Shown here: positions 1 through 64,000 of the stretch, in pieces
How the letters are laid out: each line of letters starts with the position of its first letter
How positions within the stretch are numbered: position 1 is the stretch's first letter
Notes under the pieces: model-generated
The model's input: the letters and a program-made list of their open reading frames with translations, nothing else
Database searches by the model: none
Told to the model about the DNA's origin: nothing
Program-made: the position numbers and the translations under genes
Origin: Phycisphaerales bacterium
Lineage (GTDB): Bacteria > Planctomycetota > Phycisphaerae > Tepidisphaerales > Tepidisphaeraceae
Assembly: GCA_020853095.1 (NCBI GenBank)
Contig: JADYZN010000024.1
Location: 62,001 to 126,000 of the forward strand
Direction of reading: 5' to 3'
DNA: 64,000 nt

Positions 1-8
1 GATACTCG

Positions 9-875
9 TTATTGCGGCCCGTAATACGTCTCGGCCTCCAGCCCGATCCGGCGCACGCGCGCTCCGATCGCATCAATCGCCGCATCGCTCAGCGGCGTCA
101 CGGAGGCCTCCGCCGTGGCGCGGGCAACCGTGTAGACCTGCACCCGCTTGATCCGGCAGCCCCGTTCAACCAGTTCCTTCAACCGTTGGACGTACGCGTC
201 GATTTCCATCTCGTCCGCCGGCCGTCCATTGATGTTGATGAACATGGATTGAATCACGATCGGGCGGTTCCTCCCCGCGATCGCGAGGTTGTCCATGATG
301 CGCGACATCGGAATGCTGCTTCGCTCCACCTGACGAAAATACGCTTCGCTCCCCGCATCCAGCTTGGCCCAGATTTCGCCCTGGTGATGATCCAGATATT
401 CCATCGCCTCGGCCACCGGCGTTCGATGCAAAAGCGTGGCGTTGGTGATGACGACGATCTTCACGCCATGCCCGCCGTGCGATTCGAGCAGTTCCGCCAC
501 CATCCGGCAGACCAGCCCGAATTGCTTGAACGCCGTCGGCTCCCCGTCGCCGCTGAATGCGACATCGCTTAGCTGCCGCAGTTCCCGCGGCGTTTGATCA
601 AACGGCGGCTGTTCAAAAAGCCGACCGCTCAATGCCAACCCCAGCAGATGATCCAGTTCCGCACGCAATACGTTCAATGAAACGTGCGTGATGTCCGCCG
701 GCACGGTGCGATCCACGCAACAGTATATACAATCAAAATTGCAGACTTTGTCGGGATTCAGATTAACCCCGATCGACAACCCCTTGCTTCGACGGCTGAT
801 CACCGGATAGACGTACCGGTTGGTCTGCCACGACCGGCTGTGCTGGGTATAAAGCTTCAGTTTGTCCATCGCCAT
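9..875 (-). CDS. Radical SAM protein (COG0731-like)
   Basis: 288 aa. A radical SAM iron-sulfur enzyme is indicated by the Cx3Cx2C cluster motif (Cys45, Cys49, Cys52 in CNFDCIYC) followed by a GDGEPT motif at about residue 115, which matches the SAM-binding GGE position of the family. The N-terminal region and overall layout resemble the Fe-S oxidoreductases grouped with TYW1-like tRNA-modifying enzymes (COG0731), but the substrate cannot be read from the sequence. The start is the ATG of MAMDKL; an internal ATG two codons later is possible. It lies 10 bases downstream of the quinone oxidoreductase gene on the same strand, so the two are probably co-transcribed. Enzyme class is confident, reaction unknown. 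Confidence 0.85.
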   Translation of the reverse strand: MAMDKLKLYTQHSRSWQTNRYVYPVISRRSKGLSIGVNLNPDKVCNFDCIYCCVDRTVPADITHVSLNVLRAELDHLLGLALSGRLFEQPPFDQTPRELRQLSDVAFSGDGEPTAFKQFGLVCRMVAELLESHGGHGVKIVVITNATLLHRTPVAEAMEYLDHHQGEIWAKLDAGSEAYFRQVERSSIPMSRIMDNLAIAGRNRPIVIQSMFININGRPADEMEIDAYVQRLKELVERGCRIKRVQVYTVARATAEASVTPLSDAAIDAIGARVRRIGLEAETYYGPQ

Positions 876-885
876 GAAGATGCCG

Positions 886-1854
886 TTATGGCAATAAGAT
901 GATATTCCCCAACGCGCCCGGTTCCATCACCAGCTTGTGAGCCTCGGCGGCGCTGCTCAGCGGCATCGTGGTGCGAATGATCGGCCGAATCGCGCCGGTG
1001 CTGAGCGAGCTGAATATCGCGGTATGGATCGCCAACAGCTCCGATTCGCTGGCGTTCATGAGTGAAGTTCCGACCACGGAGCTGCCTTTGGACATCAATT
1101 GCCGGGGATCGATCTCAATGCGTCCCCGTGAACCGACAATCACCACCCGGCCGCATCGCCCGACCAACGCAAGGTCATTGTTCAGATTCACGTTGGCCAG
1201 CATCTCGATGATGATGTCATAACCCTTGCCATCCGTGAGACTTAACGCCTTTTGAACATGATCCGCATCATGGTGATTCAGCACATCGTGCGCCCCTTGG
1301 TCCTTGACCAGCTTCAGTCCCGCCTCGGTGCCCGCGGTTCCGACCACCCTCAGACCTGCGGAAACCGCCCATTGGACCGCGGCCGTCCCGACGCCGCCGC
1401 TGGCGCCGTGAATGAGAACCCTTTGCCCGCTGACCGCGCACCCCCGGTCGAACAGGGCATGGTAGGCCGTCACATAAGGGGCATTGACGGCCGCGCCTTG
1501 TTCAAATGTCACCTTGTCGGGCAATGCATGGAGTTGCGATTCGGTGCAAAGGGCTTTCTGGGCATAAGCGCCACTGAGGCTGCCGCCGACGTAAACCCGA
1601 TCGCCCGGTTTGAACTTATGAACGCCCGGCCCAACGGACTCAACCGTGCCGGCGGCGTCGATGCCGGGGGTATAAGGGAGACTTTTTGGGGCGTAATTGT
1701 TCTTTCCCGAACGGATATAGGTGTCCACCGGATTCACGCCCGCCGCCGCGAGTCGGACCACCAACTGGCCCTGGCCGGCCACGGGATCGGGAACGGTTTC
1801 CAGCTTCAATTCTTCCGGCCCGCCGGTCTGATGAACACGAATCGCTTGCATCAA
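886..1854 (-). CDS. NADPH:quinone oxidoreductase, MDR family
   Basis: 322 aa, a usual length for zinc-independent medium-chain dehydrogenase/reductases of the quinone oxidoreductase type. The N-terminal GroES-like fold carries the GVNPVDTYIRSG segment, and the Rossmann cofactor site is GASGGVGTAAVQ at about residue 150. No structural-zinc cysteine cluster is seen, in line with QOR rather than alcohol dehydrogenases. The expected role is one- or two-electron reduction of quinones or enones with NADPH in the cytoplasm. A strong Shine-Dalgarno (GGAAGGAG) precedes the ATG, and a TATAAT box on the minus strand lies just upstream (1880-1885). It is the first gene of a likely two-gene operon with the radical SAM gene. 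Confidence 0.88.
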   Translation of the reverse strand: MMQAIRVHQTGGPEELKLETVPDPVAGQGQLVVRLAAAGVNPVDTYIRSGKNNYAPKSLPYTPGIDAAGTVESVGPGVHKFKPGDRVYVGGSLSGAYAQKALCTESQLHALPDKVTFEQGAAVNAPYVTAYHALFDRGCAVSGQRVLIHGASGGVGTAAVQWAVSAGLRVVGTAGTEAGLKLVKDQGAHDVLNHHDADHVQKALSLTDGKGYDIIIEMLANVNLNNDLALVGRCGRVVIVGSRGRIEIDPRQLMSKGSSVVGTSLMNASESELLAIHTAIFSSLSTGAIRPIIRTTMPLSSAAEAHKLVMEPGALGNIILLP

Positions 1855-1879
1855 TAGGCTCCTTCCAATTTCAGACCCA

Positions 1880-1909
1880 ATTATAGGCGGCCCAAAGGGT
1901 TCACGCGAA
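1880..1909 (-). promoter_or_regulatory. Putative promoter for the oxidoreductase/radical SAM pair
   Basis: On the minus strand a perfect TATAAT (1880-1885) sits about 25 bases ahead of the start codon at 1854. The best -35 candidate is a weak TTCGCG 18 bases further upstream (1904-1909). The -10 is convincing and the -35 is not, so the call rests mainly on position and the -10 match. Confidence 0.4.
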
Positions 1910-2028
1910 GTTTCACGATCGGCAGGAAAGCCGGCGTGGTCCGCACAAAATCACAATAGCCAGATTGCATAATGGGTGACCTGCTTGCGATTGCCCTGAT
2001 CGACCCCATCCTCGAACGAAAAAAAAGT

Positions 2029-2069
2029 TTGACATATTTTGTATAAGTTGTACACTACTAAATGTACAA
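2029..2069 (+). promoter_or_regulatory. Promoter with overlapping palindromic operator of the GntR/LacI-type regulator
   Basis: A consensus -35 TTGACA (2029-2034) is followed after 16 bases by TACACT (2051-2056). A perfect inverted repeat, TTGTACA (2048-2054) and TGTACAA (2063-2069), with an 8-base spacer covers the -10 and the presumed start of transcription. A third related half-site, TTGTATA (2039-2045), lies in the promoter spacer. The gene starting at 2091 encodes a GntR-type DNA-binding protein, so autorepression is the natural reading. Confidence 0.7.
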
Positions 2070-2090
2070 GTCGAATTGAGTCGAAAAAAC

Positions 2091-3191
2091 ATGAAATTAG
2101 CGGGTAAAAATCGCGGTGCGAGGGTGGTTGGGAGCAAGGTTGACCAACTCGGTGACCTGCTGGAAACGGAAATCCACCGCCGGGATTTTGCCCTTGGGCA
2201 GAAGTTTCTTTCCACCCACGAAATCACCCATCAGTTCGGCGTGTCGGCAGGCACGGCACGAAAGGCGCTGGGGCGATTGGTGGACAGGGGGATCCTGCGG
2301 CCTGAGCGGGGATCGGGGTATTACCTCCAGCAAAAAATCAGTCCACCAAAGCCAGACGGGAACAATAAATCAACCCGTTCAGCGATGACGTTGGCGGTTG
2401 TCGTGGGTCTTACGGGGCAATGGGGCAAGCTCCGCATGGAGGAGTATCTGGCGGCGATCAGCCGCGCCTGCGAACGGGAGAATTGGTCTTTCCTGAGGAT
2501 TAACGCTGAAGAGCAAGACATTGAGCAAGCGATCCAAGGCAGGCGCCTCGCGGGATGTCTGACCTTTAACGTGAATAAGCCATTGCCTGAAGCGATTGAC
2601 AGGGCGTCGGCGATCATCTGGGGTGGGGAGTCTGGGGTTTCCGGCTGCTCAATCATGGGCATTAATCACGAGAGCGCATCCCGACTCGCGCATGAGCATT
2701 TATGGGATCTGGGACATCATCGCACGGCACTGGTTCGGCCGGCGGCATGGGAGAATCTGGAAGAAGTCCGGCGACGGGAAGGTGCGATCCTGGGAATGCG
2801 CAAAGCCTATCTCGATCTGGGTTACACCTGGAGCCTTGACGAGGTGGTTCGCGTCAAACCGGAAGAGATGGATGGCCTATACGAAAGACTTTGCAACGCG
2901 GGCATCACCGGCGTCTATTCAGAAGACTGGAATATAACAGTGGAACTGTACCGGCAGGCCCATCGGCTGGGAGAAACAATCGGCCAGCGGCTGTCGGTGG
3001 TGGCGTCCGGCGGACACGACCTGGCCGAGATGTTGATCCCGCGGCCGGCGCGCATCTTCTGGCGCGCGGTGGACTATGCCGGTGTCGTGATCAGGGCGTT
3101 TCGTGAATTGAGCAACGGCACGCCGCTGCCGCCACGGCTGCTTGTTCCGGTCTTTCTGGAACCGGGCCTGAGCGCCCGGCCGCCGGCGTGA
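2091..3191 (+). CDS. GntR-family transcriptional regulator with LacI-type ligand-binding domain
   Basis: 366 aa from the ATG of MKLAGKNRG; a TTG five codons upstream is the alternative start. Residues of about 15-85 form a GntR winged helix-turn-helix, with FGVSAGTARKALGRLVDRG as the recognition region and RGSGYYLQ as the wing. The remaining ~270 residues look like the periplasmic-binding-protein fold used by LacI-type regulators to sense sugars. The architecture is common in Planctomycetota and Lentisphaerota near polysaccharide-use genes. The promoter carries a palindrome that overlaps the -10, so it probably regulates itself. The neighbours downstream (PEP-CTERM protein, pseudopilin, large secreted protein) are plausible targets, which is inference. 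Confidence 0.85.
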   Translation: MKLAGKNRGARVVGSKVDQLGDLLETEIHRRDFALGQKFLSTHEITHQFGVSAGTARKALGRLVDRGILRPERGSGYYLQQKISPPKPDGNNKSTRSAMTLAVVVGLTGQWGKLRMEEYLAAISRACERENWSFLRINAEEQDIEQAIQGRRLAGCLTFNVNKPLPEAIDRASAIIWGGESGVSGCSIMGINHESASRLAHEHLWDLGHHRTALVRPAAWENLEEVRRREGAILGMRKAYLDLGYTWSLDEVVRVKPEEMDGLYERLCNAGITGVYSEDWNITVELYRQAHRLGETIGQRLSVVASGGHDLAEMLIPRPARIFWRAVDYAGVVIRAFRELSNGTPLPPRLLVPVFLEPGLSARPPA

Positions 3192-3282
3192 AGTGAAGCA
3201 TTAATTTCGTCTAAATCGCCTTCGTCGCGTGACAAGGCATTTGAAGTTCAGTGGAGTTGTCTCTTACATAGGGAGAAATCAC

Positions 3283-4131
3283 ATGTCCGCGTTTCGTACC
3301 GCAACGTTTCTGGGCCTTGCCGGAATTACCCTGGCCGTCGGCAGCATGGCCGCCTCGGCGGCGCCGACCTACCTGCTCAATCAGGACTTTGATAATACAT
3401 CGACTTTTCCTCTAAACTTAATCATCACGTCGGCGGGCGTCGGCGACGCGAGTACATCCGTCGGTTTTTGGACCGCCAGCGATGACACCGCCACCTACGC
3501 TCCTGAAATCGTGACCGATCCAACCAATGCGGCGAATCATGTTGTTGAGGTGACCCGCCACGCTTTCGGGCAGACCAATTTATTTGGCGCCAGCAACAAC
3601 ACGATCACCAGTGGCGTGTTTACTTATCAGTATTCGATCTATTTTCCGACGGATGCTGGCGGAGCGAATACCATTGTGACCAACATCAATAACACGTCCG
3701 CGGTGACCGGTGGTTCGCCCCATGCCGTCGGACAGCAATTTCGAGGCGCAACCGACAGCGACGTGGTCGTCTCGTCGACACCAGATGAATACACCAACGG
3801 TGGTTCCAGGACGTGGGGCTACAGCTTAAACACGAGCATCCCCATTGCGACATGGAATACCATTCGCGCCGTGGTGGACATTGACGCGGGAACATGGAGC
3901 ATGTACCTGACCAGCGGGGCCAATCCTGAGACCACTGTTTTCACGGACCGCGCATTCAGAGCCGGTGATCTCAGTAATGTCAGTGCCATCGGATTTTATC
4001 CGCAGTTGCCCAATGACGACCATGTGGTCTATCTGGACAACATCAGCCTGGCGAGCGTGCCGGAGCCGGCCAGCCTCGGTTTGCTGGGCTTGGGCGGCCT
4101 GGCCATGCTGGTCCGTCGCCGTCGGCGATAG
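3283..4131 (+). CDS. PEP-CTERM sorting domain protein, secreted
   Basis: 282 aa. The ATG at 3283 is chosen because GGGAGA lies 5 bases upstream and the product then begins with a clean signal peptide ending near ASAAP; an upstream frame extension has no such signal. The middle (about residues 25-255) is a beta-rich domain resembling secreted polysaccharide lyase or lectin-like jelly rolls, without catalytic residues I can name. The C terminus has VPEPASLGLLGLGG followed by a hydrophobic stretch and RRRRR, the exosortase recognition motif PEP-CTERM. The protein should be exported and processed by an exosortase that is not in this window. A strong hairpin terminator follows. Confidence 0.85.
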   Translation: MSAFRTATFLGLAGITLAVGSMAASAAPTYLLNQDFDNTSTFPLNLIITSAGVGDASTSVGFWTASDDTATYAPEIVTDPTNAANHVVEVTRHAFGQTNLFGASNNTITSGVFTYQYSIYFPTDAGGANTIVTNINNTSAVTGGSPHAVGQQFRGATDSDVVVSSTPDEYTNGGSRTWGYSLNTSIPIATWNTIRAVVDIDAGTWSMYLTSGANPETTVFTDRAFRAGDLSNVSAIGFYPQLPNDDHVVYLDNISLASVPEPASLGLLGLGGLAMLVRRRRR

Positions 4132-4152
4132 AAGGATCGTTGAAGTGATTCA

Positions 4153-4190
4153 GCGCTTCGGGCCTGTCAAAGGCCCGAAGCGCCTTGTTA
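4153..4190 (+). terminator. Intrinsic terminator after the PEP-CTERM gene
   Basis: A perfect 13-bp stem (4153-4165 paired with 4171-4183) with a 5-base loop is followed by CTTGTTA. It is GC-rich and sits 21 bases past the stop codon. The downstream T run is short, so termination may be partial and the pseudopilin gene could still be read through. Confidence 0.75.
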
Positions 4191-4220
4191 TGATCAAACC
4201 AACGTTGAAAAGGAGTCGGT

Positions 4221-4910
4221 ATGTCCGTCAGACGTGGTTTTACATTGGTTGAACTGCTGGTCGTCATCGGAATCATAGCGCTTCTGATCAGCATCCTCCT
4301 GCCTTCGTTGAACAAGGCGCGTCGATCGGCGAGCACCGTACAATGCCTGAGCAACCTGCGACAGGTTGGGCTGTCGATGCAGATGTATCTCGATACCAGC
4401 AAGGGACTTTTTCCGAGATACGACTCATTATTACCCAATGGGAAATGGTATCAAAGGCTGCTTGAAACCAAGACCATGGCAACGGACAAAATCCTGTTTT
4501 GTCCCGAGCGTGAGCCAATTCCCGTCATCGCGCCGGACACCACTGAAGAAGCCAGCGCACTGACCAACGGGTACATCAGTTACGGCATTAATCTGATGCT
4601 CACCTATCCCTATCCTCCTTACACGGACATGGCGAAATTGACCCAGATTCGAAAACCGGCGGAGACCATCATGCTGGTTGACAGTTGTTACAGTCCAAGT
4701 ACGCCCACCGGCATTTTCGTCGTTTATCCCTATAACCGTTCACTCGGATACACCGCGTGGATGCGGCATCCCAACAACGGATGCAACGTGCTCTGGGCTG
4801 ATGGGCATGTCACCACCGTTCGTGCCAGCCAGCCGGATGTGGCATGGCTTTACGCAATGTCCGCCCTGACGGACGAAACATCCCCGGCGAATTACTGGGA
4901 CCGGGACTAA
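4221..4910 (+). CDS. Type IV pilin-like pseudopilin (prepilin N-terminal methylation domain)
   Basis: 229 aa. The N terminus is a class III prepilin signal: RRG followed by [18 protein letters not shown], with the invariant glutamate at position +5 of the mature protein. The C-terminal part ends with [14 protein letters not shown]; the (W/F)ADGHV motif is typical of the very numerous planctomycete pseudopilin-like proteins related to DUF1559. A good Shine-Dalgarno (AAGGAG, 4209-4214) precedes the ATG. It should be cleaved by a prepilin peptidase and held in the inner membrane or assembled in a type II secretion-like pseudopilus. The exact role of such proteins is not established. It sits between two secreted proteins, fitting an export-related locus. 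Confidence 0.88.
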
Positions 4911-4978
4911 CAGATCGACGGGGTGGGACTCGCGGCATTATTTCGCGGGGATTCCGCGCCATTGAAGGGATTCAACCG

Positions 4979-7723
4979 ATGCAATTCCTGAAATATGCAA
5001 TGTCGGCTCTGCTGACTTTGGTTCTGGTGGCGGCATGGGCCAAAGCAGAGACGCCAAAACTCCATGGCGGACAAGCCGACATTTACATCAGCACGGGGGA
5101 CAACCTCTTCCTCGGTGATTCCCTGTCATTCGACACACCCGAGGCGGTGGATGCGCTGTTCGACTTGCTGAAGGAAACCGGCGTCAGGCGCGTGTACTGG
5201 CGTGGACTGGAACAGGTGTTGATGAACCGCAATCCCCTGCGCGAGCAGAATCTGCGGTACGCCTCGTGGGCGAATTGGACGCGGGACTTGTACAGGCGTT
5301 TTGATCCGGACAAGGCGGCCATCGCGGCGGCACACAAGCGGGGGATGGAAATCTGGGCCGTTGGGAAATTAAACGAATTCGGCGGCCAGGCGGATGCGGT
5401 TCCCACCAATGCATGGCCTTTCTTTGAAAGCAGCCCGCTGGTCGACAAATGGCCGGTCCTGGATCGCCATGGCGTTTTGCACCAGGGTGGGACGGTCAGT
5501 TTTGCCACCCCTGAATCGCGCCAAGACGTGATGGACATGGTGATGAGCGTGATGGATGAATACCCTTACGACGGGGTCGCGTTTCTCAGCTATGCGGAAA
5601 ATCACAGCCAGCGGTTTCAGGATGAATTTGGATTCAACCCGCCCATCGCCGAGGAGTTCAAGAAGCGATTTGGCATTGATCCGCGTTTTGAGGATTTCAC
5701 CCGGACCGCATCGCGGGAAGATTGGGTGCGGCTGCGGGGAGAACATCTCAGTGAATACCTTCGCGGGTTAAAAGCGCGTCTGGCAAAAAATCAACAAAAT
5801 CTGGGACTGTTTGTTAATCCATGGGATCCCCACGAGATGATGGCATGGAACGTTCCGGAAATAATTCAAACCGGCGGACCGATACACATCGATCTTGAAG
5901 GGCTGCTGGCCGATGGCACGTTGAATCAATTGGTCCTGTTCGCCGGATACGGCGCTTCCGATGAGGTTGTGGCGAAAACAGCGCAAAATTTATTATGGAT
6001 GACGCGCCAGACCAAGGCGGAAGTGTCCATCGACACGTCGCTCATGACCGTGCCGCAATGGGAGCCGCTGCGAAAGGCGGGGGCGGGACTGGTTTACGAT
6101 ATCCGCATCGCGGCGTCTTATTTTAATCGAGCCGGATTTCCCGATGCATCGCTTTCGGACCTGAAAAGCGATCAGGCGTTTGACCGCATGCGGGCGCTGC
6201 AGCAGATTGCGTATCATCAACTGAAGGAACGGGCGACGATCCAGGACATCGCCCCCCTGGCGAACGATCCCAACCCCATTGTTCGCAGCCTGGCGATATT
6301 GGCGTTGGACCGAACCGGCGATCCGGCCGCGTTTGCCATCATTGAAAAGGCTCTGAATGATCCGGAGTTGGTTGTGCGATGTTACGCCATCAAAGCGATG
6401 CGCAACAGCCCCGACCCCCAGGACCGGATCGTAGACAAGCTGATGGCATCCCTGGCTGAAATGCCGTTGCATCCCGTGGCCGAGGAGACGCTGGATGTGC
6501 TGATCGGGATGCGGCCTCGCCCGGCCACGCAGTTGTCAAAACTGATGCGAACGGATTCCCGGCCGCGCGTCTCCGAGATTGCGGCCCGCGCGTTGGAGAG
6601 CATGGCGCAAGACGACCTGCTGGAGACCTACTTGGCGGGATTGAAGGATACCCATGAATACGTGCGATACGCCTGCACCAAAGGCCTGGGGCATCTTCAT
6701 GGCAATCCCAAGGCGGTGGAGGCACTTCTGACCCAGTTGGTCAAGCCGGACGATGTGGTGGTGAACAACCGGGCAGCGCTTGCCCTGGCTGAGATCATTG
6801 ATGAAAACCGGCCGGAGGTTGCTTCGCTGCGTCCCCGGGTATTGGAGACGCTGAAGGAGGTCTACGCGGCATACGGCGATGGTTGCAATCGACCTGATGC
6901 GGCGTGGGGATATCGGCCGACGGGAACGGCGCTGCTGGCGTTTGGAACCCAGGGCCAGGAGGCGCTTCGCCAGTTCATGCTTCAGCGCAAGGACAAACAG
7001 TTGGCCGAGCTGGCATGGAAAAGCCTGTGCATCCCGCACCGTCTCAGCGAGTTTGATTTTGTCACCGAGGCCCAGGACCGTGAGGCGTTTGCCCAGCGGC
7101 CGCCATCACTTCGCAAATACAAGGTCGTCCGCGTTCAGCAGAATTTCGAGTCCGCCAAGCCGGCCGACGCCCAGTTCGCCGGCGGGGCGGGTGATGACTG
7201 GTCAGGCATGACCCAGGAGGGATCGTATCTGGATGCACAATCGCCCCATGAGGGCAAACAATCAATGAAACTGGTGCGCGGCCAACCGGCCGGCAACCTT
7301 GTGGGTGTCCGTCTGTCCAACGCGATCCGCGACGGCGCGAACGTGCAATTCAGCTTGTGGCTCCGCCGTGACAGCGATCAAAGCGCCTTTGGCGCCAACG
7401 CCCTTGGTGCAAGCGGCCAGGGAATTGGATTTTTCATCAATTCCAGCGGTTCGCTGCACCTGTGGGATGGTGAAAAATCCGGCTGGACGATCACCGATCT
7501 GACAGTTCCGGCCGGGAAATGGGTGCAATTGTCGCTGGTCAGCGATTACCCGTTACATACATACACCGCCACCCTGACCGATGCCGACGGCCGATCCCAA
7601 TCGGCCGAGGTTCAGGGCGTCTTGCCAAGCCACGCGGACATCACGCATCTTCGGTTCAGCCCGCAGGGCGATGAAGGGACTTCCAGCCACGTGGACGAGG
7701 TCACGCTGATCGCCCTGCCGTGA
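4979..7723 (+). CDS. Large secreted protein: glycosidase-like barrel, HEAT repeats, jelly-roll C terminus
   Basis: 914 aa from the ATG at 4979, which gives a signal peptide (hydrophobic run ending near AWAKAE). Residues ~30-410 resemble the glycosyl-hydrolase-like TIM barrels of the GHL10/DUF187 type: DTPEAVDALFDLLKETGVRRVYW near the start and a PYDGVAFLSYAE segment after a strand. Residues ~420-720 are helical repeats of HEAT/PBS type (NPIVRSLAILAL, DPELVVRCYAIKAM, HEYVRYACTKGL). Residues ~740-914 look like a LamG or carbohydrate-binding jelly roll (FSLWLRRDSDQ, GKWVQLSLVSD, VDEVTLIALP). The catalytic acids could not be assigned. Position behind a sugar-type regulator suggests a carbohydrate role, by inference. 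Confidence 0.7.
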   Translation: MQFLKYAMSALLTLVLVAAWAKAETPKLHGGQADIYISTGDNLFLGDSLSFDTPEAVDALFDLLKETGVRRVYWRGLEQVLMNRNPLREQNLRYASWANWTRDLYRRFDPDKAAIAAAHKRGMEIWAVGKLNEFGGQADAVPTNAWPFFESSPLVDKWPVLDRHGVLHQGGTVSFATPESRQDVMDMVMSVMDEYPYDGVAFLSYAENHSQRFQDEFGFNPPIAEEFKKRFGIDPRFEDFTRTASREDWVRLRGEHLSEYLRGLKARLAKNQQNLGLFVNPWDPHEMMAWNVPEIIQTGGPIHIDLEGLLADGTLNQLVLFAGYGASDEVVAKTAQNLLWMTRQTKAEVSIDTSLMTVPQWEPLRKAGAGLVYDIRIAASYFNRAGFPDASLSDLKSDQAFDRMRALQQIAYHQLKERATIQDIAPLANDPNPIVRSLAILALDRTGDPAAFAIIEKALNDPELVVRCYAIKAMRNSPDPQDRIVDKLMASLAEMPLHPVAEETLDVLIGMRPRPATQLSKLMRTDSRPRVSEIAARALESMAQDDLLETYLAGLKDTHEYVRYACTKGLGHLHGNPKAVEALLTQLVKPDDVVVNNRAALALAEIIDENRPEVASLRPRVLETLKEVYAAYGDGCNRPDAAWGYRPTGTALLAFGTQGQEALRQFMLQRKDKQLAELAWKSLCIPHRLSEFDFVTEAQDREAFAQRPPSLRKYKVVRVQQNFESAKPADAQFAGGAGDDWSGMTQEGSYLDAQSPHEGKQSMKLVRGQPAGNLVGVRLSNAIRDGANVQFSLWLRRDSDQSAFGANALGASGQGIGFFINSSGSLHLWDGEKSGWTITDLTVPAGKWVQLSLVSDYPLHTYTATLTDADGRSQSAEVQGVLPSHADITHLRFSPQGDEGTSSHVDEVTLIALP

Positions 7724-7939
7724 TGGCCGCCGATTGCTTTCCCGTCCCCCTGAAATGCCCCCAATGCATGGGAACCACCTCAGTTTTCCACACTCCGGCA
7801 CCAGAGGCGGTGGATAAGCTGAAGCGCGCGCCGGCGTGATTAAAAAAGCCGCCGGAGATGCGATAAATTATAAGCCGATACAGCGTAAGCCATTAGGGCG
7901 AGTTTAAGGTTTACTATCCAACAAATAGTGAAGTTTGGA
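7724..7939. other. Intergenic stretch without a recognisable gene
   Basis: First part of the 414-base gap between the large secreted protein and dcd. It holds an imperfect GC-rich hairpin near 7830-7855 (CCGGCG pairing with CGCCGG around an A-rich loop) that may end the upstream transcript, although no T run follows it. No coding frame with a ribosome binding site, tRNA or known RNA motif is visible. Confidence 0.5.
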
Positions 7940-7967
7940 TTGACCTACACAAGATATAGTGTATAGT
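7940..7967 (+). promoter_or_regulatory. Promoter ahead of the dcd leader
   Basis: TTGACC (7940-7945) and TATAGT (7962-7967) are separated by 16 bases, each one mismatch from the sigma-70 consensus. Transcription would begin near 7974, exactly where a structured leader starts. Confidence 0.6.
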
Positions 7968-7973
7968 GGCTTT

Positions 7974-8049
7974 TGTTGTAATGTGAGTTGTTGAGGAGAG
8001 CAGTTGAGCGGGGGAATGCAAGTTGCGCGGCGGAGCCGCCATTACAACA
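7974..8049 (+). ncRNA. Structured 5' leader or small RNA, family unknown
   Basis: A 10-bp perfect stem closes the element: TGTTGTAATG (7974-7983) pairs with CATTACAACA (8040-8049). Inside it is a tight hairpin GGCGG-AG-CCGCC near its 3' side. A further hairpin TCGCT-GGA-AGCGA follows just outside (about 8054-8066). The presumed transcription start falls at the 5' arm of the closing stem. The layout, a closing stem with inner hairpins ahead of a metabolic gene, resembles a riboswitch or a small RNA, but it matches no class whose consensus I can recall. Length and loops do not fit a tRNA. Confidence 0.45.
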
Positions 8050-8137
8050 CATGTCGCTGGAAGCGATGGTTTGACAGGCAATTAGAGCGGCCTTGGCGGG
8101 GAAGGTGCGCTATGATTTGGTTTGATCGGCGGTGGTT

Positions 8138-8698
8138 ATGGCGATTCTGTGCGACACTCAAATTCAAGAACTGATCGGGATCGAGCCGTTTGAGCAAAAC
8201 ATCAAACGCCAGGGGAAAATCAGCTATGGCGTCAGCAGTTACGGCTACGACCTGCGGGTGGGGAGCGTTTTTAAGATTTTCACCAACGTCAACAGTGAAA
8301 TCGTAGACCCCAAGCGGTTTTCGGAACGTTCATTTGTCACGGTGGATACGGATCAGTCCGGCTCGGATCATGTGCTGATTCCGCCCAACAGTTTCGCCTT
8401 GTGCGAAACGGTGGAGACCGTTGCGATGCCGCGCGGTTGCCTGGCGATCTGCGTCGGCAAAAGCACCTACGCCCGCTGTGGGATCATCGTGAACGTCACG
8501 CCCATCGAACCGGAATGGCGTGGCAAGATCACGCTGGAAATATCCAACACAACTCCTTTGCCGGCCAAGATTTACGCCAATGAGGGGATCGCGCAGCTCA
8601 TCTTCCTCAAAGGGGATCGGGTTTGCGCCATCAGCTATGCGGACAAAAAAGGCAAATATCAGGACCAGGGTGGATTGACGTTGCCCAAGGTGGACTAG
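8138..8698 (+). CDS. dcd: dCTP deaminase
   Basis: 186 aa. It deaminates dCTP to dUTP for dTTP synthesis in the cytoplasm, as a trimer. Family motifs are all present: [10 protein letters not shown] near the N terminus, [10 protein letters not shown], then [17 protein letters not shown], which holds the catalytic glutamate and the trimer-forming arginine, and [13 protein letters not shown]. The ATG at 8138 is preferred over the GTG two codons upstream because MAILCDTQI matches the usual start. The gene is preceded by a promoter and a 160-base leader with strong secondary structure. The next but one gene encodes ribonucleotide reductase, so this is a dNTP-supply neighbourhood. Confidence 0.95.
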
Positions 8699-8724
8699 AC
8701 CAGCTCGCTTTTCGGAGAATCGCC

Positions 8725-9153
8725 ATGAATAAATTGCATCTCATCGCGGCGGGAACGATGGCGGCGTTGATGGTGGCGGCGGGGGGGTGTGCCGACCAGC
8801 AGCAGCGATTGGATGAACAACGCCAGCAGCGGATGTTGCCGCCGGGGGCGCAGGTGGTGGCCGAGGGGCAGCCTCCCTTGTCGTATCTGATCCCCGAAGA
8901 AGGGGCGCGGATACAGGTGTGGGATTTGACCACCAGTTCGCTGGTTCACACGGCGAACCTGCCGGCCAGTTCGCAGGGTTCGGTGCTGGTGCTGGACGCC
9001 AAAAGTCAGAAACTGCTGATTCGTTCCATGAACAACAACGACCAGGCCGTTTTGCTGGATGGCCTGTCGCCGACGGATCAGTATCGAATCACTTTGTTGC
9101 CTGAGGGGAATACATACGATGCCGGCCCGGCCACCGCGCCGATTGGCCCGTAG
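8725..9153 (+). CDS. Small predicted lipoprotein, function unknown
   Basis: 142 aa. A signal sequence with a lipobox-like MVAAGGC predicts cleavage and lipid attachment at Cys22. The mature part begins with a short Gln/Arg-rich segment (ADQQQRLDEQRQQR) and then a beta-rich region of about 90 residues with no motif I recognise. The start has an acceptable Shine-Dalgarno (CGGAGAA). It lies 26 bases after dcd in the same direction and may be co-transcribed, though a link in function is not evident. The C terminus is rich in Pro, Ala and Gly. It is annotated as hypothetical. Confidence 0.7.
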   Translation: MNKLHLIAAGTMAALMVAAGGCADQQQRLDEQRQQRMLPPGAQVVAEGQPPLSYLIPEEGARIQVWDLTTSSLVHTANLPASSQGSVLVLDAKSQKLLIRSMNNNDQAVLLDGLSPTDQYRITLLPEGNTYDAGPATAPIGP

Positions 9154-9271
9154 AGATGAATTAGAACCGCCTTCCGTAACGGCGTGTCGCCTTTTGGTGA
9201 TGCGCTGGATCATGGATGGCGCATGGGATCAAACAGGAACGTCAGTTTAAGCCACGGGAAGGTTGAAAACG

Positions 9272-12200
9272 ATGAAGATCACGCGCCGATTTACAAAGCA
9301 GGGACAGGATCCGTTCGAGACGGTCGAGTATGAAAATCGCACCAGCCGGATCACCAATCCGGATGGCAGCGTCGTGTTCGAGATGACCGACGCCCAGATT
9401 CCAAAATCCTGGTCGCAGTTGGCGACCGACATCATGGTCAGCAAGTATTTCCGCAAGGCGGGCGTGCCGCAGGTGGACCAGAGCGGCCAGGTGATGCGGG
9501 ATGCCGCCGGCAACGTCGTGACCGGCCCGGAAAAAAGCGCCAAACAGGTGATCAACCGCCTGGCGGGGTGCTGGCGCTATTGGGGCGAAAAGCACGGCTA
9601 TTTCGACACCGCCGAGGATGCTCAGGCGTTTTACGATGAGCTGTCGTACATGCTGCTGCACCAGATGTGCGCCCCCAACAGCCCGCAATGGTTCAACACC
9701 GGCCTGAATTTCGCCTACGGCATCACCGGCCCCAGCCAGGGCCACTTTTACTGCGACCCGCGCACCGGCGAATTGATGAAGTCCAAGGATGCCTATTCGC
9801 ACCCGCAGCCCCATGCGTGCCAGCCGTACCATGCACCGGTCTCCACACCGCAGGGACCGATCGCGATCGGGAAGATTGTTGAAGAAAAACTGATCGGTCT
9901 GGAAGTATTTGATGGAAGCAAGAACGGCACGGGGACGACGCGCGTCAAAGCAGTCAAATCGAACGGTCAGAAACAGGTTTTGCGGATTGTCTTGAAAAAC
10001 GGCGCCGCCGTTGAAGCGACCGCCGACCATCTGGTCTGGGCGATGGATGAACGCCGAACCGCCGGTGAATGGCGTCGGGTCGATCAACTTCAACCGGGTA
10101 TGAGGTTGAGCCTGTCAACCCGTACGACGGTTTCCAAGACATCATCGACGCAACTGGCCCATGAAGCCGCATTGGTTGGATGGCTGCAAGGCGATGGATT
10201 CGTCGGGCAATACACCGAAGGCACCAACCGCAGCTTGACGTTGGAATTCATGACGGTCAATGAGGAGGAGCATCAACACGTCCTGAAGCATATTCATGCG
10301 GTCTTTGAGGGAGTTCATTACAAGGTACGCAGCGTTCCCGCCCAGGACAGCCGGCTGGATGTGCGGCGCATTCGCCTGTATGGCGAACAATTGCGGCCTT
10401 TTGTTGAAAAGTACGAATTGTTGCGGGATGGGGAGGAACTGACCGTTCCCAATGCCATTCGTTCGGCGGGGCATGAGGCACAATGTGAATATCTCAAGTC
10501 GTTGTTTCAGGCCGATGGCACGGTGAGGCTGCGGCATCGAGCATCGTGCACATCCGATGTGGTGTTGACGACCGTCAGCCCTTCCCTTGCTGAAGGAGTG
10601 CAGACCCTGTTGCTGAACCTGGGGATTTATGCGCGCATTCAACAGGGCGTGGAGAAACGGCAAAATCGCCGGGTGCCGTTGTTCGTGTCGATCGGTTATG
10701 CCGATGCGCGAAAGCGATTCGGACAGCAAATCGGATTTGTCAGCCAGGACAAAGCGGCCAAACTGCAAGTTTCCTGCTCTGATGAATTTGCCGGCAAAGA
10801 ACTTCCCGATCTGCGGGAAGAGGCGATCATCCGGATTGAACTGGCCGGCACACAGGCGGTGTACGATATTCAAACGGAATCCGAGCAATACCTTTCCAAT
10901 AATTTCATCATCCACAACTGCTTCATCCAATCCGTCTCCGATGACCTGGTGAACGCGGGGGGGATCATGGATTTGTGGACGCGGGAGGCGAGGCTGTTCA
11001 AGTATGGGTCGGGAACGGGGTCGAATTTTTCGCGGTTGCGCGGGGAAAATGAGCCGCTCAGCGGCGGGGGCAAGAGTTCGGGGTTGATGAGCTTTCTGAA
11101 GATCGGCGACCGGGCGGCCGGGGCGATCAAGAGCGGCGGAACCACCCGCCGGGCGGCCAAGATGGTCTGCCTGGACCTGGATCACCCGGACATCGAGCAG
11201 TTCGTCAACTGGAAGGTGCGAGAAGAGCTGAAAGTGGCGGCGATGGCCGAGGGGATCAAGCGCCTGGCCGATGACCAGCGGGAACTGGCCCGGAAACTGG
11301 GATTGAAGCTGGATTACGATTTCAACGGCGAGGCGTACGCGACCGTTTCGGGTCAGAATTCCAACAACTCGGTCCGCATTCCCAATCGTTTCTTCAAGGC
11401 GATCGAGGAGGATGGCGACTGGCATCTGACCCATCGCACCAACGGCAAGACCGCCCACAAGATCAAGGCGCGCGACCTGTGGGAACAGATCGCCTTCGCC
11501 GCCTGGCGATGCGCCGATCCGGGCGTGCAGTTCGACGACACGATCAACCAATGGCACACCTGCCCGAAGAGCGGGCGGATCAACGCTTCCAACCCCTGCG
11601 TCACCGGCGACACGCGCGTGTTGACCCCCGGCGGCATCTGGCGGCGGATCGACCAGATGATCCACCTGCCCAGCCGCGTGGTGACGAACCTGTCGAACCA
11701 TGAAATCCACGTCACCGAAGGAGCGTTCCCGACCGGAACCCGCGAGGTGTACGAACTGCGGACGATCGGGGGATACCGGCTGAAATTAACCGCCGATCAC
11801 AAGGTCTGGACCCGCCATCGCGGCTGGGTGGAAGCGCGGGAATTGACCAGTGCCGACGAAGTGCGGCTGCCCCACCGACCGGCGGCGGTGCAGGAGATCG
11901 GCGAGCCGCAGGACCGGCGGTTTTTCCATCTGCTGGGATTGTTCCTGTCGGCCGCCAACGGCGATTCGACCTCGCTGCACCTGGAGACCTGCCTACGCGA
12001 GCCGGCATTGGTCGAGGATTTCGCCCATTACGTCCACGAAAACTGGGGCGCCGGCAACTACGCCGATGATTACGTCAACCAGTTGATGGTTGACCATGGC
12101 GACATCGAGGAGTCCGAATCCGGCAACACGATGACCGTCACGCTGACCAACCGCCGGCTGATGAGCCGGTTGAAGGCCTACGCCCGCAACGACGCCGGCC

Positions 12201-15016
12201 AGCGCCGATTGAGCGACGATGCGTTCACGGCCGGACTGGCCGCCCAGCGGCATCTGCTGCGGGCGCTGTTCACGGCCGATGGCCACATCCACAACGGCAC
12301 GCTGGAGCTGGTATGCGACAGCGAGTTGCTTCTGCGGGATGTGCAGATGCTGCTGCTGGGATTCGGGGTGCAAAGCGGATTGATTTCATATGGCGATGGC
12401 GGAGCCAACGCCAGCGGAGAACTGCCTGGTCGCCGGGTGAACGCGCCCGGGCCGCGAAAGCATTGCGGCGACGCGGAAACACCGCGCCACGGCCTGCGTA
12501 TCGACTCAGGCAGTCTCCGCTCTTTTGCCAAACACGTCGGCTTGCTCGCGGGCCACAAGCACGAACAGCTCGCCGACGCCATCAGCTACGCGATTACCCG
12601 CCCGGACCATGCCGGCAACTGGGACCGCGTGGCGGAACTGACCCACCTGGGCCGCCAGCAGGTGTTTGATCTGACCGAGCCGGTGACGCAGTCGTTTGTC
12701 GCCAACGGGTTGACCGTCCACAACTGCTCGGAATACATGTTCCTGGACGACACCGCGTGCAATCTCGCATCGCTCAACGTCATGACGTTCTTCGACGCCG
12801 AGACGCGCACCTTCGACATCGAGGCGTTCAAACACGCCACGCGGCTGTGGACGGTGGTGCTGGAAGTGTCGGTGCTGATGGCCAGCTTCCCATCGGAGGA
12901 AATCGCCCGCCTCAGCTATCGTTATCGCACGCTGGGATTGGGATACGCCAACCTCGGCGCGATGCTGATGCAGGCCGGCATTCCCTACGACAGCGACAAA
13001 GGTCGGGCGATTTGCGCCGCCATCACCGCGATTTTGACGGGCCAGACGTACGCCACCAGCGCCGAGATGGCCTGTGAACTGGGCGCGTTCCCCGGTTATG
13101 AGCCCAACAAGTCCGACATGCTGCGGGTGATGCGCAACCATCGCCGGGCGGCCTATGATGTGGCCCACAACGCCGACGCCCGCAAGAGCCACGGCGATTA
13201 CGAATCGCTGGAGATTCGTCCGGTCGGCATCGACCCGGCGCAATTCGCCACCGGCGAGGCGCTGGCCAGCCCGCAGATGCTGCGGTCGGCGCAGGAATGC
13301 TGGGACCGGGCGTTGGCGCTGGGCGAACGGCACGGGTATCGCAACGCCCAGACCACCGTCATCGCCCCCACCGGAACCATCGGCCTGTTGATGGATTGCG
13401 ACACCACCGGCGTCGAGCCGGATTTCGCACTGGTCAAGTTCAAGAAACTGGCCGGCGGCGGCTATTTCAAAATCGCCAACCAGTCCCTGCGGCCGGCACT
13501 GGTGAACCTGGCCTATTCCAGCCACGAGATCCACGACATCCTCAAATACGTCATGGGCACGCTGTCGTTGCACGATGCCCCGCACATCAACTGGGACAGC
13601 CTCAAGCGCGTCGGTTTTTCGGAAGAAGAACTGGCCAAAATCGAACAGTCCCTGCCGGGCGTGTTTGAGATCGGCTTCGCCTTCAGCCCATGGTCGATCG
13701 GAGAGCAAACGCTCCAGCGGCTGGGGATCGATTCGGCCGAGTGGCAGTCTCCATCGTTCAATTTGCTCAAACGCCTGGGATTCAACTCCCGCCAGATCAA
13801 CGAGGCCAACGACGTCATCTGCGGCCGGGGGACCATCGAAGGCGCGCCCTATCTGAAAGCCGAGCACCTGCCGGTGTTCGACTGCGCCAACAAGTGCGGC
13901 CGGCACGGCCAGCGGTTCATCGCCGTCGAAGGGCACATTCGCATGATGGCCGCCGCCCAGCCGTTCATCAGCGGGGCGATCTCCAAGACCATCAACCTGC
14001 CCAACGAGGCCAACGTTGACCAGATCAAACAGTCCTACTGGCTCAGTTGGCAGCTTGGACTCAAGGCCAACGCGCTCTATCGCGATGGCAGCAAGCTCAG
14101 TCAGCCGTTGAACGTCAAAAGCGATCAGGAACTGGATTCGGCCGAGGAGGATGATGAGCAAAACGTCGAGGCCGCCAAGGCCGAACTGGCCACCGACGCG
14201 GCCAAGGCGGTGACGGCGGTGACGGCCGACAACATCGAGCCGGCCCACACCCGCGTCATCGAGCGGATCGTCGAGCGCATCGTCGAACGCCCGCTGCGCC
14301 GGCGGCTGCCCGACACGCGCAACGCCATCACCCACAAATTCGACGTGGCGGGCCACGAAGGATATCTGACCGCCGGCCTGTATGAGGACGGCCAGCCCGG
14401 CGAGGTCTTCATCACCATGGCCAAGGAAGGCTCCACCATCGGCGGCCTGATGGACGCCGTCGCCACGCTGGTCTCCGTCAGCCTGCAATATGGCGTGCCG
14501 GTCGAGTCGTTGGTGCGCAAATTCGAGCACGTGCGTTTTGAACCCAGCGGCATGACCCGAAACCCGGAAATCCCCATCGCCAAGAGCCTGGTCGATTACA
14601 TCTTCCGCTGGCTGGCGATGGAGTTCATCCCCGGCTATCGCGCCACCAACGCACCCAAACGCGACAAAGGCAAGGGTGCGGCAAACCCTAACCCGCCGGC
14701 CGCCGCCGAGCCGGCCCAAAAGAGCGGCAACGGCCACGGCCCGCGTATCGAGCCGGATTCGGCCAAGCCGTTTGATTACGGTTCGGGATTGCAGGAACAG
14801 GTGGAATCGGCACAGGGCCTGTCGCAAAACGACCCGGCCGGCCCGGCGCAATCATCCCCCAACCTGCGGCTGACGATCGTCGCCGATCCACTCAGCCAGC
14901 AGGGTTCGGAGATGCAGGCCGATGCCCCCGCCTGTGACGTCTGCGGCAGCATCACCGTCCGCAGCGGAACCTGCTACAAATGCCTCAATTGCGGAAATTC
15001 GATGGGATGCAGTTGA
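9272..15016 (+). CDS. nrdJ: Class II (B12-dependent) ribonucleotide reductase with two inteins
   Basis: 1914-aa precursor; removal of two inteins (367 and 376 aa) leaves about 1171 aa, normal for the long NrdJ type. It reduces ribonucleotides to deoxyribonucleotides with adenosylcobalamin as radical source. Extein landmarks are PHA/CFIQSVSDDL (first redox cysteine), LFKYGSGTGSNFS, NP/CSEYMF (Asn, radical Cys and Glu of the active site), CNLASLN (second redox cysteine) and a TSCPD-type region (about residues 1680-1790). The tail has CDVCGS...CYKCLNCGNSMGCS, a zinc ribbon plus the terminal cysteines that recycle the active site. A TTG three codons upstream is an alternative start, but GGAAGG fits the ATG. 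The stretch ERIVERIVERP near 14260 is a short internal repeat. Confidence 0.95.
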   Translation: MKITRRFTKQGQDPFETVEYENRTSRITNPDGSVVFEMTDAQIPKSWSQLATDIMVSKYFRKAGVPQVDQSGQVMRDAAGNVVTGPEKSAKQVINRLAGCWRYWGEKHGYFDTAEDAQAFYDELSYMLLHQMCAPNSPQWFNTGLNFAYGITGPSQGHFYCDPRTGELMKSKDAYSHPQPHACQPYHAPVSTPQGPIAIGKIVEEKLIGLEVFDGSKNGTGTTRVKAVKSNGQKQVLRIVLKNGAAVEATADHLVWAMDERRTAGEWRRVDQLQPGMRLSLSTRTTVSKTSSTQLAHEAALVGWLQGDGFVGQYTEGTNRSLTLEFMTVNEEEHQHVLKHIHAVFEGVHYKVRSVPAQDSRLDVRRIRLYGEQLRPFVEKYELLRDGEELTVPNAIRSAGHEAQCEYLKSLFQADGTVRLRHRASCTSDVVLTTVSPSLAEGVQTLLLNLGIYARIQQGVEKRQNRRVPLFVSIGYADARKRFGQQIGFVSQDKAAKLQVSCSDEFAGKELPDLREEAIIRIELAGTQAVYDIQTESEQYLSNNFIIHNCFIQSVSDDLVNAGGIMDLWTREARLFKYGSGTGSNFSRLRGENEPLSGGGKSSGLMSFLKIGDRAAGAIKSGGTTRRAAKMVCLDLDHPDIEQFVNWKVREELKVAAMAEGIKRLADDQRELARKLGLKLDYDFNGEAYATVSGQNSNNSVRIPNRFFKAIEEDGDWHLTHRTNGKTAHKIKARDLWEQIAFAAWRCADPGVQFDDTINQWHTCPKSGRINASNPCVTGDTRVLTPGGIWRRIDQMIHLPSRVVTNLSNHEIHVTEGAFPTGTREVYELRTIGGYRLKLTADHKVWTRHRGWVEARELTSADEVRLPHRPAAVQEIGEPQDRRFFHLLGLFLSAANGDSTSLHLETCLREPALVEDFAHYVHENWGAGNYADDYVNQLMVDHGDIEESESGNTMTVTLTNRRLMSRLKAYARNDAGQRRLSDDAFTAGLAAQRHLLRALFTADGHIHNGTLELVCDSELLLRDVQMLLLGFGVQSGLISYGDGGANASGELPGRRVNAPGPRKHCGDAETPRHGLRIDSGSLRSFAKHVGLLAGHKHEQLADAISYAITRPDHAGNWDRVAELTHLGRQQVFDLTEPVTQSFVANGLTVHNCSEYMFLDDTACNLASLNVMTFFDAETRTFDIEAFKHATRLWTVVLEVSVLMASFPSEEIARLSYRYRTLGLGYANLGAMLMQAGIPYDSDKGRAICAAITAILTGQTYATSAEMACELGAFPGYEPNKSDMLRVMRNHRRAAYDVAHNADARKSHGDYESLEIRPVGIDPAQFATGEALASPQMLRSAQECWDRALALGERHGYRNAQTTVIAPTGTIGLLMDCDTTGVEPDFALVKFKKLAGGGYFKIANQSLRPALVNLAYSSHEIHDILKYVMGTLSLHDAPHINWDSLKRVGFSEEELAKIEQSLPGVFEIGFAFSPWSIGEQTLQRLGIDSAEWQSPSFNLLKRLGFNSRQINEANDVICGRGTIEGAPYLKAEHLPVFDCANKCGRHGQRFIAVEGHIRMMAAAQPFISGAISKTINLPNEANVDQIKQSYWLSWQLGLKANALYRDGSKLSQPLNVKSDQELDSAEEDDEQNVEAAKAELATDAAKAVTAVTADNIEPAHTRVIERIVERIVERPLRRRLPDTRNAITHKFDVAGHEGYLTAGLYEDGQPGEVFITMAKEGSTIGGLMDAVATLVSVSLQYGVPVESLVRKFEHVRFEPSGMTRNPEIPIAKSLVDYIFRWLAMEFIPGYRATNAPKRDKGKGAANPNPPAAAEPAQKSGNGHGPRIEPDSAKPFDYGSGLQEQVESAQGLSQNDPAGPAQSSPNLRLTIVADPLSQQGSEMQADAPACDVCGSITVRSGTCYKCLNCGNSMGCS
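9818..10918 (+). other. Intein 1 of NrdJ (LAGLIDADG type)
   Basis: In-frame 367-residue insertion (precursor residues 183-549). It starts with Cys (CQPYHAPVSTPQG, block A), has the TADH block-B motif, and ends VYDIQTESEQYLSNNFIIHN (blocks F and G with the terminal His-Asn). The +1 extein residue is Cys of CFIQSVSDD. Two LAGLIDADG-like helices, VGWLQGDGF and LKSLFQADGT, mark a homing endonuclease domain. Removing it joins HPQPHA to CFIQS, the uninterrupted class II reductase sequence. All splicing residues are present, so it should be active. Its base composition is visibly less GC-rich than the flanking extein. Confidence 0.95.
11597..12724 (+). other. Intein 2 of NrdJ (degenerate LAGLIDADG type)
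   Basis: In-frame 376-residue insertion (precursor residues 776-1151). It begins CVTGDTRVLTPGG (block A), has TADHKVW (block B), and ends FDLTEPVTQSFVANGLTVHN (blocks F and G). The +1 residue is the cysteine of NPCSE, the radical cysteine of the reductase. The endonuclease helices are LLGLFLSAANGD and LLRALFTADGH; the first has drifted from consensus, so homing activity may be lost. Splicing residues look intact. Codon and base use match the GC-rich host gene, unlike intein 1. Confidence 0.95.
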
Positions 15017-15047
15017 TCGCGCGATGAACGCATCCCACCAGATCAAC

Positions 15048-15076
15048 CTCCCGGATGTCCATCATGACTCCGGGAG
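15048..15076 (+). terminator. Inverted repeat after nrdJ, possible terminator
   Basis: CTCCCGGA (15048-15055) and TCCGGGAG (15069-15076) form a perfect 8-bp stem with a 13-base loop, 32 bases past the nrdJ stop. The following bases are A-rich, not T-rich, so it is not a classical intrinsic terminator on this strand. It may protect the transcript end or act on the cyclase leader. Confidence 0.4.
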
Positions 15077-15099
15077 AAAATAAAGTACACTGAAGAACC

Positions 15100-17148
15100 A
15101 TGCGAATACCGCTTCGGTTCAGTTCCCAATCCACGGCGCGAAAAATCCTGGCGGCGGTCGTGGTGGCCGCGGTGGCGATCGCGATCCTGATGGCCCTGCG
15201 ATTCACTCCAGGGGTTTCGGTTCCGCTGAAAAAACTGGACAACGTGCTGTACGATTCGATGTACGCCCTGCGCACGCCCCAAAGCAGGCTGGATGGGGAC
15301 ATCGTGATCGTCGCGGTCGATGACCGCAGCACCAGGGAGATGAGCGACCTGATGGACTATGGCTGGCCTTGGCCAAGGGTCTATTGGGGGTTGATCGCAC
15401 AATACGTCAGTCATTGCGGGGCCAGGGCGGTCGGCATCGACCTGCTGTTTACCGAAAAAAGCCGCTATGTGCAGGAATCGCCCGATGACGATGATTTTGC
15501 CGCACAGGTGGCCAAATCGACCTCTCCGGTGGTGTATGCGGCCGTCGTGCGCGATGGAAAATGGGGGAATTTCGCACCGCCGATCCCCGACCCGATTTTT
15601 GGGGCGGCCAATGCTTCAAACGATGCGGTGATCCGAACCTATTGGCCGCAAGTTGAGGGTAAATCGAGCTTTGCGGTTGCGGTGGCATCGGCCGCAAAGG
15701 GCCATCCGGTGGCTCAGCCGGCCGGGCCGTTTCTTCTGCATTACTACGGTCCCACGCGATCGGAGAAAACCCCAAAGGGGACGTTCCGTTATCTCTCGGC
15801 GGTGGATGTGGTGGGGTCGGCCATGCGGGCCAGAAAAGGCAAACCGGGGCCAAATGACATTCCGCCGGAGACATTCAAGGACAAGATCGTCCTGATCGGG
15901 GTCATCACGGCGGGGGGGTATGATCTGAAAGTCTCCCCCTTGTCGGATATTTATCCCGGCACCGAGGTCCATGCGACCGCCATAGAAAACCTGCTCCATG
16001 GCCAGTTTGTCCGCCCGTTGGGGCCGGGGTCAACCGGCCTGATCGGCCTGATGGCGTGCTTGGTCGCATCGCTGGGGGGGATGATTCCCAAGCGCGTGAT
16101 ATTAAAGCTGTTATGGTCGGTGGTGGCGTTGGTTGCGTTGTTGGTGGTGGCGGTGTTGCTGTTTCGTGGAGGGCAGATCACCTGGCTGCCATTGGCGGCG
16201 CCGTTGGTGGCGGTGATTTTGGCGACCATCGGGGCGTTTGCTTGGAGTTATCTCACCGAAGACCGCCAGCGAAGAGTGGTGTTGAAAGCCCTGGGGCAAT
16301 ATGTCTCACCCACCGTGGCAGCGCAAATCGCCCGCAATCCCGACAGTCTTAAACTGGGCGGCGAACGTCGGGAAATGACGGTGATGTTCACGGACATCGC
16401 GGGTTTCACCGACCTCAGCGAGACATTGAGCGTCGAAAAACTCAGCGCACTGTTGAATTTTTATCTTGATGAGATGTCGTCGGTGGTGATCGAGAACGAT
16501 GGAACGCTGGATAAGTACGTCGGTGACGCGATTATGAGTTTTTGGAGTGCTCCGGTGTTGCAGGATGACCATGCCGTGCGGGCCTGCCGGGCGGCGTTGG
16601 GGATGAAACGCCGGGAAGAGGCCATTCAGGATCAATTGCGGCAAATGGGGGCGGGCAAAATGTTTACGCGCATCGGCCTCAACACCGGCCCCATGTCCGT
16701 GGGGAACATGGGATCGAGCCGGAAATTCAACTACACCGTTCTGGGCGACTCGGTGAACCTCGGCAGCCGCCTGGAAGGGGCGAACAAATTTTACGGCACA
16801 CGGATCATGCTGGCCGACAGCACGGCCAAACAGGTTCAAGGTCAGTTTCTGTTGCGGCCGCTGGATGTGTTGCGGGTCAAGGGGAAACAGCAGCCGATGG
16901 CGGTGTTTGAATTGATGGATGAGGGGCCGGGTGAGGAAAAATTGCGGGATTTGGCCAAACGTTACGAGTCGGCGTTTGTCTTATATCAGCAGCGGCAATG
17001 GGATGCGGCCGAAAAGATTTTACTTGAGTTGCAGCAACAATTTGCGGATGATGGGCCGACAGCGACGCTGTTGGCTCGCATTTCAAAGTTCCACAAGGAG
17101 CCGCCTCCGTCCAACTGGGATGGGGTGTATGTGGCCAAGGACAAATAA
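15100..17148 (+). CDS. CHASE2-domain class III adenylate cyclase
   Basis: 682 aa. An N-terminal transmembrane helix (residues ~15-35) precedes an extracytoplasmic CHASE2 sensor domain (~40-300, with VVIVAVDDRSTRE-like start and GYDLKVSPLSDIYPGTEVHA at its end). Two or three transmembrane helices follow (~310-385), then a class III cyclase domain (~420-600). Catalytic features are the metal-binding Asp of FTDIAGFT and of DKYVGDAIM, the Lys and Asp that select ATP (GTLDKYVGD; VLGDSVNLGSR), and the transition-state Asn/Arg region. It should make cAMP at the inner membrane in response to a periplasmic signal. It heads a tight row of four genes and lies 2.3 kb from a cyclic-nucleotide-binding protein. 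Confidence 0.92.
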   Translation: MRIPLRFSSQSTARKILAAVVVAAVAIAILMALRFTPGVSVPLKKLDNVLYDSMYALRTPQSRLDGDIVIVAVDDRSTREMSDLMDYGWPWPRVYWGLIAQYVSHCGARAVGIDLLFTEKSRYVQESPDDDDFAAQVAKSTSPVVYAAVVRDGKWGNFAPPIPDPIFGAANASNDAVIRTYWPQVEGKSSFAVAVASAAKGHPVAQPAGPFLLHYYGPTRSEKTPKGTFRYLSAVDVVGSAMRARKGKPGPNDIPPETFKDKIVLIGVITAGGYDLKVSPLSDIYPGTEVHATAIENLLHGQFVRPLGPGSTGLIGLMACLVASLGGMIPKRVILKLLWSVVALVALLVVAVLLFRGGQITWLPLAAPLVAVILATIGAFAWSYLTEDRQRRVVLKALGQYVSPTVAAQIARNPDSLKLGGERREMTVMFTDIAGFTDLSETLSVEKLSALLNFYLDEMSSVVIENDGTLDKYVGDAIMSFWSAPVLQDDHAVRACRAALGMKRREEAIQDQLRQMGAGKMFTRIGLNTGPMSVGNMGSSRKFNYTVLGDSVNLGSRLEGANKFYGTRIMLADSTAKQVQGQFLLRPLDVLRVKGKQQPMAVFELMDEGPGEEKLRDLAKRYESAFVLYQQRQWDAAEKILLELQQQFADDGPTATLLARISKFHKEPPPSNWDGVYVAKDK

Positions 17149-17180
17149 ACAACAATGACAAACAATCGCGGGAGTCGACT

Positions 17181-17705
17181 ATGAACCGACTGGGACAATG
17201 GATCAAAACCCGGCCCATCCGGACGGCGGTGGTGATGGTGTTGGCGTTCATCTGCATCGCGGCGGCCGCCGAAACGGTCTACGTTCAGACGGCCAACGTT
17301 TCGATCCGCGAGGAGATGTCTTCGCTTGGCCAGGTGGTGGTGCGCGTCAATCGCGGCGCAAAACTGCAGGTGTTGGAACAACACGGCGCATGGCTGAAAG
17401 TGCAGTTCACCGATAAAGAGGGCAAAACCTACGTCGGCTATTGCATGGCGACGGCGCTGTCGCCCAAGCCGGTTGAGGACAGCGCGCTGGACATGCTGGG
17501 TTCAAGAGGCGGCGATGCGGATGCACCATCGGCCGCGCTGGCGGGCAAGGGATTGCTGGCGGAGGCCGAACAGTACGCCACGTCCAAAAATCTGAACCCG
17601 GCGTACGCCAACCAGATGGTGGAGATTCGCAACAGCCTGACACCCGAGCAGCTTCGGGCGTTCCAGAAGGCGGGCAGGGTGGGCGAGGCACAGGTCAAGA
17701 AATAA
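17181..17705 (+). CDS. Secreted bacterial SH3-domain protein
   Basis: 174 aa. An N-terminal signal or anchor helix (residues ~15-32, ending IAAAAE) precedes a bacterial SH3 domain (~33-95: VYVQTANVSIREEMSS, then GAKLQVLEQHGAWLKVQF and GKTYVGYCMATAL). Such domains bind peptidoglycan or wall peptides in many envelope proteins. The remaining ~75 residues are helical and of unknown function. It follows the cyclase by 32 bases and precedes the M48 gene by 9 bases, so it is almost certainly in one operon with both. SH3 proteins often sit beside envelope proteases, which suits the context. Confidence 0.8.
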   Translation: MNRLGQWIKTRPIRTAVVMVLAFICIAAAAETVYVQTANVSIREEMSSLGQVVVRVNRGAKLQVLEQHGAWLKVQFTDKEGKTYVGYCMATALSPKPVEDSALDMLGSRGGDADAPSAALAGKGLLAEAEQYATSKNLNPAYANQMVEIRNSLTPEQLRAFQKAGRVGEAQVKK

Positions 17706-17714
17706 AGGTTCACC

Positions 17715-18584
17715 ATGAAAACAACATTGCGAAAATTCGGTCTGCTGGGCGGTGGAACGGTTTTGACGATGGCCGGCCTGCTGGCGATGGTTCCGTTCAA
17801 CATGGGCGGGTGTGTCACCGATCTTGGCAACGCCGTTGGCGGACAGACCGGTGGCGTGCTCAGCGGCATTGGGGGGATGATCGACGCCCAGACCGTCACG
17901 CCCGAACAGGAGCTTGCCCTGGGACAGTCGGTGGCGGTGGCGGCGACCAACACGTTCGGATTTGATGACGATGTGCCGTTGAACCAGTACGTCAACCTGG
18001 TCGGCATCACGGTTGCCACTTATTCGGACCGGCCGGACTATGATTACGTCTTTGGCGTCTTGAATTCGCAGGAGATTGAAGCCTGTTCCGGGCCGGGTGG
18101 ATACGTGATGATCACGCGGGGGGCGCTGGCCCATTTGAAAAACGAGGCCGAACTGGCCGGCGTGCTGGGACACGAAATCGCCCACGTCAGTTTGCAGCAC
18201 GGGCTGGAGGCGGTGAAAAAATCCGGCACGGCACAAGGCGCGGTCAAGGCGCTCAGTTCCGGCGTCTCCGATGATGCGAGTCAGCAACTGGCTTTCAACG
18301 CCCTGGCCGATGGCGTGGTGGACATCGTCGGCCAGCAGTTCAGCCAGGAGGATGAGCTGGCGGCCGATCTAAAGGGCGTGATGTACATGGCGATGGCAGG
18401 GTATGATCCCAAATGCTACCTGCAATTTTTGCAGCGGTCGGCCGAGTTGCATCAGCCGGTCAAGACCCACCCCAGCTCACCGGAGCGTGTTTCCAAGGTG
18501 CAACAGGCGATTTCGCAGTTGCCGGCCAATCGCGCGACCGGGCAGGTGCTGGCCGATCGTTATGCGGCGAACGTGAAGAAATGA
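17715..18584 (+). CDS. M48-family metalloprotease, lipoprotein
   Basis: 289 aa. The zinc protease motif is LGHEIAHVSLQHG (HExxH, about residue 155), with the third ligand glutamate expected in the downstream QEDELAADLKG segment (~residue 217). FNMGGC near residue 34 looks like a lipobox, placing the enzyme on the periplasmic side of a membrane. Length and motif order match the small M48 (BepA/LoiP-like) proteases that degrade misfolded envelope proteins. THPSSPERV near the C terminus (~residue 252) is the usual M48 motif (HPxxxxR). The start has AAAGG eight bases upstream. It is co-transcribed with the SH3 gene. Confidence 0.9.
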   Translation: MKTTLRKFGLLGGGTVLTMAGLLAMVPFNMGGCVTDLGNAVGGQTGGVLSGIGGMIDAQTVTPEQELALGQSVAVAATNTFGFDDDVPLNQYVNLVGITVATYSDRPDYDYVFGVLNSQEIEACSGPGGYVMITRGALAHLKNEAELAGVLGHEIAHVSLQHGLEAVKKSGTAQGAVKALSSGVSDDASQQLAFNALADGVVDIVGQQFSQEDELAADLKGVMYMAMAGYDPKCYLQFLQRSAELHQPVKTHPSSPERVSKVQQAISQLPANRATGQVLADRYAANVKK

Positions 18585-18604
18585 CAATGGATGAGTGACC
18601 AGTG

Positions 18605-19426
18605 ATGCCAGATCAGGGAGTTTTTGCGCACCATGCGCACGTGGGGCCGGCGGAGGTGTTGCCGGAAGGGACGATCGATCGTTTGCTGCGACTGCTGGAA
18701 TCGTGCGGGATTGATCGGGCGGTTTGTTTCGCGCCCTTCCCGCATCAATGGGGCCAGCGCGAGGGGAATCCCAATCAATGGCTGGCCGGGGAACTCAAAA
18801 CCCGGCCTAACCTGGTGGGTTTCGGGACGTTGATGCCCGATGAAAAGACCGCCCGTCAACAGGTTCAAGAGGTGGTGGATCTGGGGTTCAAAGGACTGAA
18901 GCTCCATCCCCAGTCGCAGAATTTTGAGATTTTGTCGCCGGCCGGATTGGCGATGTACCAGTCAGCGCAGGAGGCGGGGCTGTTCGTGACGTTTCATTGC
19001 GGGGTTCACGCCCATCGGATGAAGGGGATGGCCGTGACGGATTTTGACGAGGTGGCGCACCGGTTTCCAGCGTTGCGATTCAGCCTTGAACACGTCGGCG
19101 GGTATCATTTTTTCAACGAGGCCCTGGCGGTGTTGTTCAACAACACGCCGCCGCCTTGGAATCCGGGCGAAAACCGCCTGTACGCGGGTCTGTCCAGCGT
19201 CTTCACGCAACATCAGAACCGTTTCTGGTATTTAAGCCCGCAACAGATCATGGAACTGATCGCGCAGGTTGGGATCGACCAGATGATTTTCGGTCTGGAT
19301 TTTCCGTTCAATCGAGAACGTGAGACGATGATCGCCCTGGAGACGATTCGCACGAAGTTGGGTTTGAGCCTCGAAGACCAGCGAAAGGTGCTCGGTGGAA
19401 ATCTCCGCCGCGTGCTGGGAGTTTAA
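18605..19426 (+). CDS. Amidohydrolase (family 2) with metal-dependent TIM barrel
   Basis: 273 aa. The fold is that of the amidohydrolase superfamily, type 2: an N-terminal HHAHVGP metal motif, GFKGLKLHPQSQNF in the middle, FHCGVHAH around residue 132, and the late aspartate in IFGLDFPFNRE. The barrel ends with a typical helix (ILGG-like VLGGNLRRVLG). Family members hydrolyse or decarboxylate small carbocyclic or cyclic amide substrates; the substrate is not predictable here. It overlaps no gene, starts 20 bases after the M48 gene, and ends 14 bases before a convergent gene, so it closes the cyclase operon. Confidence 0.8.
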   Translation: MPDQGVFAHHAHVGPAEVLPEGTIDRLLRLLESCGIDRAVCFAPFPHQWGQREGNPNQWLAGELKTRPNLVGFGTLMPDEKTARQQVQEVVDLGFKGLKLHPQSQNFEILSPAGLAMYQSAQEAGLFVTFHCGVHAHRMKGMAVTDFDEVAHRFPALRFSLEHVGGYHFFNEALAVLFNNTPPPWNPGENRLYAGLSSVFTQHQNRFWYLSPQQIMELIAQVGIDQMIFGLDFPFNRERETMIALETIRTKLGLSLEDQRKVLGGNLRRVLGV

Positions 19427-19440
19427 CTCAACTTCCGCAC

Positions 19441-20274
19441 TTACCTGTCCGAATCGGCCTGCCCGCCGGCCTGGGCGGATTCAACCGAATTGAGCTTCGT
19501 CAGGATGCGGTCCATCTTCTGATGTAACCCCATGACTTCAAGGTGCGCCTTGCGATTCACCTGATAATCCTGGTCGGCCTGGATGCGGTTGCGGTCTCCT
19601 TCGCGGTTCTGGCTGATGAGCACGAACAGCGAGATGAACAGCGATTCGATGCTGACGATGAACCCCAGCAGGCCAAAGGGAAACGGGTCGATGGCGTTTT
19701 GGCCCCGCAGGATGTTGGCCACGATCCAGAAGGCGAAGAAGGCGATGTTCAGCAGAATGAACGCCTCGGAAGCGGTCATGGAGGCGACGATCAGCGAGAT
19801 TTTGCGCCAGCCGGGCGTGCGTTCATCGACGACCTGGTTGACGTTTTTGATGCCGCGGAGCTTGTCCAACGTCTCGCGTTGGCGCTGGCCGAGGATGGTC
19901 AGCATCTGGATGGCGGCCGAGGGGTGTTTGCGGATGAACTGATGAAATTCATCGCGCCCCAGCACCAGCAGCGTGGCGGGGGTGATGGTGCGGACGGTGG
20001 CGGTGCGGACGCCGCCGTCGATCAGGGAGATTTCGCCAAAAAACTGCCCCGGTCCAAGAACGCTCAAGGTGACTTCGTTGCCCGATTCATCCGGCACCAC
20101 GACGGCCGCCTGCCCGTGCTGGATGATGTAAAATTCGGTGCCGACCTCGCCGATCCAGACGATGGGGTGTTGCGCTTCGACGTCCTGTTGGCGCAAATAT
20201 CCGGCCAGCTCGGCCAGTTCGGCCTCCGAGAGCTTGGCGAACAACGGGATTTTGGACAACACGGAATGATCCAT
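19441..20274 (-). CDS. Cyclic-nucleotide-binding DUF1003 membrane protein
   Basis: 277 aa from the ATG at 20274, preceded by GAGG. Residues ~5-125 form a CRP-type cyclic-nucleotide-binding domain; the phosphate-binding cassette FGEISLIDGGVRTATV keeps the Gly-Glu and Arg needed to hold cNMP. Residues ~150-250 match DUF1003, with two transmembrane helices (FILLNIAFFAFWIVANI; LLGFIVSIESLFISLFVLIS) and the NREGDRNRIQADQDYQVNRKA signature spread after them. The C terminus is a coiled coil. It probably links cyclic nucleotide level to a membrane function that is still unknown. It lies 73 bases after the ABC permease on the same strand and is convergent with the cyclase operon. Confidence 0.88.
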   Translation of the reverse strand: MDHSVLSKIPLFAKLSEAELAELAGYLRQQDVEAQHPIVWIGEVGTEFYIIQHGQAAVVVPDESGNEVTLSVLGPGQFFGEISLIDGGVRTATVRTITPATLLVLGRDEFHQFIRKHPSAAIQMLTILGQRQRETLDKLRGIKNVNQVVDERTPGWRKISLIVASMTASEAFILLNIAFFAFWIVANILRGQNAIDPFPFGLLGFIVSIESLFISLFVLISQNREGDRNRIQADQDYQVNRKAHLEVMGLHQKMDRILTKLNSVESAQAGGQADSDR

Positions 20275-20347
20275 AGGGGCCTCGATCGGTCGGTATATTA
20301 ACCGCACCCCGCGATGGGTTGCCAGTTGCCGGCCTGGCCGGCACAAA

Positions 20348-22426
20348 TCATCGCGACTGGCGGCGGATGGTCATGTCGAAATTTTTGACCATGTTTTTGT
20401 ACAGTTGCCAGATCGCCAGACAGTAAACGCCGCAGGCCACCAGCGAGAACGCCAGCAGTTGCACGCGGGCGGCGAACATGGCCGAAGGGTCGGCGGGATC
20501 GAACAACCGCCCGCCAAACCGATCGGGGGCCATCAGCAGGGACAGCACCGTGAAGGGGCTGAATCCGGCGAACAGGAGTTGAACGGGGTTGGCGCCGCGC
20601 ATCCCGCTGGTCAGCATCAGCCCGCACCATCCCAGCGCCCCGCACAACCCCAGCATGATGCCGACCGATGCCATCACCGCCACGACCGTCTTTCGACATC
20701 GCAACGACATGTGCATCCCCACCATCGCCGCGAACGCCGACACGACGATCAAAATCGCCGGCAGGATCAGCAGCGCTTCGGGCAGGATGAACCACGGATC
20801 GGTTGAGCCATGCGAGGAGAAGACAAACCGCCCCAGGTCATACAGGACAAACATCCCCACGCTCAGCACCGGCGTCGCCGCCAGCGGCAGGATGAAACTG
20901 ACCAGCCCGCGCAATTTTCCCCAGAGGTAATAGCGGCTGGTGATGGGCGTGGTCAGCAGCAACTCCAGCGTGCCATCCTCCTTTTCGCGCGTGACGGTGG
21001 AGGCGGCGGCGTTGGTGACGATCAGCAGGATGGCCGCGAACTCGATCATCGTCGCCCCAAGCAAAAATGACCGGGCCTGTTCGGCCGACAATCGCCGGGG
21101 CAGCGGGGCCAGTTGCAACGTCGACAGCGTGCGCGAACGGGGATTGACCAGCGTGAAGGAGACCACCTGCAATTCCGTATGGCCCGCCTCCAGCGAATAG
21201 GGCCGTGAATTGAGCGTGATGATCGTCTTGTTGTCGATGCGATAGGTGGAGGGGGTGTCGTTGTCGATGATCGTCAATTCGTGCATTGCCGGGTCGTAAG
21301 CGTTGCGGTCGAGATGTCGGTTCACCGGCCGGGTGGAGGCGTATAGATACAACAGCGCCGCCGCCCCGATCAGGCCGGCCGAGATGAAGGCATAACGCAA
21401 AAACGATGACCGCGTGGCCGAGGCTTTGGTGCGGGCTTCGCGCCAGGCGATGGGGTTGGACCAGACCGGCCGGGGTTTGCGCTTCCGGTCGCCGCGGGAG
21501 AGATGAAATTTTTCCAGAATCCACGATTTGGGCGAAAGGGTGGACTGGGCCATCCGCCGCAGCAGCAACACCGAGGGCAACACCAGGATCACGCTCAAGG
21601 TGGACATGAAGGCGATGAAAAACGTGTGCGGGCTGGATAAATACCAGCCGATGGGCCACGAGCGCAGCGCCGGCGGCAGACTGGTGGATTGCGGCGGCAG
21701 ATAGTGCGGGTCGCCAAACACAACCTGCAACGCCAGAAACGGATGCAATCCCGTCAGCCAACTGGTTTGCAGGGGAACGCCATACAGGTCGACGGGATGA
21801 AACGCATCCATCCGGTCCAGCCCATACAGCCCCACCAGGTAGACGACGACAAAAAGGTAAAATCCGAAGATGGTTCGGCGGGTTCCCACCTTGAAGGTCG
21901 CGATGGCGATGGCCAGCGCGCCGGTGACCAGTGCGGTGGCGGCGGCGATGGCGAAGGAGAACAGGATCGAACGGTTGGCGACGCCGCCGAAAATCTGCGT
22001 GATCGAAAAGATGGGGATGCCGCTGACCAGCAGCGCGACGATGAAAAAGAGGCGGGAAAACAACGAGCCCAGCACGATCTGGCCGTTGGACAATGGCGTG
22101 GACAGGAGAATGTCGTAGGTCTGGCTGTCTTTTTCCTGGGTGATGGCCCCAGCGGTGAAGATGGGGGCCAGCAGCGCCACCAGCGCCAGTTGCAGGATGC
22201 TCATCGTCTGAAACAGCGATGCGCTGGTTTTGGCCAGTTGCGACAGGTCCTGATTTGTCGTGCCGATGGAGGCCAGCAGCGAAAAAAGAACCACCGTGAT
22301 CAGCAGCCCCAGGTATCCCATGCGGATCATCAGGTCCCGCCGCCGTTTGCCGCCGGCCAGGATAACCCGCAGCAGGATCGGGTTGGCTGGAAGCAGTCTC
22401 CAGAAATAATGGGCCAGAGCGAACAT
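20348..22426 (-). CDS. ABC-2 type transporter permease, double length
   Basis: 692 aa. A membrane protein with two blocks of about six helices: the first after the MIRMGYLGLLITVVLFSLL start, the second from about residue 345 onward. Each block carries an ITQEKDSQTYDILLSTPLS or TREKEDGTLELLLTTPIT segment, the amphipathic motif of ABC-2 exporter permeases, so the protein is a fused pair of permease modules. The gene order ATPase then permease, 12 bases apart, and the large membrane protein upstream point to an exporter of the NatA/NatB or gliding GldA/GldF kind. The substrate is unknown. Confidence 0.85.
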   Translation of the reverse strand: MFALAHYFWRLLPANPILLRVILAGGKRRRDLMIRMGYLGLLITVVLFSLLASIGTTNQDLSQLAKTSASLFQTMSILQLALVALLAPIFTAGAITQEKDSQTYDILLSTPLSNGQIVLGSLFSRLFFIVALLVSGIPIFSITQIFGGVANRSILFSFAIAAATALVTGALAIAIATFKVGTRRTIFGFYLFVVVYLVGLYGLDRMDAFHPVDLYGVPLQTSWLTGLHPFLALQVVFGDPHYLPPQSTSLPPALRSWPIGWYLSSPHTFFIAFMSTLSVILVLPSVLLLRRMAQSTLSPKSWILEKFHLSRGDRKRKPRPVWSNPIAWREARTKASATRSSFLRYAFISAGLIGAAALLYLYASTRPVNRHLDRNAYDPAMHELTIIDNDTPSTYRIDNKTIITLNSRPYSLEAGHTELQVVSFTLVNPRSRTLSTLQLAPLPRRLSAEQARSFLLGATMIEFAAILLIVTNAAASTVTREKEDGTLELLLTTPITSRYYLWGKLRGLVSFILPLAATPVLSVGMFVLYDLGRFVFSSHGSTDPWFILPEALLILPAILIVVSAFAAMVGMHMSLRCRKTVVAVMASVGIMLGLCGALGWCGLMLTSGMRGANPVQLLFAGFSPFTVLSLLMAPDRFGGRLFDPADPSAMFAARVQLLAFSLVACGVYCLAIWQLYKNMVKNFDMTIRRQSR

Positions 22427-22438
22427 GGGCGTTGATCT

Positions 22439-23374
22439 TTACTGAACGACTCCCCGCGTCAGCCTCATGAACGCGGTTTCGAGATTCACTTCCTCCTCCT
22501 TCAGCAGCGTCAGCTTGAAGCCGGCGGCGACGAGCTGCTGGGGGATGAATGAAAAGTCGGTGACGCCGGATTTGAGGGCGATCTCCAGGTGCTCGTTGTT
22601 GGCGACGATCGATTCGACGTTCGCGTTGGCCGCCAGCAGCGCCTGCGCGGCCGGCTGATTGGATGCCACCGCCACGTGCAACACCGTCCCGGCCCGCGCC
22701 CGTCGAACGATGTCGGCCACCGGCCCGGAATACAGCAGCTCTCCCTGCTCGATGATCCCCACCGTATTGCACAAATCCGCCAGCTCCGGCAGGATGTGCG
22801 ATGAGATCAGGATCGTCTTGCCCATGCGGCGGAGTTCCTTGAGCAGCTCGCGCATCTCGATGCGGGCGCGGGGATCAAGATTGCCGGCCGGCTCATCCAG
22901 CAGCAGCACCCTGGGGTCGTGAACCAGCACGCGGGCGATGGAGAGACGTTGCTTCATGCCGCGCGACAGGCCATCGACCGGCGCATCCTGCTTGTATCCC
23001 AGGTCCGTCAATTCCAGCACTTCGTTGACGATCTTCGCGCGGGCCGGCCCGTTGATGTTGTACGCGGCGGCGAAAAACTCCAGGTATTCCCGCACCACCA
23101 TGTCCTCGTAGGCGCCAAAATAATCCGGCACGTAGCCGATCAGCGGCCGGATCTGCCGGGATTGATACCCGATCACCAGGTCGCAGATTCTCGCCTCGCC
23201 CCAGGTGGGTTGCAGCAGCGTGGCCAGAATCCTGATCGTGGTCGTCTTGCCCGCGCCGTTGGGCCCGATGAAACCAAAGCAGTCCCCCTCGGCGATTTCG
23301 AGGTTCAGATTGGACAGCGCCACCAGCGTGCCGTATCGCTTGGTGAGGTTGACGGTTTTGATCACGGTGGCCAT
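22439..23374 (-). CDS. ABC transporter ATP-binding protein
   Basis: 311 aa. Walker A is GPNGAGKTTT (~residue 37), the signature is LSRGMKQRL (~residue 135), Walker B is RVLLLDEPAGNLD, and the switch histidine lies in ILISSHILPELAD. The C-terminal ~90 residues form the extra domain seen in ABC-2 exporter ATPases of the CcmA/NatA type. It powers the permease encoded just downstream. It lies between the large membrane protein gene (9 bases away) and the permease gene (12 bases away) in one operon. Confidence 0.95.
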   Translation of the reverse strand: MATVIKTVNLTKRYGTLVALSNLNLEIAEGDCFGFIGPNGAGKTTTIRILATLLQPTWGEARICDLVIGYQSRQIRPLIGYVPDYFGAYEDMVVREYLEFFAAAYNINGPARAKIVNEVLELTDLGYKQDAPVDGLSRGMKQRLSIARVLVHDPRVLLLDEPAGNLDPRARIEMRELLKELRRMGKTILISSHILPELADLCNTVGIIEQGELLYSGPVADIVRRARAGTVLHVAVASNQPAAQALLAANANVESIVANNEHLEIALKSGVTDFSFIPQQLVAAGFKLTLLKEEEVNLETAFMRLTRGVVQ

Positions 23375-23383
23375 GGGTTGGAC

Positions 23384-25792
23384 CTATGGTGCGGGTGGAA
23401 GTTGTTCCAGCGGAATCACCGCCTGATATAAAATCGTCCCTTCGCCGCCGACCGCCTCCCCCTCGACTTCCAATGGAAAGGGCAGCGGTCCGTGCGCCTG
23501 CGCCAGCACCACCATTCCACCCGCGCCCAGCACCTGTGACAAGTCCATGCCGCGCGCCCCGATCCGCAGCAGGTCAAAGCGGTTGCTTGGCGCGCCCGGC
23601 GCGGCCGTGTTTCGCGGCGTCGGGAGGCGATCAAAAAAACTCAGGATCGGGATCGAGATTGGGATCGGCCTTCCATCATCGTTCCAATCGCCCGTGCCGG
23701 CGCGAAGCTGATCATACCAGTCATTGGCCCATTCCATCGCGACGTTCCCCGTGGCGATTCGGCCGTAGGCGCGTTGGCCGGGGCCGGGCTTGACCTGCGG
23801 GACAAACGCATTGCCCATGCCGCGAAATTCACGGTTCAAATCCAGGCTCGCCCCCCTGGACCAGCTCGGCAGATACAGCAGCCAATCCTCGCCCGGGCCG
23901 TCCGGCCGGGGCTGGCGAAAGGCGATGTAGACGTTGGTCAGGTTGTAGGGTGTTCCGTTGGTCAGCGTGCCGGCGATGGTTCCCTGTTGCATCCCCACCA
24001 GCCGGGCCGACCCTTCGATGCGGGTGGCGTAATCACCGATCCATTGGGCTTGCAGTTTTTTTGACGTGCTGCGATAGGGAAACCCTGCCGCCACCGGATC
24101 ATCGGACATCGCATCGCCAATGGTGAGGGTGTATTCCATGTACGCCGGAAATTCCTGACTGGCCTCCACGTGCTGTGGATGAATGGCAAAAGCCCTCAGC
24201 GTGCTGTCGGACTGGGGCGCAAACCCTTTGATCTCCACGCGCTGCTCATTGCCCCGCGGAATGTACAGGCCAAAATGGCTGCGGATGATCGCCGGCTGGC
24301 CCGGCGCGGTGCGAACCACCGTCCAATGATGAATCTGCGGCGAGCCGCGCAACACCACCTTCACCACCCCGATCGTCACCACCGTCGCGGCCACGGCTGT
24401 GGCGCCATAAACAATCCAGCTCAAGGCCGCCCATTTCTTCTTGCGCAGATAAAAATAGGAACCCGGCCCCGCGATGAACCAATACAGCAGGAAAAACAAC
24501 AGCGCCAACAGGATGTACACCGTCGATTTGCCGGTAAACGACATTCCACCCAGCATCAGGACGCCCAGGTCTCTTGGATTTCGCGGCCCCCATTGATCGG
24601 CCTGCGCCGAGGCCGTCCTGCCATCATCCGACACCGGCAGCGGGGTGTTGTTCCAGTCAAAAACAGTGTCCCAAACCGTCAACCAACCCGACGGCGCCCG
24701 GCCGACGATGGCCGAATCCCCCAGGTCCTGTGCCACCCACGTCACCGATCCCAGTCCGTACACCTGTCGAACCAGCCACGGGGTTCGCCCCGGTAGGCCG
24801 GGCATCGCATCGGACCCCTGCCAGGTCATCCATTGATCGACAACTGCGCCGGGTTTGGCCTGTGCGATGGCGACCTTGAACGGGCCTTTGGGCCGATCCC
24901 ACGCGGCCGCGACCTCCGGGTTGCGCATCGCCAAGTCACGCAGCGGGTGCAAATCCGAACGTTCCACCATCCCCTGAATCGTCGAATCGCCCTGGCCATA
25001 CCTGGGATACAACACCGGCAGCAGATCGCCCAGCGCCTCCATCCGCTGCCACTGGGCATATTGGCACAAAACCAGCCGGCCCCCCTGGCGGACGAACTGC
25101 CGCAGGATCGGAATTTTGCGATTTCCCACCTCCGGCGGGGCGGGATCGGCGCTGGACAATACAATCGCATCCACCCCCTCCAGACCGATCACGTTGTCGG
25201 GAATGTCATCCAGCGTGATCGTCACGAACCGGGGCATCTCGACCAACCCCAGTGCCTTTTGAAATTCGCCCAGCGCCGGCATCGAACGAGCCTGCCGGTC
25301 GACGACGACCAGGATCAGCTTCTGTCCGAGATGGGGTTGAAACGGCGGGATGTACGGCTCCACCGAGCTGATCGTGTGTTGGATGGTCAGCGGGGTGATC
25401 GGTTTACCGGTGGAGGTGCAAAGGAGGACTTTGAGTTTCTGTTGCAGCTCCCGCAATCCATCGGCCGGCTCGGGCAATCCGTGGTCGGTGGGCTGCGGGA
25501 TGAAATAGGTCCAGAACCGCTGTTCATCGCCGGTTCGCCCCTCGACATTGCCATCCAGGGCGATGGTTTTGGTGAACAGGATGCGATCGCGGTCGAGGTC
25601 TTCCTGAATGATGCGAATCTGGTACATCGCGGACTGGCCCGTTTGCGGTTGCAACCGCACGACCATCGGCGTCCAGCAGCCGGGCCGGTAGACGTTGCCA
25701 AATCCAATCGACTCCACCTCGCCGGTGGCCTGGGCGAGCAGCGCTGAAGCGCCCCACAAAATCAGCATCCCCGACAGGATCCAACGCATCAT
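23384..25792 (-). CDS. Large membrane-anchored protein of the ABC exporter operon
   Basis: 802 aa. A signal peptide (ending near LLAQA) leads into an extracytoplasmic beta-rich region (~20-130), a glutamine-amidotransferase-like Rossmann region (~145-350, VDAIVLSSADPAPPE and GGRLVLCQYAQWQ), then two transmembrane helices around residues 420-490 and a long extracytoplasmic C-terminal half. It has the look of the GldG-like or COG1470-like accessory proteins that accompany ABC-2 exporters, without a motif that fixes a function. It is the first gene of the three-gene operon. A perfect 15-base palindrome sits 16 bases upstream of the start. Confidence 0.6.
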   Translation of the reverse strand: MMRWILSGMLILWGASALLAQATGEVESIGFGNVYRPGCWTPMVVRLQPQTGQSAMYQIRIIQEDLDRDRILFTKTIALDGNVEGRTGDEQRFWTYFIPQPTDHGLPEPADGLRELQQKLKVLLCTSTGKPITPLTIQHTISSVEPYIPPFQPHLGQKLILVVVDRQARSMPALGEFQKALGLVEMPRFVTITLDDIPDNVIGLEGVDAIVLSSADPAPPEVGNRKIPILRQFVRQGGRLVLCQYAQWQRMEALGDLLPVLYPRYGQGDSTIQGMVERSDLHPLRDLAMRNPEVAAAWDRPKGPFKVAIAQAKPGAVVDQWMTWQGSDAMPGLPGRTPWLVRQVYGLGSVTWVAQDLGDSAIVGRAPSGWLTVWDTVFDWNNTPLPVSDDGRTASAQADQWGPRNPRDLGVLMLGGMSFTGKSTVYILLALLFFLLYWFIAGPGSYFYLRKKKWAALSWIVYGATAVAATVVTIGVVKVVLRGSPQIHHWTVVRTAPGQPAIIRSHFGLYIPRGNEQRVEIKGFAPQSDSTLRAFAIHPQHVEASQEFPAYMEYTLTIGDAMSDDPVAAGFPYRSTSKKLQAQWIGDYATRIEGSARLVGMQQGTIAGTLTNGTPYNLTNVYIAFRQPRPDGPGEDWLLYLPSWSRGASLDLNREFRGMGNAFVPQVKPGPGQRAYGRIATGNVAMEWANDWYDQLRAGTGDWNDDGRPIPISIPILSFFDRLPTPRNTAAPGAPSNRFDLLRIGARGMDLSQVLGAGGMVVLAQAHGPLPFPLEVEGEAVGGEGTILYQAVIPLEQLPPAP

Positions 25793-25807
25793 CGTTCACT
25801 CTAAACC

Positions 25808-25822
25808 ACATTGTCACAATGT
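25808..25822 (-). promoter_or_regulatory. Palindromic operator candidate ahead of the ABC exporter operon
   Basis: ACATTGT, one central base, ACAATGT: a perfect 7-bp inverted repeat 16 bases upstream of the start codon at 25792. On the minus strand a TTTACA overlaps its upstream edge and TAGAGT follows 16 bases later, so the palindrome would lie inside a weak promoter. The promoter itself is uncertain because it would leave almost no leader. Confidence 0.45.
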
Positions 25823-25863
25823 AAAGCGACCAGCGATTTTCCATGATGTAAAGAAATTGGAAT

Positions 25864-25895
25864 GGCCAAAAAAACGGAGGCCAAAAAAAACGGAG
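25864..25895 (+). repeat. Short tandem direct repeat
   Basis: Two adjacent copies of GGCC-A(7 or 8)-CGGA lie in the divergent region between the ABC operon and the epimerase gene. The A tracts could bend the DNA. No function is evident. Confidence 0.6.
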
Positions 25896-25967
25896 ACGCC
25901 GATAGTTTCAAAAGGTCCGGTTGGTTTTCCATGTTGTTCCTTTAATTATCTGGCGTCGGCCGATAGG

Positions 25968-26963
25968 ATGAGGCGCATGGCATTGGTCGATTGGTCGAAA
26001 CGGTACGGATTGTTTTTTCATCGGGTGCGTGTGCTGGTCACGGGGGGTGCGGGGTTTATCGGGTCGCATCTGGTGGAGGCATTGGCCGGGTTGGGGGCGG
26101 GGGTGGTGGTGTTGGATGATCTGTCGGGCGGATCGAGGTCCAACGTCGAGTCGTTTCCCCTGGCCGATCTGCGCATCGGATCGATCTTGGATGTCGAGTT
26201 GTTGCGGCGGGCGATGCGGGATTGCCGGTACGTCTTTCATCAGGCGGCATTGGGGTCGGTTCCACGGTCGGTGGAACAGCCGCGTGCGTATCACCAGGCC
26301 AATGCCACCGGCACGTTGAACGTGCTTGAAGCCGCCCGCGAAACGGGGGTTCGGCGGGTCATGTTCGCCGCCAGTTCCAGCGCTTATGGCAACAGCGAAC
26401 AACTTCCCAAGATCGAATCGATGCCCCCGTTGCCGGCCAGTCCCTATGCGGCCAACAAGGTCGCCGGCGAAGCGCTGATGCGTGCATACGCCAACAGCTA
26501 CAATCTGGACACGGTTTCACTTCGATATTTCAACATCTTCGGGCCGCGTCAAAACGCCAACAGCGCCTATGCGGCCGTCATTGCCGCATTCGCCAAGGCA
26601 TTGCTTTCCGGACAACGCCCGACGATTTACGGCGATGGGGAACAATCCCGCGATTTCACGTTCGTGGAAAACGCCGTCCACGCCAACCTGCTGGCCGCCC
26701 GGCATGAAACTCCCTTGCAAGGTGAAGTCTTGAACGTCGCCTGCGGCCAGCGGATCACCGTCAATGAACTGGCGATGAAAATGGCACAATCGCTCGGCCG
26801 GCCTGATTTAACCCCGGCCCACGCCGCCGATCGTGCGGGGGATGTCAAACATTCGCTGGCGGACTTGTCGCTGATCAACCAAACCCTGGGTTATCAGCCG
26901 ATCGTGCCGTTTGGCGATGGGTTGGACCAGACGATGAACTGGTATCGAACCGCCGGCGTGTAA
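25968..26963 (+). CDS. NAD-dependent nucleotide-sugar epimerase (extended SDR)
   Basis: 331 aa. The NAD-binding motif is VTGGAGFIGSHL and the catalytic Tyr-Lys pair is in SPYAANKVAGE, preceded by the serine of FAASSSAYG. RYFNIFGPRQ is the sugar-nucleotide binding region seen in UDP-GlcNAc/UDP-glucose C4-epimerases. The start at ATG 25968 is one choice; GTG 26025 would give the canonical MRVLVTGGAGFIG beginning and may be the true start. It would supply activated sugars for surface polysaccharide. It converges on a nucleotide-sugar dehydrogenase gene 1 kb away, with a toxin-antitoxin unit between them, so the two probably once formed a neighbouring pair. Confidence 0.88.
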   Translation: MRRMALVDWSKRYGLFFHRVRVLVTGGAGFIGSHLVEALAGLGAGVVVLDDLSGGSRSNVESFPLADLRIGSILDVELLRRAMRDCRYVFHQAALGSVPRSVEQPRAYHQANATGTLNVLEAARETGVRRVMFAASSSAYGNSEQLPKIESMPPLPASPYAANKVAGEALMRAYANSYNLDTVSLRYFNIFGPRQNANSAYAAVIAAFAKALLSGQRPTIYGDGEQSRDFTFVENAVHANLLAARHETPLQGEVLNVACGQRITVNELAMKMAQSLGRPDLTPAHAADRAGDVKHSLADLSLINQTLGYQPIVPFGDGLDQTMNWYRTAGV

Positions 26964-26964
26964 G

Positions 26965-27030
26965 TCAGGCCTGCACGATGTGGTCGCGTTTGCCTTTGAC
27001 ATCCCGCAATGCGCCGCGCGTGTCCACGAT
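26965..27030 (-). pseudogene. Duplicated 3'-end fragment of the nucleotide-sugar dehydrogenase gene
   Basis: These 66 bases match the last 66 bases of the dehydrogenase gene (27931-27996) at 64 positions and in the same orientation. Translated on the minus strand they give IVDTRGALRDVKGKRDHIVQ-Ala-stop, the C-terminal 21 residues with Leu for Met at one site. Homology stops sharply at 27030. It starts one base after the stop codon of the epimerase gene. It is either a copied integration site or the stub of a lost second dehydrogenase gene. Confidence 0.9.
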
Positions 27031-27080
27031 GGGACCGTCACGTGGGCCAATGGCAATCGCGAACCACGGGCAATTAGCAT

Positions 27081-27425
27081 CTAGCAACCCGTGTCAAGCA
27101 ACTGCTCCAGCTCGCGCTGAAGCACCGGCAGTTTGTCCTGAATGATCCGCCACGTGATCTTTTGATCCACCGCATCATATCCATGAATCAGCGCGTTGCG
27201 GAAACCGATGATCCGCTGATGATCGGAGATGCGTTCGATGAAGGCCGGATCGATCTTCCGCAGCCGGGTCATTGCCTCGCCGATGATCTCGAACTGCCGC
27301 TCCACCGCGCTTTGGAGCATCAGATCGCCGCACAGGTCTTCCAACGTTTTTCCGGCGACGAACAGTTGAATGCCGATGGCGGCATGTTGCATATCGAACA
27401 GAAGTGATTTGATTTCAGGCCGCAT
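27081..27425 (-). CDS. hepT: HepT-like HEPN toxin (DUF86) of a MntA-HepT system
   Basis: 114 aa, standard for HepT. It has the HEPN RNase motif RX4HXY as RNALIHGY (Arg76, His81, Tyr83); the tyrosine is the residue that MntA-type partners modify with AMP in characterised systems. The first helix (MLQSAVERQFEIIGEA) is also typical of DUF86 proteins. It should be an RNA-cutting toxin held in check by the nucleotidyltransferase encoded just upstream, whose 3' end overlaps its start by 11 bases. All motif residues are intact. The gene lies between the two 66-bp direct repeats. Confidence 0.92.
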   Translation of the reverse strand: MRPEIKSLLFDMQHAAIGIQLFVAGKTLEDLCGDLMLQSAVERQFEIIGEAMTRLRKIDPAFIERISDHQRIIGFRNALIHGYDAVDQKITWRIIQDKLPVLQRELEQLLDTGC

Positions 27426-27732
27426 AAAGGGATATCCGCTGTTGAAGGGCCTGCGCCACGAAGTAGGGATTGCGGGCCGCGGCGATGTCGACCAAGTCGG
27501 CCTTTCGTCCGTAGAGCGATTGCAACGCCTCCCGCAGTCCGAAATAGCGTTCATCGGCGGGCGTGCGGCCATCGCGTCGAAACAGCACGAGAAAATCCAG
27601 ATCGCTGGTCGCCGGATCAAACCGCCGCCCCCCATCCGCGACCGCCGAGCCGAACGCCTCAAGACGCAGCACGTCAAACCGCCGACAAATCCCGGCAAGG
27701 TCGGAGCGATGCTGTTGCAGCGCGTCAATCAC
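27415..27732 (-). CDS. mntA: MntA-like nucleotidyltransferase antitoxin
   Basis: 105 aa, starting with GTG. The minimal nucleotidyltransferase motif is FGSAVADGGRRFDPATSDLDFLV: Gly-Ser, then Asp-x-Asp, with 14 residues between instead of the usual 10 or so. A further acidic residue is in KADLVDI. In known MntA-HepT pairs this enzyme neutralises the toxin by adding AMP to its HXY tyrosine. The start overlaps nothing; the end overlaps hepT by 11 bases, showing translational coupling. The promoter's -10 ends 7 bases before the GTG, so the message is probably leaderless or nearly so. Confidence 0.9.
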   Translation of the reverse strand: MIDALQQHRSDLAGICRRFDVLRLEAFGSAVADGGRRFDPATSDLDFLVLFRRDGRTPADERYFGLREALQSLYGRKADLVDIAAARNPYFVAQALQQRISLYAA

Positions 27733-27739
27733 GCCGACG

Positions 27740-27768
27740 ATTATAGGTTAGTGATGGACAATTGTCAG
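27740..27768 (-). promoter_or_regulatory. Promoter of mntA-hepT with palindrome at the -35
   Basis: Read on the minus strand: CTGACA (27763-27768), a 17-base spacer, and a perfect TATAAT (27740-27745). The palindrome GACAATTGTC (27757-27766) overlaps the -35 and is a candidate operator for autoregulation. Only 7 bases separate the -10 from the GTG start. Confidence 0.75.
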
Positions 27769-27806
27769 GGGTAATCGGTCGTCAGTTGCCTGTGGCCGGC
27801 CGCCAG

Positions 27807-27930
27807 TGACACCAAACCGGTCGGCGTTTTTGAGAAAAGGGCCGCCTTCTTTTGCGTTGGCGGATCAATCAAATTTCCATTGGTGTCATTGACTGGAGAT
27901 GACAACCATGGATTTGAATGATCATCTCCA
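27807..27930. repeat. Two inverted repeats in the mntA to dehydrogenase gap
   Basis: TGACACCAA (27807-27815) pairs with TTGGTGTCA (27880-27888). TGGAGATGA (27894-27902) pairs with TCATCTCCA (27922-27930), the latter ending directly at the dehydrogenase stop codon. Neither is followed by a T run in the direction of the dehydrogenase transcript. They may be remnants of the element boundary. Confidence 0.5.
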
Positions 27931-29244
27931 TCAGGCCTGCACGATGTGGTCGCGTTTGCCTTTGACATCCCGCATCGCGCCGCGCGTGTCCACGATCAGT
28001 TGCGATTCATCGGCGACCTGCTGCCAGTCGATGGCCGAATGGTGGGTGGCGATCAGGATGCAGTCATACGAACCCAACGTCCGCGGCGTCAGCGGAACAC
28101 TCTTTTTGCCGATGTCGCCCCATCGTCGCATCGAATGGGTGGCTGGGACGTGCGGGTCGTGATAATCAACCTGCGCCCCCAGGTGTTCGAGTTGTTCGAT
28201 CAATTCAAAACTGGGGCTTTCGCGCACATCATCCACATCCGGCTTATACGCCAGCCCCAGCACCAGGATTCGGCTGCCGTTGACCGATTTTTTCCGCTGG
28301 TTGAACGCCAGCAGCAGCTTTTGCACCACAAAACCAGGCATGGACTGATTGACTTCGCCGGCCAGTTCGATGAACCGCGTGGTCATCCCCACCTCGCGCG
28401 CCTTCCACGTCAGGTAAAACGGATCGATGGGGATGCAATGCCCGCCCAGCCCGGGGCCGGGATAAAACGCCTGAAACCCAAACGGCTTGGTCTTGGCGGC
28501 CTCGATCACCTCCCACACGTTGATCCCCATCGCGTCCAGCACCATCTTCATCTCGTTGACCAGGGCGATGTTGACCGATCGGTAGATGTTTTCCAGCAGC
28601 TTGGCGGCCTCGGCCACCTCGGCGCTGCTGACACGAATAACCTTGGCGATCGCCTGCTGATACAACGCCTCGGCCAATTCGCCGGAAACCGCGTCGATCC
28701 CGCCCACCAGCTTGGGGATGCTCTGCGTGTTGTAGTCGCGCCGGCCGGGGTCTTCGCGTTCGGGTGAATACGCCAGGAAAAAATCCATCCCGCATCGCAT
28801 CCCCGTGGCCGACAAAACCGGCAGAAGAATCTCGCGGGTTGTGCCCGGATAAGTACTGCTCTCCAGGACGACAAGCTGCCCCGGCCGAAGGGTTTTGGCG
28901 ATGTCCGCCGCCGCCTGACGGATAAAACTTAAATCCGGCTCCAGATGCTTGCCCAGCGGCGTGGGCAGACAGATGATCACCGCATCGGCCTCCCCCAGCC
29001 GTCCAAGGTCTGTTGTGGCATCAAATCGATCTGATGCCGCCAGAGTTTTTGCAAAATCTTGCCCAAGGTGTGTGAGGTAATTGCGCCCTTGTTTGAGCTG
29101 GTCGATCTTGGCCGGGTCCACGTCAAACCCCAGCACCCGCAACCCACCCTGAAAAAACGCCCTCAACAAAGGCAAACCGACATACCCCAGTCCCATCACC
29201 CCAACGGTGAGCGATTTGGATCGAAAACGTTCAATTTGATTCAT
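27931..29244 (-). CDS. Nucleotide-sugar dehydrogenase (UDP-GlcNAc/ManNAc type)
   Basis: 437 aa. The NAD site is VGVMGLGYVGLPL at residue ~15. LPTPLGKHLEPDLSFI and ESSTYPGTT are family motifs, and the catalytic cysteine is in GPGLGGHCIPIDPFYL (~residue 267), where it forms the thioester intermediate. The C-terminal domain has LGLAYKPDVDDVRESPSFEL. The LGKHLEPDLSF segment resembles the UDP-N-acetylglucosamine/mannosamine 6-dehydrogenases (WbpA type) more than glucose dehydrogenases, so it should make UDP-aminouronic acids for surface polysaccharides. Its last 66 bases are duplicated 966 bases away. Confidence 0.9.
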   Translation of the reverse strand: MNQIERFRSKSLTVGVMGLGYVGLPLLRAFFQGGLRVLGFDVDPAKIDQLKQGRNYLTHLGQDFAKTLAASDRFDATTDLGRLGEADAVIICLPTPLGKHLEPDLSFIRQAAADIAKTLRPGQLVVLESSTYPGTTREILLPVLSATGMRCGMDFFLAYSPEREDPGRRDYNTQSIPKLVGGIDAVSGELAEALYQQAIAKVIRVSSAEVAEAAKLLENIYRSVNIALVNEMKMVLDAMGINVWEVIEAAKTKPFGFQAFYPGPGLGGHCIPIDPFYLTWKAREVGMTTRFIELAGEVNQSMPGFVVQKLLLAFNQRKKSVNGSRILVLGLAYKPDVDDVRESPSFELIEQLEHLGAQVDYHDPHVPATHSMRRWGDIGKKSVPLTPRTLGSYDCILIATHHSAIDWQQVADESQLIVDTRGAMRDVKGKRDHIVQA

Positions 29245-29338
29245 GCGGCGGCTCCGAAGACCCTTCGCCTATCATATCGGATCAATCCGGCGGCACATCT
29301 TCCATTTTCGGCCATGATGCGTAGGATGTTGCGTACCC

Positions 29339-29749
29339 ATGATTTCGATTCTTGCACAACAAGCTGCTCAATCGCCCAGCGCCTGGTTGCCGGTGGTCCT
29401 GTTGATCATCATCGGCATCGGGTTCGCGGCGGGAAATTTGATTCTGTCGATCCTGGTCGGGCCGCACCGCACCGGTTCGGTCAAAGAAACCACCTACGAA
29501 AGCGGCATGATGCCGATCGGCGACGCCCGCCGTCGCTTTAACGTGCGATTTTACATCGTCGCCATGATTTTCCTCGTTTTTGACGTGGAAATCGTCTTTT
29601 TCTATCCCTGGGCCACCCTGTTCCCGCACGAACTGGCAACCCATACGCCACTGGGATTGCAACTGCTGATCGAAGCCATCGTCTTTGTGGGCCTGTTGCT
29701 GGTGGCCTATTTCTACGCCTGGGGCAAAGGCGTCTTCCGCTGGGATTAA
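29339..29749 (+). CDS. nuoA: NADH-quinone oxidoreductase subunit A
   Basis: 136 aa, with three transmembrane helices. The YESGMMPIGDARRRFNVRFY loop and VFDVEIVFFYPWA are the conserved NuoA signatures, the latter with the acidic residues of helix 2. It is a membrane-arm subunit near the quinone site of complex I. It stands alone here: the neighbours are a nucleotide-sugar gene and a coiled-coil protein gene, and the rest of the membrane arm lies 14 kb away. nuoBCDEFGI are not in the window. Confidence 0.95.
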   Translation: MISILAQQAAQSPSAWLPVVLLIIIGIGFAAGNLILSILVGPHRTGSVKETTYESGMMPIGDARRRFNVRFYIVAMIFLVFDVEIVFFYPWATLFPHELATHTPLGLQLLIEAIVFVGLLLVAYFYAWGKGVFRWD

Positions 29750-29759
29750 GAGCCTCGAT

Positions 29760-30359
29760 TCAACCTTCATGGTTGCTCGAAACCGGCGGCAACGCGGCCG
29801 GCGAGTTGATTTGAGTGGGCAGTTGCCGGTCGCTGTTGACGATCTCGGCGACCACATCCTTGATTCGATCATCGTTCAATAACTGGCTCATCAACACCCG
29901 ACGATAACCCGTGTTGCGCATCTGTTCCTTCAGGGCGTCGGTTCGTTCCTGCTTGAGCTTTTCGTTCTGAGTGAACAGCGCTTCTTCAAGAGATTCGTTC
30001 TCCAGCAGCAGGGCATACATCGCATCCGCCTTGCGGCCGCCGGATGAAAACAACCCACCATAACCGGCCGCCTTTTTGCGATATTCCTCCACACGCGAAC
30101 CCAGCGCCTTGACCTGCTCATGAAGCTGCGCATTTTCGGCTTTCAGGTGGTTTAACTCCTGCTCATACAACAACTTAAATCCTTTTTGGGCGGTGAATAA
30201 TTCCTGTTCCTTGGAAGCCAGTTTTTTGGTGTTGCCGATCGAGGCGATCCATCGGCCGACCCAGTACCCCAGCACCAGACATCCAACCACCCCGACGATC
30301 ACCAGCAGGTAAAACAGATAGCGCGCGGATTCAGAGGAGAAGTTCAGCATAGCCCCCAA
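29760..30359 (-). CDS. Membrane-anchored coiled-coil protein, function unknown
   Basis: 199 aa. A single N-terminal transmembrane helix (YLFYLLVIVGVVGCLVLGYWVG, residues ~15-36) is followed by a long charged helix of coiled-coil type (~45-150, with KLLYEQELNHLKAENAQLHE and ENESLEEALFTQNEKLKQE). The end is rich in Pro, Asn and Gln. There is no enzymatic motif. It is convergent with nuoA, 10 bases apart. It could be a scaffold at the membrane, but this cannot be told from the sequence. Confidence 0.65.
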   Translation of the reverse strand: MGAMLNFSSESARYLFYLLVIVGVVGCLVLGYWVGRWIASIGNTKKLASKEQELFTAQKGFKLLYEQELNHLKAENAQLHEQVKALGSRVEEYRKKAAGYGGLFSSGGRKADAMYALLLENESLEEALFTQNEKLKQERTDALKEQMRNTGYRRVLMSQLLNDDRIKDVVAEIVNSDRQLPTQINSPAALPPVSSNHEG

Positions 30360-30389
30360 TCATAAACTTAATGCCGGCACAGGGGAACG

Positions 30390-31376
30390 TCACATGCCCC
30401 GGCGGGACCGCCGACGAAGCAGTTGGCTTGCGGCCAGCAGGCCGATCACGGCAAACGATGCCGGCTCCGGAACCGGAGCGAGATCCCAGCCGATGTCGGA
30501 AAGAATGCCCAGGTCGCGGGCACTGGGGTTGTGGTTGACCCCCTGATAAATCGGGGCCATCAAATCCGTCAGGCTCTGGTCCACATGATACACGCTGGAG
30601 CCGGCCGAATAGGTGGATGGGGCGTACATCTTGATCTGGGAATTGCCATTGGCGGCGGTTCCATCGGCGCCGGTCCAATACAGGGCATCGCTCTTGATGG
30701 CGGCCAGACGTTGAGCATTGGTCATGCCGGTCAGGGCATTGCCGCCATTTTCCAGGAAACGATCATAAATCGTTGGCAGGGCGCCATTGAACGAACCATC
30801 CGATTTAATGGTTCCGGTAAAGCCCAGCCCATGGGCGACCTCATGCAGGACGACCGATATGAAATCGCTGTCGCTGCCGCCATTGCCATCGGTTCCGTAA
30901 TAGAAATCCACATTGCCAAGAACCGTGGAATTGTCCACGTCACTGTTGAACTGGGCAGTGATTTCGTTTCCATTGCTGCTGGTGTACAGGTCTGACTGTT
31001 TAATATGGTTGGCCAGGGCGGCGGGAAACCAAGTATTGGTCTGATACTTGGGGTTGGCGGGAGGTGAAAAATTGGCATTGATGCCGGCCGGCCCCGCCTG
31101 TCCGAGGGTGGCACTGGAGCCGTCGCCGCCAAGTGGATCAAACGTGGCCAGGACACGGATGGTTTCACCAACGTAGGAGCTTTGAAGTTTTGTGCTCCAG
31201 ATGTTCAAGGCATATTGAAAAGCGGCCTTTCGCTGGGCGCCCAGGGTGGCATCATTGAAGCCTTCGTTGGCGCCATCACCTGAATAATCGGCGACAAATG
31301 TGATGGCGGCCTGTGCTGCCGTTGTGCAGGAAATTGCAAAAACAAATCCCCACAAAGCCGATTTTTTAAGCTGCAT
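30390..31376 (-). CDS. PEP-CTERM zinc metalloprotease-like protein
   Basis: 328 aa from the ATG at 31376, which starts a signal peptide ending near AAQAA. Around residue 180, VVLHEVAHGLGFTG is an extended HExxHxxGF zinc motif of metzincin type, in which the third ligand is usually His or Asp. LMAPIYQGVNHNPSARDLGILSDIGWDL follows at ~270-297, like the Met-turn and final helix of such proteases. The end is VPEPASFAVIGLLAAS plus a basic tail, a PEP-CTERM sorting signal. It is probably an exported protease, sorted by an exosortase. The upstream 15-residue extension lacks a signal and is not used. Confidence 0.82.
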   Translation of the reverse strand: MQLKKSALWGFVFAISCTTAAQAAITFVADYSGDGANEGFNDATLGAQRKAAFQYALNIWSTKLQSSYVGETIRVLATFDPLGGDGSSATLGQAGPAGINANFSPPANPKYQTNTWFPAALANHIKQSDLYTSSNGNEITAQFNSDVDNSTVLGNVDFYYGTDGNGGSDSDFISVVLHEVAHGLGFTGTIKSDGSFNGALPTIYDRFLENGGNALTGMTNAQRLAAIKSDALYWTGADGTAANGNSQIKMYAPSTYSAGSSVYHVDQSLTDLMAPIYQGVNHNPSARDLGILSDIGWDLAPVPEPASFAVIGLLAASQLLRRRSRRGM

Positions 31377-31494
31377 CGATCGCCCTCCGGCGCGGTGAAT
31401 TGTGAAAAGCCAAGCGATCACTGTCGCCAGCGTTACATTAATCTACCGCATGGAAGGGCCAGGTCAAAATAAAAAATATCGGACGTTGCTTTTT

Positions 31495-32496
31495 TTATTG
31501 ATGCGACACCGCCGCCAGTTCCGGGGACATTCGTCGGGTCCGGACAATGGAGGCGACGACGCCAATCGCCATGATCAGCGCGATCAACCCCAGCAGATAG
31601 AAGCTCATGCCGTGGATGTCATGCAGCCATTCCTTGGCGAGCATTTTGACCCCCACAAGTCCAAGGATGACCGCCAGCGAGGCTTTGAGGTAGTAGAATT
31701 TTTCCAGGACGCTGGCCAGGGCGAAATAAAGTGAACGTAAACCCAGTATGGCAAAGACGTTACTGGTGAACACCAGAAACGGATCGGTGGTGATGGCGAA
31801 GATGGCGGGGATGGAATCGACCGCGAAAAGCAGGTCGGTGCTTTCGACGACCACCAATGTCAGCGCCAAGGGGGTGAGCATCCATCGCCCGTTGATATGC
31901 GCCATAAAGTGTTGTCCATGCAGCTCATGGGTTATGGGGAACCATTTGCGGGTCAGTCGAACCAGGAGATTGTTTTTGGGGTTGGGTTCGGAATTGGAGA
32001 ACATCATTTTTGCGGCCGTCAGGAGCAAAAAGACGCCAAAGATGTATAAAATCCACTCAAACCGGCTGATGAGGGCGGCCCCGACCGCGATCATGATGCC
32101 GCGCATGATCAGCGCGCCCAGGATGCCCCAGAAGAGGACGCGGTGTTGATATTTGGCGGGGATGCCAAAATATCCGAAAACGAGGGCCATGACGAAGATG
32201 TTGTCCACGGAGAGGGATTTTTCGATGACGTAGCCGGTCAGATAGAGGATGACCGCCTGCCCGCCGTTCAGGCCGTTGGGGTGCATGGAACTGGTGTGGG
32301 TTCCCAGGCCTTCCCAGTGATTGGCGTAGGCATAATAGATGAAGACGCTGAAAGCCAGCGAAAGGGCGATCCAGATGGCCGACCAGACCAGGGATTCCTT
32401 GATGCCAACGACGTGGGCCTTGCGGTGAAAAACACCTAGGTCCAGCGCCAGGATGACCAGAATAAAGACAATGAACAGCAGCCAGATCCAAATCAT
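31495..32496 (-). CDS. TerC/Alx family integral membrane protein
   Basis: 333 aa with about nine transmembrane helices. The conserved features are LDLGVFHRKAHVVGIKESL at the N terminus, SLSVDNIFVMALVFGYF with the Asn-Asp pair, and VESTDLLFAVDSIPAIFAITTDPFLV with its second acidic cluster. TerC/Alx proteins are manganese exporters or tellurite-resistance membrane proteins, and calcium or manganese transport is the best supported role. The start has AAGGA nine bases upstream. A 7-bp inverted repeat lies just before it. No yybP-ykoY manganese riboswitch could be recognised. Confidence 0.92.
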   Translation of the reverse strand: MIWIWLLFIVFILVILALDLGVFHRKAHVVGIKESLVWSAIWIALSLAFSVFIYYAYANHWEGLGTHTSSMHPNGLNGGQAVILYLTGYVIEKSLSVDNIFVMALVFGYFGIPAKYQHRVLFWGILGALIMRGIMIAVGAALISRFEWILYIFGVFLLLTAAKMMFSNSEPNPKNNLLVRLTRKWFPITHELHGQHFMAHINGRWMLTPLALTLVVVESTDLLFAVDSIPAIFAITTDPFLVFTSNVFAILGLRSLYFALASVLEKFYYLKASLAVILGLVGVKMLAKEWLHDIHGMSFYLLGLIALIMAIGVVASIVRTRRMSPELAAVSHQ

Positions 32497-32510
32497 GCGT
32501 ATAATTCCTT

Positions 32511-32531
32511 ATCGACTTAACAATAGTCGAT
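32511..32531 (-). promoter_or_regulatory. Leader hairpin upstream of terC
   Basis: ATCGACT (32511-32517) and AGTCGAT (32525-32531) form a perfect 7-bp inverted repeat with a 7-base loop. It ends 14 bases ahead of the terC start and just upstream of its Shine-Dalgarno. It could be an operator or a leader hairpin; nothing decides between them. Confidence 0.4.
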
Positions 32532-32725
32532 TCATCCGCGATCGACATGCCGGGGCGGGTTATAAAAGGGGAGAAAATCTTGAACGTCCAGGGTGAGGCG
32601 GATTTTCCCATGAGCAGGTAAAACATCGGGTCGGCTTGACCGGCGGGCGGAATGAACCAACAATGTATCCGGATGGATGGATGAATGGTGGATGATCTTC
32701 ACCGGTTCAGTTATGCGAGGATGAT

Positions 32726-35700
32726 GTGTCACAGCGGATGAACTTTCTGGAATTGGCCCGGCAGCGCGTGGTGGTGTTCGATGGGGCGATGGGGACGAGC
32801 ATTCACACCTATGACCTGGATTTGAACAAGGATTATCTGGGGCTGGAGAACTGTTCGGAGATACTGGTGCAGACCAGGCCGGATGTGATCCAGGAGATCC
32901 ACGAGAGTTTTCTGCGGGTGGGGTGCGACGCGGTGGAGACCGACACGTTTGGCGCCAACCAGGTCGTGCTGGCGGAATTCGGGATCGCGGATCAGGCGTT
33001 TGAATTGAACAAGCTGGCGGCACAGGTGGCCCGCCGGGCGTGCGACAAACATGAGACCGCGCAAAGGCCGCGATACGTGATCGGGTCGATCGGGCCGGGG
33101 ACAAAGCTGCCGACGCTTGGGAACATCGGATTTGACGCTTTGGAGGTGAGTTATACCGAACAGTGCCTGGGGTTGATCGCCGGCGGGGCGGATGTGCTGC
33201 TGATCGAGACCAATCAGGACCTGCTCCTGACCAAGGCGGCGATCAACGGGGCGACCAACGCCATGAAACAGGCCGGCGTGAAGCTGCCGTTGATGGTGCA
33301 GGTGACGATCGAATCGTTTGGGACGATGCTGGTGGGGTCGGACATCTCGGCCGTTGCGGCGGCGATTTTGCCGTATGAGCAGGTGGATTGTCTGGGGTTG
33401 AACTGCGCCACCGGGCCGACCGAGATGGGGGAACACGTTCAGTATCTGTCGCACCATTGGCCGCGAATGGTGAGCGTTTTGCCCAATGCGGGGCTGCCGG
33501 TGATCGTGGATGGCAAGGCGTCGTATCCGCTGACGCCGGAGGATTTCGCATCGGCGATGGTGCGGTTTGTGCAGGATTACGGGGTGAACATCGTCGGCGG
33601 GTGCTGCGGGACGACGCCGGCGCATCTGGAAGCGCTGGTGAAAAAGATTGGTTTCGGCAGCGCGCATTCGGCAATCAGGCCGCGTCAACCGGAGACCAAG
33701 CCGCAGATCTCGTCGTTGTACAGCGCCGAGGACGTCCGGCAGGACAAGAGTTATCTGATCGTGGCCGAGCGGACCAACACCAACGGGTCGAGGAAATTCA
33801 AAAGGCTGCTGGAGGCCAACGACTGGGATGGGCTGGTGTCGATGGCGCGCGACGAGGTGCGCGATGGGTCGCACGTGCTGGATGTGTGCGTCGATTTTGT
33901 CGGGCGCGACGGCGTGAAGGACATGCACGAGGTGATCAGCCGGTACGTCCGGCAGATCCGCGCGCCGTTCATGCTGGACAGTACCGATCCGGCCGTGATG
34001 GAGGAAGGGCTGAAACTGGCCGGCGGTCGGTGCATCCTCAACTCGATGAACCTGGAGGATGGAGAGCAGCGCGTGGAGCGCATCTGCGGTCTTGCGAAAA
34101 AATACGGCGCGGCCGTGGTGGCGGGGACGATTGATGAGGACAAGCAAAACGCGATGGCGCGGACGGCCGATCGGAAACTGTCGATCGCCCGGCGCATCCG
34201 CGATCTGGCGGTGGATCGGTACGGCCTGCGCGATGAGGATTTGATGTTCGATCCGCTGGTTCTGCCGATCTCGACGGGGATCGAGGAGGATCGGCGAAAC
34301 GCCCTGGAGACCATCGAAGGCACGCGCCGGATCAGCCGGGAATTGCCCAAATGTCATACCGTGGTGGGGTTGTCCAACGTCAGTTTCGGACTCAAGCCCG
34401 ATGCGCGGGTGGTGTTGAACAGCGTTTTTCTGAACGAACTTCGCGAGGCGGGATTGACGGCGGCGATCGTTCACGCCAGCAAAATCCTGCCGAAAAACAA
34501 GATCGATCCGGCCCGATGGGAGGCCGCGCTGGACCTGATTTACGACCGCCGGCGCGAAGGGTTTGATCCACTGACCCATTTCGTGAGCCTGTTTACGGAG
34601 GGGGAATCGGCCGCGGACCAGAAGCCGGCCGAAAACCTCACCATCGAGGAGACGCTCAAACACCACATCATCGACGGCGAAAAACGCGACCTGACCGTGC
34701 ATCTGGACGAGGCCCTGAAAACCTACAAACCTCTGCAGATCATCAACGACATCCTGCTGGATGGGATGAAGGTGGTGGGGGATCTGTTCGGCAGCGGGCA
34801 GATGCAGTTGCCGTTCGTGTTGCAAAGCGCCGAGACCATGAAGGCGGCCGTGACGCACCTGGAACCGTTGATGGAAAAGGTGGAAGGCGCAAGCAAAGGC
34901 AGGATCGTGCTGGCCACGGTCAAGGGGGATGTCCACGACATCGGCAAAAACCTGGTGGACATCATCCTGACCAACAACGGCTACACGGTTTACAACCTGG
35001 GCATCAAGCAGCCGGTCAACGACATTCTCAAGGCATACAAGGAGAAAAAGGCCGACGCGATCGGCATGAGCGGGCTGCTGGTCAAGAGCGTGGCGGTGAT
35101 GAAGGAAAACGTCCAGGAGATGAACGCCCACCAGGTGGATGTGCCGTTGCTGCTGGGCGGGGCGGCCTTGACGCGGCATTACGCGACCAAGGACCTGGCC
35201 GGACAATACGGCGGGATGCTGTTTTATTGCAAGGATGCGTTTGAGGGGCTGGCGACGATGGAAAAGATTGTCGCCGGCGAGGGGCGGGCGCTGTGGGAAC
35301 AGAACCAGGAGGACATGCGCCGGCGCGATGAGCTGTCGGCCAGGGCGGTCAAACCCGCCGCGGTGGCCGTCAGCGGAACCAGTGACGTGACGAAGGACAA
35401 TCCGGTTCCACTGCCGCCGTTCTGGGGCCGGCGGGTGGCGGATGCGATCCCGGCCGAACAGTTGTTCCCGTACATCAATGAAAACGCCCTGTTCATCGGG
35501 CAGTGGGGTTTTCGCAAAAAAGGAATGAGCGCGGCCGACTATGAACGGTCCATCGAGGAAAAAGCCCGTCCGGTTTTCGTCGAATTGCAACAGCGGGCGA
35601 TCGCCGAAAAACTGCTGACGCCTCGCGCCGTCTACGGATATTTTCCGGTGCAGGCGATGGGGGACGACCTGGTGGTGTATCACGTTGACGAATTTGCCGG

Positions 35701-36250
35701 CAAGGTGCTGGGATCGGGCGATGGGGATCGGAAACTGCCGGCCGGCGCGCGGGAACGGCTGCGATTCAATTTCCCACGCCAGGAAGGTCGTCGTCGGCTG
35801 TGCATCGCCGACTTTTTCCGATCCGCCGACAGCGGCGAGTTTGACGTGCTGGGGGTGCAACTGGTCACCGTCGGCAGCCGCGCCTCGCAATTGACGGCCG
35901 AACTTTTCAAGGCGAATCAGTACCAGCAATATCTCTACCTGCACGGGTTCAGCGTCGAAAGCGCCGAGGGTCTGGCCGAACTGTGGCACAAGCGAATGCG
36001 GCAGGAACTGGGATTTGGCGCTGACGATGCGCCCAAAATTCACGACCTGTTCCAGCAGGGATATCGCGGCTCGCGGTACAGTTTCGGATATGGGGCCTGT
36101 CCCAACCTGGAGGACCGGTCCAAGATCGCCGAGCTGCTGGACCCCGGCGAGATCGGCGTCACATTGAGCGAAAACTGGATGCTGATTCCGGAACAGTCCA
36201 CCGATGCAATCGTTGTCCATCACCCGCAGGCGAAGTATTTTGATACCTGA
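32726..36250 (+). CDS. metH: Cobalamin-dependent methionine synthase
   Basis: 1174 aa, close to the usual ~1200. Methyl transfer from methyl-THF through cobalamin to homocysteine. Domain order: homocysteine-binding barrel (~8-320, FDGAMGTSIH at the start, zinc ligands in GLNCATGP and GGCCGTTPAH); pterin-binding barrel (~340-610, RTNTNGSRKFK); helical B12 cap (~625-725); cobalamin-binding domain with DVHDIGKNLVD (~734, the His that binds cobalt) and SGLLVKS; and activation domain (~880-1174, RAVYGYFPVQAMGDDL, GSRYSFGYGACPNLEDR). Start is GTG: GAGG lies 5 bases upstream, while the later ATG is badly spaced. Needs the same vitamin as NrdJ. A protease-like membrane gene follows 16 bases later. 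Confidence 0.95.
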   Translation: MSQRMNFLELARQRVVVFDGAMGTSIHTYDLDLNKDYLGLENCSEILVQTRPDVIQEIHESFLRVGCDAVETDTFGANQVVLAEFGIADQAFELNKLAAQVARRACDKHETAQRPRYVIGSIGPGTKLPTLGNIGFDALEVSYTEQCLGLIAGGADVLLIETNQDLLLTKAAINGATNAMKQAGVKLPLMVQVTIESFGTMLVGSDISAVAAAILPYEQVDCLGLNCATGPTEMGEHVQYLSHHWPRMVSVLPNAGLPVIVDGKASYPLTPEDFASAMVRFVQDYGVNIVGGCCGTTPAHLEALVKKIGFGSAHSAIRPRQPETKPQISSLYSAEDVRQDKSYLIVAERTNTNGSRKFKRLLEANDWDGLVSMARDEVRDGSHVLDVCVDFVGRDGVKDMHEVISRYVRQIRAPFMLDSTDPAVMEEGLKLAGGRCILNSMNLEDGEQRVERICGLAKKYGAAVVAGTIDEDKQNAMARTADRKLSIARRIRDLAVDRYGLRDEDLMFDPLVLPISTGIEEDRRNALETIEGTRRISRELPKCHTVVGLSNVSFGLKPDARVVLNSVFLNELREAGLTAAIVHASKILPKNKIDPARWEAALDLIYDRRREGFDPLTHFVSLFTEGESAADQKPAENLTIEETLKHHIIDGEKRDLTVHLDEALKTYKPLQIINDILLDGMKVVGDLFGSGQMQLPFVLQSAETMKAAVTHLEPLMEKVEGASKGRIVLATVKGDVHDIGKNLVDIILTNNGYTVYNLGIKQPVNDILKAYKEKKADAIGMSGLLVKSVAVMKENVQEMNAHQVDVPLLLGGAALTRHYATKDLAGQYGGMLFYCKDAFEGLATMEKIVAGEGRALWEQNQEDMRRRDELSARAVKPAAVAVSGTSDVTKDNPVPLPPFWGRRVADAIPAEQLFPYINENALFIGQWGFRKKGMSAADYERSIEEKARPVFVELQQRAIAEKLLTPRAVYGYFPVQAMGDDLVVYHVDEFAGKVLGSGDGDRKLPAGARERLRFNFPRQEGRRRLCIADFFRSADSGEFDVLGVQLVTVGSRASQLTAELFKANQYQQYLYLHGFSVESAEGLAELWHKRMRQELGFGADDAPKIHDLFQQGYRGSRYSFGYGACPNLEDRSKIAELLDPGEIGVTLSENWMLIPEQSTDAIVVHHPQAKYFDT

Positions 36251-36265
36251 TCCGATGGCTGGATC

Positions 36266-37369
36266 ATGAATCAAACCAACGTCCCCATCCCGGCCGCCAT
36301 CGAACCGCCCGAGCGGAACGCCCTGGCGCGGACGTATCGCGGCCATTTTCGACGGGGGGCCATCGCCAGCGCGCTGCTTAATCTGGCGCTGCTGGGCGGG
36401 TTGCTGAACAATCGCTGGGCGGCGGATCAACTTGGGTCGTCCATGTCATTCTGGCCGGCGATGGGATGGGTGGCGGTCTTGTTCGCGGCGTACGCGGCGG
36501 TCAATTTTCCGCTCGATTTGTGGTTCGGATATCTGCTTGACCGGCAATTCTGTCTGGCCAAACAGGGAATCCGCGCCTGGAGCCACGACTGGCTGGTCGG
36601 GGTCGGCCAGCAGGGCCTGATGTTTGTCGCGGGGTGCGGATTGTTGTTGATTTTGCAGGATGTTCTGGGCGCCTGGTGGTGGGTTTTGTGGGTGGGGGCG
36701 ATGTTGCCGCTTTTTCTGACAACGGGGTGGTTGGAGGCCCACACGCTGCCGGCCAGATTGTTCCACGTGGAACAGGAGGGGCCGCTGGTGGATCGAGTGA
36801 GTGAATTGGAAGGCCGATTGCCCCTGCCGCTGCGGATCTATACCGCGCCGGACATTCGACAATTCAACGTGACGTTGCTGGGGCTGGGCAAAAGACAGGT
36901 GTTGATGATCAGCCGGGCGGCGGTGATGCTGGCGGGCGATAAGTTGTTGCGCGAATTGATCGCGCGGGCGATGCGCCGGCGGGCGTTGCATCTGCCGCTT
37001 TTGACGGTGTTGTTGACCTGGGGTTGGATGGCCATCGGGGTGGCGGGGTTGAACTGGCTGTTGCCGGCGGAAAATCGCGGGTTGCCGATTTACATCCTGC
37101 AATTGGGGTTGGGGTTGAGCGTCTGGATGTTGCTGCCCCAGCCGCTGGCGGCGTGGTTTGAGAATCGACGGCTTGGCGAGATGTCGGCCTCATCCCGGCA
37201 GGAATGGATCGGCCGAAATCTTGTGCGGCCCAACCCGCGCTGGTTTTCGGCCGGCCGGATGTACGCATCGGTCTGCCGGTTGTCGATGTGGACGCCGAAT
37301 TTCATCTGCCGAAGCCCTTCCAACCTGCTGGGACATCCCCATGCGTGGTTCATCCCATCCGAGGGGTAG
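36266..37369 (+). CDS. M48/Ste24-like membrane protein lacking the zinc-protease motif
   Basis: 367 aa with about five transmembrane helices. NFPLDLWFGYLLDRQFCLAKQG matches the N-terminal region of CAAX prenyl protease/Ste24 (M48) proteins, and PLRIYTAPDIRQFNVTLLGLGKRQVLMISRAAV matches the strand-helix region just before the active site of that family. The following helix, where HExxH is expected, reads DKLLRELIARAMRRR and has no histidine pair. It is therefore probably a catalytically dead relative, or one with a new role. It starts 16 bases after metH and is probably co-transcribed with it. Family assignment by pattern only, moderately sure. Confidence 0.6.
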   Translation: MNQTNVPIPAAIEPPERNALARTYRGHFRRGAIASALLNLALLGGLLNNRWAADQLGSSMSFWPAMGWVAVLFAAYAAVNFPLDLWFGYLLDRQFCLAKQGIRAWSHDWLVGVGQQGLMFVAGCGLLLILQDVLGAWWWVLWVGAMLPLFLTTGWLEAHTLPARLFHVEQEGPLVDRVSELEGRLPLPLRIYTAPDIRQFNVTLLGLGKRQVLMISRAAVMLAGDKLLRELIARAMRRRALHLPLLTVLLTWGWMAIGVAGLNWLLPAENRGLPIYILQLGLGLSVWMLLPQPLAAWFENRRLGEMSASSRQEWIGRNLVRPNPRWFSAGRMYASVCRLSMWTPNFICRSPSNLLGHPHAWFIPSEG

Positions 37370-37373
37370 AAGT

Positions 37374-38531
37374 TTATTTGACGGATTTGATGGCGGCGGC
37401 CGCGCCCATGCCGGCGCCGACGCACAACGTGGCCAAACCCAATCGGGCACGGCCACGGGCGATGTGGTGGGCGAGATGGACGATCAGCCGCGCGCCGCTG
37501 GCGCCGATGGGGTGGCCGAGGGCGATGGCGCCGCCGTGGGGATTGACGCGGGATTCATCCCACTTCAATTCGTGGATGCAGGCCAGTGCCTGGGCGGCGA
37601 AAGCTTCGTTGAGTTCGATGGCGTCAAAATCAGCCGGAGCGATGCCCAGTCGTTTGCACAGGGCGTTGGTGGCGTGGACGGGGCCGAGGCCCATCAGGGC
37701 GGGATCGCACCCGACGGCCGATTCGCCTAAGAGTTCGGCCATGGGTTTCAGGCCATGCTCTTTGGCGAAGGCATCGTCGCAGACGACCAGCATGGCGGCA
37801 CCATCGTTGATGCCGGAGGCGTTGCCGGCGGTGACGGTTCCCTGGGGGTTGAAGGCGGGTTTGAGGGTGGAGAGTTTTTGTTCGGTGGTGTCGGGGCGGG
37901 GGTGTTCATCGGCGGACAATCCATCGAGCGGGGCGATTTCATCGGTGAAGTGGCCGTCGGCCTGGGCCTGACCATATCGTTGCTGGCTGCATGCGGAAAA
38001 AGCATCCTGGCGCTGGCGGGTGATGTTGTAACGATTGGCCAGGTTCTCGGCGGTGTTTCCCATGTGGCCGTGGCCAAAGGGATCGGTCAGGCCGTCGCGC
38101 AGGATGGAGTCGATCAGGATGCCATCGCCCAGTTTGTAGCCGCCGCGGGCGCGGTCCAGGAGATAGGGGGCGTTGGACATGGATTCGCTTCCGCCGCAGA
38201 GGATGCAGCGGGCATCGCCGGCTCGAATGGCCTGTGCGGCCAGATGAACCGCCTGCAAACCCGATGCGCACATCATGTTGACGGTGAAAGCGGGAACGGA
38301 GATCGGCAATTGGAGTTTGACGGCCGTCTGTCGGGCGATGTTCATCCCCAGTCCGGCGGAAAGGACGTTGCCGAGGATGAGCTGGTCGATCCAGTCGGGT
38401 TGGATGGAGACGCTCTCCATCGCAGCGCGGGCGGCGTGGACGGCCAGATCGACGGCCGAACGTTTGGCGAGCGAACCGAGAAACCGTCCCTGCGGCGTGC
38501 GTTTGGCGGCGACGATGACGATGTTGGGCAT
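37374..38531 (-). CDS. Acetyl-CoA C-acetyltransferase (thiolase)
   Basis: 385 aa. Thiolase II motifs are complete: nucleophile Cys88 in NMMCASGLQAV, GGSESMSN, NGxAxxxxHPIGASGARL (His ~344) and the general-base cysteine in LCVGAGMGAA near the end. Catalyses reversible thiolytic cleavage of acetoacetyl-CoA to two acetyl-CoA. It is the last gene of the minus-strand operon dehydrogenase, CoA-transferase, thiolase, 15 bases after the transferase. Together these can turn 3-hydroxybutyrate into acetyl-CoA, or run the other way; direction is inference. Confidence 0.93.
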   Translation of the reverse strand: MPNIVIVAAKRTPQGRFLGSLAKRSAVDLAVHAARAAMESVSIQPDWIDQLILGNVLSAGLGMNIARQTAVKLQLPISVPAFTVNMMCASGLQAVHLAAQAIRAGDARCILCGGSESMSNAPYLLDRARGGYKLGDGILIDSILRDGLTDPFGHGHMGNTAENLANRYNITRQRQDAFSACSQQRYGQAQADGHFTDEIAPLDGLSADEHPRPDTTEQKLSTLKPAFNPQGTVTAGNASGINDGAAMLVVCDDAFAKEHGLKPMAELLGESAVGCDPALMGLGPVHATNALCKRLGIAPADFDAIELNEAFAAQALACIHELKWDESRVNPHGGAIALGHPIGASGARLIVHLAHHIARGRARLGLATLCVGAGMGAAAAIKSVK

Positions 38532-38546
38532 GGTGAATTTCCGGTT

Positions 38547-40103
38547 TCAGGTGAACAATCTCGACGGCATCGGGTTGACTTGCCGAATGATCGGAACGAA
38601 TTCCATCTGGTCGAGGATGTGGCGCTGAAGGTCGATGCCGGGGGCGATCTCGATCAGTTCCAGACCTTCATCGCACAGTTGGAAGACGGCGCGTTCGGTG
38701 ACGTAAAGGACGCGCTGGTTTAATTCGCGGCTGCGGGAGGCGCTGAAGGAGACCTGCTCGACGTTGGAGAGGAACTTTCGCGTTTTTCCTTCCTTGAGGA
38801 TTTCCAGGTTGCCATCGGCGATGCGCACTTCCAGGCCGCCGGCGGTGAAGGTTCCGCAGAAGACCAGGTGCTTGGCGGTTTGCGAGATGTTGACGAATCC
38901 GCCGACGCCGGCGAAGCGGTCGCCGAAACGGGAGACGTTGACGTTGCCGGCGCGATCGGTCTGGGCCAGACCCAGCGCTGTGAAATCAAGCCCCCGGCCG
39001 TCGTAAAAGTCGAATTGCGCCGGTTGATCGATCACGGCCTGCGGATGGACGGCGGCGCCGAACGACAACCCGCCGGCGGGCATTCCGCCGATCGGGCCGC
39101 TTTCGACCGTCAGGGTGCAGGCGTCGAGGATGCCGCGTTCGCAGGCGACCCGCGCGACCCCTTCGGGCATGCCGATGCCGAGGTTGACGATCATGCCCGG
39201 TTTGAGTTCATCGCAGGCGCGGGCGGCGATGATCCAGCGTTCATCGCGTTCCATCGGCGGCGGGGCGGGCATGGTCCGGCCCTGGAGCGACTGGTAGTAG
39301 GCGGGATTGAGCGATTCGGCGAAGGTCTGTTCGTGTTCGTGGTCGTGGGCGAGGATAATGCGGTCCACGAGGATGCCGGGGACGGTGACCTGCTGGGGTG
39401 GGATCAATTGGTCGCGCAATTCCCTGACCTGTGCCAGCACCAGCCCGCCGCTGTTGTGGGCGGCCTGCGCCAGGGAGAGGACTTCGCCGATCATGACCTC
39501 CTGATCCATCGACAGATTGCCGGCGGGGTCGGCGGCGGTGGCGCGGATGAGCGAGACGTTGATCGGCATCGATTTGTACCAGAGCCAGGGGCGGCCGCCC
39601 AGTTCGATTCGCTCGACCAGTGGCTCGATGGTGCGGTCGTTGATCCGTCCGCCGTTGCCGACGGCCGGGTCGATGAAGGTTCCAAGGCCGATGTGGGTGA
39701 TGCACCCCGGCCGGCCTGCGGCGATGTCGCGATAAAGCTGGCAGACCACGCCCTGCGGGAAGTTGTAGGCTTCGATTTTGTTTGTCAGGGCGAGTTTGCC
39801 CAGTCGGGGGGCCAGTCCCCAATGTCCGCCGACGACCCGTCGAACCAGTCCTTCGTGGGCGAGATGGTTCAGGCCGCGTTCCCTGGCATCGCCCTGTCCG
39901 GCGGCGTAGAGCAGTGTCAGGTTTTGCGGCGAATGATGGGCGAGAAAGCGCCGTTCCAGGGCGGCGGTCAGGCCTTCGGGGTGGGCCGCGCCGACAAATC
40001 CGCCGCAGGCCACGGTGTCGCCGTCGCTGATCAGCGCCGCGGCTTCGTCGGAGGTGCAGAGTTTGTCGTCGCGCCGACAGCGCGGAACGGTTGACTGGCT
40101 CAT
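38547..40103 (-). CDS. Family I acyl-CoA transferase, fused alpha and beta parts
   Basis: 518 aa. The N-terminal half has [14 protein letters not shown] (the alpha GxGGF-like motif) and the C-terminal half has [22 protein letters not shown], where the glutamate of ESGPIGG is the expected catalytic residue that forms the acyl-CoA thioester. This arrangement is that of the acetate/acetoacetate/propionate CoA-transferase type (SCOT/PCT). It moves CoA from an acyl-CoA donor to a carboxylate, most plausibly acetoacetate given the neighbours. Its ATG overlaps the stop codon of the upstream dehydrogenase gene (ATGA), so translation is coupled. Confidence 0.9.
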
Positions 40104-40855
40104 GGCGCGATCCATCCGCCGTTGACGTGCAGCGTCTGGCCGGTGATGTAGGAGGCCAGGTCGCTGCAAAGGAACAACACGGCCCCGGCGATCTCGGAGG
40201 GTTCGCCGAGCCGGCCCAGGGGAATGTTTTTGAGCATCTCGACGCGCACTTCCTCGGGGATGCTTTTGCCCATCTCCGTGAGCACCACGCCGGGGGCGAC
40301 GGCGTTGACGGTGATGCGTCGCCGGGCCAGCTCGCGGCTGAGGACGCGCGTCAGGCCCATGACACCCGCCTTGGCGGCGGCGTAGTTGGATTGGCCGAAG
40401 AAACCGACGACGGCGGCGATGGAGGCCAGGCTGACGATCCGCCCGCCGTCGGACATCACCGGCACGGCCCCCTTGCAGGCGTTGAATACGCCGGTCAGGT
40501 TGGTGTCGATGACATCCTGCCACTGGTCGGCTTCGAGGTTTTTGAGAGATTTGTCGCGCAGGATGCCGGCGTTGTTGATCAGGATGTCCAGCCGGCCCAT
40601 GTCCGCGACGACCTGGCGGGCGGTTCCCTGCATCAACGTCAGGTCGCGCACGTCGCCGCCATAGACGATGGTTCGATCGCCCAGGTCGGTGGCCAGGGCC
40701 TGGGCGAGCTTCTGGTTGGTTCCCCCCGGATCGGGAAAATAGTTGATCGCCACGGCCGCCCCGGCACGGTGCAGCGTGCGGGCGAACTGTTCGCCCAGCC
40801 CCTGGCTGGCGCCGGTGATCAACGCCACTTTTCCGCTTAAATCGATCGGTACCAT
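40100..40855 (-). CDS. Short-chain dehydrogenase/reductase (FabG-like)
   Basis: 251 aa. Classical [12 protein letters not shown] cofactor motif, NNAG, catalytic Ser in VSLASIAAV, and the Tyr-Lys pair in [12 protein letters not shown]. Sequence alone suits 3-oxoacyl-ACP reductase, acetoacetyl-CoA reductase or 3-hydroxybutyrate dehydrogenase. The operon with a CoA-transferase and a thiolase, and no acyl carrier protein gene, favours 3-hydroxybutyrate dehydrogenase or acetoacetyl-CoA reductase. The start at 40855 is used because [15 protein letters not shown] matches the family; a longer frame upstream is rejected. It is divergent from an MFS transporter. Confidence 0.88.
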
Positions 40856-41005
40856 CGAATGAAGTCTCCCGTGGTAAAAATCCGGCCGCATTGTCCGAAC
40901 GGGAAGGGGAAGATTCAAGCGGTTGCGTTAAGCAAAATCGCCCGGCATGATTCCCGCTTCGTGGGACAATCGGCATCGGGATCATCCTCGGTCGGATCGG
41001 GCGGC

Positions 41006-42274
41006 ATGGGCATCGTGCGCGGGGCGCGGGCGGCGCTGGTGCTGTTGCTGTGCATCAACCTGTTCAACTACATCGACCGGCAGGTGCTGGCGGCGGTGGT
41101 GCCGGAGATTCAAAAGCAATATTTGTCGGGCGTCGCGGATGCGGATGCCAAAACCGGCTGGCTGGCGATGGCGTTCATGCTGTCGTACATGCTGACCTCG
41201 CCGATCTTCGGCATCCTGGCCGACCGCTGGTCGCGGTGGCTGCTGGTGGCGATCGGGGTGATTTTGTGGTCATTGGCCAGCGGGGCTTCGGGGCTGGCGG
41301 GGACGTTTGGCCTGCTGCTGGTGACGAGGTTGTTTGTCGGCGTGGGAGAGGCCGCGTATGGGCCGGTGGCGCCGACGATCATCTCGGATTATTACCCGAT
41401 CGAGCATCGCGGGAAGGTGCTGTCGTGGTTTTACATGGCGATTCCGGTGGGCAGTGCCCTGGGATACACGCTGGGCGGGGCGGTTGCTTCGGCGTGGAGC
41501 TGGCACTGGGCGTTTTTCATCGTCGTGCCGCCGGGGATCGCGCTGGGGGTTTGGTCGCTGTTCATGCGCGACCCGCCGCGCGGTTCGGCCGATGGGGGCA
41601 CAAAGACGGTCGCCCGGGCCGCGACGTGGCGGGATTATTTGATCCTGCTGCGAACCCCATCGTACATCCTCAACACGCTGGCGATGACGGCCATGACCTT
41701 CGCCATTGGGGGGATCGGGTTCTGGATGCCCAAGTACGTCCATGATTTTCGCAGCGTGGGGACGTTGTCCTCCGTGAACATGATGTTCGGCGTGATCGTG
41801 GTGGTGGCGGGGTTGTCCGGCACGTTGCTGGGGGGCATCGCGGGGGACCGGCTGCGGGAGCGATTCCCCGGATCCTATTTTCTGGTGTCGGCGGGGGGGA
41901 TGCTCTGCGGGTTTCCGCTGTTTTTGTTGATGCTGGCGACGCCCTTTCCATATGCGTGGATCGTGATTTTCCTGGCGGTCTTCTGTTTGTTTTTCAACAC
42001 CGGCCCGGCCAACACGGCCCTGGCCAACGTGACGCACCCTTCCATCCGGGCGACGGCCTTCGCGGTGAACATTTTTGTCATTCACGCCCTGGGTGATGCG
42101 ATCTCCCCGACGGTGATCGGGATGATCACCGACCGGTTCGACCACAACATGAACATCGGATTCCTGGCGGTGTCGGGAATGATGGCGCTGGGGGGTGTGC
42201 TGTGGTGGTGGGGGGCGCGATACCTGGCGCGGGACACGGCCCTGGCTTCGTCAAGTTTGCAGGGGTTATCCTGA
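41006..42274 (+). CDS. MFS transporter, spinster-like
   Basis: 422 aa with twelve predicted transmembrane helices. [16 protein letters not shown] at the N terminus and [10 protein letters not shown] between helices 2 and 3 are typical of the Spns-like MFS proteins. The start at 41006 is preferred because the longer open frame from 40859 would begin 4 bases from the divergent dehydrogenase start and leave no promoter. Substrate unknown. Divergence from the 3-hydroxybutyrate-type operon suggests an organic acid, which is speculation. Confidence 0.82.
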
Positions 42275-42275
42275 C

Positions 42276-42338
42276 GTGTGGGAAGCCATCCAAACCATTA
42301 TTGATGCCATCGAAGGCGAACTGCGTGAATTAAAATAA
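42276..42338 (+). other. Possible 20-residue open frame after the transporter gene
   Basis: GTG at 42276, one base after the transporter stop, opens MWEAIQTIIDAIEGELRELK and a TAA. AGGGG lies about 10 bases upstream. The helix is amphipathic and the frame is in coupling distance, but 20 codons could be chance. It may also be the end of a lost gene. Confidence 0.2.
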
Positions 42339-42399
42339 TCCGAACAGTCATGTCCGTGGGGGATGGATTGATCGTTACGATCCGTTTTGACCGTATTGT

Positions 42400-42858
42400 T
42401 TAAGCGATCTGTCGAAGGGCTTCGTAGAGGGCGATGCCGGCGGCGGTGGAGAGGTTGAGGCAGCGTTCGCCGGGGGTTTGAGGAATGCGGAGGGCGCGGT
42501 CGCCGTGGCGTTGCCAGGTGGAATCGGTCAGGCCGCGTGGTTCGTTGCCGAAGATCAGCCAGTCATCGGATGTAAAGGTTGCCTGCCAAATGGTTTGCGC
42601 GCCTTTGCTGGAAATCAGCCACGGTCGCTGGTTTCCGATGGCATCCCACAGGGCCTGATCGTCATCATGGATTGTCAATTTCAGACGCGGCCAATAGTCC
42701 ATCGCGCTGCGGCGAAGGGTGCGGTCGTCCAGGACAAATCCCAACGGCCGAACCAGGTGCAATGAACACCCCGTGGCGACCGCCAGGCGGGCGATGTTGC
42801 CGGTGTTGGGGGCGATGCAGGGTTGCATCAGGACGATTTTCAGATTGTGTGGACGCAC
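42400..42858 (-). CDS. trmL: tRNA (cytidine/uridine-2'-O)-methyltransferase
   Basis: 152 aa, the usual TrmL size. SPOUT knot motifs are all here: MQPCIAPNTGNIARL (motif 1, binding the tRNA ribose), LIFGNEPRGL (motif 2) and CLNLSTAAGIALYEAL (motif 3, S-adenosylmethionine knot). It methylates the 2'-hydroxyl of the wobble nucleotide of tRNA-Leu isoacceptors. GTG at 42858 is chosen: GGAG sits 5 bases upstream and the product then begins five residues before the first strand; the longer frame has a low-complexity front. Confidence 0.92.
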   Translation of the reverse strand: MRPHNLKIVLMQPCIAPNTGNIARLAVATGCSLHLVRPLGFVLDDRTLRRSAMDYWPRLKLTIHDDDQALWDAIGNQRPWLISSKGAQTIWQATFTSDDWLIFGNEPRGLTDSTWQRHGDRALRIPQTPGERCLNLSTAAGIALYEALRQIA

Positions 42859-42971
42859 AGGGACTCCAATCACACCAGATTGTTCGGGCAATGCAAACAA
42901 AGGTGGGGATTTTTTGACGTTGGCATCCGGGGCCGATGGGCGCACAGTGATGGTTTTGACCGGGAGGCAAC

Positions 42972-43268
42972 ATGACCATGAGCGAAATGGCGTTGAGCGA
43001 GCTTCAGATACTGGAAAAATTAAAGGCCCTGAATGGATGGGAACGGCGGCGGAAGGAGATTTTCAAGGTCTTCACGTTCAAGGATTTTGACCGGACGATG
43101 GCGTTTGTGAACGCGATCGCCTGGGTGTCGCAGCGGGAGAATCATCATCCGGACCTGGAGGTGGGGTATAACCGGTGCGTGGTGCGTTACAGCACGCATT
43201 CGGCAGGGGGTTTGACCGACAACGATTTTTTGTGTGCCGCCAAGATCGAGAAGCTGATGGGTTTGTAG
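42972..43268 (+). CDS. phhB: Pterin-4a-carbinolamine dehydratase
   Basis: 98 aa. ENHHPDLEVGYNRCVVRYSTHSAGGLTDND is the family signature with the two active-site histidines and the third in THS. It recycles the pterin cofactor made by aromatic amino acid hydroxylases, or acts in molybdopterin or transcriptional roles. GGGAGG stands 5 bases upstream of the ATG. No hydroxylase gene is in the window. It is divergent from trmL. Confidence 0.92.
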   Translation: MTMSEMALSELQILEKLKALNGWERRRKEIFKVFTFKDFDRTMAFVNAIAWVSQRENHHPDLEVGYNRCVVRYSTHSAGGLTDNDFLCAAKIEKLMGL

Positions 43269-43344
43269 GGGTCGATGAGCCGAAAGTCGTTGTCGCAACG
43301 GCACTTGTGAAGCAAGAGGGCATGGCGCATCGGGTGGGTTTGGC

Positions 43345-43374
43345 TTGACAGCGGACACGGCCGGCGGCTACAAA
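43345..43374 (+). promoter_or_regulatory. Promoter for the nuoH operon
   Basis: TTGACA (43345-43350), an 18-base spacer, and TACAAA (43369-43374). It lies 75 bases upstream of nuoH in the gap after the pterin dehydratase gene. The -35 is perfect and the -10 shares four of six bases. Confidence 0.55.
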
Positions 43375-43449
43375 ATCAGCCATGACCGGCGGCAGGAGCG
43401 GGCATGAGGGAGATTGCCCGATCCGCATCGCCGGATGGATCAGGGTGCC

Positions 43450-44808
43450 ATGCCTGTCTGGATGTTGATGCTCGCCGGCGCTGTATCTCCTTTTTCAATG
43501 GAATCATGGTGGTTTGGGGCGCTGGGGATTTCGCCGGCGCTGTGGATGCGGGTGATTTACAGTTTGCTGCTGATCGCGGTGGTTTTTTTGCCGCTGGTGT
43601 CGGTGATCGCGATGTTCAGCATCTGGTGGGAGCGCAAGGTGGCCGGGCACATGCAAAGCCGGCTGGGGCCAAATCGAGTGGGGCCGATCGGCATATTGCA
43701 ATCGATCGCCGATGGGTTGAAGTTGATTTTGAAGGAAGACCTGGTGCCGCGCAGCGCCGATTCTTGGTTGTTTCGGCTGGCGCCCTATCTGGCCTTCGCG
43801 CCGGTTTTCGCGGCGTTTTTGGCGTTGCCGTTCGGGCCGGAGTTCACGTTTGAGCCGAGATTGTCGGCCGGGTTGTTCTGGGTTCTGGCGATTTTGTCGG
43901 TCGAGGTGATGGGGGTGATCCTGGCGGGGTGGGCGTCGAACAACAAATGGTCGCTGTTCGGGGCGATGCGCGAGGCGGGGCAGATGGTCTCGTACGAGAT
44001 TCCGCTGGGGATTTCGATCCTCGTCGGCGTGATGAGCGCCGGGACGTTGAACCTTGTGGAGTTGGGATTCATCCAGGGCGGGGGGCTGCACACCTGGCTG
44101 GTGTTTCAGAACCCGTTCACGTTTCTGGCGTTTTTCTGTTATTTCATCGCGTCGCTGGCATCCAACAAGCGGGCGCCTTTTGATCTGCCCGAATCGGAAT
44201 CGGAATTGGTGGCGGGGTTTCACACCGAATATTCGGGGCTGCGGTTTTCGTTCTTTTTCTTCGCGGAATATGCCGCCATGTTCATCGTGGGTGGGATTCA
44301 GGCGGCGCTGTTTCTGGGGGGGTGGAACGATCCGTTCGGGCTGATCGGGTATTATCACCAACGGTTCATTGCCGACCCATCGGGGATTGATCACGCCGGC
44401 CTGATGGTGCTGAATGTGATCGCGGCGGCGGTTTTTGTGCTCAAGGCGCTGGGGATCATGTTCGTGCAGATGTGGCTGCGGTGGACGTTGCCGCGGCCGA
44501 GGATCGACCAGGTGTTGTACGTCTGCATCAAGGTGTTGCTGCCGATGGCGTGCGTGATTTTGCTGGGGGCGGCGTTGTGGCAGTTGTTTGTGCCGCGCCG
44601 GCCGGGGCTGCCGTGGGTGGATTATTCGCCGTGGCGGTTTGGTGATTATGGCCGGGATCAGGCGCTGGGGGCGTTGGTGACACAGGTGACGTTGGCGCTG
44701 GTGGGTGTGGGAATGTTCGCGGTGTTGCTGGGATGGGTGGTGTACGCGGCGATCAGCGGGCGGAATCTGAAACGCCGGCTGACCGACCCGGCGCCGATCC
44801 CGATGTAG
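43450..44808 (+). CDS. nuoH: NADH-quinone oxidoreductase subunit H
   Basis: 452 aa, membrane subunit at the quinone chamber of complex I. WWERKVAGHMQSRLGPNRVGP, the DGLKLILKEDL loop and the conserved EIPLG and LPESESELVAGFHTEYSG segments are all present, with eight or nine helices. The start at ATG 43450 has AGGG 4 bases upstream; two earlier ATGs are possible. The C-terminal ~70 residues extend past the usual E. coli length. In most operons nuoI follows; here nuoJ is next, 21 bases downstream. Confidence 0.95.
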   Translation: MPVWMLMLAGAVSPFSMESWWFGALGISPALWMRVIYSLLLIAVVFLPLVSVIAMFSIWWERKVAGHMQSRLGPNRVGPIGILQSIADGLKLILKEDLVPRSADSWLFRLAPYLAFAPVFAAFLALPFGPEFTFEPRLSAGLFWVLAILSVEVMGVILAGWASNNKWSLFGAMREAGQMVSYEIPLGISILVGVMSAGTLNLVELGFIQGGGLHTWLVFQNPFTFLAFFCYFIASLASNKRAPFDLPESESELVAGFHTEYSGLRFSFFFFAEYAAMFIVGGIQAALFLGGWNDPFGLIGYYHQRFIADPSGIDHAGLMVLNVIAAAVFVLKALGIMFVQMWLRWTLPRPRIDQVLYVCIKVLLPMACVILLGAALWQLFVPRRPGLPWVDYSPWRFGDYGRDQALGALVTQVTLALVGVGMFAVLLGWVVYAAISGRNLKRRLTDPAPIPM

Positions 44809-44829
44809 GCCTTGATGGAAGACGATGCG

Positions 44830-45381
44830 ATGATGATTTTTCCGCTGGCCCAGACGATCGCCCAACCGCCGGATGCGGCCGCGTCGACCGGGCTTTTTTA
44901 TCTTTTTGCGATTTTAGCCGGTGCATCGGCCCTGGGGGTGGTGTTGTCGCGGAACATCGTGCGCACGGCGGTTTTTTTGTTGTTCACGCTGGCCGGCGTG
45001 GCGGGGTTGTATTTTCTGCTGGATGCGGAGTTTCTGGCGGCGGTGCAACTGGTGGTTTATGCGGGCGGGACGCTGGTGTTGATCATTTTCGGCGTGATGC
45101 TGACCAGCAAGTCGCCTGGCATCCGTTATGAACCGAAGATCGTCGAGGTGGCGGTGGCGATCGGGGTGTCGGTCGTCGTGGCCGCGGCGCTGGTGATGGC
45201 GATCGTGAGACAGTTCCCGGCCGAACCGGCCTCCATCGAACGGCATCCCACCATCGCCGAGCTGGGACAGGTGCTGCTGGGGGATTATCTGATTCCCTTT
45301 GAGTTGATCAGCGTGCTGTTGCTGGTGGTGATGATCGGGGCGGCGTATCTGGCCAAGGCGCGGCGAAGGGGGGGGAAATGA
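44830..45381 (+). CDS. nuoJ: NADH-quinone oxidoreductase subunit J
   Basis: 183 aa with five helices. GALGVVLSRNIV-like opening, LLDAEFLAAVQLVVYAGGTLVL and FELISVLLLVVMIGA are the NuoJ signatures; the middle one contains the pi-bulge helix that gates the proton path. ATG 44830 is favoured because GGAAG lies 8 bases upstream; ATG 44815 is in frame and possible. The stop overlaps nuoK by 4 bases (ATGA). Confidence 0.93.
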   Translation: MMIFPLAQTIAQPPDAAASTGLFYLFAILAGASALGVVLSRNIVRTAVFLLFTLAGVAGLYFLLDAEFLAAVQLVVYAGGTLVLIIFGVMLTSKSPGIRYEPKIVEVAVAIGVSVVVAAALVMAIVRQFPAEPASIERHPTIAELGQVLLGDYLIPFELISVLLLVVMIGAAYLAKARRRGGK

Positions 45382-45722
45382 GCGGGTTGTTGTCACAGGT
45401 TGGATTGCATCATTATCTGATCCTGGCGGCCATTTTGTTCGTCTGCGGGTTGGCGACGATGATGCTCAAGCGCAACGCCATCGGGATCCTGATGGGCGTG
45501 GAATTGATCCTCAACGCGGCCAACGTGAACCTGGTGGCGTTCAATCATTATCGACACGCGGCCGGCGCGGCGGGGGGCATCCGGCTGGATGGGCAGGTCT
45601 TCGCGATTTTCGTGATCGTTCTGGCGGCGGCCGAGGCGGCGGTGGCGCTGGCGATCTTTCTGAGCTTCTACAACAATTTCACGACGATCGACGTGGAACG
45701 TGCAACCCAGTTGAAGGGATGA
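45378..45722 (+). CDS. nuoK: NADH-quinone oxidoreductase subunit K
   Basis: 114 aa, three helices. GLATMMLKRNAIGILMGVELILNAANVNLVAF holds the conserved glutamate of the membrane-embedded proton channel, and a second glutamate is in AAAEAAVALAIF. The ATGA overlap with nuoJ shows coupled translation. It sits in the usual J-K-L-M order. Confidence 0.95.
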   Translation: MSGLLSQVGLHHYLILAAILFVCGLATMMLKRNAIGILMGVELILNAANVNLVAFNHYRHAAGAAGGIRLDGQVFAIFVIVLAAAEAAVALAIFLSFYNNFTTIDVERATQLKG

Positions 45723-45723
45723 C

Positions 45724-47994
45724 GTGACGGCCATGCCACTGCCAGCCTTGTTGCTCCTGATTTCGACGCTGCTGCCGCTGGCGGCGTTCGGGGTGCTGCT
45801 GTTTGCCGGCAGGCGGTTGGGCAACCCGCTGGCGGGGATGGTGGGGACGGCTTTTGTCGCCGGCAGTTTCGCCTGCGCCATCGCGGCGATGATCTTCTGG
45901 TTGTCGGGCGGGGCCGGCGGGCCGGGGCAGATGGCCGGCGCGGCCGAGTGGGGGGCGGGCAAAGGGCCGATTGTGATGCCGATCGCGTGGCTGCCGACTG
46001 GCGGCGGAATATCGCAGGATCATCCGGGATATCTGGATGTCGGGTTGTACGTGGACAGCCTGACCGTGGCGATGTTCTCCATGATCACGCTGGTGGCGCT
46101 GGTGGTTCACCTGTTTTCAATCGGGTACATGGCGCACGACCGGAATTTTCCCCGGTTTTTCACCTATCTGTCCCTGTTTTGTTTCTCGATGCTGGGATTG
46201 GTGATCGGGGGGACGTTGTTGCAGATCTTCGTCTTCTGGGAACTGGTGGGGTTGTGTTCCTATTTGCTGATCGGGTTCTGGCACGAGAAACGATCGGCCG
46301 CCAACGCGGCGACCAAGGCGTTTGTCACCAACCGCATCGGCGATTTTGGTTTCCTGATCGGGATGGGGATCCTGTTTTATCATCTGGGCAACGTGTCGCT
46401 GCCGCATCTGCACGCGATGTTGCACACGGCCGGACTGGGCGGGCCGGTGTCGCTGGCGGATGGGACGAAGTTCGCCCCCGGACTATTGACGATCATGGGG
46501 GTGGGGTTGTTCATGGGGGCGATGGGCAAATCGGCGCAGTTTCCATTGCACACGTGGCTGCCGGATGCGATGGAGGGGCCGACGCCGGTGTCGGCGCTGA
46601 TTCACGCGGCCACCATGGTGGCCGCTGGGGTCTACCTGGTGGGGCGGATTTTCCCGATCCTGACGCCCGATGCGAAGTTGTTCATCGCGATCATCGGATG
46701 CGCGACGCTGACGATCGGGGCGCTGGTCGCGCTGGTGCAAAGTGACATCAAACGGGTGCTGGCCTATTCGACCATTTCGCAACTGGGGTACATGATGCTG
46801 GCGCTGGGGTTGGGGTCGTGGGTGGGGGGGATGTTTCATCTGTTGACCCACGCATTTTTCAAGGCGTTGCTTTTCCTGGGGGCCGGTTCGGTGATCGTGG
46901 CGGCCGGGCACGAGCAGGAGATGGTCCGGTTTGGTGGGCTGTGGCGCAAGATTCCGGTGACGGCGGTGACGTTTTTGATCGCGGTGCTGGCGATCGCGGG
47001 GACGCCGTTTTTTTCGGGGTTTTATTCCAAGGAGATGATCCTGCGCGATGCGGGGGCGTTTTCGGCGTATGCCGCGCAGTCGGCGTTGAATCACGGGCAG
47101 TCGGCCGGCGGGTATTGGCTGTTTTTCATCGTGCCGACGGCCGTGGCGTACCTGACGGCGTTTTACATGATGCGCTGCTGGATGCTGACGTTCTGGGGCA
47201 AACCGCGGGATCAGAAGCTGTATGCGCACGCCCGCGAGTCGGCGGTGATGTACGTGCCGCTGGTGCTGCTGGCGGTCCTGAGCATCATCGGCGGAAAATT
47301 TCTGGGCATCGAGGATCTGTTGAACTGGTCGATGCGTGAATCGTCGCAATATTGCACGCAACTGCTGGCGAAGGATTCGGGTGCTGCCGCCGGCGGCGAG
47401 ATGAAATTTGCCGGATTTGCCACCGCCTGGCCGGCCCATCTGCCCAACGAGGAGTCTTTGGGGGAGGATGAGCCGGTGGTGCGGGAGCGCACGGCCTCGC
47501 AGCGGGCGCAGATCGAAGGACATCACCTGGTGCTGCAATTCGCCTTCTGGGCGTTCGCGGTGGGGATGGGGCTGGCGGGTGCGGTCTACTGGAAGGGGTA
47601 TGCGGTCGCGGAGATGCTGTTGAGGATTCCGCCCGCTCGGTGGATTCGCAACTGGCTGTATCGCGGAATGTATTTTGACGAGCTGTACCAGGTCGTGTGG
47701 GTGGATGGGATCATCCTGGGCTTGGCGGCCATCTGCCGGGGGTTTGACCGGCGGGTCATTGACGGGGCGGTGAACGGGACGGCCGCGGTGACACGCGGGT
47801 TTTCCGGGCTGGCCGGATGGATCGACCGGTGGGTGGTGGATGGGATGGTCAATGGCGCCGGCGAACTGGCCCACGGATTCGGCGCGGCGATGCGGTCGGC
47901 CCAGAGCGGCCGGATTCGCCTGTACGTGATGGTGTTGATGGCGGCGGTGGCGCTGGGGTTGGCGGGGGCGGTGCTGATGGCGTTGTCGGGGTGA
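45724..47994 (+). CDS. nuoL: NADH-quinone oxidoreductase subunit L
   Basis: 756 aa, somewhat longer than the E. coli protein. Antiporter-like proton channel with the lateral helix at its C-terminal end. FWELVGLCSYLLIGFWHEK, LPDAMEGPTPVSALIHAATM and KRVLAYSTISQLGYMM carry the channel glutamate, lysines and histidines. About 80 residues near 540-620, between the helical core and the lateral helix, are hydrophilic and variable. GTG 45724 is used because AAGGG is 4 to 5 bases upstream; ATG 45733 is possible. Confidence 0.95.
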   Translation: MTAMPLPALLLLISTLLPLAAFGVLLFAGRRLGNPLAGMVGTAFVAGSFACAIAAMIFWLSGGAGGPGQMAGAAEWGAGKGPIVMPIAWLPTGGGISQDHPGYLDVGLYVDSLTVAMFSMITLVALVVHLFSIGYMAHDRNFPRFFTYLSLFCFSMLGLVIGGTLLQIFVFWELVGLCSYLLIGFWHEKRSAANAATKAFVTNRIGDFGFLIGMGILFYHLGNVSLPHLHAMLHTAGLGGPVSLADGTKFAPGLLTIMGVGLFMGAMGKSAQFPLHTWLPDAMEGPTPVSALIHAATMVAAGVYLVGRIFPILTPDAKLFIAIIGCATLTIGALVALVQSDIKRVLAYSTISQLGYMMLALGLGSWVGGMFHLLTHAFFKALLFLGAGSVIVAAGHEQEMVRFGGLWRKIPVTAVTFLIAVLAIAGTPFFSGFYSKEMILRDAGAFSAYAAQSALNHGQSAGGYWLFFIVPTAVAYLTAFYMMRCWMLTFWGKPRDQKLYAHARESAVMYVPLVLLAVLSIIGGKFLGIEDLLNWSMRESSQYCTQLLAKDSGAAAGGEMKFAGFATAWPAHLPNEESLGEDEPVVRERTASQRAQIEGHHLVLQFAFWAFAVGMGLAGAVYWKGYAVAEMLLRIPPARWIRNWLYRGMYFDELYQVVWVDGIILGLAAICRGFDRRVIDGAVNGTAAVTRGFSGLAGWIDRWVVDGMVNGAGELAHGFGAAMRSAQSGRIRLYVMVLMAAVALGLAGAVLMALSG

Positions 47995-48012
47995 GGGAAA
48001 GGGTTTGCGGGC

Positions 48013-49647
48013 ATGGTGGAATTTCTCAACAACTGGCTGCTGACGATCCTGATCTTTCTGCCGACGGCGGGCGCGATCCTCGTCCTGTTCGCCCGCGACC
48101 GCGATTCGGTGCGCTGGACGGCGCTGGGGACGACGATCGCCACGTTCGCCGCGTCGTTGCTGTTGTTCGTGACGTTCAAGTGGGATGTCGGAAACGGCTA
48201 CGGCTACCTGGAGGGGACCGGCGGCGTGGTGCAGATGGTTCAGCGGGCGAGCTGGATCAAGTCGTTCAACATCGAATATCTGGTCGGCATCGACGGGCTG
48301 TCGTTTCCACTGGTGCTGCTGTCGACGTTCATCTGCCTGTTGGCGTGCATCGCCTCGTGGAACATCCAAAAGATGACCAAGGGGTACATGGCGCTGTTTT
48401 TGTTCCTTGAGACGGGGATCCTGGGGACGTTTCTGTCACTGGATTTTTTCCTGTTTTACGTCTTCTTCGAGTTGTCGCTGCTGCCGATGTATTTCCTGAT
48501 CGGCATCTGGGGTGGGCCGAGAAAGGAATACGCGGCGATCAAATTTTTTCTTTATACGCTGGTCGGATCGATCGGGCTGTTGATCGTGCTGATCGGGACG
48601 TACCTGTTCACGCGGAACATCACCGGCATCGCGGACGTGGCCGGCGGGACGTTTGATCTGATCAAGCTGGCCCGGCCGGACGTGCAAAAAGCGCTGGGGA
48701 CGGCCGGACTGGTCGGCGGGGTGGCCAAAACGTTTTTCCTCTTGTCGATGCTGGCGTTTCTGATCAAGGTCCCCTCCGTGCCGCTGCATACCTGGCTGCC
48801 TGATGCGCACGTGGAGGCGCCCACCCCCATCAGCATGATCCTGGCGGCGATTTTGCTGAAGATGGGGGGATACGGGATCTTCCGCATCGCCTATCCGGTT
48901 TTCCCGCAGGCGGCCATGAGCCTGTGGCTGCTGGTGGGAATCATCGGCGTCGTCAGCATCATCTACGGCGCGCTGTGCGCCATGGCGCAGAGGGATTTCA
49001 AGCGGCTGGTGGCCTATTCATCGGTCTCGCACATGGGGTTTGTGGTTCTCGGCGCGGCGATGATGACCCCGGCCGCCGTCAACGGGGCGCTGTTCATGAT
49101 GGTCTCGCACGGCATCATCAGCGCGATGATGTTCTTTGTCGTCGGCATCATCTACGACCGCGCCCACCACCGCGAGTTGTCGCGCTTCGGCGGCCTCGCC
49201 TCGACCATGCCGGTGTATACGGGGTTTTCCACGGTTGCGTTTTTCGCCAATTTGGGATTGCCCGGTTTGTGCGGGTTCATCGGCGAGGTGATGGTCCTGC
49301 TGGGGTCGTTTCAGGCCGCCAAAAGCGATTCGTTGTTGATGCTGGGCGGCCCCGGTCGCCACACGGCCATCATGACGCTGGCGGTCGTCGCCTGTTTCGG
49401 GGTGATCCTGACGGCCGGCTACATGCTCTGGACCATCCAGCGCGTCTACTTCGGCCCGCAACGCCCCGAATACAAATCCTTCCCCGAAGTCACCCAGCGC
49501 GAAATTCTCGTATTAACCCCCCTGACCGTCATGGCGATTTTGCTGGGCATCCTGCCGGCGCTCTTTTTCTTTGTCTTTACGGATCATACGGTCAAGGCCT
49601 GGTATGGCCTGTTGGCTCGGCTGGCGCAGACCTACGCGGGATTGTAG
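48013..49647 (+). CDS. nuoM: NADH-quinone oxidoreductase subunit M
   Basis: 544 aa, fourteen helices. FFLFYVFFELSLLPMYFLIG holds the key glutamate, LPDAHVEAPTPISMILAAI the loop helix, and KRLVAYSSVSHMGFV the conserved lysine and histidine. A proton-pumping antiporter-like subunit. It is followed not by nuoN but by an accessory insert of 1.65 kb, then nuoN. Confidence 0.95.
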   Translation: MVEFLNNWLLTILIFLPTAGAILVLFARDRDSVRWTALGTTIATFAASLLLFVTFKWDVGNGYGYLEGTGGVVQMVQRASWIKSFNIEYLVGIDGLSFPLVLLSTFICLLACIASWNIQKMTKGYMALFLFLETGILGTFLSLDFFLFYVFFELSLLPMYFLIGIWGGPRKEYAAIKFFLYTLVGSIGLLIVLIGTYLFTRNITGIADVAGGTFDLIKLARPDVQKALGTAGLVGGVAKTFFLLSMLAFLIKVPSVPLHTWLPDAHVEAPTPISMILAAILLKMGGYGIFRIAYPVFPQAAMSLWLLVGIIGVVSIIYGALCAMAQRDFKRLVAYSSVSHMGFVVLGAAMMTPAAVNGALFMMVSHGIISAMMFFVVGIIYDRAHHRELSRFGGLASTMPVYTGFSTVAFFANLGLPGLCGFIGEVMVLLGSFQAAKSDSLLMLGGPGRHTAIMTLAVVACFGVILTAGYMLWTIQRVYFGPQRPEYKSFPEVTQREILVLTPLTVMAILLGILPALFFFVFTDHTVKAWYGLLARLAQTYAGL

Positions 49648-49688
49648 AATTGGATTGTTCGCTAAGCCGAGGGTCAGGAGGTTGTGAT

Positions 49689-50777
49689 ATGCCCATTATG
49701 GTATCCAATAACGGGGGAAAAGTGCAGGTTGTGCATGAATCGGGCGTGTCGTGCGAAGCGGATTTGGAGAAGTATGTGAGTCAGAATCCCGAGAGCCTGC
49801 CATTACATGAAATTAAAGAAAACGCGCGCCTGATGGTGATTGGAAATCAGTTTCCGGCGGGACGTTATCCGATTGACGTGCTTGGGATTGATGCGGATGG
49901 AGATGTGTACATCATCGAAACGAAGCTTTTTCGGAATCCAGACAAACGACGGGTGATCAGCCAGGTTCTGGATTACGGAGCCGCATTATGGAGGTCATAT
50001 AGCGATGGTGAGAGTTTTATCTCCGAAGCCGATCGACAATTGTCCGGCAGGGGCGCCACGGGATTGGAGGAAAGCCTGTCGAAATTCTTTAAGTTGGAGG
50101 ATGACCGCATCCGGCTGTTGATTGAAAATATCCGTAATAATGTTCAAAACGGGAATTTTCGATTCATTATGCTGATGGATCACCTCCATGATGAGCTTAA
50201 AGAGTTGATCCAGTTCCTCAACCTGCGCAGCGGCTTGTATTTTTATGCCGTGGAGATGGAATTTTACCGGCTTGATGGTTTGGAGATCGTCATACCCAAT
50301 CTTTATGGCGCGGAGACGGTGAAGACATCGTCCAGACGGAGTTCGGCATCACGGCGGTTCTGGGATGAGGGTTCTTTCTTTGAGGCTCTTGGGAATCAAC
50401 TTCAAGACGATCAATTGAAGGCTGTTCGGAAGTTGTATGATTTTGTCAAAAGAGAGGGCGAGCCTAGATGGGGATCGGGTCAGACGGCTCTTTTGGCCGC
50501 ACGATTTCCTGGTTATGACAAAGAAAGTATGTTTTATATTGAGGAGAGCGGTAGGCTGTCTATCTGGGTTGATGTTTTGGCAGACAAACACAAATCAGAT
50601 GCAGTATATAGCGCATTGCTGCGCCGGCGTGCCGAAGCATTAAATGCTGCTGGATTAGGGACTCACGGCCGGGGGAACTACCCCGAATGTTGGGGCTATG
50701 AAATCGATCAATGGGCGGCAAGAGTTGATAAATTCATTGCGGTGTTCGAGGGGCTGATTCGGAATCGTGGCGGGTAA
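49689..50777 (+). CDS. NucS/DUF91-like PD-(D/E)XK nuclease, accessory gene inside the nuo operon
   Basis: 362 aa. The N-terminal ~110 residues match the nuclease core of NucS/DUF91-type proteins: MVIGNQFPAGRYPIDVLGID, then GDVYIIETKL, giving Asp-Glu-x-Lys of a PD-(D/E)XK active site, and DKRRVISQVLDYGAAL. The middle is helical, and the C terminus (~270-362) is a DUF4268-like alpha/beta region. The gene is visibly richer in A and T than the nuo genes. It lies 41 bases after nuoM and 3 bases ahead of a decayed HEPN gene. Known relatives act in DNA repair or defence; the target here is unknown. Confidence 0.75.
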   Translation: MPIMVSNNGGKVQVVHESGVSCEADLEKYVSQNPESLPLHEIKENARLMVIGNQFPAGRYPIDVLGIDADGDVYIIETKLFRNPDKRRVISQVLDYGAALWRSYSDGESFISEADRQLSGRGATGLEESLSKFFKLEDDRIRLLIENIRNNVQNGNFRFIMLMDHLHDELKELIQFLNLRSGLYFYAVEMEFYRLDGLEIVIPNLYGAETVKTSSRRSSASRRFWDEGSFFEALGNQLQDDQLKAVRKLYDFVKREGEPRWGSGQTALLAARFPGYDKESMFYIEESGRLSIWVDVLADKHKSDAVYSALLRRRAEALNAAGLGTHGRGNYPECWGYEIDQWAARVDKFIAVFEGLIRNRGG

Positions 50778-50780
50778 ATC

Positions 50781-50983
50781 ATGGCGGAATCCGCGTAAGA
50801 ATGGTTGCGGCAGGCCGATTATGATCCGGCAGCGGCCAAGTTGTGGATTTGACGTCGGCGCAGGTGGTATCGCGTTATGCTGAAAACATCGAAAAAGCCC
50901 AACAGGCTTTTGATTCGCACAGGACACGGAAGATACTGGAAGATGCCAGTGAGGTGATCGAATGGATACGAACGCAGTGGTAA
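50781..50983 (+). pseudogene. Decayed HEPN toxin gene
   Basis: The first part reads MAESA-stop-EWLRQADYDPAAAKLWI-stop, the usual N terminus of HEPN proteins (EWLRQADYDLxAA) broken by an in-frame TAA and a TGA. After a frame change the second part reads VSRYAENIEKAQQAFDSHRT, then ILEDASEVIEWIRTQW-stop, the usual HEPN C-terminal helix. Together about 65 codons remain of the normal ~130; the middle part with the RX4-6H RNase site is gone. The final stop overlaps the start of the next gene, as in intact HEPN-MNT pairs. Confidence 0.8.
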
Positions 50984-51279
50984 CGAATGTCAAGCGGTTT
51001 CGAGAATGTCTGGAACGACGCGGCATTCACGCTCAGCGCGTGGTGTTGTTCGGATCTCACGCAACCGGCACCGCCCATCAGCACAGCGACATCGACGTAG
51101 TGGTGGTTTCGCGGGACTTTCATGGGCGTGACCTGTGGGAACGAATTCAGTTGATGTCTCCGGCCATCTGCGAGAGCAACACGCGCATTGAAGCCGTCGC
51201 GCTGACGCCTGAGGAATGGGAATCCGGTAATAGCCCAATCGTGGAATATGCTGCAGCCGGTCGGGACATCCAAGTATAA
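50962..51279 (+). CDS. MNT-type nucleotidyltransferase, antitoxin left without its toxin
   Basis: 105 aa. LFGSHATGTAHQHSDIDVVVVS is a textbook GSX10DXD minimal nucleotidyltransferase motif, and a third acidic residue lies in NTRIEAVAL. The frame is intact. Its start overlaps the end of the decayed HEPN gene by 22 bases, the arrangement of HEPN-MNT toxin-antitoxin pairs. With the toxin destroyed it is probably a leftover or has another partner. It lies 18 bases upstream of nuoN. Confidence 0.85.
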   Translation: MDTNAVVTNVKRFRECLERRGIHAQRVVLFGSHATGTAHQHSDIDVVVVSRDFHGRDLWERIQLMSPAICESNTRIEAVALTPEEWESGNSPIVEYAAAGRDIQV

Positions 51280-51297
51280 CGAGGCCGCCACAATCAC

Positions 51298-52893
51298 ATG
51301 AACACGCTGCCTGTCGCCATCGGATTGCCGTATGTCCCGGACTGGGGGCAGCTTCGGGCGTTTGCGCCGGAGCTGTGGCTGATCGCGGCGATCGTGGCGG
51401 TGTTGCTGACGCCGTTTTTTGTCAAAAAGCCCAACGCGGCGTGCGGGTGGGTGGCGCTGGTGGGGCTGCTGGCGGCGCTGGTCAGCGTCTTTGTTGTCGG
51501 GGTTGATGGGACCGGGGAACATTTTCGCGGGCTGATGGTGGCCGATCCGGTGTCGGTTTTCTGGAAAGGGCTGCTGCTGATGTTCGTGATCGGGATCGTG
51601 CTGATGTGGTTCAGCACCACCGCGCCGACGATGCACCAGGGGGATGGGCCGGAATTTTTCACGTTGTTGCTGGGGGCGACACTGGGGATGAGCCTGATGG
51701 CATCCACCTCCAATCTGCTGATGCTTGTCATCGCGGTGGAGCTGGCCTCGCTGCCCAGTTACGTGCTGGCGGGATTTCGCAAGACCCACCTTGCCGGGGC
51801 GGAAGCCTCGCTGAAGTACATCCTGTTCGGGGCGGCCACCAGCTCGATCATGGTCTATGGGCTGTCGATGCTCTATGGCCTGTATGGCACGTTGCAGATC
51901 GACGGCCCGGGCGGGTTGGCACAGCAGATCGCCACAAGTGGCGGGTCGGCATTGCTGTGGATGGCGATTTTTTCGCTAATTGTCGGCTTGGGATTCAAAA
52001 TCTCGGCCGTGCCGTTTCATTTCTGGTGTCCGGATGTCTTTGAAGGGGCCTCCATCGAAGTCAGTGCGTTTTTGTCGGTGGCGTCCAAGGGGGCCGGCTT
52101 GGTGCTGCTGATGCGGGTGATGATGAGCTTCGCATCCGCCCAGGCGTATGAATCGACCCCTCTGCTGAACCACCTGGCGGTCTTGCTGGGGGTTTTGGGA
52201 GCCATCACCGCCACGGTGGGGAACACGGCCGCGTTTGTGCAGCGGAACATCAAACGTCTGCTGGCCTATTCCTCCATCGCCCACGCGGGGTACATGCTCT
52301 GCATCGTCTCCCTGCTGGTGCGCGGACCGGCCGTCAAGGCGGATCTGGACCTGGCCTCCACGGCCGCGCAGGTGGTGCTGTTTTATCTGGCGGTTTATCT
52401 GTTCATGAACCTGGGGGCCTTCACGGTGGCGGGGCTGATCGAACGGGAAACCGGCACCGAACGAATCGCCGATTATGCTGGGATGGGCCGGCGTTCGCCG
52501 TTGATGGCGTTTTGCCTGTCGGCATGCCTGTTCAGCTTGGTTGGCCTGCCCCCCTTTGCCGGGTTCGTGGCCAAGGTCAACGTCTTCTGGGCCTTGATGC
52601 AGAACGGATCGTGGTGGTGGTGGCTGGTGGGGGTGATCGGCGTCAACACCGTGCTGTCGCTCTATTATTATGTCCGGGTGATCAAGGTGATGTATCTGGA
52701 CGACAGCTCATCGGCACCCATCTGGCCCCATCCGCTGGGTGCGGGCGTGGCGGTCGTCTGCGCGGCCATCCTGGTCTTCATGCTGATCGCCTTCGGCCCG
52801 ATCAATCGACTGGCCGGCCATTACAGCCATTTTTATGGTGTTGATCAGACCACTTTTACCGCCGAATTTTCATCCTCCCAACCCCCTCCCTAA
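51298..52893 (+). CDS. nuoN: NADH-quinone oxidoreductase subunit N
   Basis: 531 aa, fourteen helices. The channel motifs are VELASLPSYVLAGF with its glutamate, FHFWCPDVFEGASIEVSAFL, and KRLLAYSSIAHAGYML. It ends the membrane arm. GAGG precedes the ATG by 9 bases. It is separated from nuoM by the nuclease/HEPN/MNT insert, so its expression depends on read-through of that insert or on an internal promoter that I did not find. Confidence 0.95.
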   Translation: MNTLPVAIGLPYVPDWGQLRAFAPELWLIAAIVAVLLTPFFVKKPNAACGWVALVGLLAALVSVFVVGVDGTGEHFRGLMVADPVSVFWKGLLLMFVIGIVLMWFSTTAPTMHQGDGPEFFTLLLGATLGMSLMASTSNLLMLVIAVELASLPSYVLAGFRKTHLAGAEASLKYILFGAATSSIMVYGLSMLYGLYGTLQIDGPGGLAQQIATSGGSALLWMAIFSLIVGLGFKISAVPFHFWCPDVFEGASIEVSAFLSVASKGAGLVLLMRVMMSFASAQAYESTPLLNHLAVLLGVLGAITATVGNTAAFVQRNIKRLLAYSSIAHAGYMLCIVSLLVRGPAVKADLDLASTAAQVVLFYLAVYLFMNLGAFTVAGLIERETGTERIADYAGMGRRSPLMAFCLSACLFSLVGLPPFAGFVAKVNVFWALMQNGSWWWWLVGVIGVNTVLSLYYYVRVIKVMYLDDSSSAPIWPHPLGAGVAVVCAAILVFMLIAFGPINRLAGHYSHFYGVDQTTFTAEFSSSQPPP

Positions 52894-52925
52894 CCCTCCC
52901 CCTGCGTACCGGGAGAGGGGATTTT
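52894..52925 (+). terminator. Probable terminator after nuoN
   Basis: CTCCC (52896-52900) pairs with GGGAG (52911-52915) and the stem continues with a bulge through CCCT and AGGG; ATTTT follows. It begins immediately after the stop codon. Runs of this CCCTCCC...GGGAGAGGG type are also a common dispersed repeat in planctomycete genomes. The remaining ~260 bases up to clpB hold a TTGACA (53058-53063), but no well-spaced -10 and no CIRCE heat-shock operator. Confidence 0.5.
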
Positions 52926-53183
52926 GGCGGCGTAGAGTCCGCATCGAGCTTGTGAACTTTTTACCGCGAACCTTTTCTTTTCGACACCAGAATCCTTGTC
53001 GGCGCGGATAAGGGGCTGTCTGCCATTTGTGCAGGCCGGGGGGCTGATCTGGTCAAATTGACAACAGGGCGGAGGATGGAGGGTGGTGGGTATAGTGTAA
53101 GTGTAGGCTAAATAATAACTTGTGGAACATGACCGCGAGTGGTTCGATTCATTTGTGGCGCGGGTTTTGCATGAGTGACGGTT

Positions 53184-55811
<2,628 letters not shown>

Positions 55812-55829
<18 letters not shown>

Positions 55830-56777
55830 GGGGGCGGAGGGAGGAGAGGGAGGGGAGGGGGGGGTGGCCGAGGATGATCGGATGTCGCGCGCGGGAGTTT
55901 GCGGTTCGGGCGCGTCGATGATGTACACCTTGACGTAGGAGTAGGCCAGTGAAAACGCTCCCACGATCACGCTGGCCCAGAGGGTGATTTTCAGGATGCG
56001 GATGCGGTTGGCGATCTCCTTGTCGCGCCACTCGGCCAGCCGGCGGTCGATCTCATCCAGCTTGCGGTCGATGCGGGCCTCGATCTCATCCAGTTTCTGG
56101 TTCAGATACTGGTCGGCCGACTTTTTTAACCGGCCGGCGATGCCGCCGAAGAGTCCCGCATCCTCGATCTGCTCCTTGATCGTCCCGCCGCTGGGAGGCT
56201 CGGCCGATCCGGGGGCGGGAAGGAACTGGTAATCGCTGGCCGAGTCGCTCTCGCCGATGATGTTCGAGACGATCGCACCCAGCGCCGCCCGGCGTTTGCG
56301 ATTGAGGCGGGAAAAGAATCCTTCCTGTTTTTTGAGCTTGTGAATCAGCGTCGGGACGGTTTCGTCGCCTTTGATTTCAAGGCCGCGCAGACGAGCCAGC
56401 GCCAGCAATCCCCTGGCCGACAATCCGGCGAACCGCATCGACTTGATCCGGGCGATCTCCCGGGCCAGTTGTTCCGCGGTGGCGTTGATGCTGACCGGCC
56501 GGCGGCCCCATTTGACCACGTCCAGCATCGCCTGACGATCCATCGACGCGATCAACTGACGCCGGGCGTGAATCGCCGCCACGAGGTGCTGTCGGCTTTT
56601 GAACTGCGTGGGATCCAGCCCGTATTCCTCGGCCAGACAATCCAGCTCATCCTTGGGCAATTCGGACAACTGCCGCTGCGGCGCGCCGGCCGCGACCGCG
56701 GGAACGGGATGGGCGCTGTCGTCGGTGGTTCCCGGCAGCAGTTTCATCTCGCTCGAATTGGGCGGCGGATCGGCCAT
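55812..56777 (-). CDS. Membrane-anchored protein with SAP-like and coiled-coil segments
   Basis: 321 aa. The first ~160 residues contain two short helix-loop-helix segments of Rho-N/SAP type ([37 protein letters not shown]). A charged helix of ~45 residues ([23 protein letters not shown]) precedes a single transmembrane helix ([22 protein letters not shown]), and the tail is Pro/Ser-rich. The topology suggests a cytoplasmic nucleic-acid- or protein-binding part tethered to the membrane. No enzymatic motif. Its end overlaps the clpB end by 18 bases, tail to tail. Confidence 0.7.
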
Positions 56778-56789
56778 GATCGGATCATT

Positions 56790-57068
56790 CTAAAGAGCGT
56801 GGCGGTAGATCAAAACATGCAGCCGCCACATGATCAAAAATGCGATGCACAACAGGAGGCTGATGATCACGTCCCCCCAGAACGTCTTGAACCTCAGCCG
56901 CAGACCCTGCACGATGACGTATCGCCGCACCAGCGTGATGTACTTGTCGCCGCCGGCCAGCCAGACGTACCACCCCCACAACGACTGCAACGTCACCACG
57001 GTCGCGTAGATCGTCACGACCGTGCCGAGGAAATAACGGAAAAATTCAAAAAAATCGATGTCCGGCAT
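56790..57068 (-). CDS. Small membrane protein, function unknown
   Basis: 92 aa with two transmembrane helices (FFRYFLGTVVTIYATVVTL and VIISLLLCIAFLIMW). Rich in Trp, Tyr and Phe. It lies 6 bases after the YggS-type gene and 12 bases before the SAP-like membrane protein gene, all on the minus strand, so it is probably part of a three-gene operon. I do not recognise the family. Confidence 0.65.
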   Translation of the reverse strand: MPDIDFFEFFRYFLGTVVTIYATVVTLQSLWGWYVWLAGGDKYITLVRRYVIVQGLRLRFKTFWGDVIISLLLCIAFLIMWRLHVLIYRHAL

Positions 57069-57074
57069 GGATCA

Positions 57075-57839
57075 TCACGCGCCATCTTCCGAATCGTGAA
57101 CCTCGCCTCCGAACAGCGCCGTCCCGATCCGCACCATCGTCGCCCCTTCAAGGATCGCCGGCTCAAAATCGCCGCTCATCCCCATGCTCAGGTGTCGAAG
57201 CGAGTTGCCGCCGATCTTGTGCCATTTGAGCTCTTCAAAAATTTCGCGCGTGCGGGCGAAGACGGCCCGCGCCTCATCGGGGGTTGAATCCAGCGGGGCC
57301 ATCGTCATCAGGCCCATGATCTGCAGGTTCGGCATCGAGTCGATCTGTTCGGCCAGATGCACCGCCGCGCCGACCGCCACGCCGAATTTGCTCTTTTCCT
57401 CGCTGGCGTTGAGCTGCAGCAAAACCGGCATTCGACGCTGAATCCTGCCCGCCTGGGCGTCCAGTTCCTCGGCCAGCCGCAGACTGTCCACGCTGTGGAT
57501 CAATTGAACCAGCGGCAGCACCGCCTTGACCTTGTTGCGCTGAAGATGACCGATCAGATGCCAGCGCAGTTTGGACGCCAGCGATTCGTTTCCGTGGCTT
57601 TTTTGACGCACGAAAAATTCGTTCACCTGCGCGGCGCGCTGGGTCAGCACCTGCACGCGGCTTTCGCCCAGGTCCCCCACGCCCAGTTGCAGAATCTCGC
57701 GAATCTGTTCGGGGGCGGCGGTCTTGGTCACCGCGATCAGCGTAACCTCCGATTCCTGGCGTTTCGCCTTGGCGCACGCGGATGCGATGCGCTGTCTGAT
57801 CTGGTCCAAACGCTCGGCAAGTGGGGAATTTCTGGCCAC
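57075..57839 (-). CDS. YggS/PROSC family PLP-binding protein
   Basis: 254 aa. The PLP lysine is Lys39 in LIAVTKTAAPEQI, and the phosphate-binding glycine run is near the C terminus (LSMGMSGDFEPAILEGATMVRIGTALFG, split here by the family signature SMGMSxDxxxAI). WHLIGHLQRNK is the other conserved segment. These proteins buffer pyridoxal phosphate and have no known reaction. The GTG at 57839 is used: GGAG lies 7 bases upstream; a much longer open frame exists but its front is not protein-like. Confidence 0.92.
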   Translation of the reverse strand: MARNSPLAERLDQIRQRIASACAKAKRQESEVTLIAVTKTAAPEQIREILQLGVGDLGESRVQVLTQRAAQVNEFFVRQKSHGNESLASKLRWHLIGHLQRNKVKAVLPLVQLIHSVDSLRLAEELDAQAGRIQRRMPVLLQLNASEEKSKFGVAVGAAVHLAEQIDSMPNLQIMGLMTMAPLDSTPDEARAVFARTREIFEELKWHKIGGNSLRHLSMGMSGDFEPAILEGATMVRIGTALFGGEVHDSEDGA

Positions 57840-57934
57840 GGATCGACTCCTTCGGCTATTACTGTAACAGAACATCCGTGCGAGTAGAATATGGTTCGTC
57901 AAAGCGGCCGGCCCGTCCGGCGGAGATGAACTGC

Positions 57935-58582
57935 ATGAGCCAAAGCGCACGTTACCAACAAGCCCTGTCCCTGATCGACGCTGCTCACGCCGAGGATGCT
58001 CGGCAAACCACCGTCGATGGCCGGCCCATCGCCGTCGAGCTGCTGTATGCCATGCGGCTGACCGGCTGGTTGAACCGGCTTTATCCCGATGCGGGCGAAT
58101 CGTTGCTGCTGGCGGTGCGGGCGCAGCATCTGCGCCGATGGCGGATTCCACGCGACCAATATCCGATGGACCGCGCCGGCTATCTGAAATGGCGAAAGGA
58201 TTTGTCGCAATTCCATGCCCAACAGGCCGGCGAGTTGTTGCGGCAGGTCGGATACGAAGAGGCCGACATCGCGCGGATTCAATCGCTGGTTCGCCGGGAA
58301 CGGCTGAAATCCGATCCCGATTCACAGGCCGTCGAGGATGTCGCCTGCCTGGATTTCATGGAACATGATCTGGAAGAATTTTCGGCCGGGCGGGATGAGG
58401 AGCAGTTGCGGACGATTCTTTCGCGCACATGGATCAAGATGTCCCCCCTGGCCCGGCAGGCGGCCGGGTCGATCGCATTGCCGCCGGCCATCGGGCGGAT
58501 CATCCATTCATTGCCGACAGCGCCGCCAGCGACTTCGCCCGCTCCAGCAGCGTCGCCGTCGAAACCGACTGGGATGACTTGA
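57935..58582 (+). CDS. DUF4202-like protein
   Basis: 215 aa. The run ARYQQALSLIDAAHAED near the N terminus and VRAQHLRRWRIPR followed by PMDRAGYLKWR are the hallmarks of DUF4202, a helical domain of unknown function with conserved His, Arg and Asp that resembles an HD-type hydrolase layout (RAQHLRRW; DVACLDFMEHDLEEF). ATG 57935 has GGAG 9 bases upstream; ATG 57926 is too close to it. The 3' 83 bases overlap the end of a gene on the opposite strand. Confidence 0.75.
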   Translation: MSQSARYQQALSLIDAAHAEDARQTTVDGRPIAVELLYAMRLTGWLNRLYPDAGESLLLAVRAQHLRRWRIPRDQYPMDRAGYLKWRKDLSQFHAQQAGELLRQVGYEEADIARIQSLVRRERLKSDPDSQAVEDVACLDFMEHDLEEFSAGRDEEQLRTILSRTWIKMSPLARQAAGSIALPPAIGRIIHSLPTAPPATSPAPAASPSKPTGMT

Positions 58583-59105
58583 TCCGCACTTCAAAGAGTT
58601 TCTCCGCGTGCGGTTCGTGATGCAGTTCCACCGCCGCGCCGGCGTACAGTTCGGCCATGATCGAATCCAGATCGCCCCGGATCGATTCAAACGTTGCGTT
58701 GGTGTTGGGGGCGGCCAGCCGGTCGTTGATCCGCACGACCAGTTCATCGCCGCCAAAACGGATGCCGTTCAATTTCGCTTCCTCTTCCAGCCGAACGCAC
58801 CCTTCCAGCGCGATGACCAGCACCGCCGTCAGCTTGTCGGCCAACGACCCCGCCAGCGGCTGTTTGCGGTTGTATTGCAACCCCAGCCGACCCTCGGCGC
58901 GATCGGTGCAGAAGTTCCCCTCGTGCGCCACCAGCACCGTTCCCGGCCCGTTGTGGACGAGCTGATAATCCGCCACGTCAACCAGCAGATGGTCCGCAAC
59001 CCGCTGGTTTTGAATCCACGAATGAAACACCGGCACGAACGCATCGGCCGGCAATTCCGGCGGATCCTTCACGAAAAACTTCACGACCAGTTTATAAGCA
59101 TCCAT
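58500..59105 (-). CDS. Conserved hypothetical protein
   Basis: 201 aa from the ATG of MDAYKLVVKFFVKD. The N-terminal ~75 residues read as a compact alpha/beta domain (FVPVFHSWIQNQRVADHLLVDVADYQLVHNGP with a His-Gly stretch), followed by an NxRxxxL-type helical segment. It has no motif I can tie to an enzyme. Proteins of this length and start are frequent in cyanobacterial and planctomycete genomes near sulfur and nitrogen reductases; here it lies 117 bases downstream of the sulfite reductase gene. Its last 83 bases overlap the DUF4202 gene tail to tail. Confidence 0.6.
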   Translation of the reverse strand: MDAYKLVVKFFVKDPPELPADAFVPVFHSWIQNQRVADHLLVDVADYQLVHNGPGTVLVAHEGNFCTDRAEGRLGLQYNRKQPLAGSLADKLTAVLVIALEGCVRLEEEAKLNGIRFGGDELVVRINDRLAAPNTNATFESIRGDLDSIMAELYAGAAVELHHEPHAEKLFEVRIKSSQSVSTATLLERAKSLAALSAMNG

Positions 59106-59127
59106 AAAAATCACAGTATGAATCGAA

Positions 59128-59201
59128 CCGCGGAGAGACCACGGAACACGGAGAAAAATGAAATTACGAACATCTTCTCCGTGATCTTTGTGCCTCCGTG
59201 G
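59128..59201. repeat. CACGGAG-type dispersed inverted repeat
   Basis: CACGGAGAA (59147-59155) pairs with TTCTCCGTG (59175-59183), flanked by CCACGG (59139-59144) and CCGTGG (59196-59201). The sequence is a degenerate copy of the CGGAGACACGGAG repeat that is scattered between genes in many environmental bacterial genomes, including planctomycetes. It lies between the sulfite reductase gene and the hypothetical gene. Confidence 0.7.
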
Positions 59202-59222
59202 CACATTCATTCATAATATTGT

Positions 59223-61496
<2,274 letters not shown>

Positions 61497-61560
61497 AAAT
61501 CCACTTACCTTCGCCAAATCAAATATCGAAAGGTTAAATATACCACTTCCCCATAGGATT

Positions 61561-61599
61561 TGTCTAGTTTGAAGTGCAAAATGATTATAAAGCTAGACA
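61561..61599. promoter_or_regulatory. Inverted repeat in the divergent region of sulfite reductase and AlkA genes
   Basis: TGTCTAG (61561-61567) and CTAGACA (61593-61599) form a perfect 7-bp inverted repeat with a 25-base spacer in an A+T-rich 134-base divergent region. A TATAAA (plus strand, 61586-61591) and TATAAT (minus strand) lie inside the spacer, so it could be an operator for either gene. No well-spaced -35 could be assigned. Confidence 0.35.
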
Positions 61600-61630
61600 T
61601 GGATTGAATTTATGATAACCTACTATTCCT

Positions 61631-62269
61631 ATGTGGTTTGAAGATTCCAAGGTTTGTCCCCCGTGGAACGCCGCCGCCAGGGCCTTGGCCAAGGCCGATC
61701 CAAAACTTGGGCGGCTCATCGCCACGGTCGGCCCATGCACCTTGCGCCGGCGACGGGATTATTTTGTCGTGCTGGCCAAAGCCATTTTCAGCCAGCAGAT
61801 TTCAACGGCCGTGGCCCGCGTGTTGTTCGCCCGTTTCAGGAAACAATTTCCAGCCGGCCGGCCGACACCTCAGCGCGTGCTGGACCTGCTCAGTAAGAAC
61901 CCGCAAGCCGCCCGACGATGCGGCCTGTCTCGCCAAAAGGAAGCGTACCTTCTGGACCTGGCCCGTCATTTTGTGACCGGTGAAATTCCGACCCGCCGGT
62001 TCGCCCGCATGGAGGATGAACAGATCATCCAGTCGCTGGTCCGCGTCAAAGGGGTCGGCCGATGGACCGCCGAGATGTTCCTGATTTTCGTCCTCAACCG
62101 CCCCAACGTCCTGCCGGTTGATGACTTGGGGTTGCGCAAAGGAATCCAGAAGCTCAGACGACTCAAGGAACTGCCCAAACCCAAACAATGCACCCAAATC
62201 GGCCGCCGCTGGCATCCTCACCGCAGCCTCGCCACGTGGTATCTGTGGCGCAGCCTGGATGGCAAATAA
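61631..62269 (+). CDS. DNA-3-methyladenine glycosylase II-like (HhH-GPD)
   Basis: 212 aa, typical size for bacterial AlkA/Mag-type enzymes without the N-terminal AlkA domain. FSQQISTAVARVLFARF, the helix-hairpin-helix VKGVGRWTAEMFLIF and the catalytic aspartate of LPVDDLGLRKGI are all present. It removes alkylated purines in base excision repair. No iron-sulfur cluster cysteines are seen, in line with the AlkA rather than EndoIII branch. It is divergent from the sulfite reductase gene. Confidence 0.92.
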   Translation: MWFEDSKVCPPWNAAARALAKADPKLGRLIATVGPCTLRRRRDYFVVLAKAIFSQQISTAVARVLFARFRKQFPAGRPTPQRVLDLLSKNPQAARRCGLSRQKEAYLLDLARHFVTGEIPTRRFARMEDEQIIQSLVRVKGVGRWTAEMFLIFVLNRPNVLPVDDLGLRKGIQKLRRLKELPKPKQCTQIGRRWHPHRSLATWYLWRSLDGK

Positions 62270-62291
62270 ATTCGTCCCAACTCGCGTTTGA

Positions 62292-62307
62292 ATGCAAAAT
62301 ATTGCAT
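62292..62307 (+). promoter_or_regulatory. Operator palindrome upstream of higBA
   Basis: ATGCAA-AATA-TTGCAT, a perfect 6-bp inverted repeat with a 4-base spacer, ending 9 bases before the higB ATG. CATAAT at 62305-62310 may be the -10 and is partly covered by the palindrome. HigA-type antitoxins bind such sites to repress their own operon. Confidence 0.55.
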
Positions 62308-62316
62308 AATTCAGGC

Positions 62317-62601
62317 ATGGTGATCCGCGGCCGCAAAGCGATTGACCGCGCGATGCGGAAGCATGCCCATGTACGCAAACCACTCAGGCAATGGGTGGAG
62401 CTTGTGGAGGCGGCGGAATGGCGCAACATCATCGATGCTCGTATGACATGGCCGACGGCGGATGCCATCAAAGGCACGGCATTTACCTGCTTCAATATCG
62501 GAGGCAACAATTTCCGTCTGATCGCGGTTGTCTCATATCAACGGCGTGAAATTGTGATTGAAGAAATCCTCAGTCATGCGGACTACAGTAAGAAGTACTG
62601 A
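62317..62601 (+). CDS. higB: HigB-type mRNA interferase toxin
   Basis: 94 aa. MVIRGRKAI start, WRNIIDARMTWPTADAIKGTAFTCFNIGGNNFRLIAVVSY and the end IEEILSHADYSKKY are characteristic of the HigB family (RelE fold), with the NIGGNNFRLI strand and the late His and Tyr that support RNA cleavage. It cuts mRNA on the ribosome. The antitoxin gene follows 9 bases later. An operator palindrome is just upstream. Confidence 0.92.
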   Translation: MVIRGRKAIDRAMRKHAHVRKPLRQWVELVEAAEWRNIIDARMTWPTADAIKGTAFTCFNIGGNNFRLIAVVSYQRREIVIEEILSHADYSKKY

Positions 62602-62610
62602 GAGGTTGCG

Positions 62611-63036
62611 ATGAACAAGACCAGGAAAACGGCAATTGCGACGGATGATTATCTGGATCTGGTACGGCGTTTTCCCCTCCGTCCGATCCGCAATGAAGCG
62701 GACTATGATACGGCCATTGAGATTCTAAAAAGTCTTGTATCGCGAGCCGATGAGGAACTCAGCCATGGCGAAAGCGACTACGCGGATGCGCTGGGGCATT
62801 TTGTCGATCTGTATGAGAATGCGCATTATCCGCTGGAAAACGAACTGCACACTCCGCTGGAACGGCTCAAATTCCTGATGAGGCTGCATGAAATGAAAGC
62901 TCCTGGACTGGGCAGGCTGCTCGGCAGCAGTTCGGCGCAGGCCTCGCAGATCCTCAATGGCAAGCACGAACTGAGCAAGTCAGACATTCGGCTTCTGGCA
63001 GACCACTTCAAAGTCAGTCCGGCCCTGTTCATTTGA
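62611..63036 (+). CDS. higA: HigA-type antitoxin with C-terminal HTH
   Basis: 141 aa. An N-terminal helical part (DYLDLVRRFPLRPIRNEADYDTAI) that binds the toxin, and an XRE-type helix-turn-helix (~88-140, GLGRLLGSSSAQASQILNGKHELSKSDIRLLADHF). The order toxin first, antitoxin second is the HigBA pattern. It should neutralise HigB and repress the operon through the palindrome at 62292-62307. Confidence 0.93.
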   Translation: MNKTRKTAIATDDYLDLVRRFPLRPIRNEADYDTAIEILKSLVSRADEELSHGESDYADALGHFVDLYENAHYPLENELHTPLERLKFLMRLHEMKAPGLGRLLGSSSAQASQILNGKHELSKSDIRLLADHFKVSPALFI

Positions 63037-63054
63037 GCAGAGGCACTTGGCGGG

Positions 63055-63750
63055 CTATTTCAATTCCACCGTCCAGTAGGCCGTGTCGAGGAACTGTCGC
63101 CAGCTTTGGTATCGCTCATCCGCCAGGCGGATGTTGATGACCGGGCTGCGGCGGGGTTTGACCGGCTTGGTGATCAGATGCATGTGGGCCTGATCGGGGG
63201 TGCGGCCCCCTTTTTTGACGTTGCATCGGACGCAGCAGCAGACGATGTTTTCCCACGTGCTGCGGCCCCCCTGGCTTTTGGGGACGACGTGGTCCAGAGA
63301 CAATTCCGTCGTCGGCATGCGCTTGCCGCAATATTGACAGCGGTTGCTGTCGCGGGCGTAGATGTTGCGACGGTTGAACTTCACATCCTGGCGGGGCAGC
63401 TTGTCATATCCCAGCAGACGGATGATCCGCGGCACGGCGATCTGAAACCGCACCGTGTGAATCCAGTCGAATTCATCCGGTTCAAACTCCGCCTTCAACA
63501 GGGAAATTTCCTGCCAACTGGCGAAGTCAAAATTCTGCCACTTGCTCTGTCCCGCCGCATCCGTCTCGATGTGAACCACTTCGGCCAGCTCGCGGCACAG
63601 CAGCGAAAACGCCCGCCGGACGTTGACCACGCGAATGGCCTGGTAAAACTTGTTGAGCACCAGGACGTTGGCATTGAGCGCCGCCGCCACGGTAACGCCC
63701 GCGGGCGCGGAAAAGGGCGGCGGAAATTCGAGCGGCTGGTTCATCATCAT
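63055..63750 (-). CDS. HNH endonuclease
   Basis: 231 aa. The C-terminal half carries RCQYCGKRMPTTELSLDHVVPKSQGG and NIVCCCVRCNVKKGGRTP, the HNH motif (Asp-His, Asn) with two zinc-binding CxxC pairs. The N-terminal ~110 residues, VLNKFYQAIRVVNVRRAFSLLC onward, are the domain usual for the cyanobacterial and planctomycete HNH proteins of this type. It may act in DNA repair, restriction or mobile-element biology; the target is unknown. It converges on higA, 18 bases apart. Confidence 0.88.
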   Translation of the reverse strand: MMMNQPLEFPPPFSAPAGVTVAAALNANVLVLNKFYQAIRVVNVRRAFSLLCRELAEVVHIETDAAGQSKWQNFDFASWQEISLLKAEFEPDEFDWIHTVRFQIAVPRIIRLLGYDKLPRQDVKFNRRNIYARDSNRCQYCGKRMPTTELSLDHVVPKSQGGRSTWENIVCCCVRCNVKKGGRTPDQAHMHLITKPVKPRRSPVINIRLADERYQSWRQFLDTAYWTVELK

Positions 63751-63887
63751 CGCCTGTTCGGCAGACTTGGCCCGCGAGCAGGCATGCGAATTCTACCGCC
63801 GATATACATCAAAGACCAGTCAATCGACCGATTCGGAGCGCCATCGGACTATCCTCCAGGGGTGTCGGGCGTACAATTGGATGAACC

Positions 63888-64000
63888 ATGATGAATGCAA
63901 TGGCCATCCTGGCGACAATGCTGGCCGTGACGATGTCCGTTTCATCCGCCCATGGCCAGATCCGCATCATCCCGGCACGGGCGACGATGCTGGCCGACAC
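63888..64000 (+). CDS. N-terminal start of a secreted protein (cut by window edge)
   Basis: From ATG 63888 the frame reads MMNAMAILATMLAVTMSVSS then AHGQIRI..., a clear Sec signal peptide with an A-x-A-like cleavage near SSAHG, and continues in frame to the end of the window. Only 37 codons are visible, so the product cannot be named. TACAAT at 63872-63877 could be a -10, but no -35 is visible. Confidence 0.55.
   Translation, partial: MMNAMAILATMLAVTMSVSSAHGQIRIIPARATMLAD

Follow-up and report, generated by a model that had tools for sequence, protein, structure and literature searches.

The dcd-nrdJ operon of this member of the Tepidisphaeraceae (genome G000) is best read as giving rise to an mRNA that is repressed by NrdR at its promoter and that carries a CsrA-type leader, to which CsrA would bind (rough probability 0.6). 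The operon lies within the window, which here means the whole stretch of 64,000 nucleotides that was analysed. An earlier, sequence-only reading had described a structured element ahead of dcd and likened it to a ligand-sensing leader; a structured, regulatory-looking leader does precede this dNTP-supply operon, and it is the ligand sensing that finds no support. That reading missed an NrdR operator over the promoter, which already takes care of dNTP sensing. NrdR senses dATP/ATP, so the dNTP logic would be explained at the level of DNA. In addition, what different genera share in the leader is a short hairpin that is capped by GGA and whose stem varies freely, and this suggests a CsrA-type RNA-binding protein.

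Table 1. Features of the dcd-nrdJ region, in positions of the window.
Feature	Positions	Strand	Basis and remarks
NrdR box 1 (predicted), ATCCAACAAATAGTGA	7916-7931	+	core 7919-7928; pairs with box 2 under the pair rule
Promoter, -35 TTGACC, -10 TATAGT	7940-7967	+	promoter match, sigma-70-like; 16 bp between hexamers
NrdR box 2 (predicted), ACACAAGATATAGTGT	7947-7962	+	15-bp spacer from box 1; 15/16 to presumed consensus
5'-terminal 10-bp stem closing the leader, arms TGTTGTAATG and CATTACAACA	7974-7983 / 8040-8049	+	perfect pairing; sequence, centroid fold, shuffles; 9/10 pairs in G001
Hairpin 1, GCGGC-GGA-GCCGC	8027-8039	+	GGA triloop 8032-8034; candidate CsrA site
Hairpin 2, TGTCGCT-GGA-AGCGATG	8052-8068	+	GGA triloop 8059-8061; candidate CsrA site; 3' of the 10-bp stem
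dcd, dCTP deaminase	8138-8698	+	TIGR02274, 162.4 bits (cut-off 92.8)
Small lipoprotein-like ORF in the dcd/nrdJ interval	8725-9153	+	outside G000 matched only in G001 (84%) among the loci compared
nrdJ, B12-dependent ribonucleotide reductase with intein regions	9263-15016	+	TIGR02504, 542 bits; TIGR01445 (intein_Nterm), two stretches

The genes downstream of the leader serve dNTP supply, as had been proposed: dcd (TIGR02274) comes first, after a leader of 164 nt, and nrdJ (TIGR02504) follows. Here, the order is common, as nrdJ lies just 3' of dcd on the same strand at 54 of 62 dcd loci, a set in which five places are counted twice. The nrdJ gene appears to carry two inteins, with breaks in the reductase matches at residues ~186-550 and ~780-1150. 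In three class-level relatives (G055, G047 and G029; loci L030, L031 and L033), an open, protein-like frame with a shared RRLSRRR...NKN lies upstream of dcd and is preceded by AGGAG and GTG; Dcd possibly has an N-terminal extension of ~45 residues in these genomes. Elsewhere in the window, positions 3229-4131 and then 4221-4910 encode what are presumably a protein with a PEP-CTERM-like tail and a prepilin-like secreted protein.

The promoter that had been placed ahead of the stem is there as a TTGACC/TATAGT match, from which transcription is predicted to start at ~7974, and in many relatives TTGAC/TTGNN and TAT-rich hexamers keep this position with respect to the boxes. A predicted tandem NrdR operator wraps this promoter and is conserved ahead of dcd-nrdJ across the Phycisphaerae. 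Its boxes overlap the -35 and -10 hexamers, with nrdJ further downstream, and box 2 reaches from the promoter spacer into the -10 by one base. One base separates box 2 from what is taken to be the NrdR consensus; a site of this type, with up to 3 mismatches allowed, occurs nowhere else in the window (0.10 expected), and the entire G000 genome has no other. PMC12051234 gives a pair rule for NrdR as a regular expression, which calls for two C.[AT].A[AT].[AT].G boxes at a spacing of 14-17 bp, and names 15 bp as the usual spacer. Such a pair is found in G000 at 7919 and 7950, with a 15-bp spacer (21 by the counting of the rule). The same rule picks out 28 of 57 dcd upstream regions, nearly all from planctomycetes and G000's own among them, against a mean of 0.52 and a maximum of 3 in 100 shuffles. 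A leave-one-out position weight matrix (PWM) refinds 49/49 box pairs at the same place and scores the G000 pair at 27.7, the highest score in 300 shuffles being 17.4. The claim for NrdR rests on these two tests, as an iterated PWM trains on its own hits. Control of the dcd-nrdJ operon by NrdR is, on this evidence, very highly probable.

The arrangement resembles the operators of S. coelicolor nrdRJ and E. coli nrdHIEF, which have two boxes about three helix turns apart with a 15-bp spacer and overlap the promoter (PMC9110341, PMC12051234). Unlike those operons, the one in G000 begins with dcd and has nrdJ behind it; dcd goes unmentioned in both papers. Literature searches found no paper joining "NrdR box" with "dCTP deaminase", no relevant titles on NrdR, dcd and a ribonucleotide reductase regulon, nothing, judged by listings, that apparently concerned dcd-nrdJ control by NrdR in planctomycetes, and no "nrdJ motif".

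An NrdR protein scoring above the curated cut-off is encoded in 23 of 26 family genomes, including that of the sister species G001. A full NrdR was not found in the G000 assembly, a metagenome-assembled genome (MAG) that is 96% complete, where just a short zinc ribbon was recovered; this may be a gap of the MAG. The zinc ribbon is a 61-aa NrdR-like protein, not a full NrdR, directly behind a phage-terminase-like ORF (L160 1951-2136, G000:C35). In G004, which belongs to the family but gave no dcd hit, the tandem NrdR boxes precede nrdJ itself (L036 / L189), and that nrdJ leader also carries a GGA-capped hairpin.

Both hairpins of the G000 leader cap their stem with exactly GGA, and so a ranking of all 64 triplets was tested. 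The motif had been spotted by eye before the test, in which, for each triplet, leaders were counted that have a hairpin centred on it, with a stem of at least 5 and a loop of 3 or 5. GGA-capped hairpins were found in 13 of the 20 leaders in the first family set (1.14 in shuffles, maximum 5). Four leaders were added later, of which those of G020 and G004 have the hairpin and those of G007 and G009 do not; the G004 leader was run to nrdJ. In the full family set this gives 15/24 against a mean of 1.36 and a maximum of 5 in 200 shuffles, with the hairpin missing from 9/24, and GGA is first among the 64 triplets at 8/8 settings. The other strand of the motif, TCC, caps no hairpin in 20 family leaders, and the stretch just upstream of the boxes has GGA-capped hairpins in 2/20 (1.07 in shuffles). 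Control regions gave 1/22 upstream of gyrB (0.84; all 22 loci) and a slightly raised 3/20 upstream of recA (0.57, maximum 3; 20 of 21 loci), and the window as a whole is unenriched, with 17 and 16 per strand against 17.75. Two GGA triloops within one leader, as in G000, arose in 6/3000 shuffles. The signal fades outside the family (3/29 against 1.20), and looser definitions weaken it: GGA anywhere in a loop of 3-9 bases occurs in 32/49 leaders (21.3 in shuffles, maximum 26), and with loops of 3-8 GAT ranks above GGA across all 49 leaders, GGA being first only in the family.

Across dcd leaders of the family, 49-174 bases separate the GGA-capped hairpin from the start codon. Stem sequences are unrelated among the leaders, and three to five standard pair types occur at each of pairs 2-5; this variety is a description only, since pairing was a criterion of selection, and it is the triplet ranking that serves as the test. 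The dcd upstream set omitted L070, L075, L076 and L078-L122, five loci were dropped as identical to genomes already in the set, the leader tests left out the 8/57 upstream regions without a box pair, and G002 and G003, which gave no dcd hit, stood outside the comparison. A fixed hairpin, CGTCAGGA-N-GACG, was tried as a regulon signal and set aside. Of the places chosen, 18/20 lie inside an ORF of at least 90 aa; overlap with at least one ORF on either strand was counted, which is weak evidence of coding. That pattern occurs in 26/26 family genomes and is commoner than its reversed control in most. In G022 (L165, L166 and L167), copies of CGTCAGGATGACG have a ggagta/ccgagta context in common and look like a short palindromic repeat of the dispersed kind.

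CsrA sites are typified by a GGA in the loop of a hairpin, according to PMC7652899, which also states that one CsrA dimer can bridge a pair of sites at a distance of 10-63 nt. In G000 the GGAs at 8032 and 8059 are 27 nt apart and fall in this range. A CsrA gene is present in 26/26 family genomes, and the G000 protein has L4 and R44 and matches solved CsrA/RsmE structures. The CsrB repeat is given in the same text as CAGGA(A/C/U)G, and this motif is found in 6/24 family leaders against 1.2, several relatives having CAGGA(A/U)G. The fit is incomplete at the level of the preferred site. CsrA sites from SELEX favour a six-base loop, ACA before the GGA and stems of at most 4 pairs (PMC7652899). The high-affinity consensus is RUACARGGAUGU in a hexaloop on a short stem. 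This consensus is not matched in G000, where the loops read CTGGAAG and CGGAG, there is no ACA and the stems are longer.

Among known CsrA/RsmA leader sites, the nearest likeness is to E. coli flhDC, where two CsrA sites near the 5' end protect the transcript from RNase E, as reported in PMC7652899. As at flhDC, the candidate sites of G000 present GGA in hairpin loops, are two in number at a bridgeable distance and lie near the 5' end, far from the start codon of dcd (offsets -79 and -106). Unlike the CsrA/RsmA sites described there, they are tri- or pentaloops without ACA on longer stems, and they would belong to dNTP-supply genes of a planctomycete. Among the papers listed in literature searches, none was about planctomycete Csr targets and none was apparently relevant to CsrA with dCTP deaminase or with a ribonucleotide reductase leader. 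Taken from sequence comparison, a family-wide CsrA-type GGA hairpin in the dcd leader is somewhat favoured. The fuller proposal, that in the Tepidisphaeraceae the dcd-nrdJ mRNA is under direct CsrA control, exerted through the conserved GGA-capped hairpins of its leader, and that dNTP supply is set by NrdR and Csr together, is put at even odds.

The GGA-capped hairpin might instead be read by a factor other than CsrA, such as a ribosome at a standby site or another RNA-binding protein. GGA resembles the core of a Shine-Dalgarno sequence, and several relatives (G014, G021) have AGGAGG or AGGAG in the loop. In addition, the three class-level relatives named above show, by eye, CACGTC-AGGAGxxx-GGCGTG, in which the AGGAG could serve the GTG start of the extended Dcd. 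In G000, however, the dcd reading frame stays open for just 4 codons upstream of the ATG, which rules out the hairpin as the ribosome site of Dcd itself, and the constant part of the loop is GGA rather than GGAG (TGGAA, TGGAT, CGGAT, AGGAT). A reader of this kind is considered improbable, though it is among the two best-placed alternatives to CsrA.

The other of these concerns the long stem. The perfect 10-bp closing stem around a GC hairpin (hairpin 1) is present just as the sequence-only reading had it, the second hairpin does follow directly, and the centroid fold contains all three. The leader from there to dcd is of about the length it gave (69 bases, 8069-8137, for ~70), although not unstructured, as minimum free energy (MFE) folds pair it. 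A perfect 10-bp inverted repeat appears in 1/400 dinucleotide shuffles of the G000 leader, and in 0/1000 when it is made to begin within the first 6 bases. The whole leader element occurs once in the G000 genome, and of 61 genomes searched, G000 among them, that of the sister species G001 is the only other one to have it (84%); G005 gave a match to the promoter and lacks the element. Between the two species, the promoter with its boxes is identical at 51/52 positions, the 5' arm of the stem at 9/10 and the 3' arm at 10/10, with the outermost pair broken, whereas the loop at 7984-8012 is identical at just 12/29. Identity is 26/27 in the block 8013-8039, 18/19 in hairpin 2 and 44/59 at 8069-8127. 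The sequence of hairpin 1 is kept in G001, yet the MFE fold of G001 pairs that stretch differently. That the stem was retained while its loop diverged suggests that it is of importance within the genus. Conservation of the stem in a relative was thus borne out and covariation was not: no compensatory changes were found between G000 and G001, there is no wider homologue, and two sequences lacking such a change give the long stem no support by covariation.

The stem could be a functional mRNA stabiliser that leaves decay enzymes no unpaired 5' end, with the GGA loops incidental. The leader of E. coli ompA is such a 5'-terminal stem, and the stem of G000 is likewise at the very 5' end. The position of the repeat at the inferred start and the retention of both arms in G001 agree with this. 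The start site, unlike that of ompA, is a predicted one, and the stem is common to two genomes only, with perfect repeats of just 3-8 bp beginning in the first 12 bases of the other leaders. A stabiliser without CsrA is therefore rated as unlikely, on a par with the non-CsrA reader.

Slightly less probable still is that the leader is an ordinary one, in which the stem and hairpins have no function. Its folding energy is inside the range of shuffles (z -0.57 for 7960-8145, -0.67 for 7974-8066 and -1.71 for 7974-8049), and the entire window has 12 inverted repeats of 10 bp against 10-17 in 5 shuffles, so that scanning 64 kb would turn up some such stems. Across leaders, the first 110 bases have a mean z of -0.79 (n=49) against -0.32 for 100 random windows at the same loci, a difference too weak to define an element, and a family-wide leader structure was rejected as such. 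Against an ordinary leader stand the strong over-representation of GGA-capped hairpins in the family and the identity of 54/56 between G000 and G001 over 8013-8068 (three segments summed).

A new riboswitch sensing a nucleotide, a dNTP or cobalamin has very little in its favour beyond a closed multi-branch shape and a position ahead of dcd and a B12-dependent nrdJ. As the sequence-only reading had noted, no known riboswitch class fits: no Rfam hit reaches the gathering score anywhere in the window, and 7850-8250 yields chance hits only (SNORD48 and isrG, E 5-8). The long stem is restricted to the genus and without covariation, its folding is about as good as that of shuffled sequence, the loop diverges in the sister species, a terminator scan of the + strand over 7500-9000 found none, and dNTP sensing is already covered by NrdR. 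Most improbable of all is regulation of dcd by a translated upstream ORF, an ATG-started frame from 8016 that by eye extends into dcd out of frame with it, and it was rejected as coding, since (also by eye) three G000/G001 changes in the conserved part are all amino-acid changing with 0 silent and the frame is afterwards broken by indels in the alignment.

An mRNA repressed by NrdR and carrying a CsrA-type leader would work as follows. When dATP is high, an NrdR tetramer loaded with dATP and ATP would occupy both boxes and block the promoter. Transcription from this promoter would pass through the leader and take in both dcd and nrdJ. The leader RNA would expose GGA in two hairpin loops, at a spacing that would let a CsrA dimer bridge them, and the conserved GGA hairpin would most likely be the CsrA binding site. 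As the hairpins lie close to the 5' end and a long way ahead of the start codon, CsrA would be likelier to change the stability of the mRNA or the folding of the leader, as at flhDC, than to block the ribosome site. The 10-bp stem would hold hairpin 1 in place and may in its own right protect the 5' end against decay.

Comparison of relatives resolves what had seemed an orphan riboswitch into a transcription-factor site and candidate protein-binding hairpins. The NrdR operator would bring dCTP deaminase under the same dATP-sensing repressor as ribonucleotide reductase. If the reading is true, it would link a global RNA-binding regulator to the supply of DNA precursors, add a post-transcriptional arm to ribonucleotide reductase control and provide a testable Csr target for planctomycetes. 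The dNTP supply of these bacteria would then be set by dATP/ATP at the promoter, through NrdR, and by the carbon or growth state at the RNA, through Csr.
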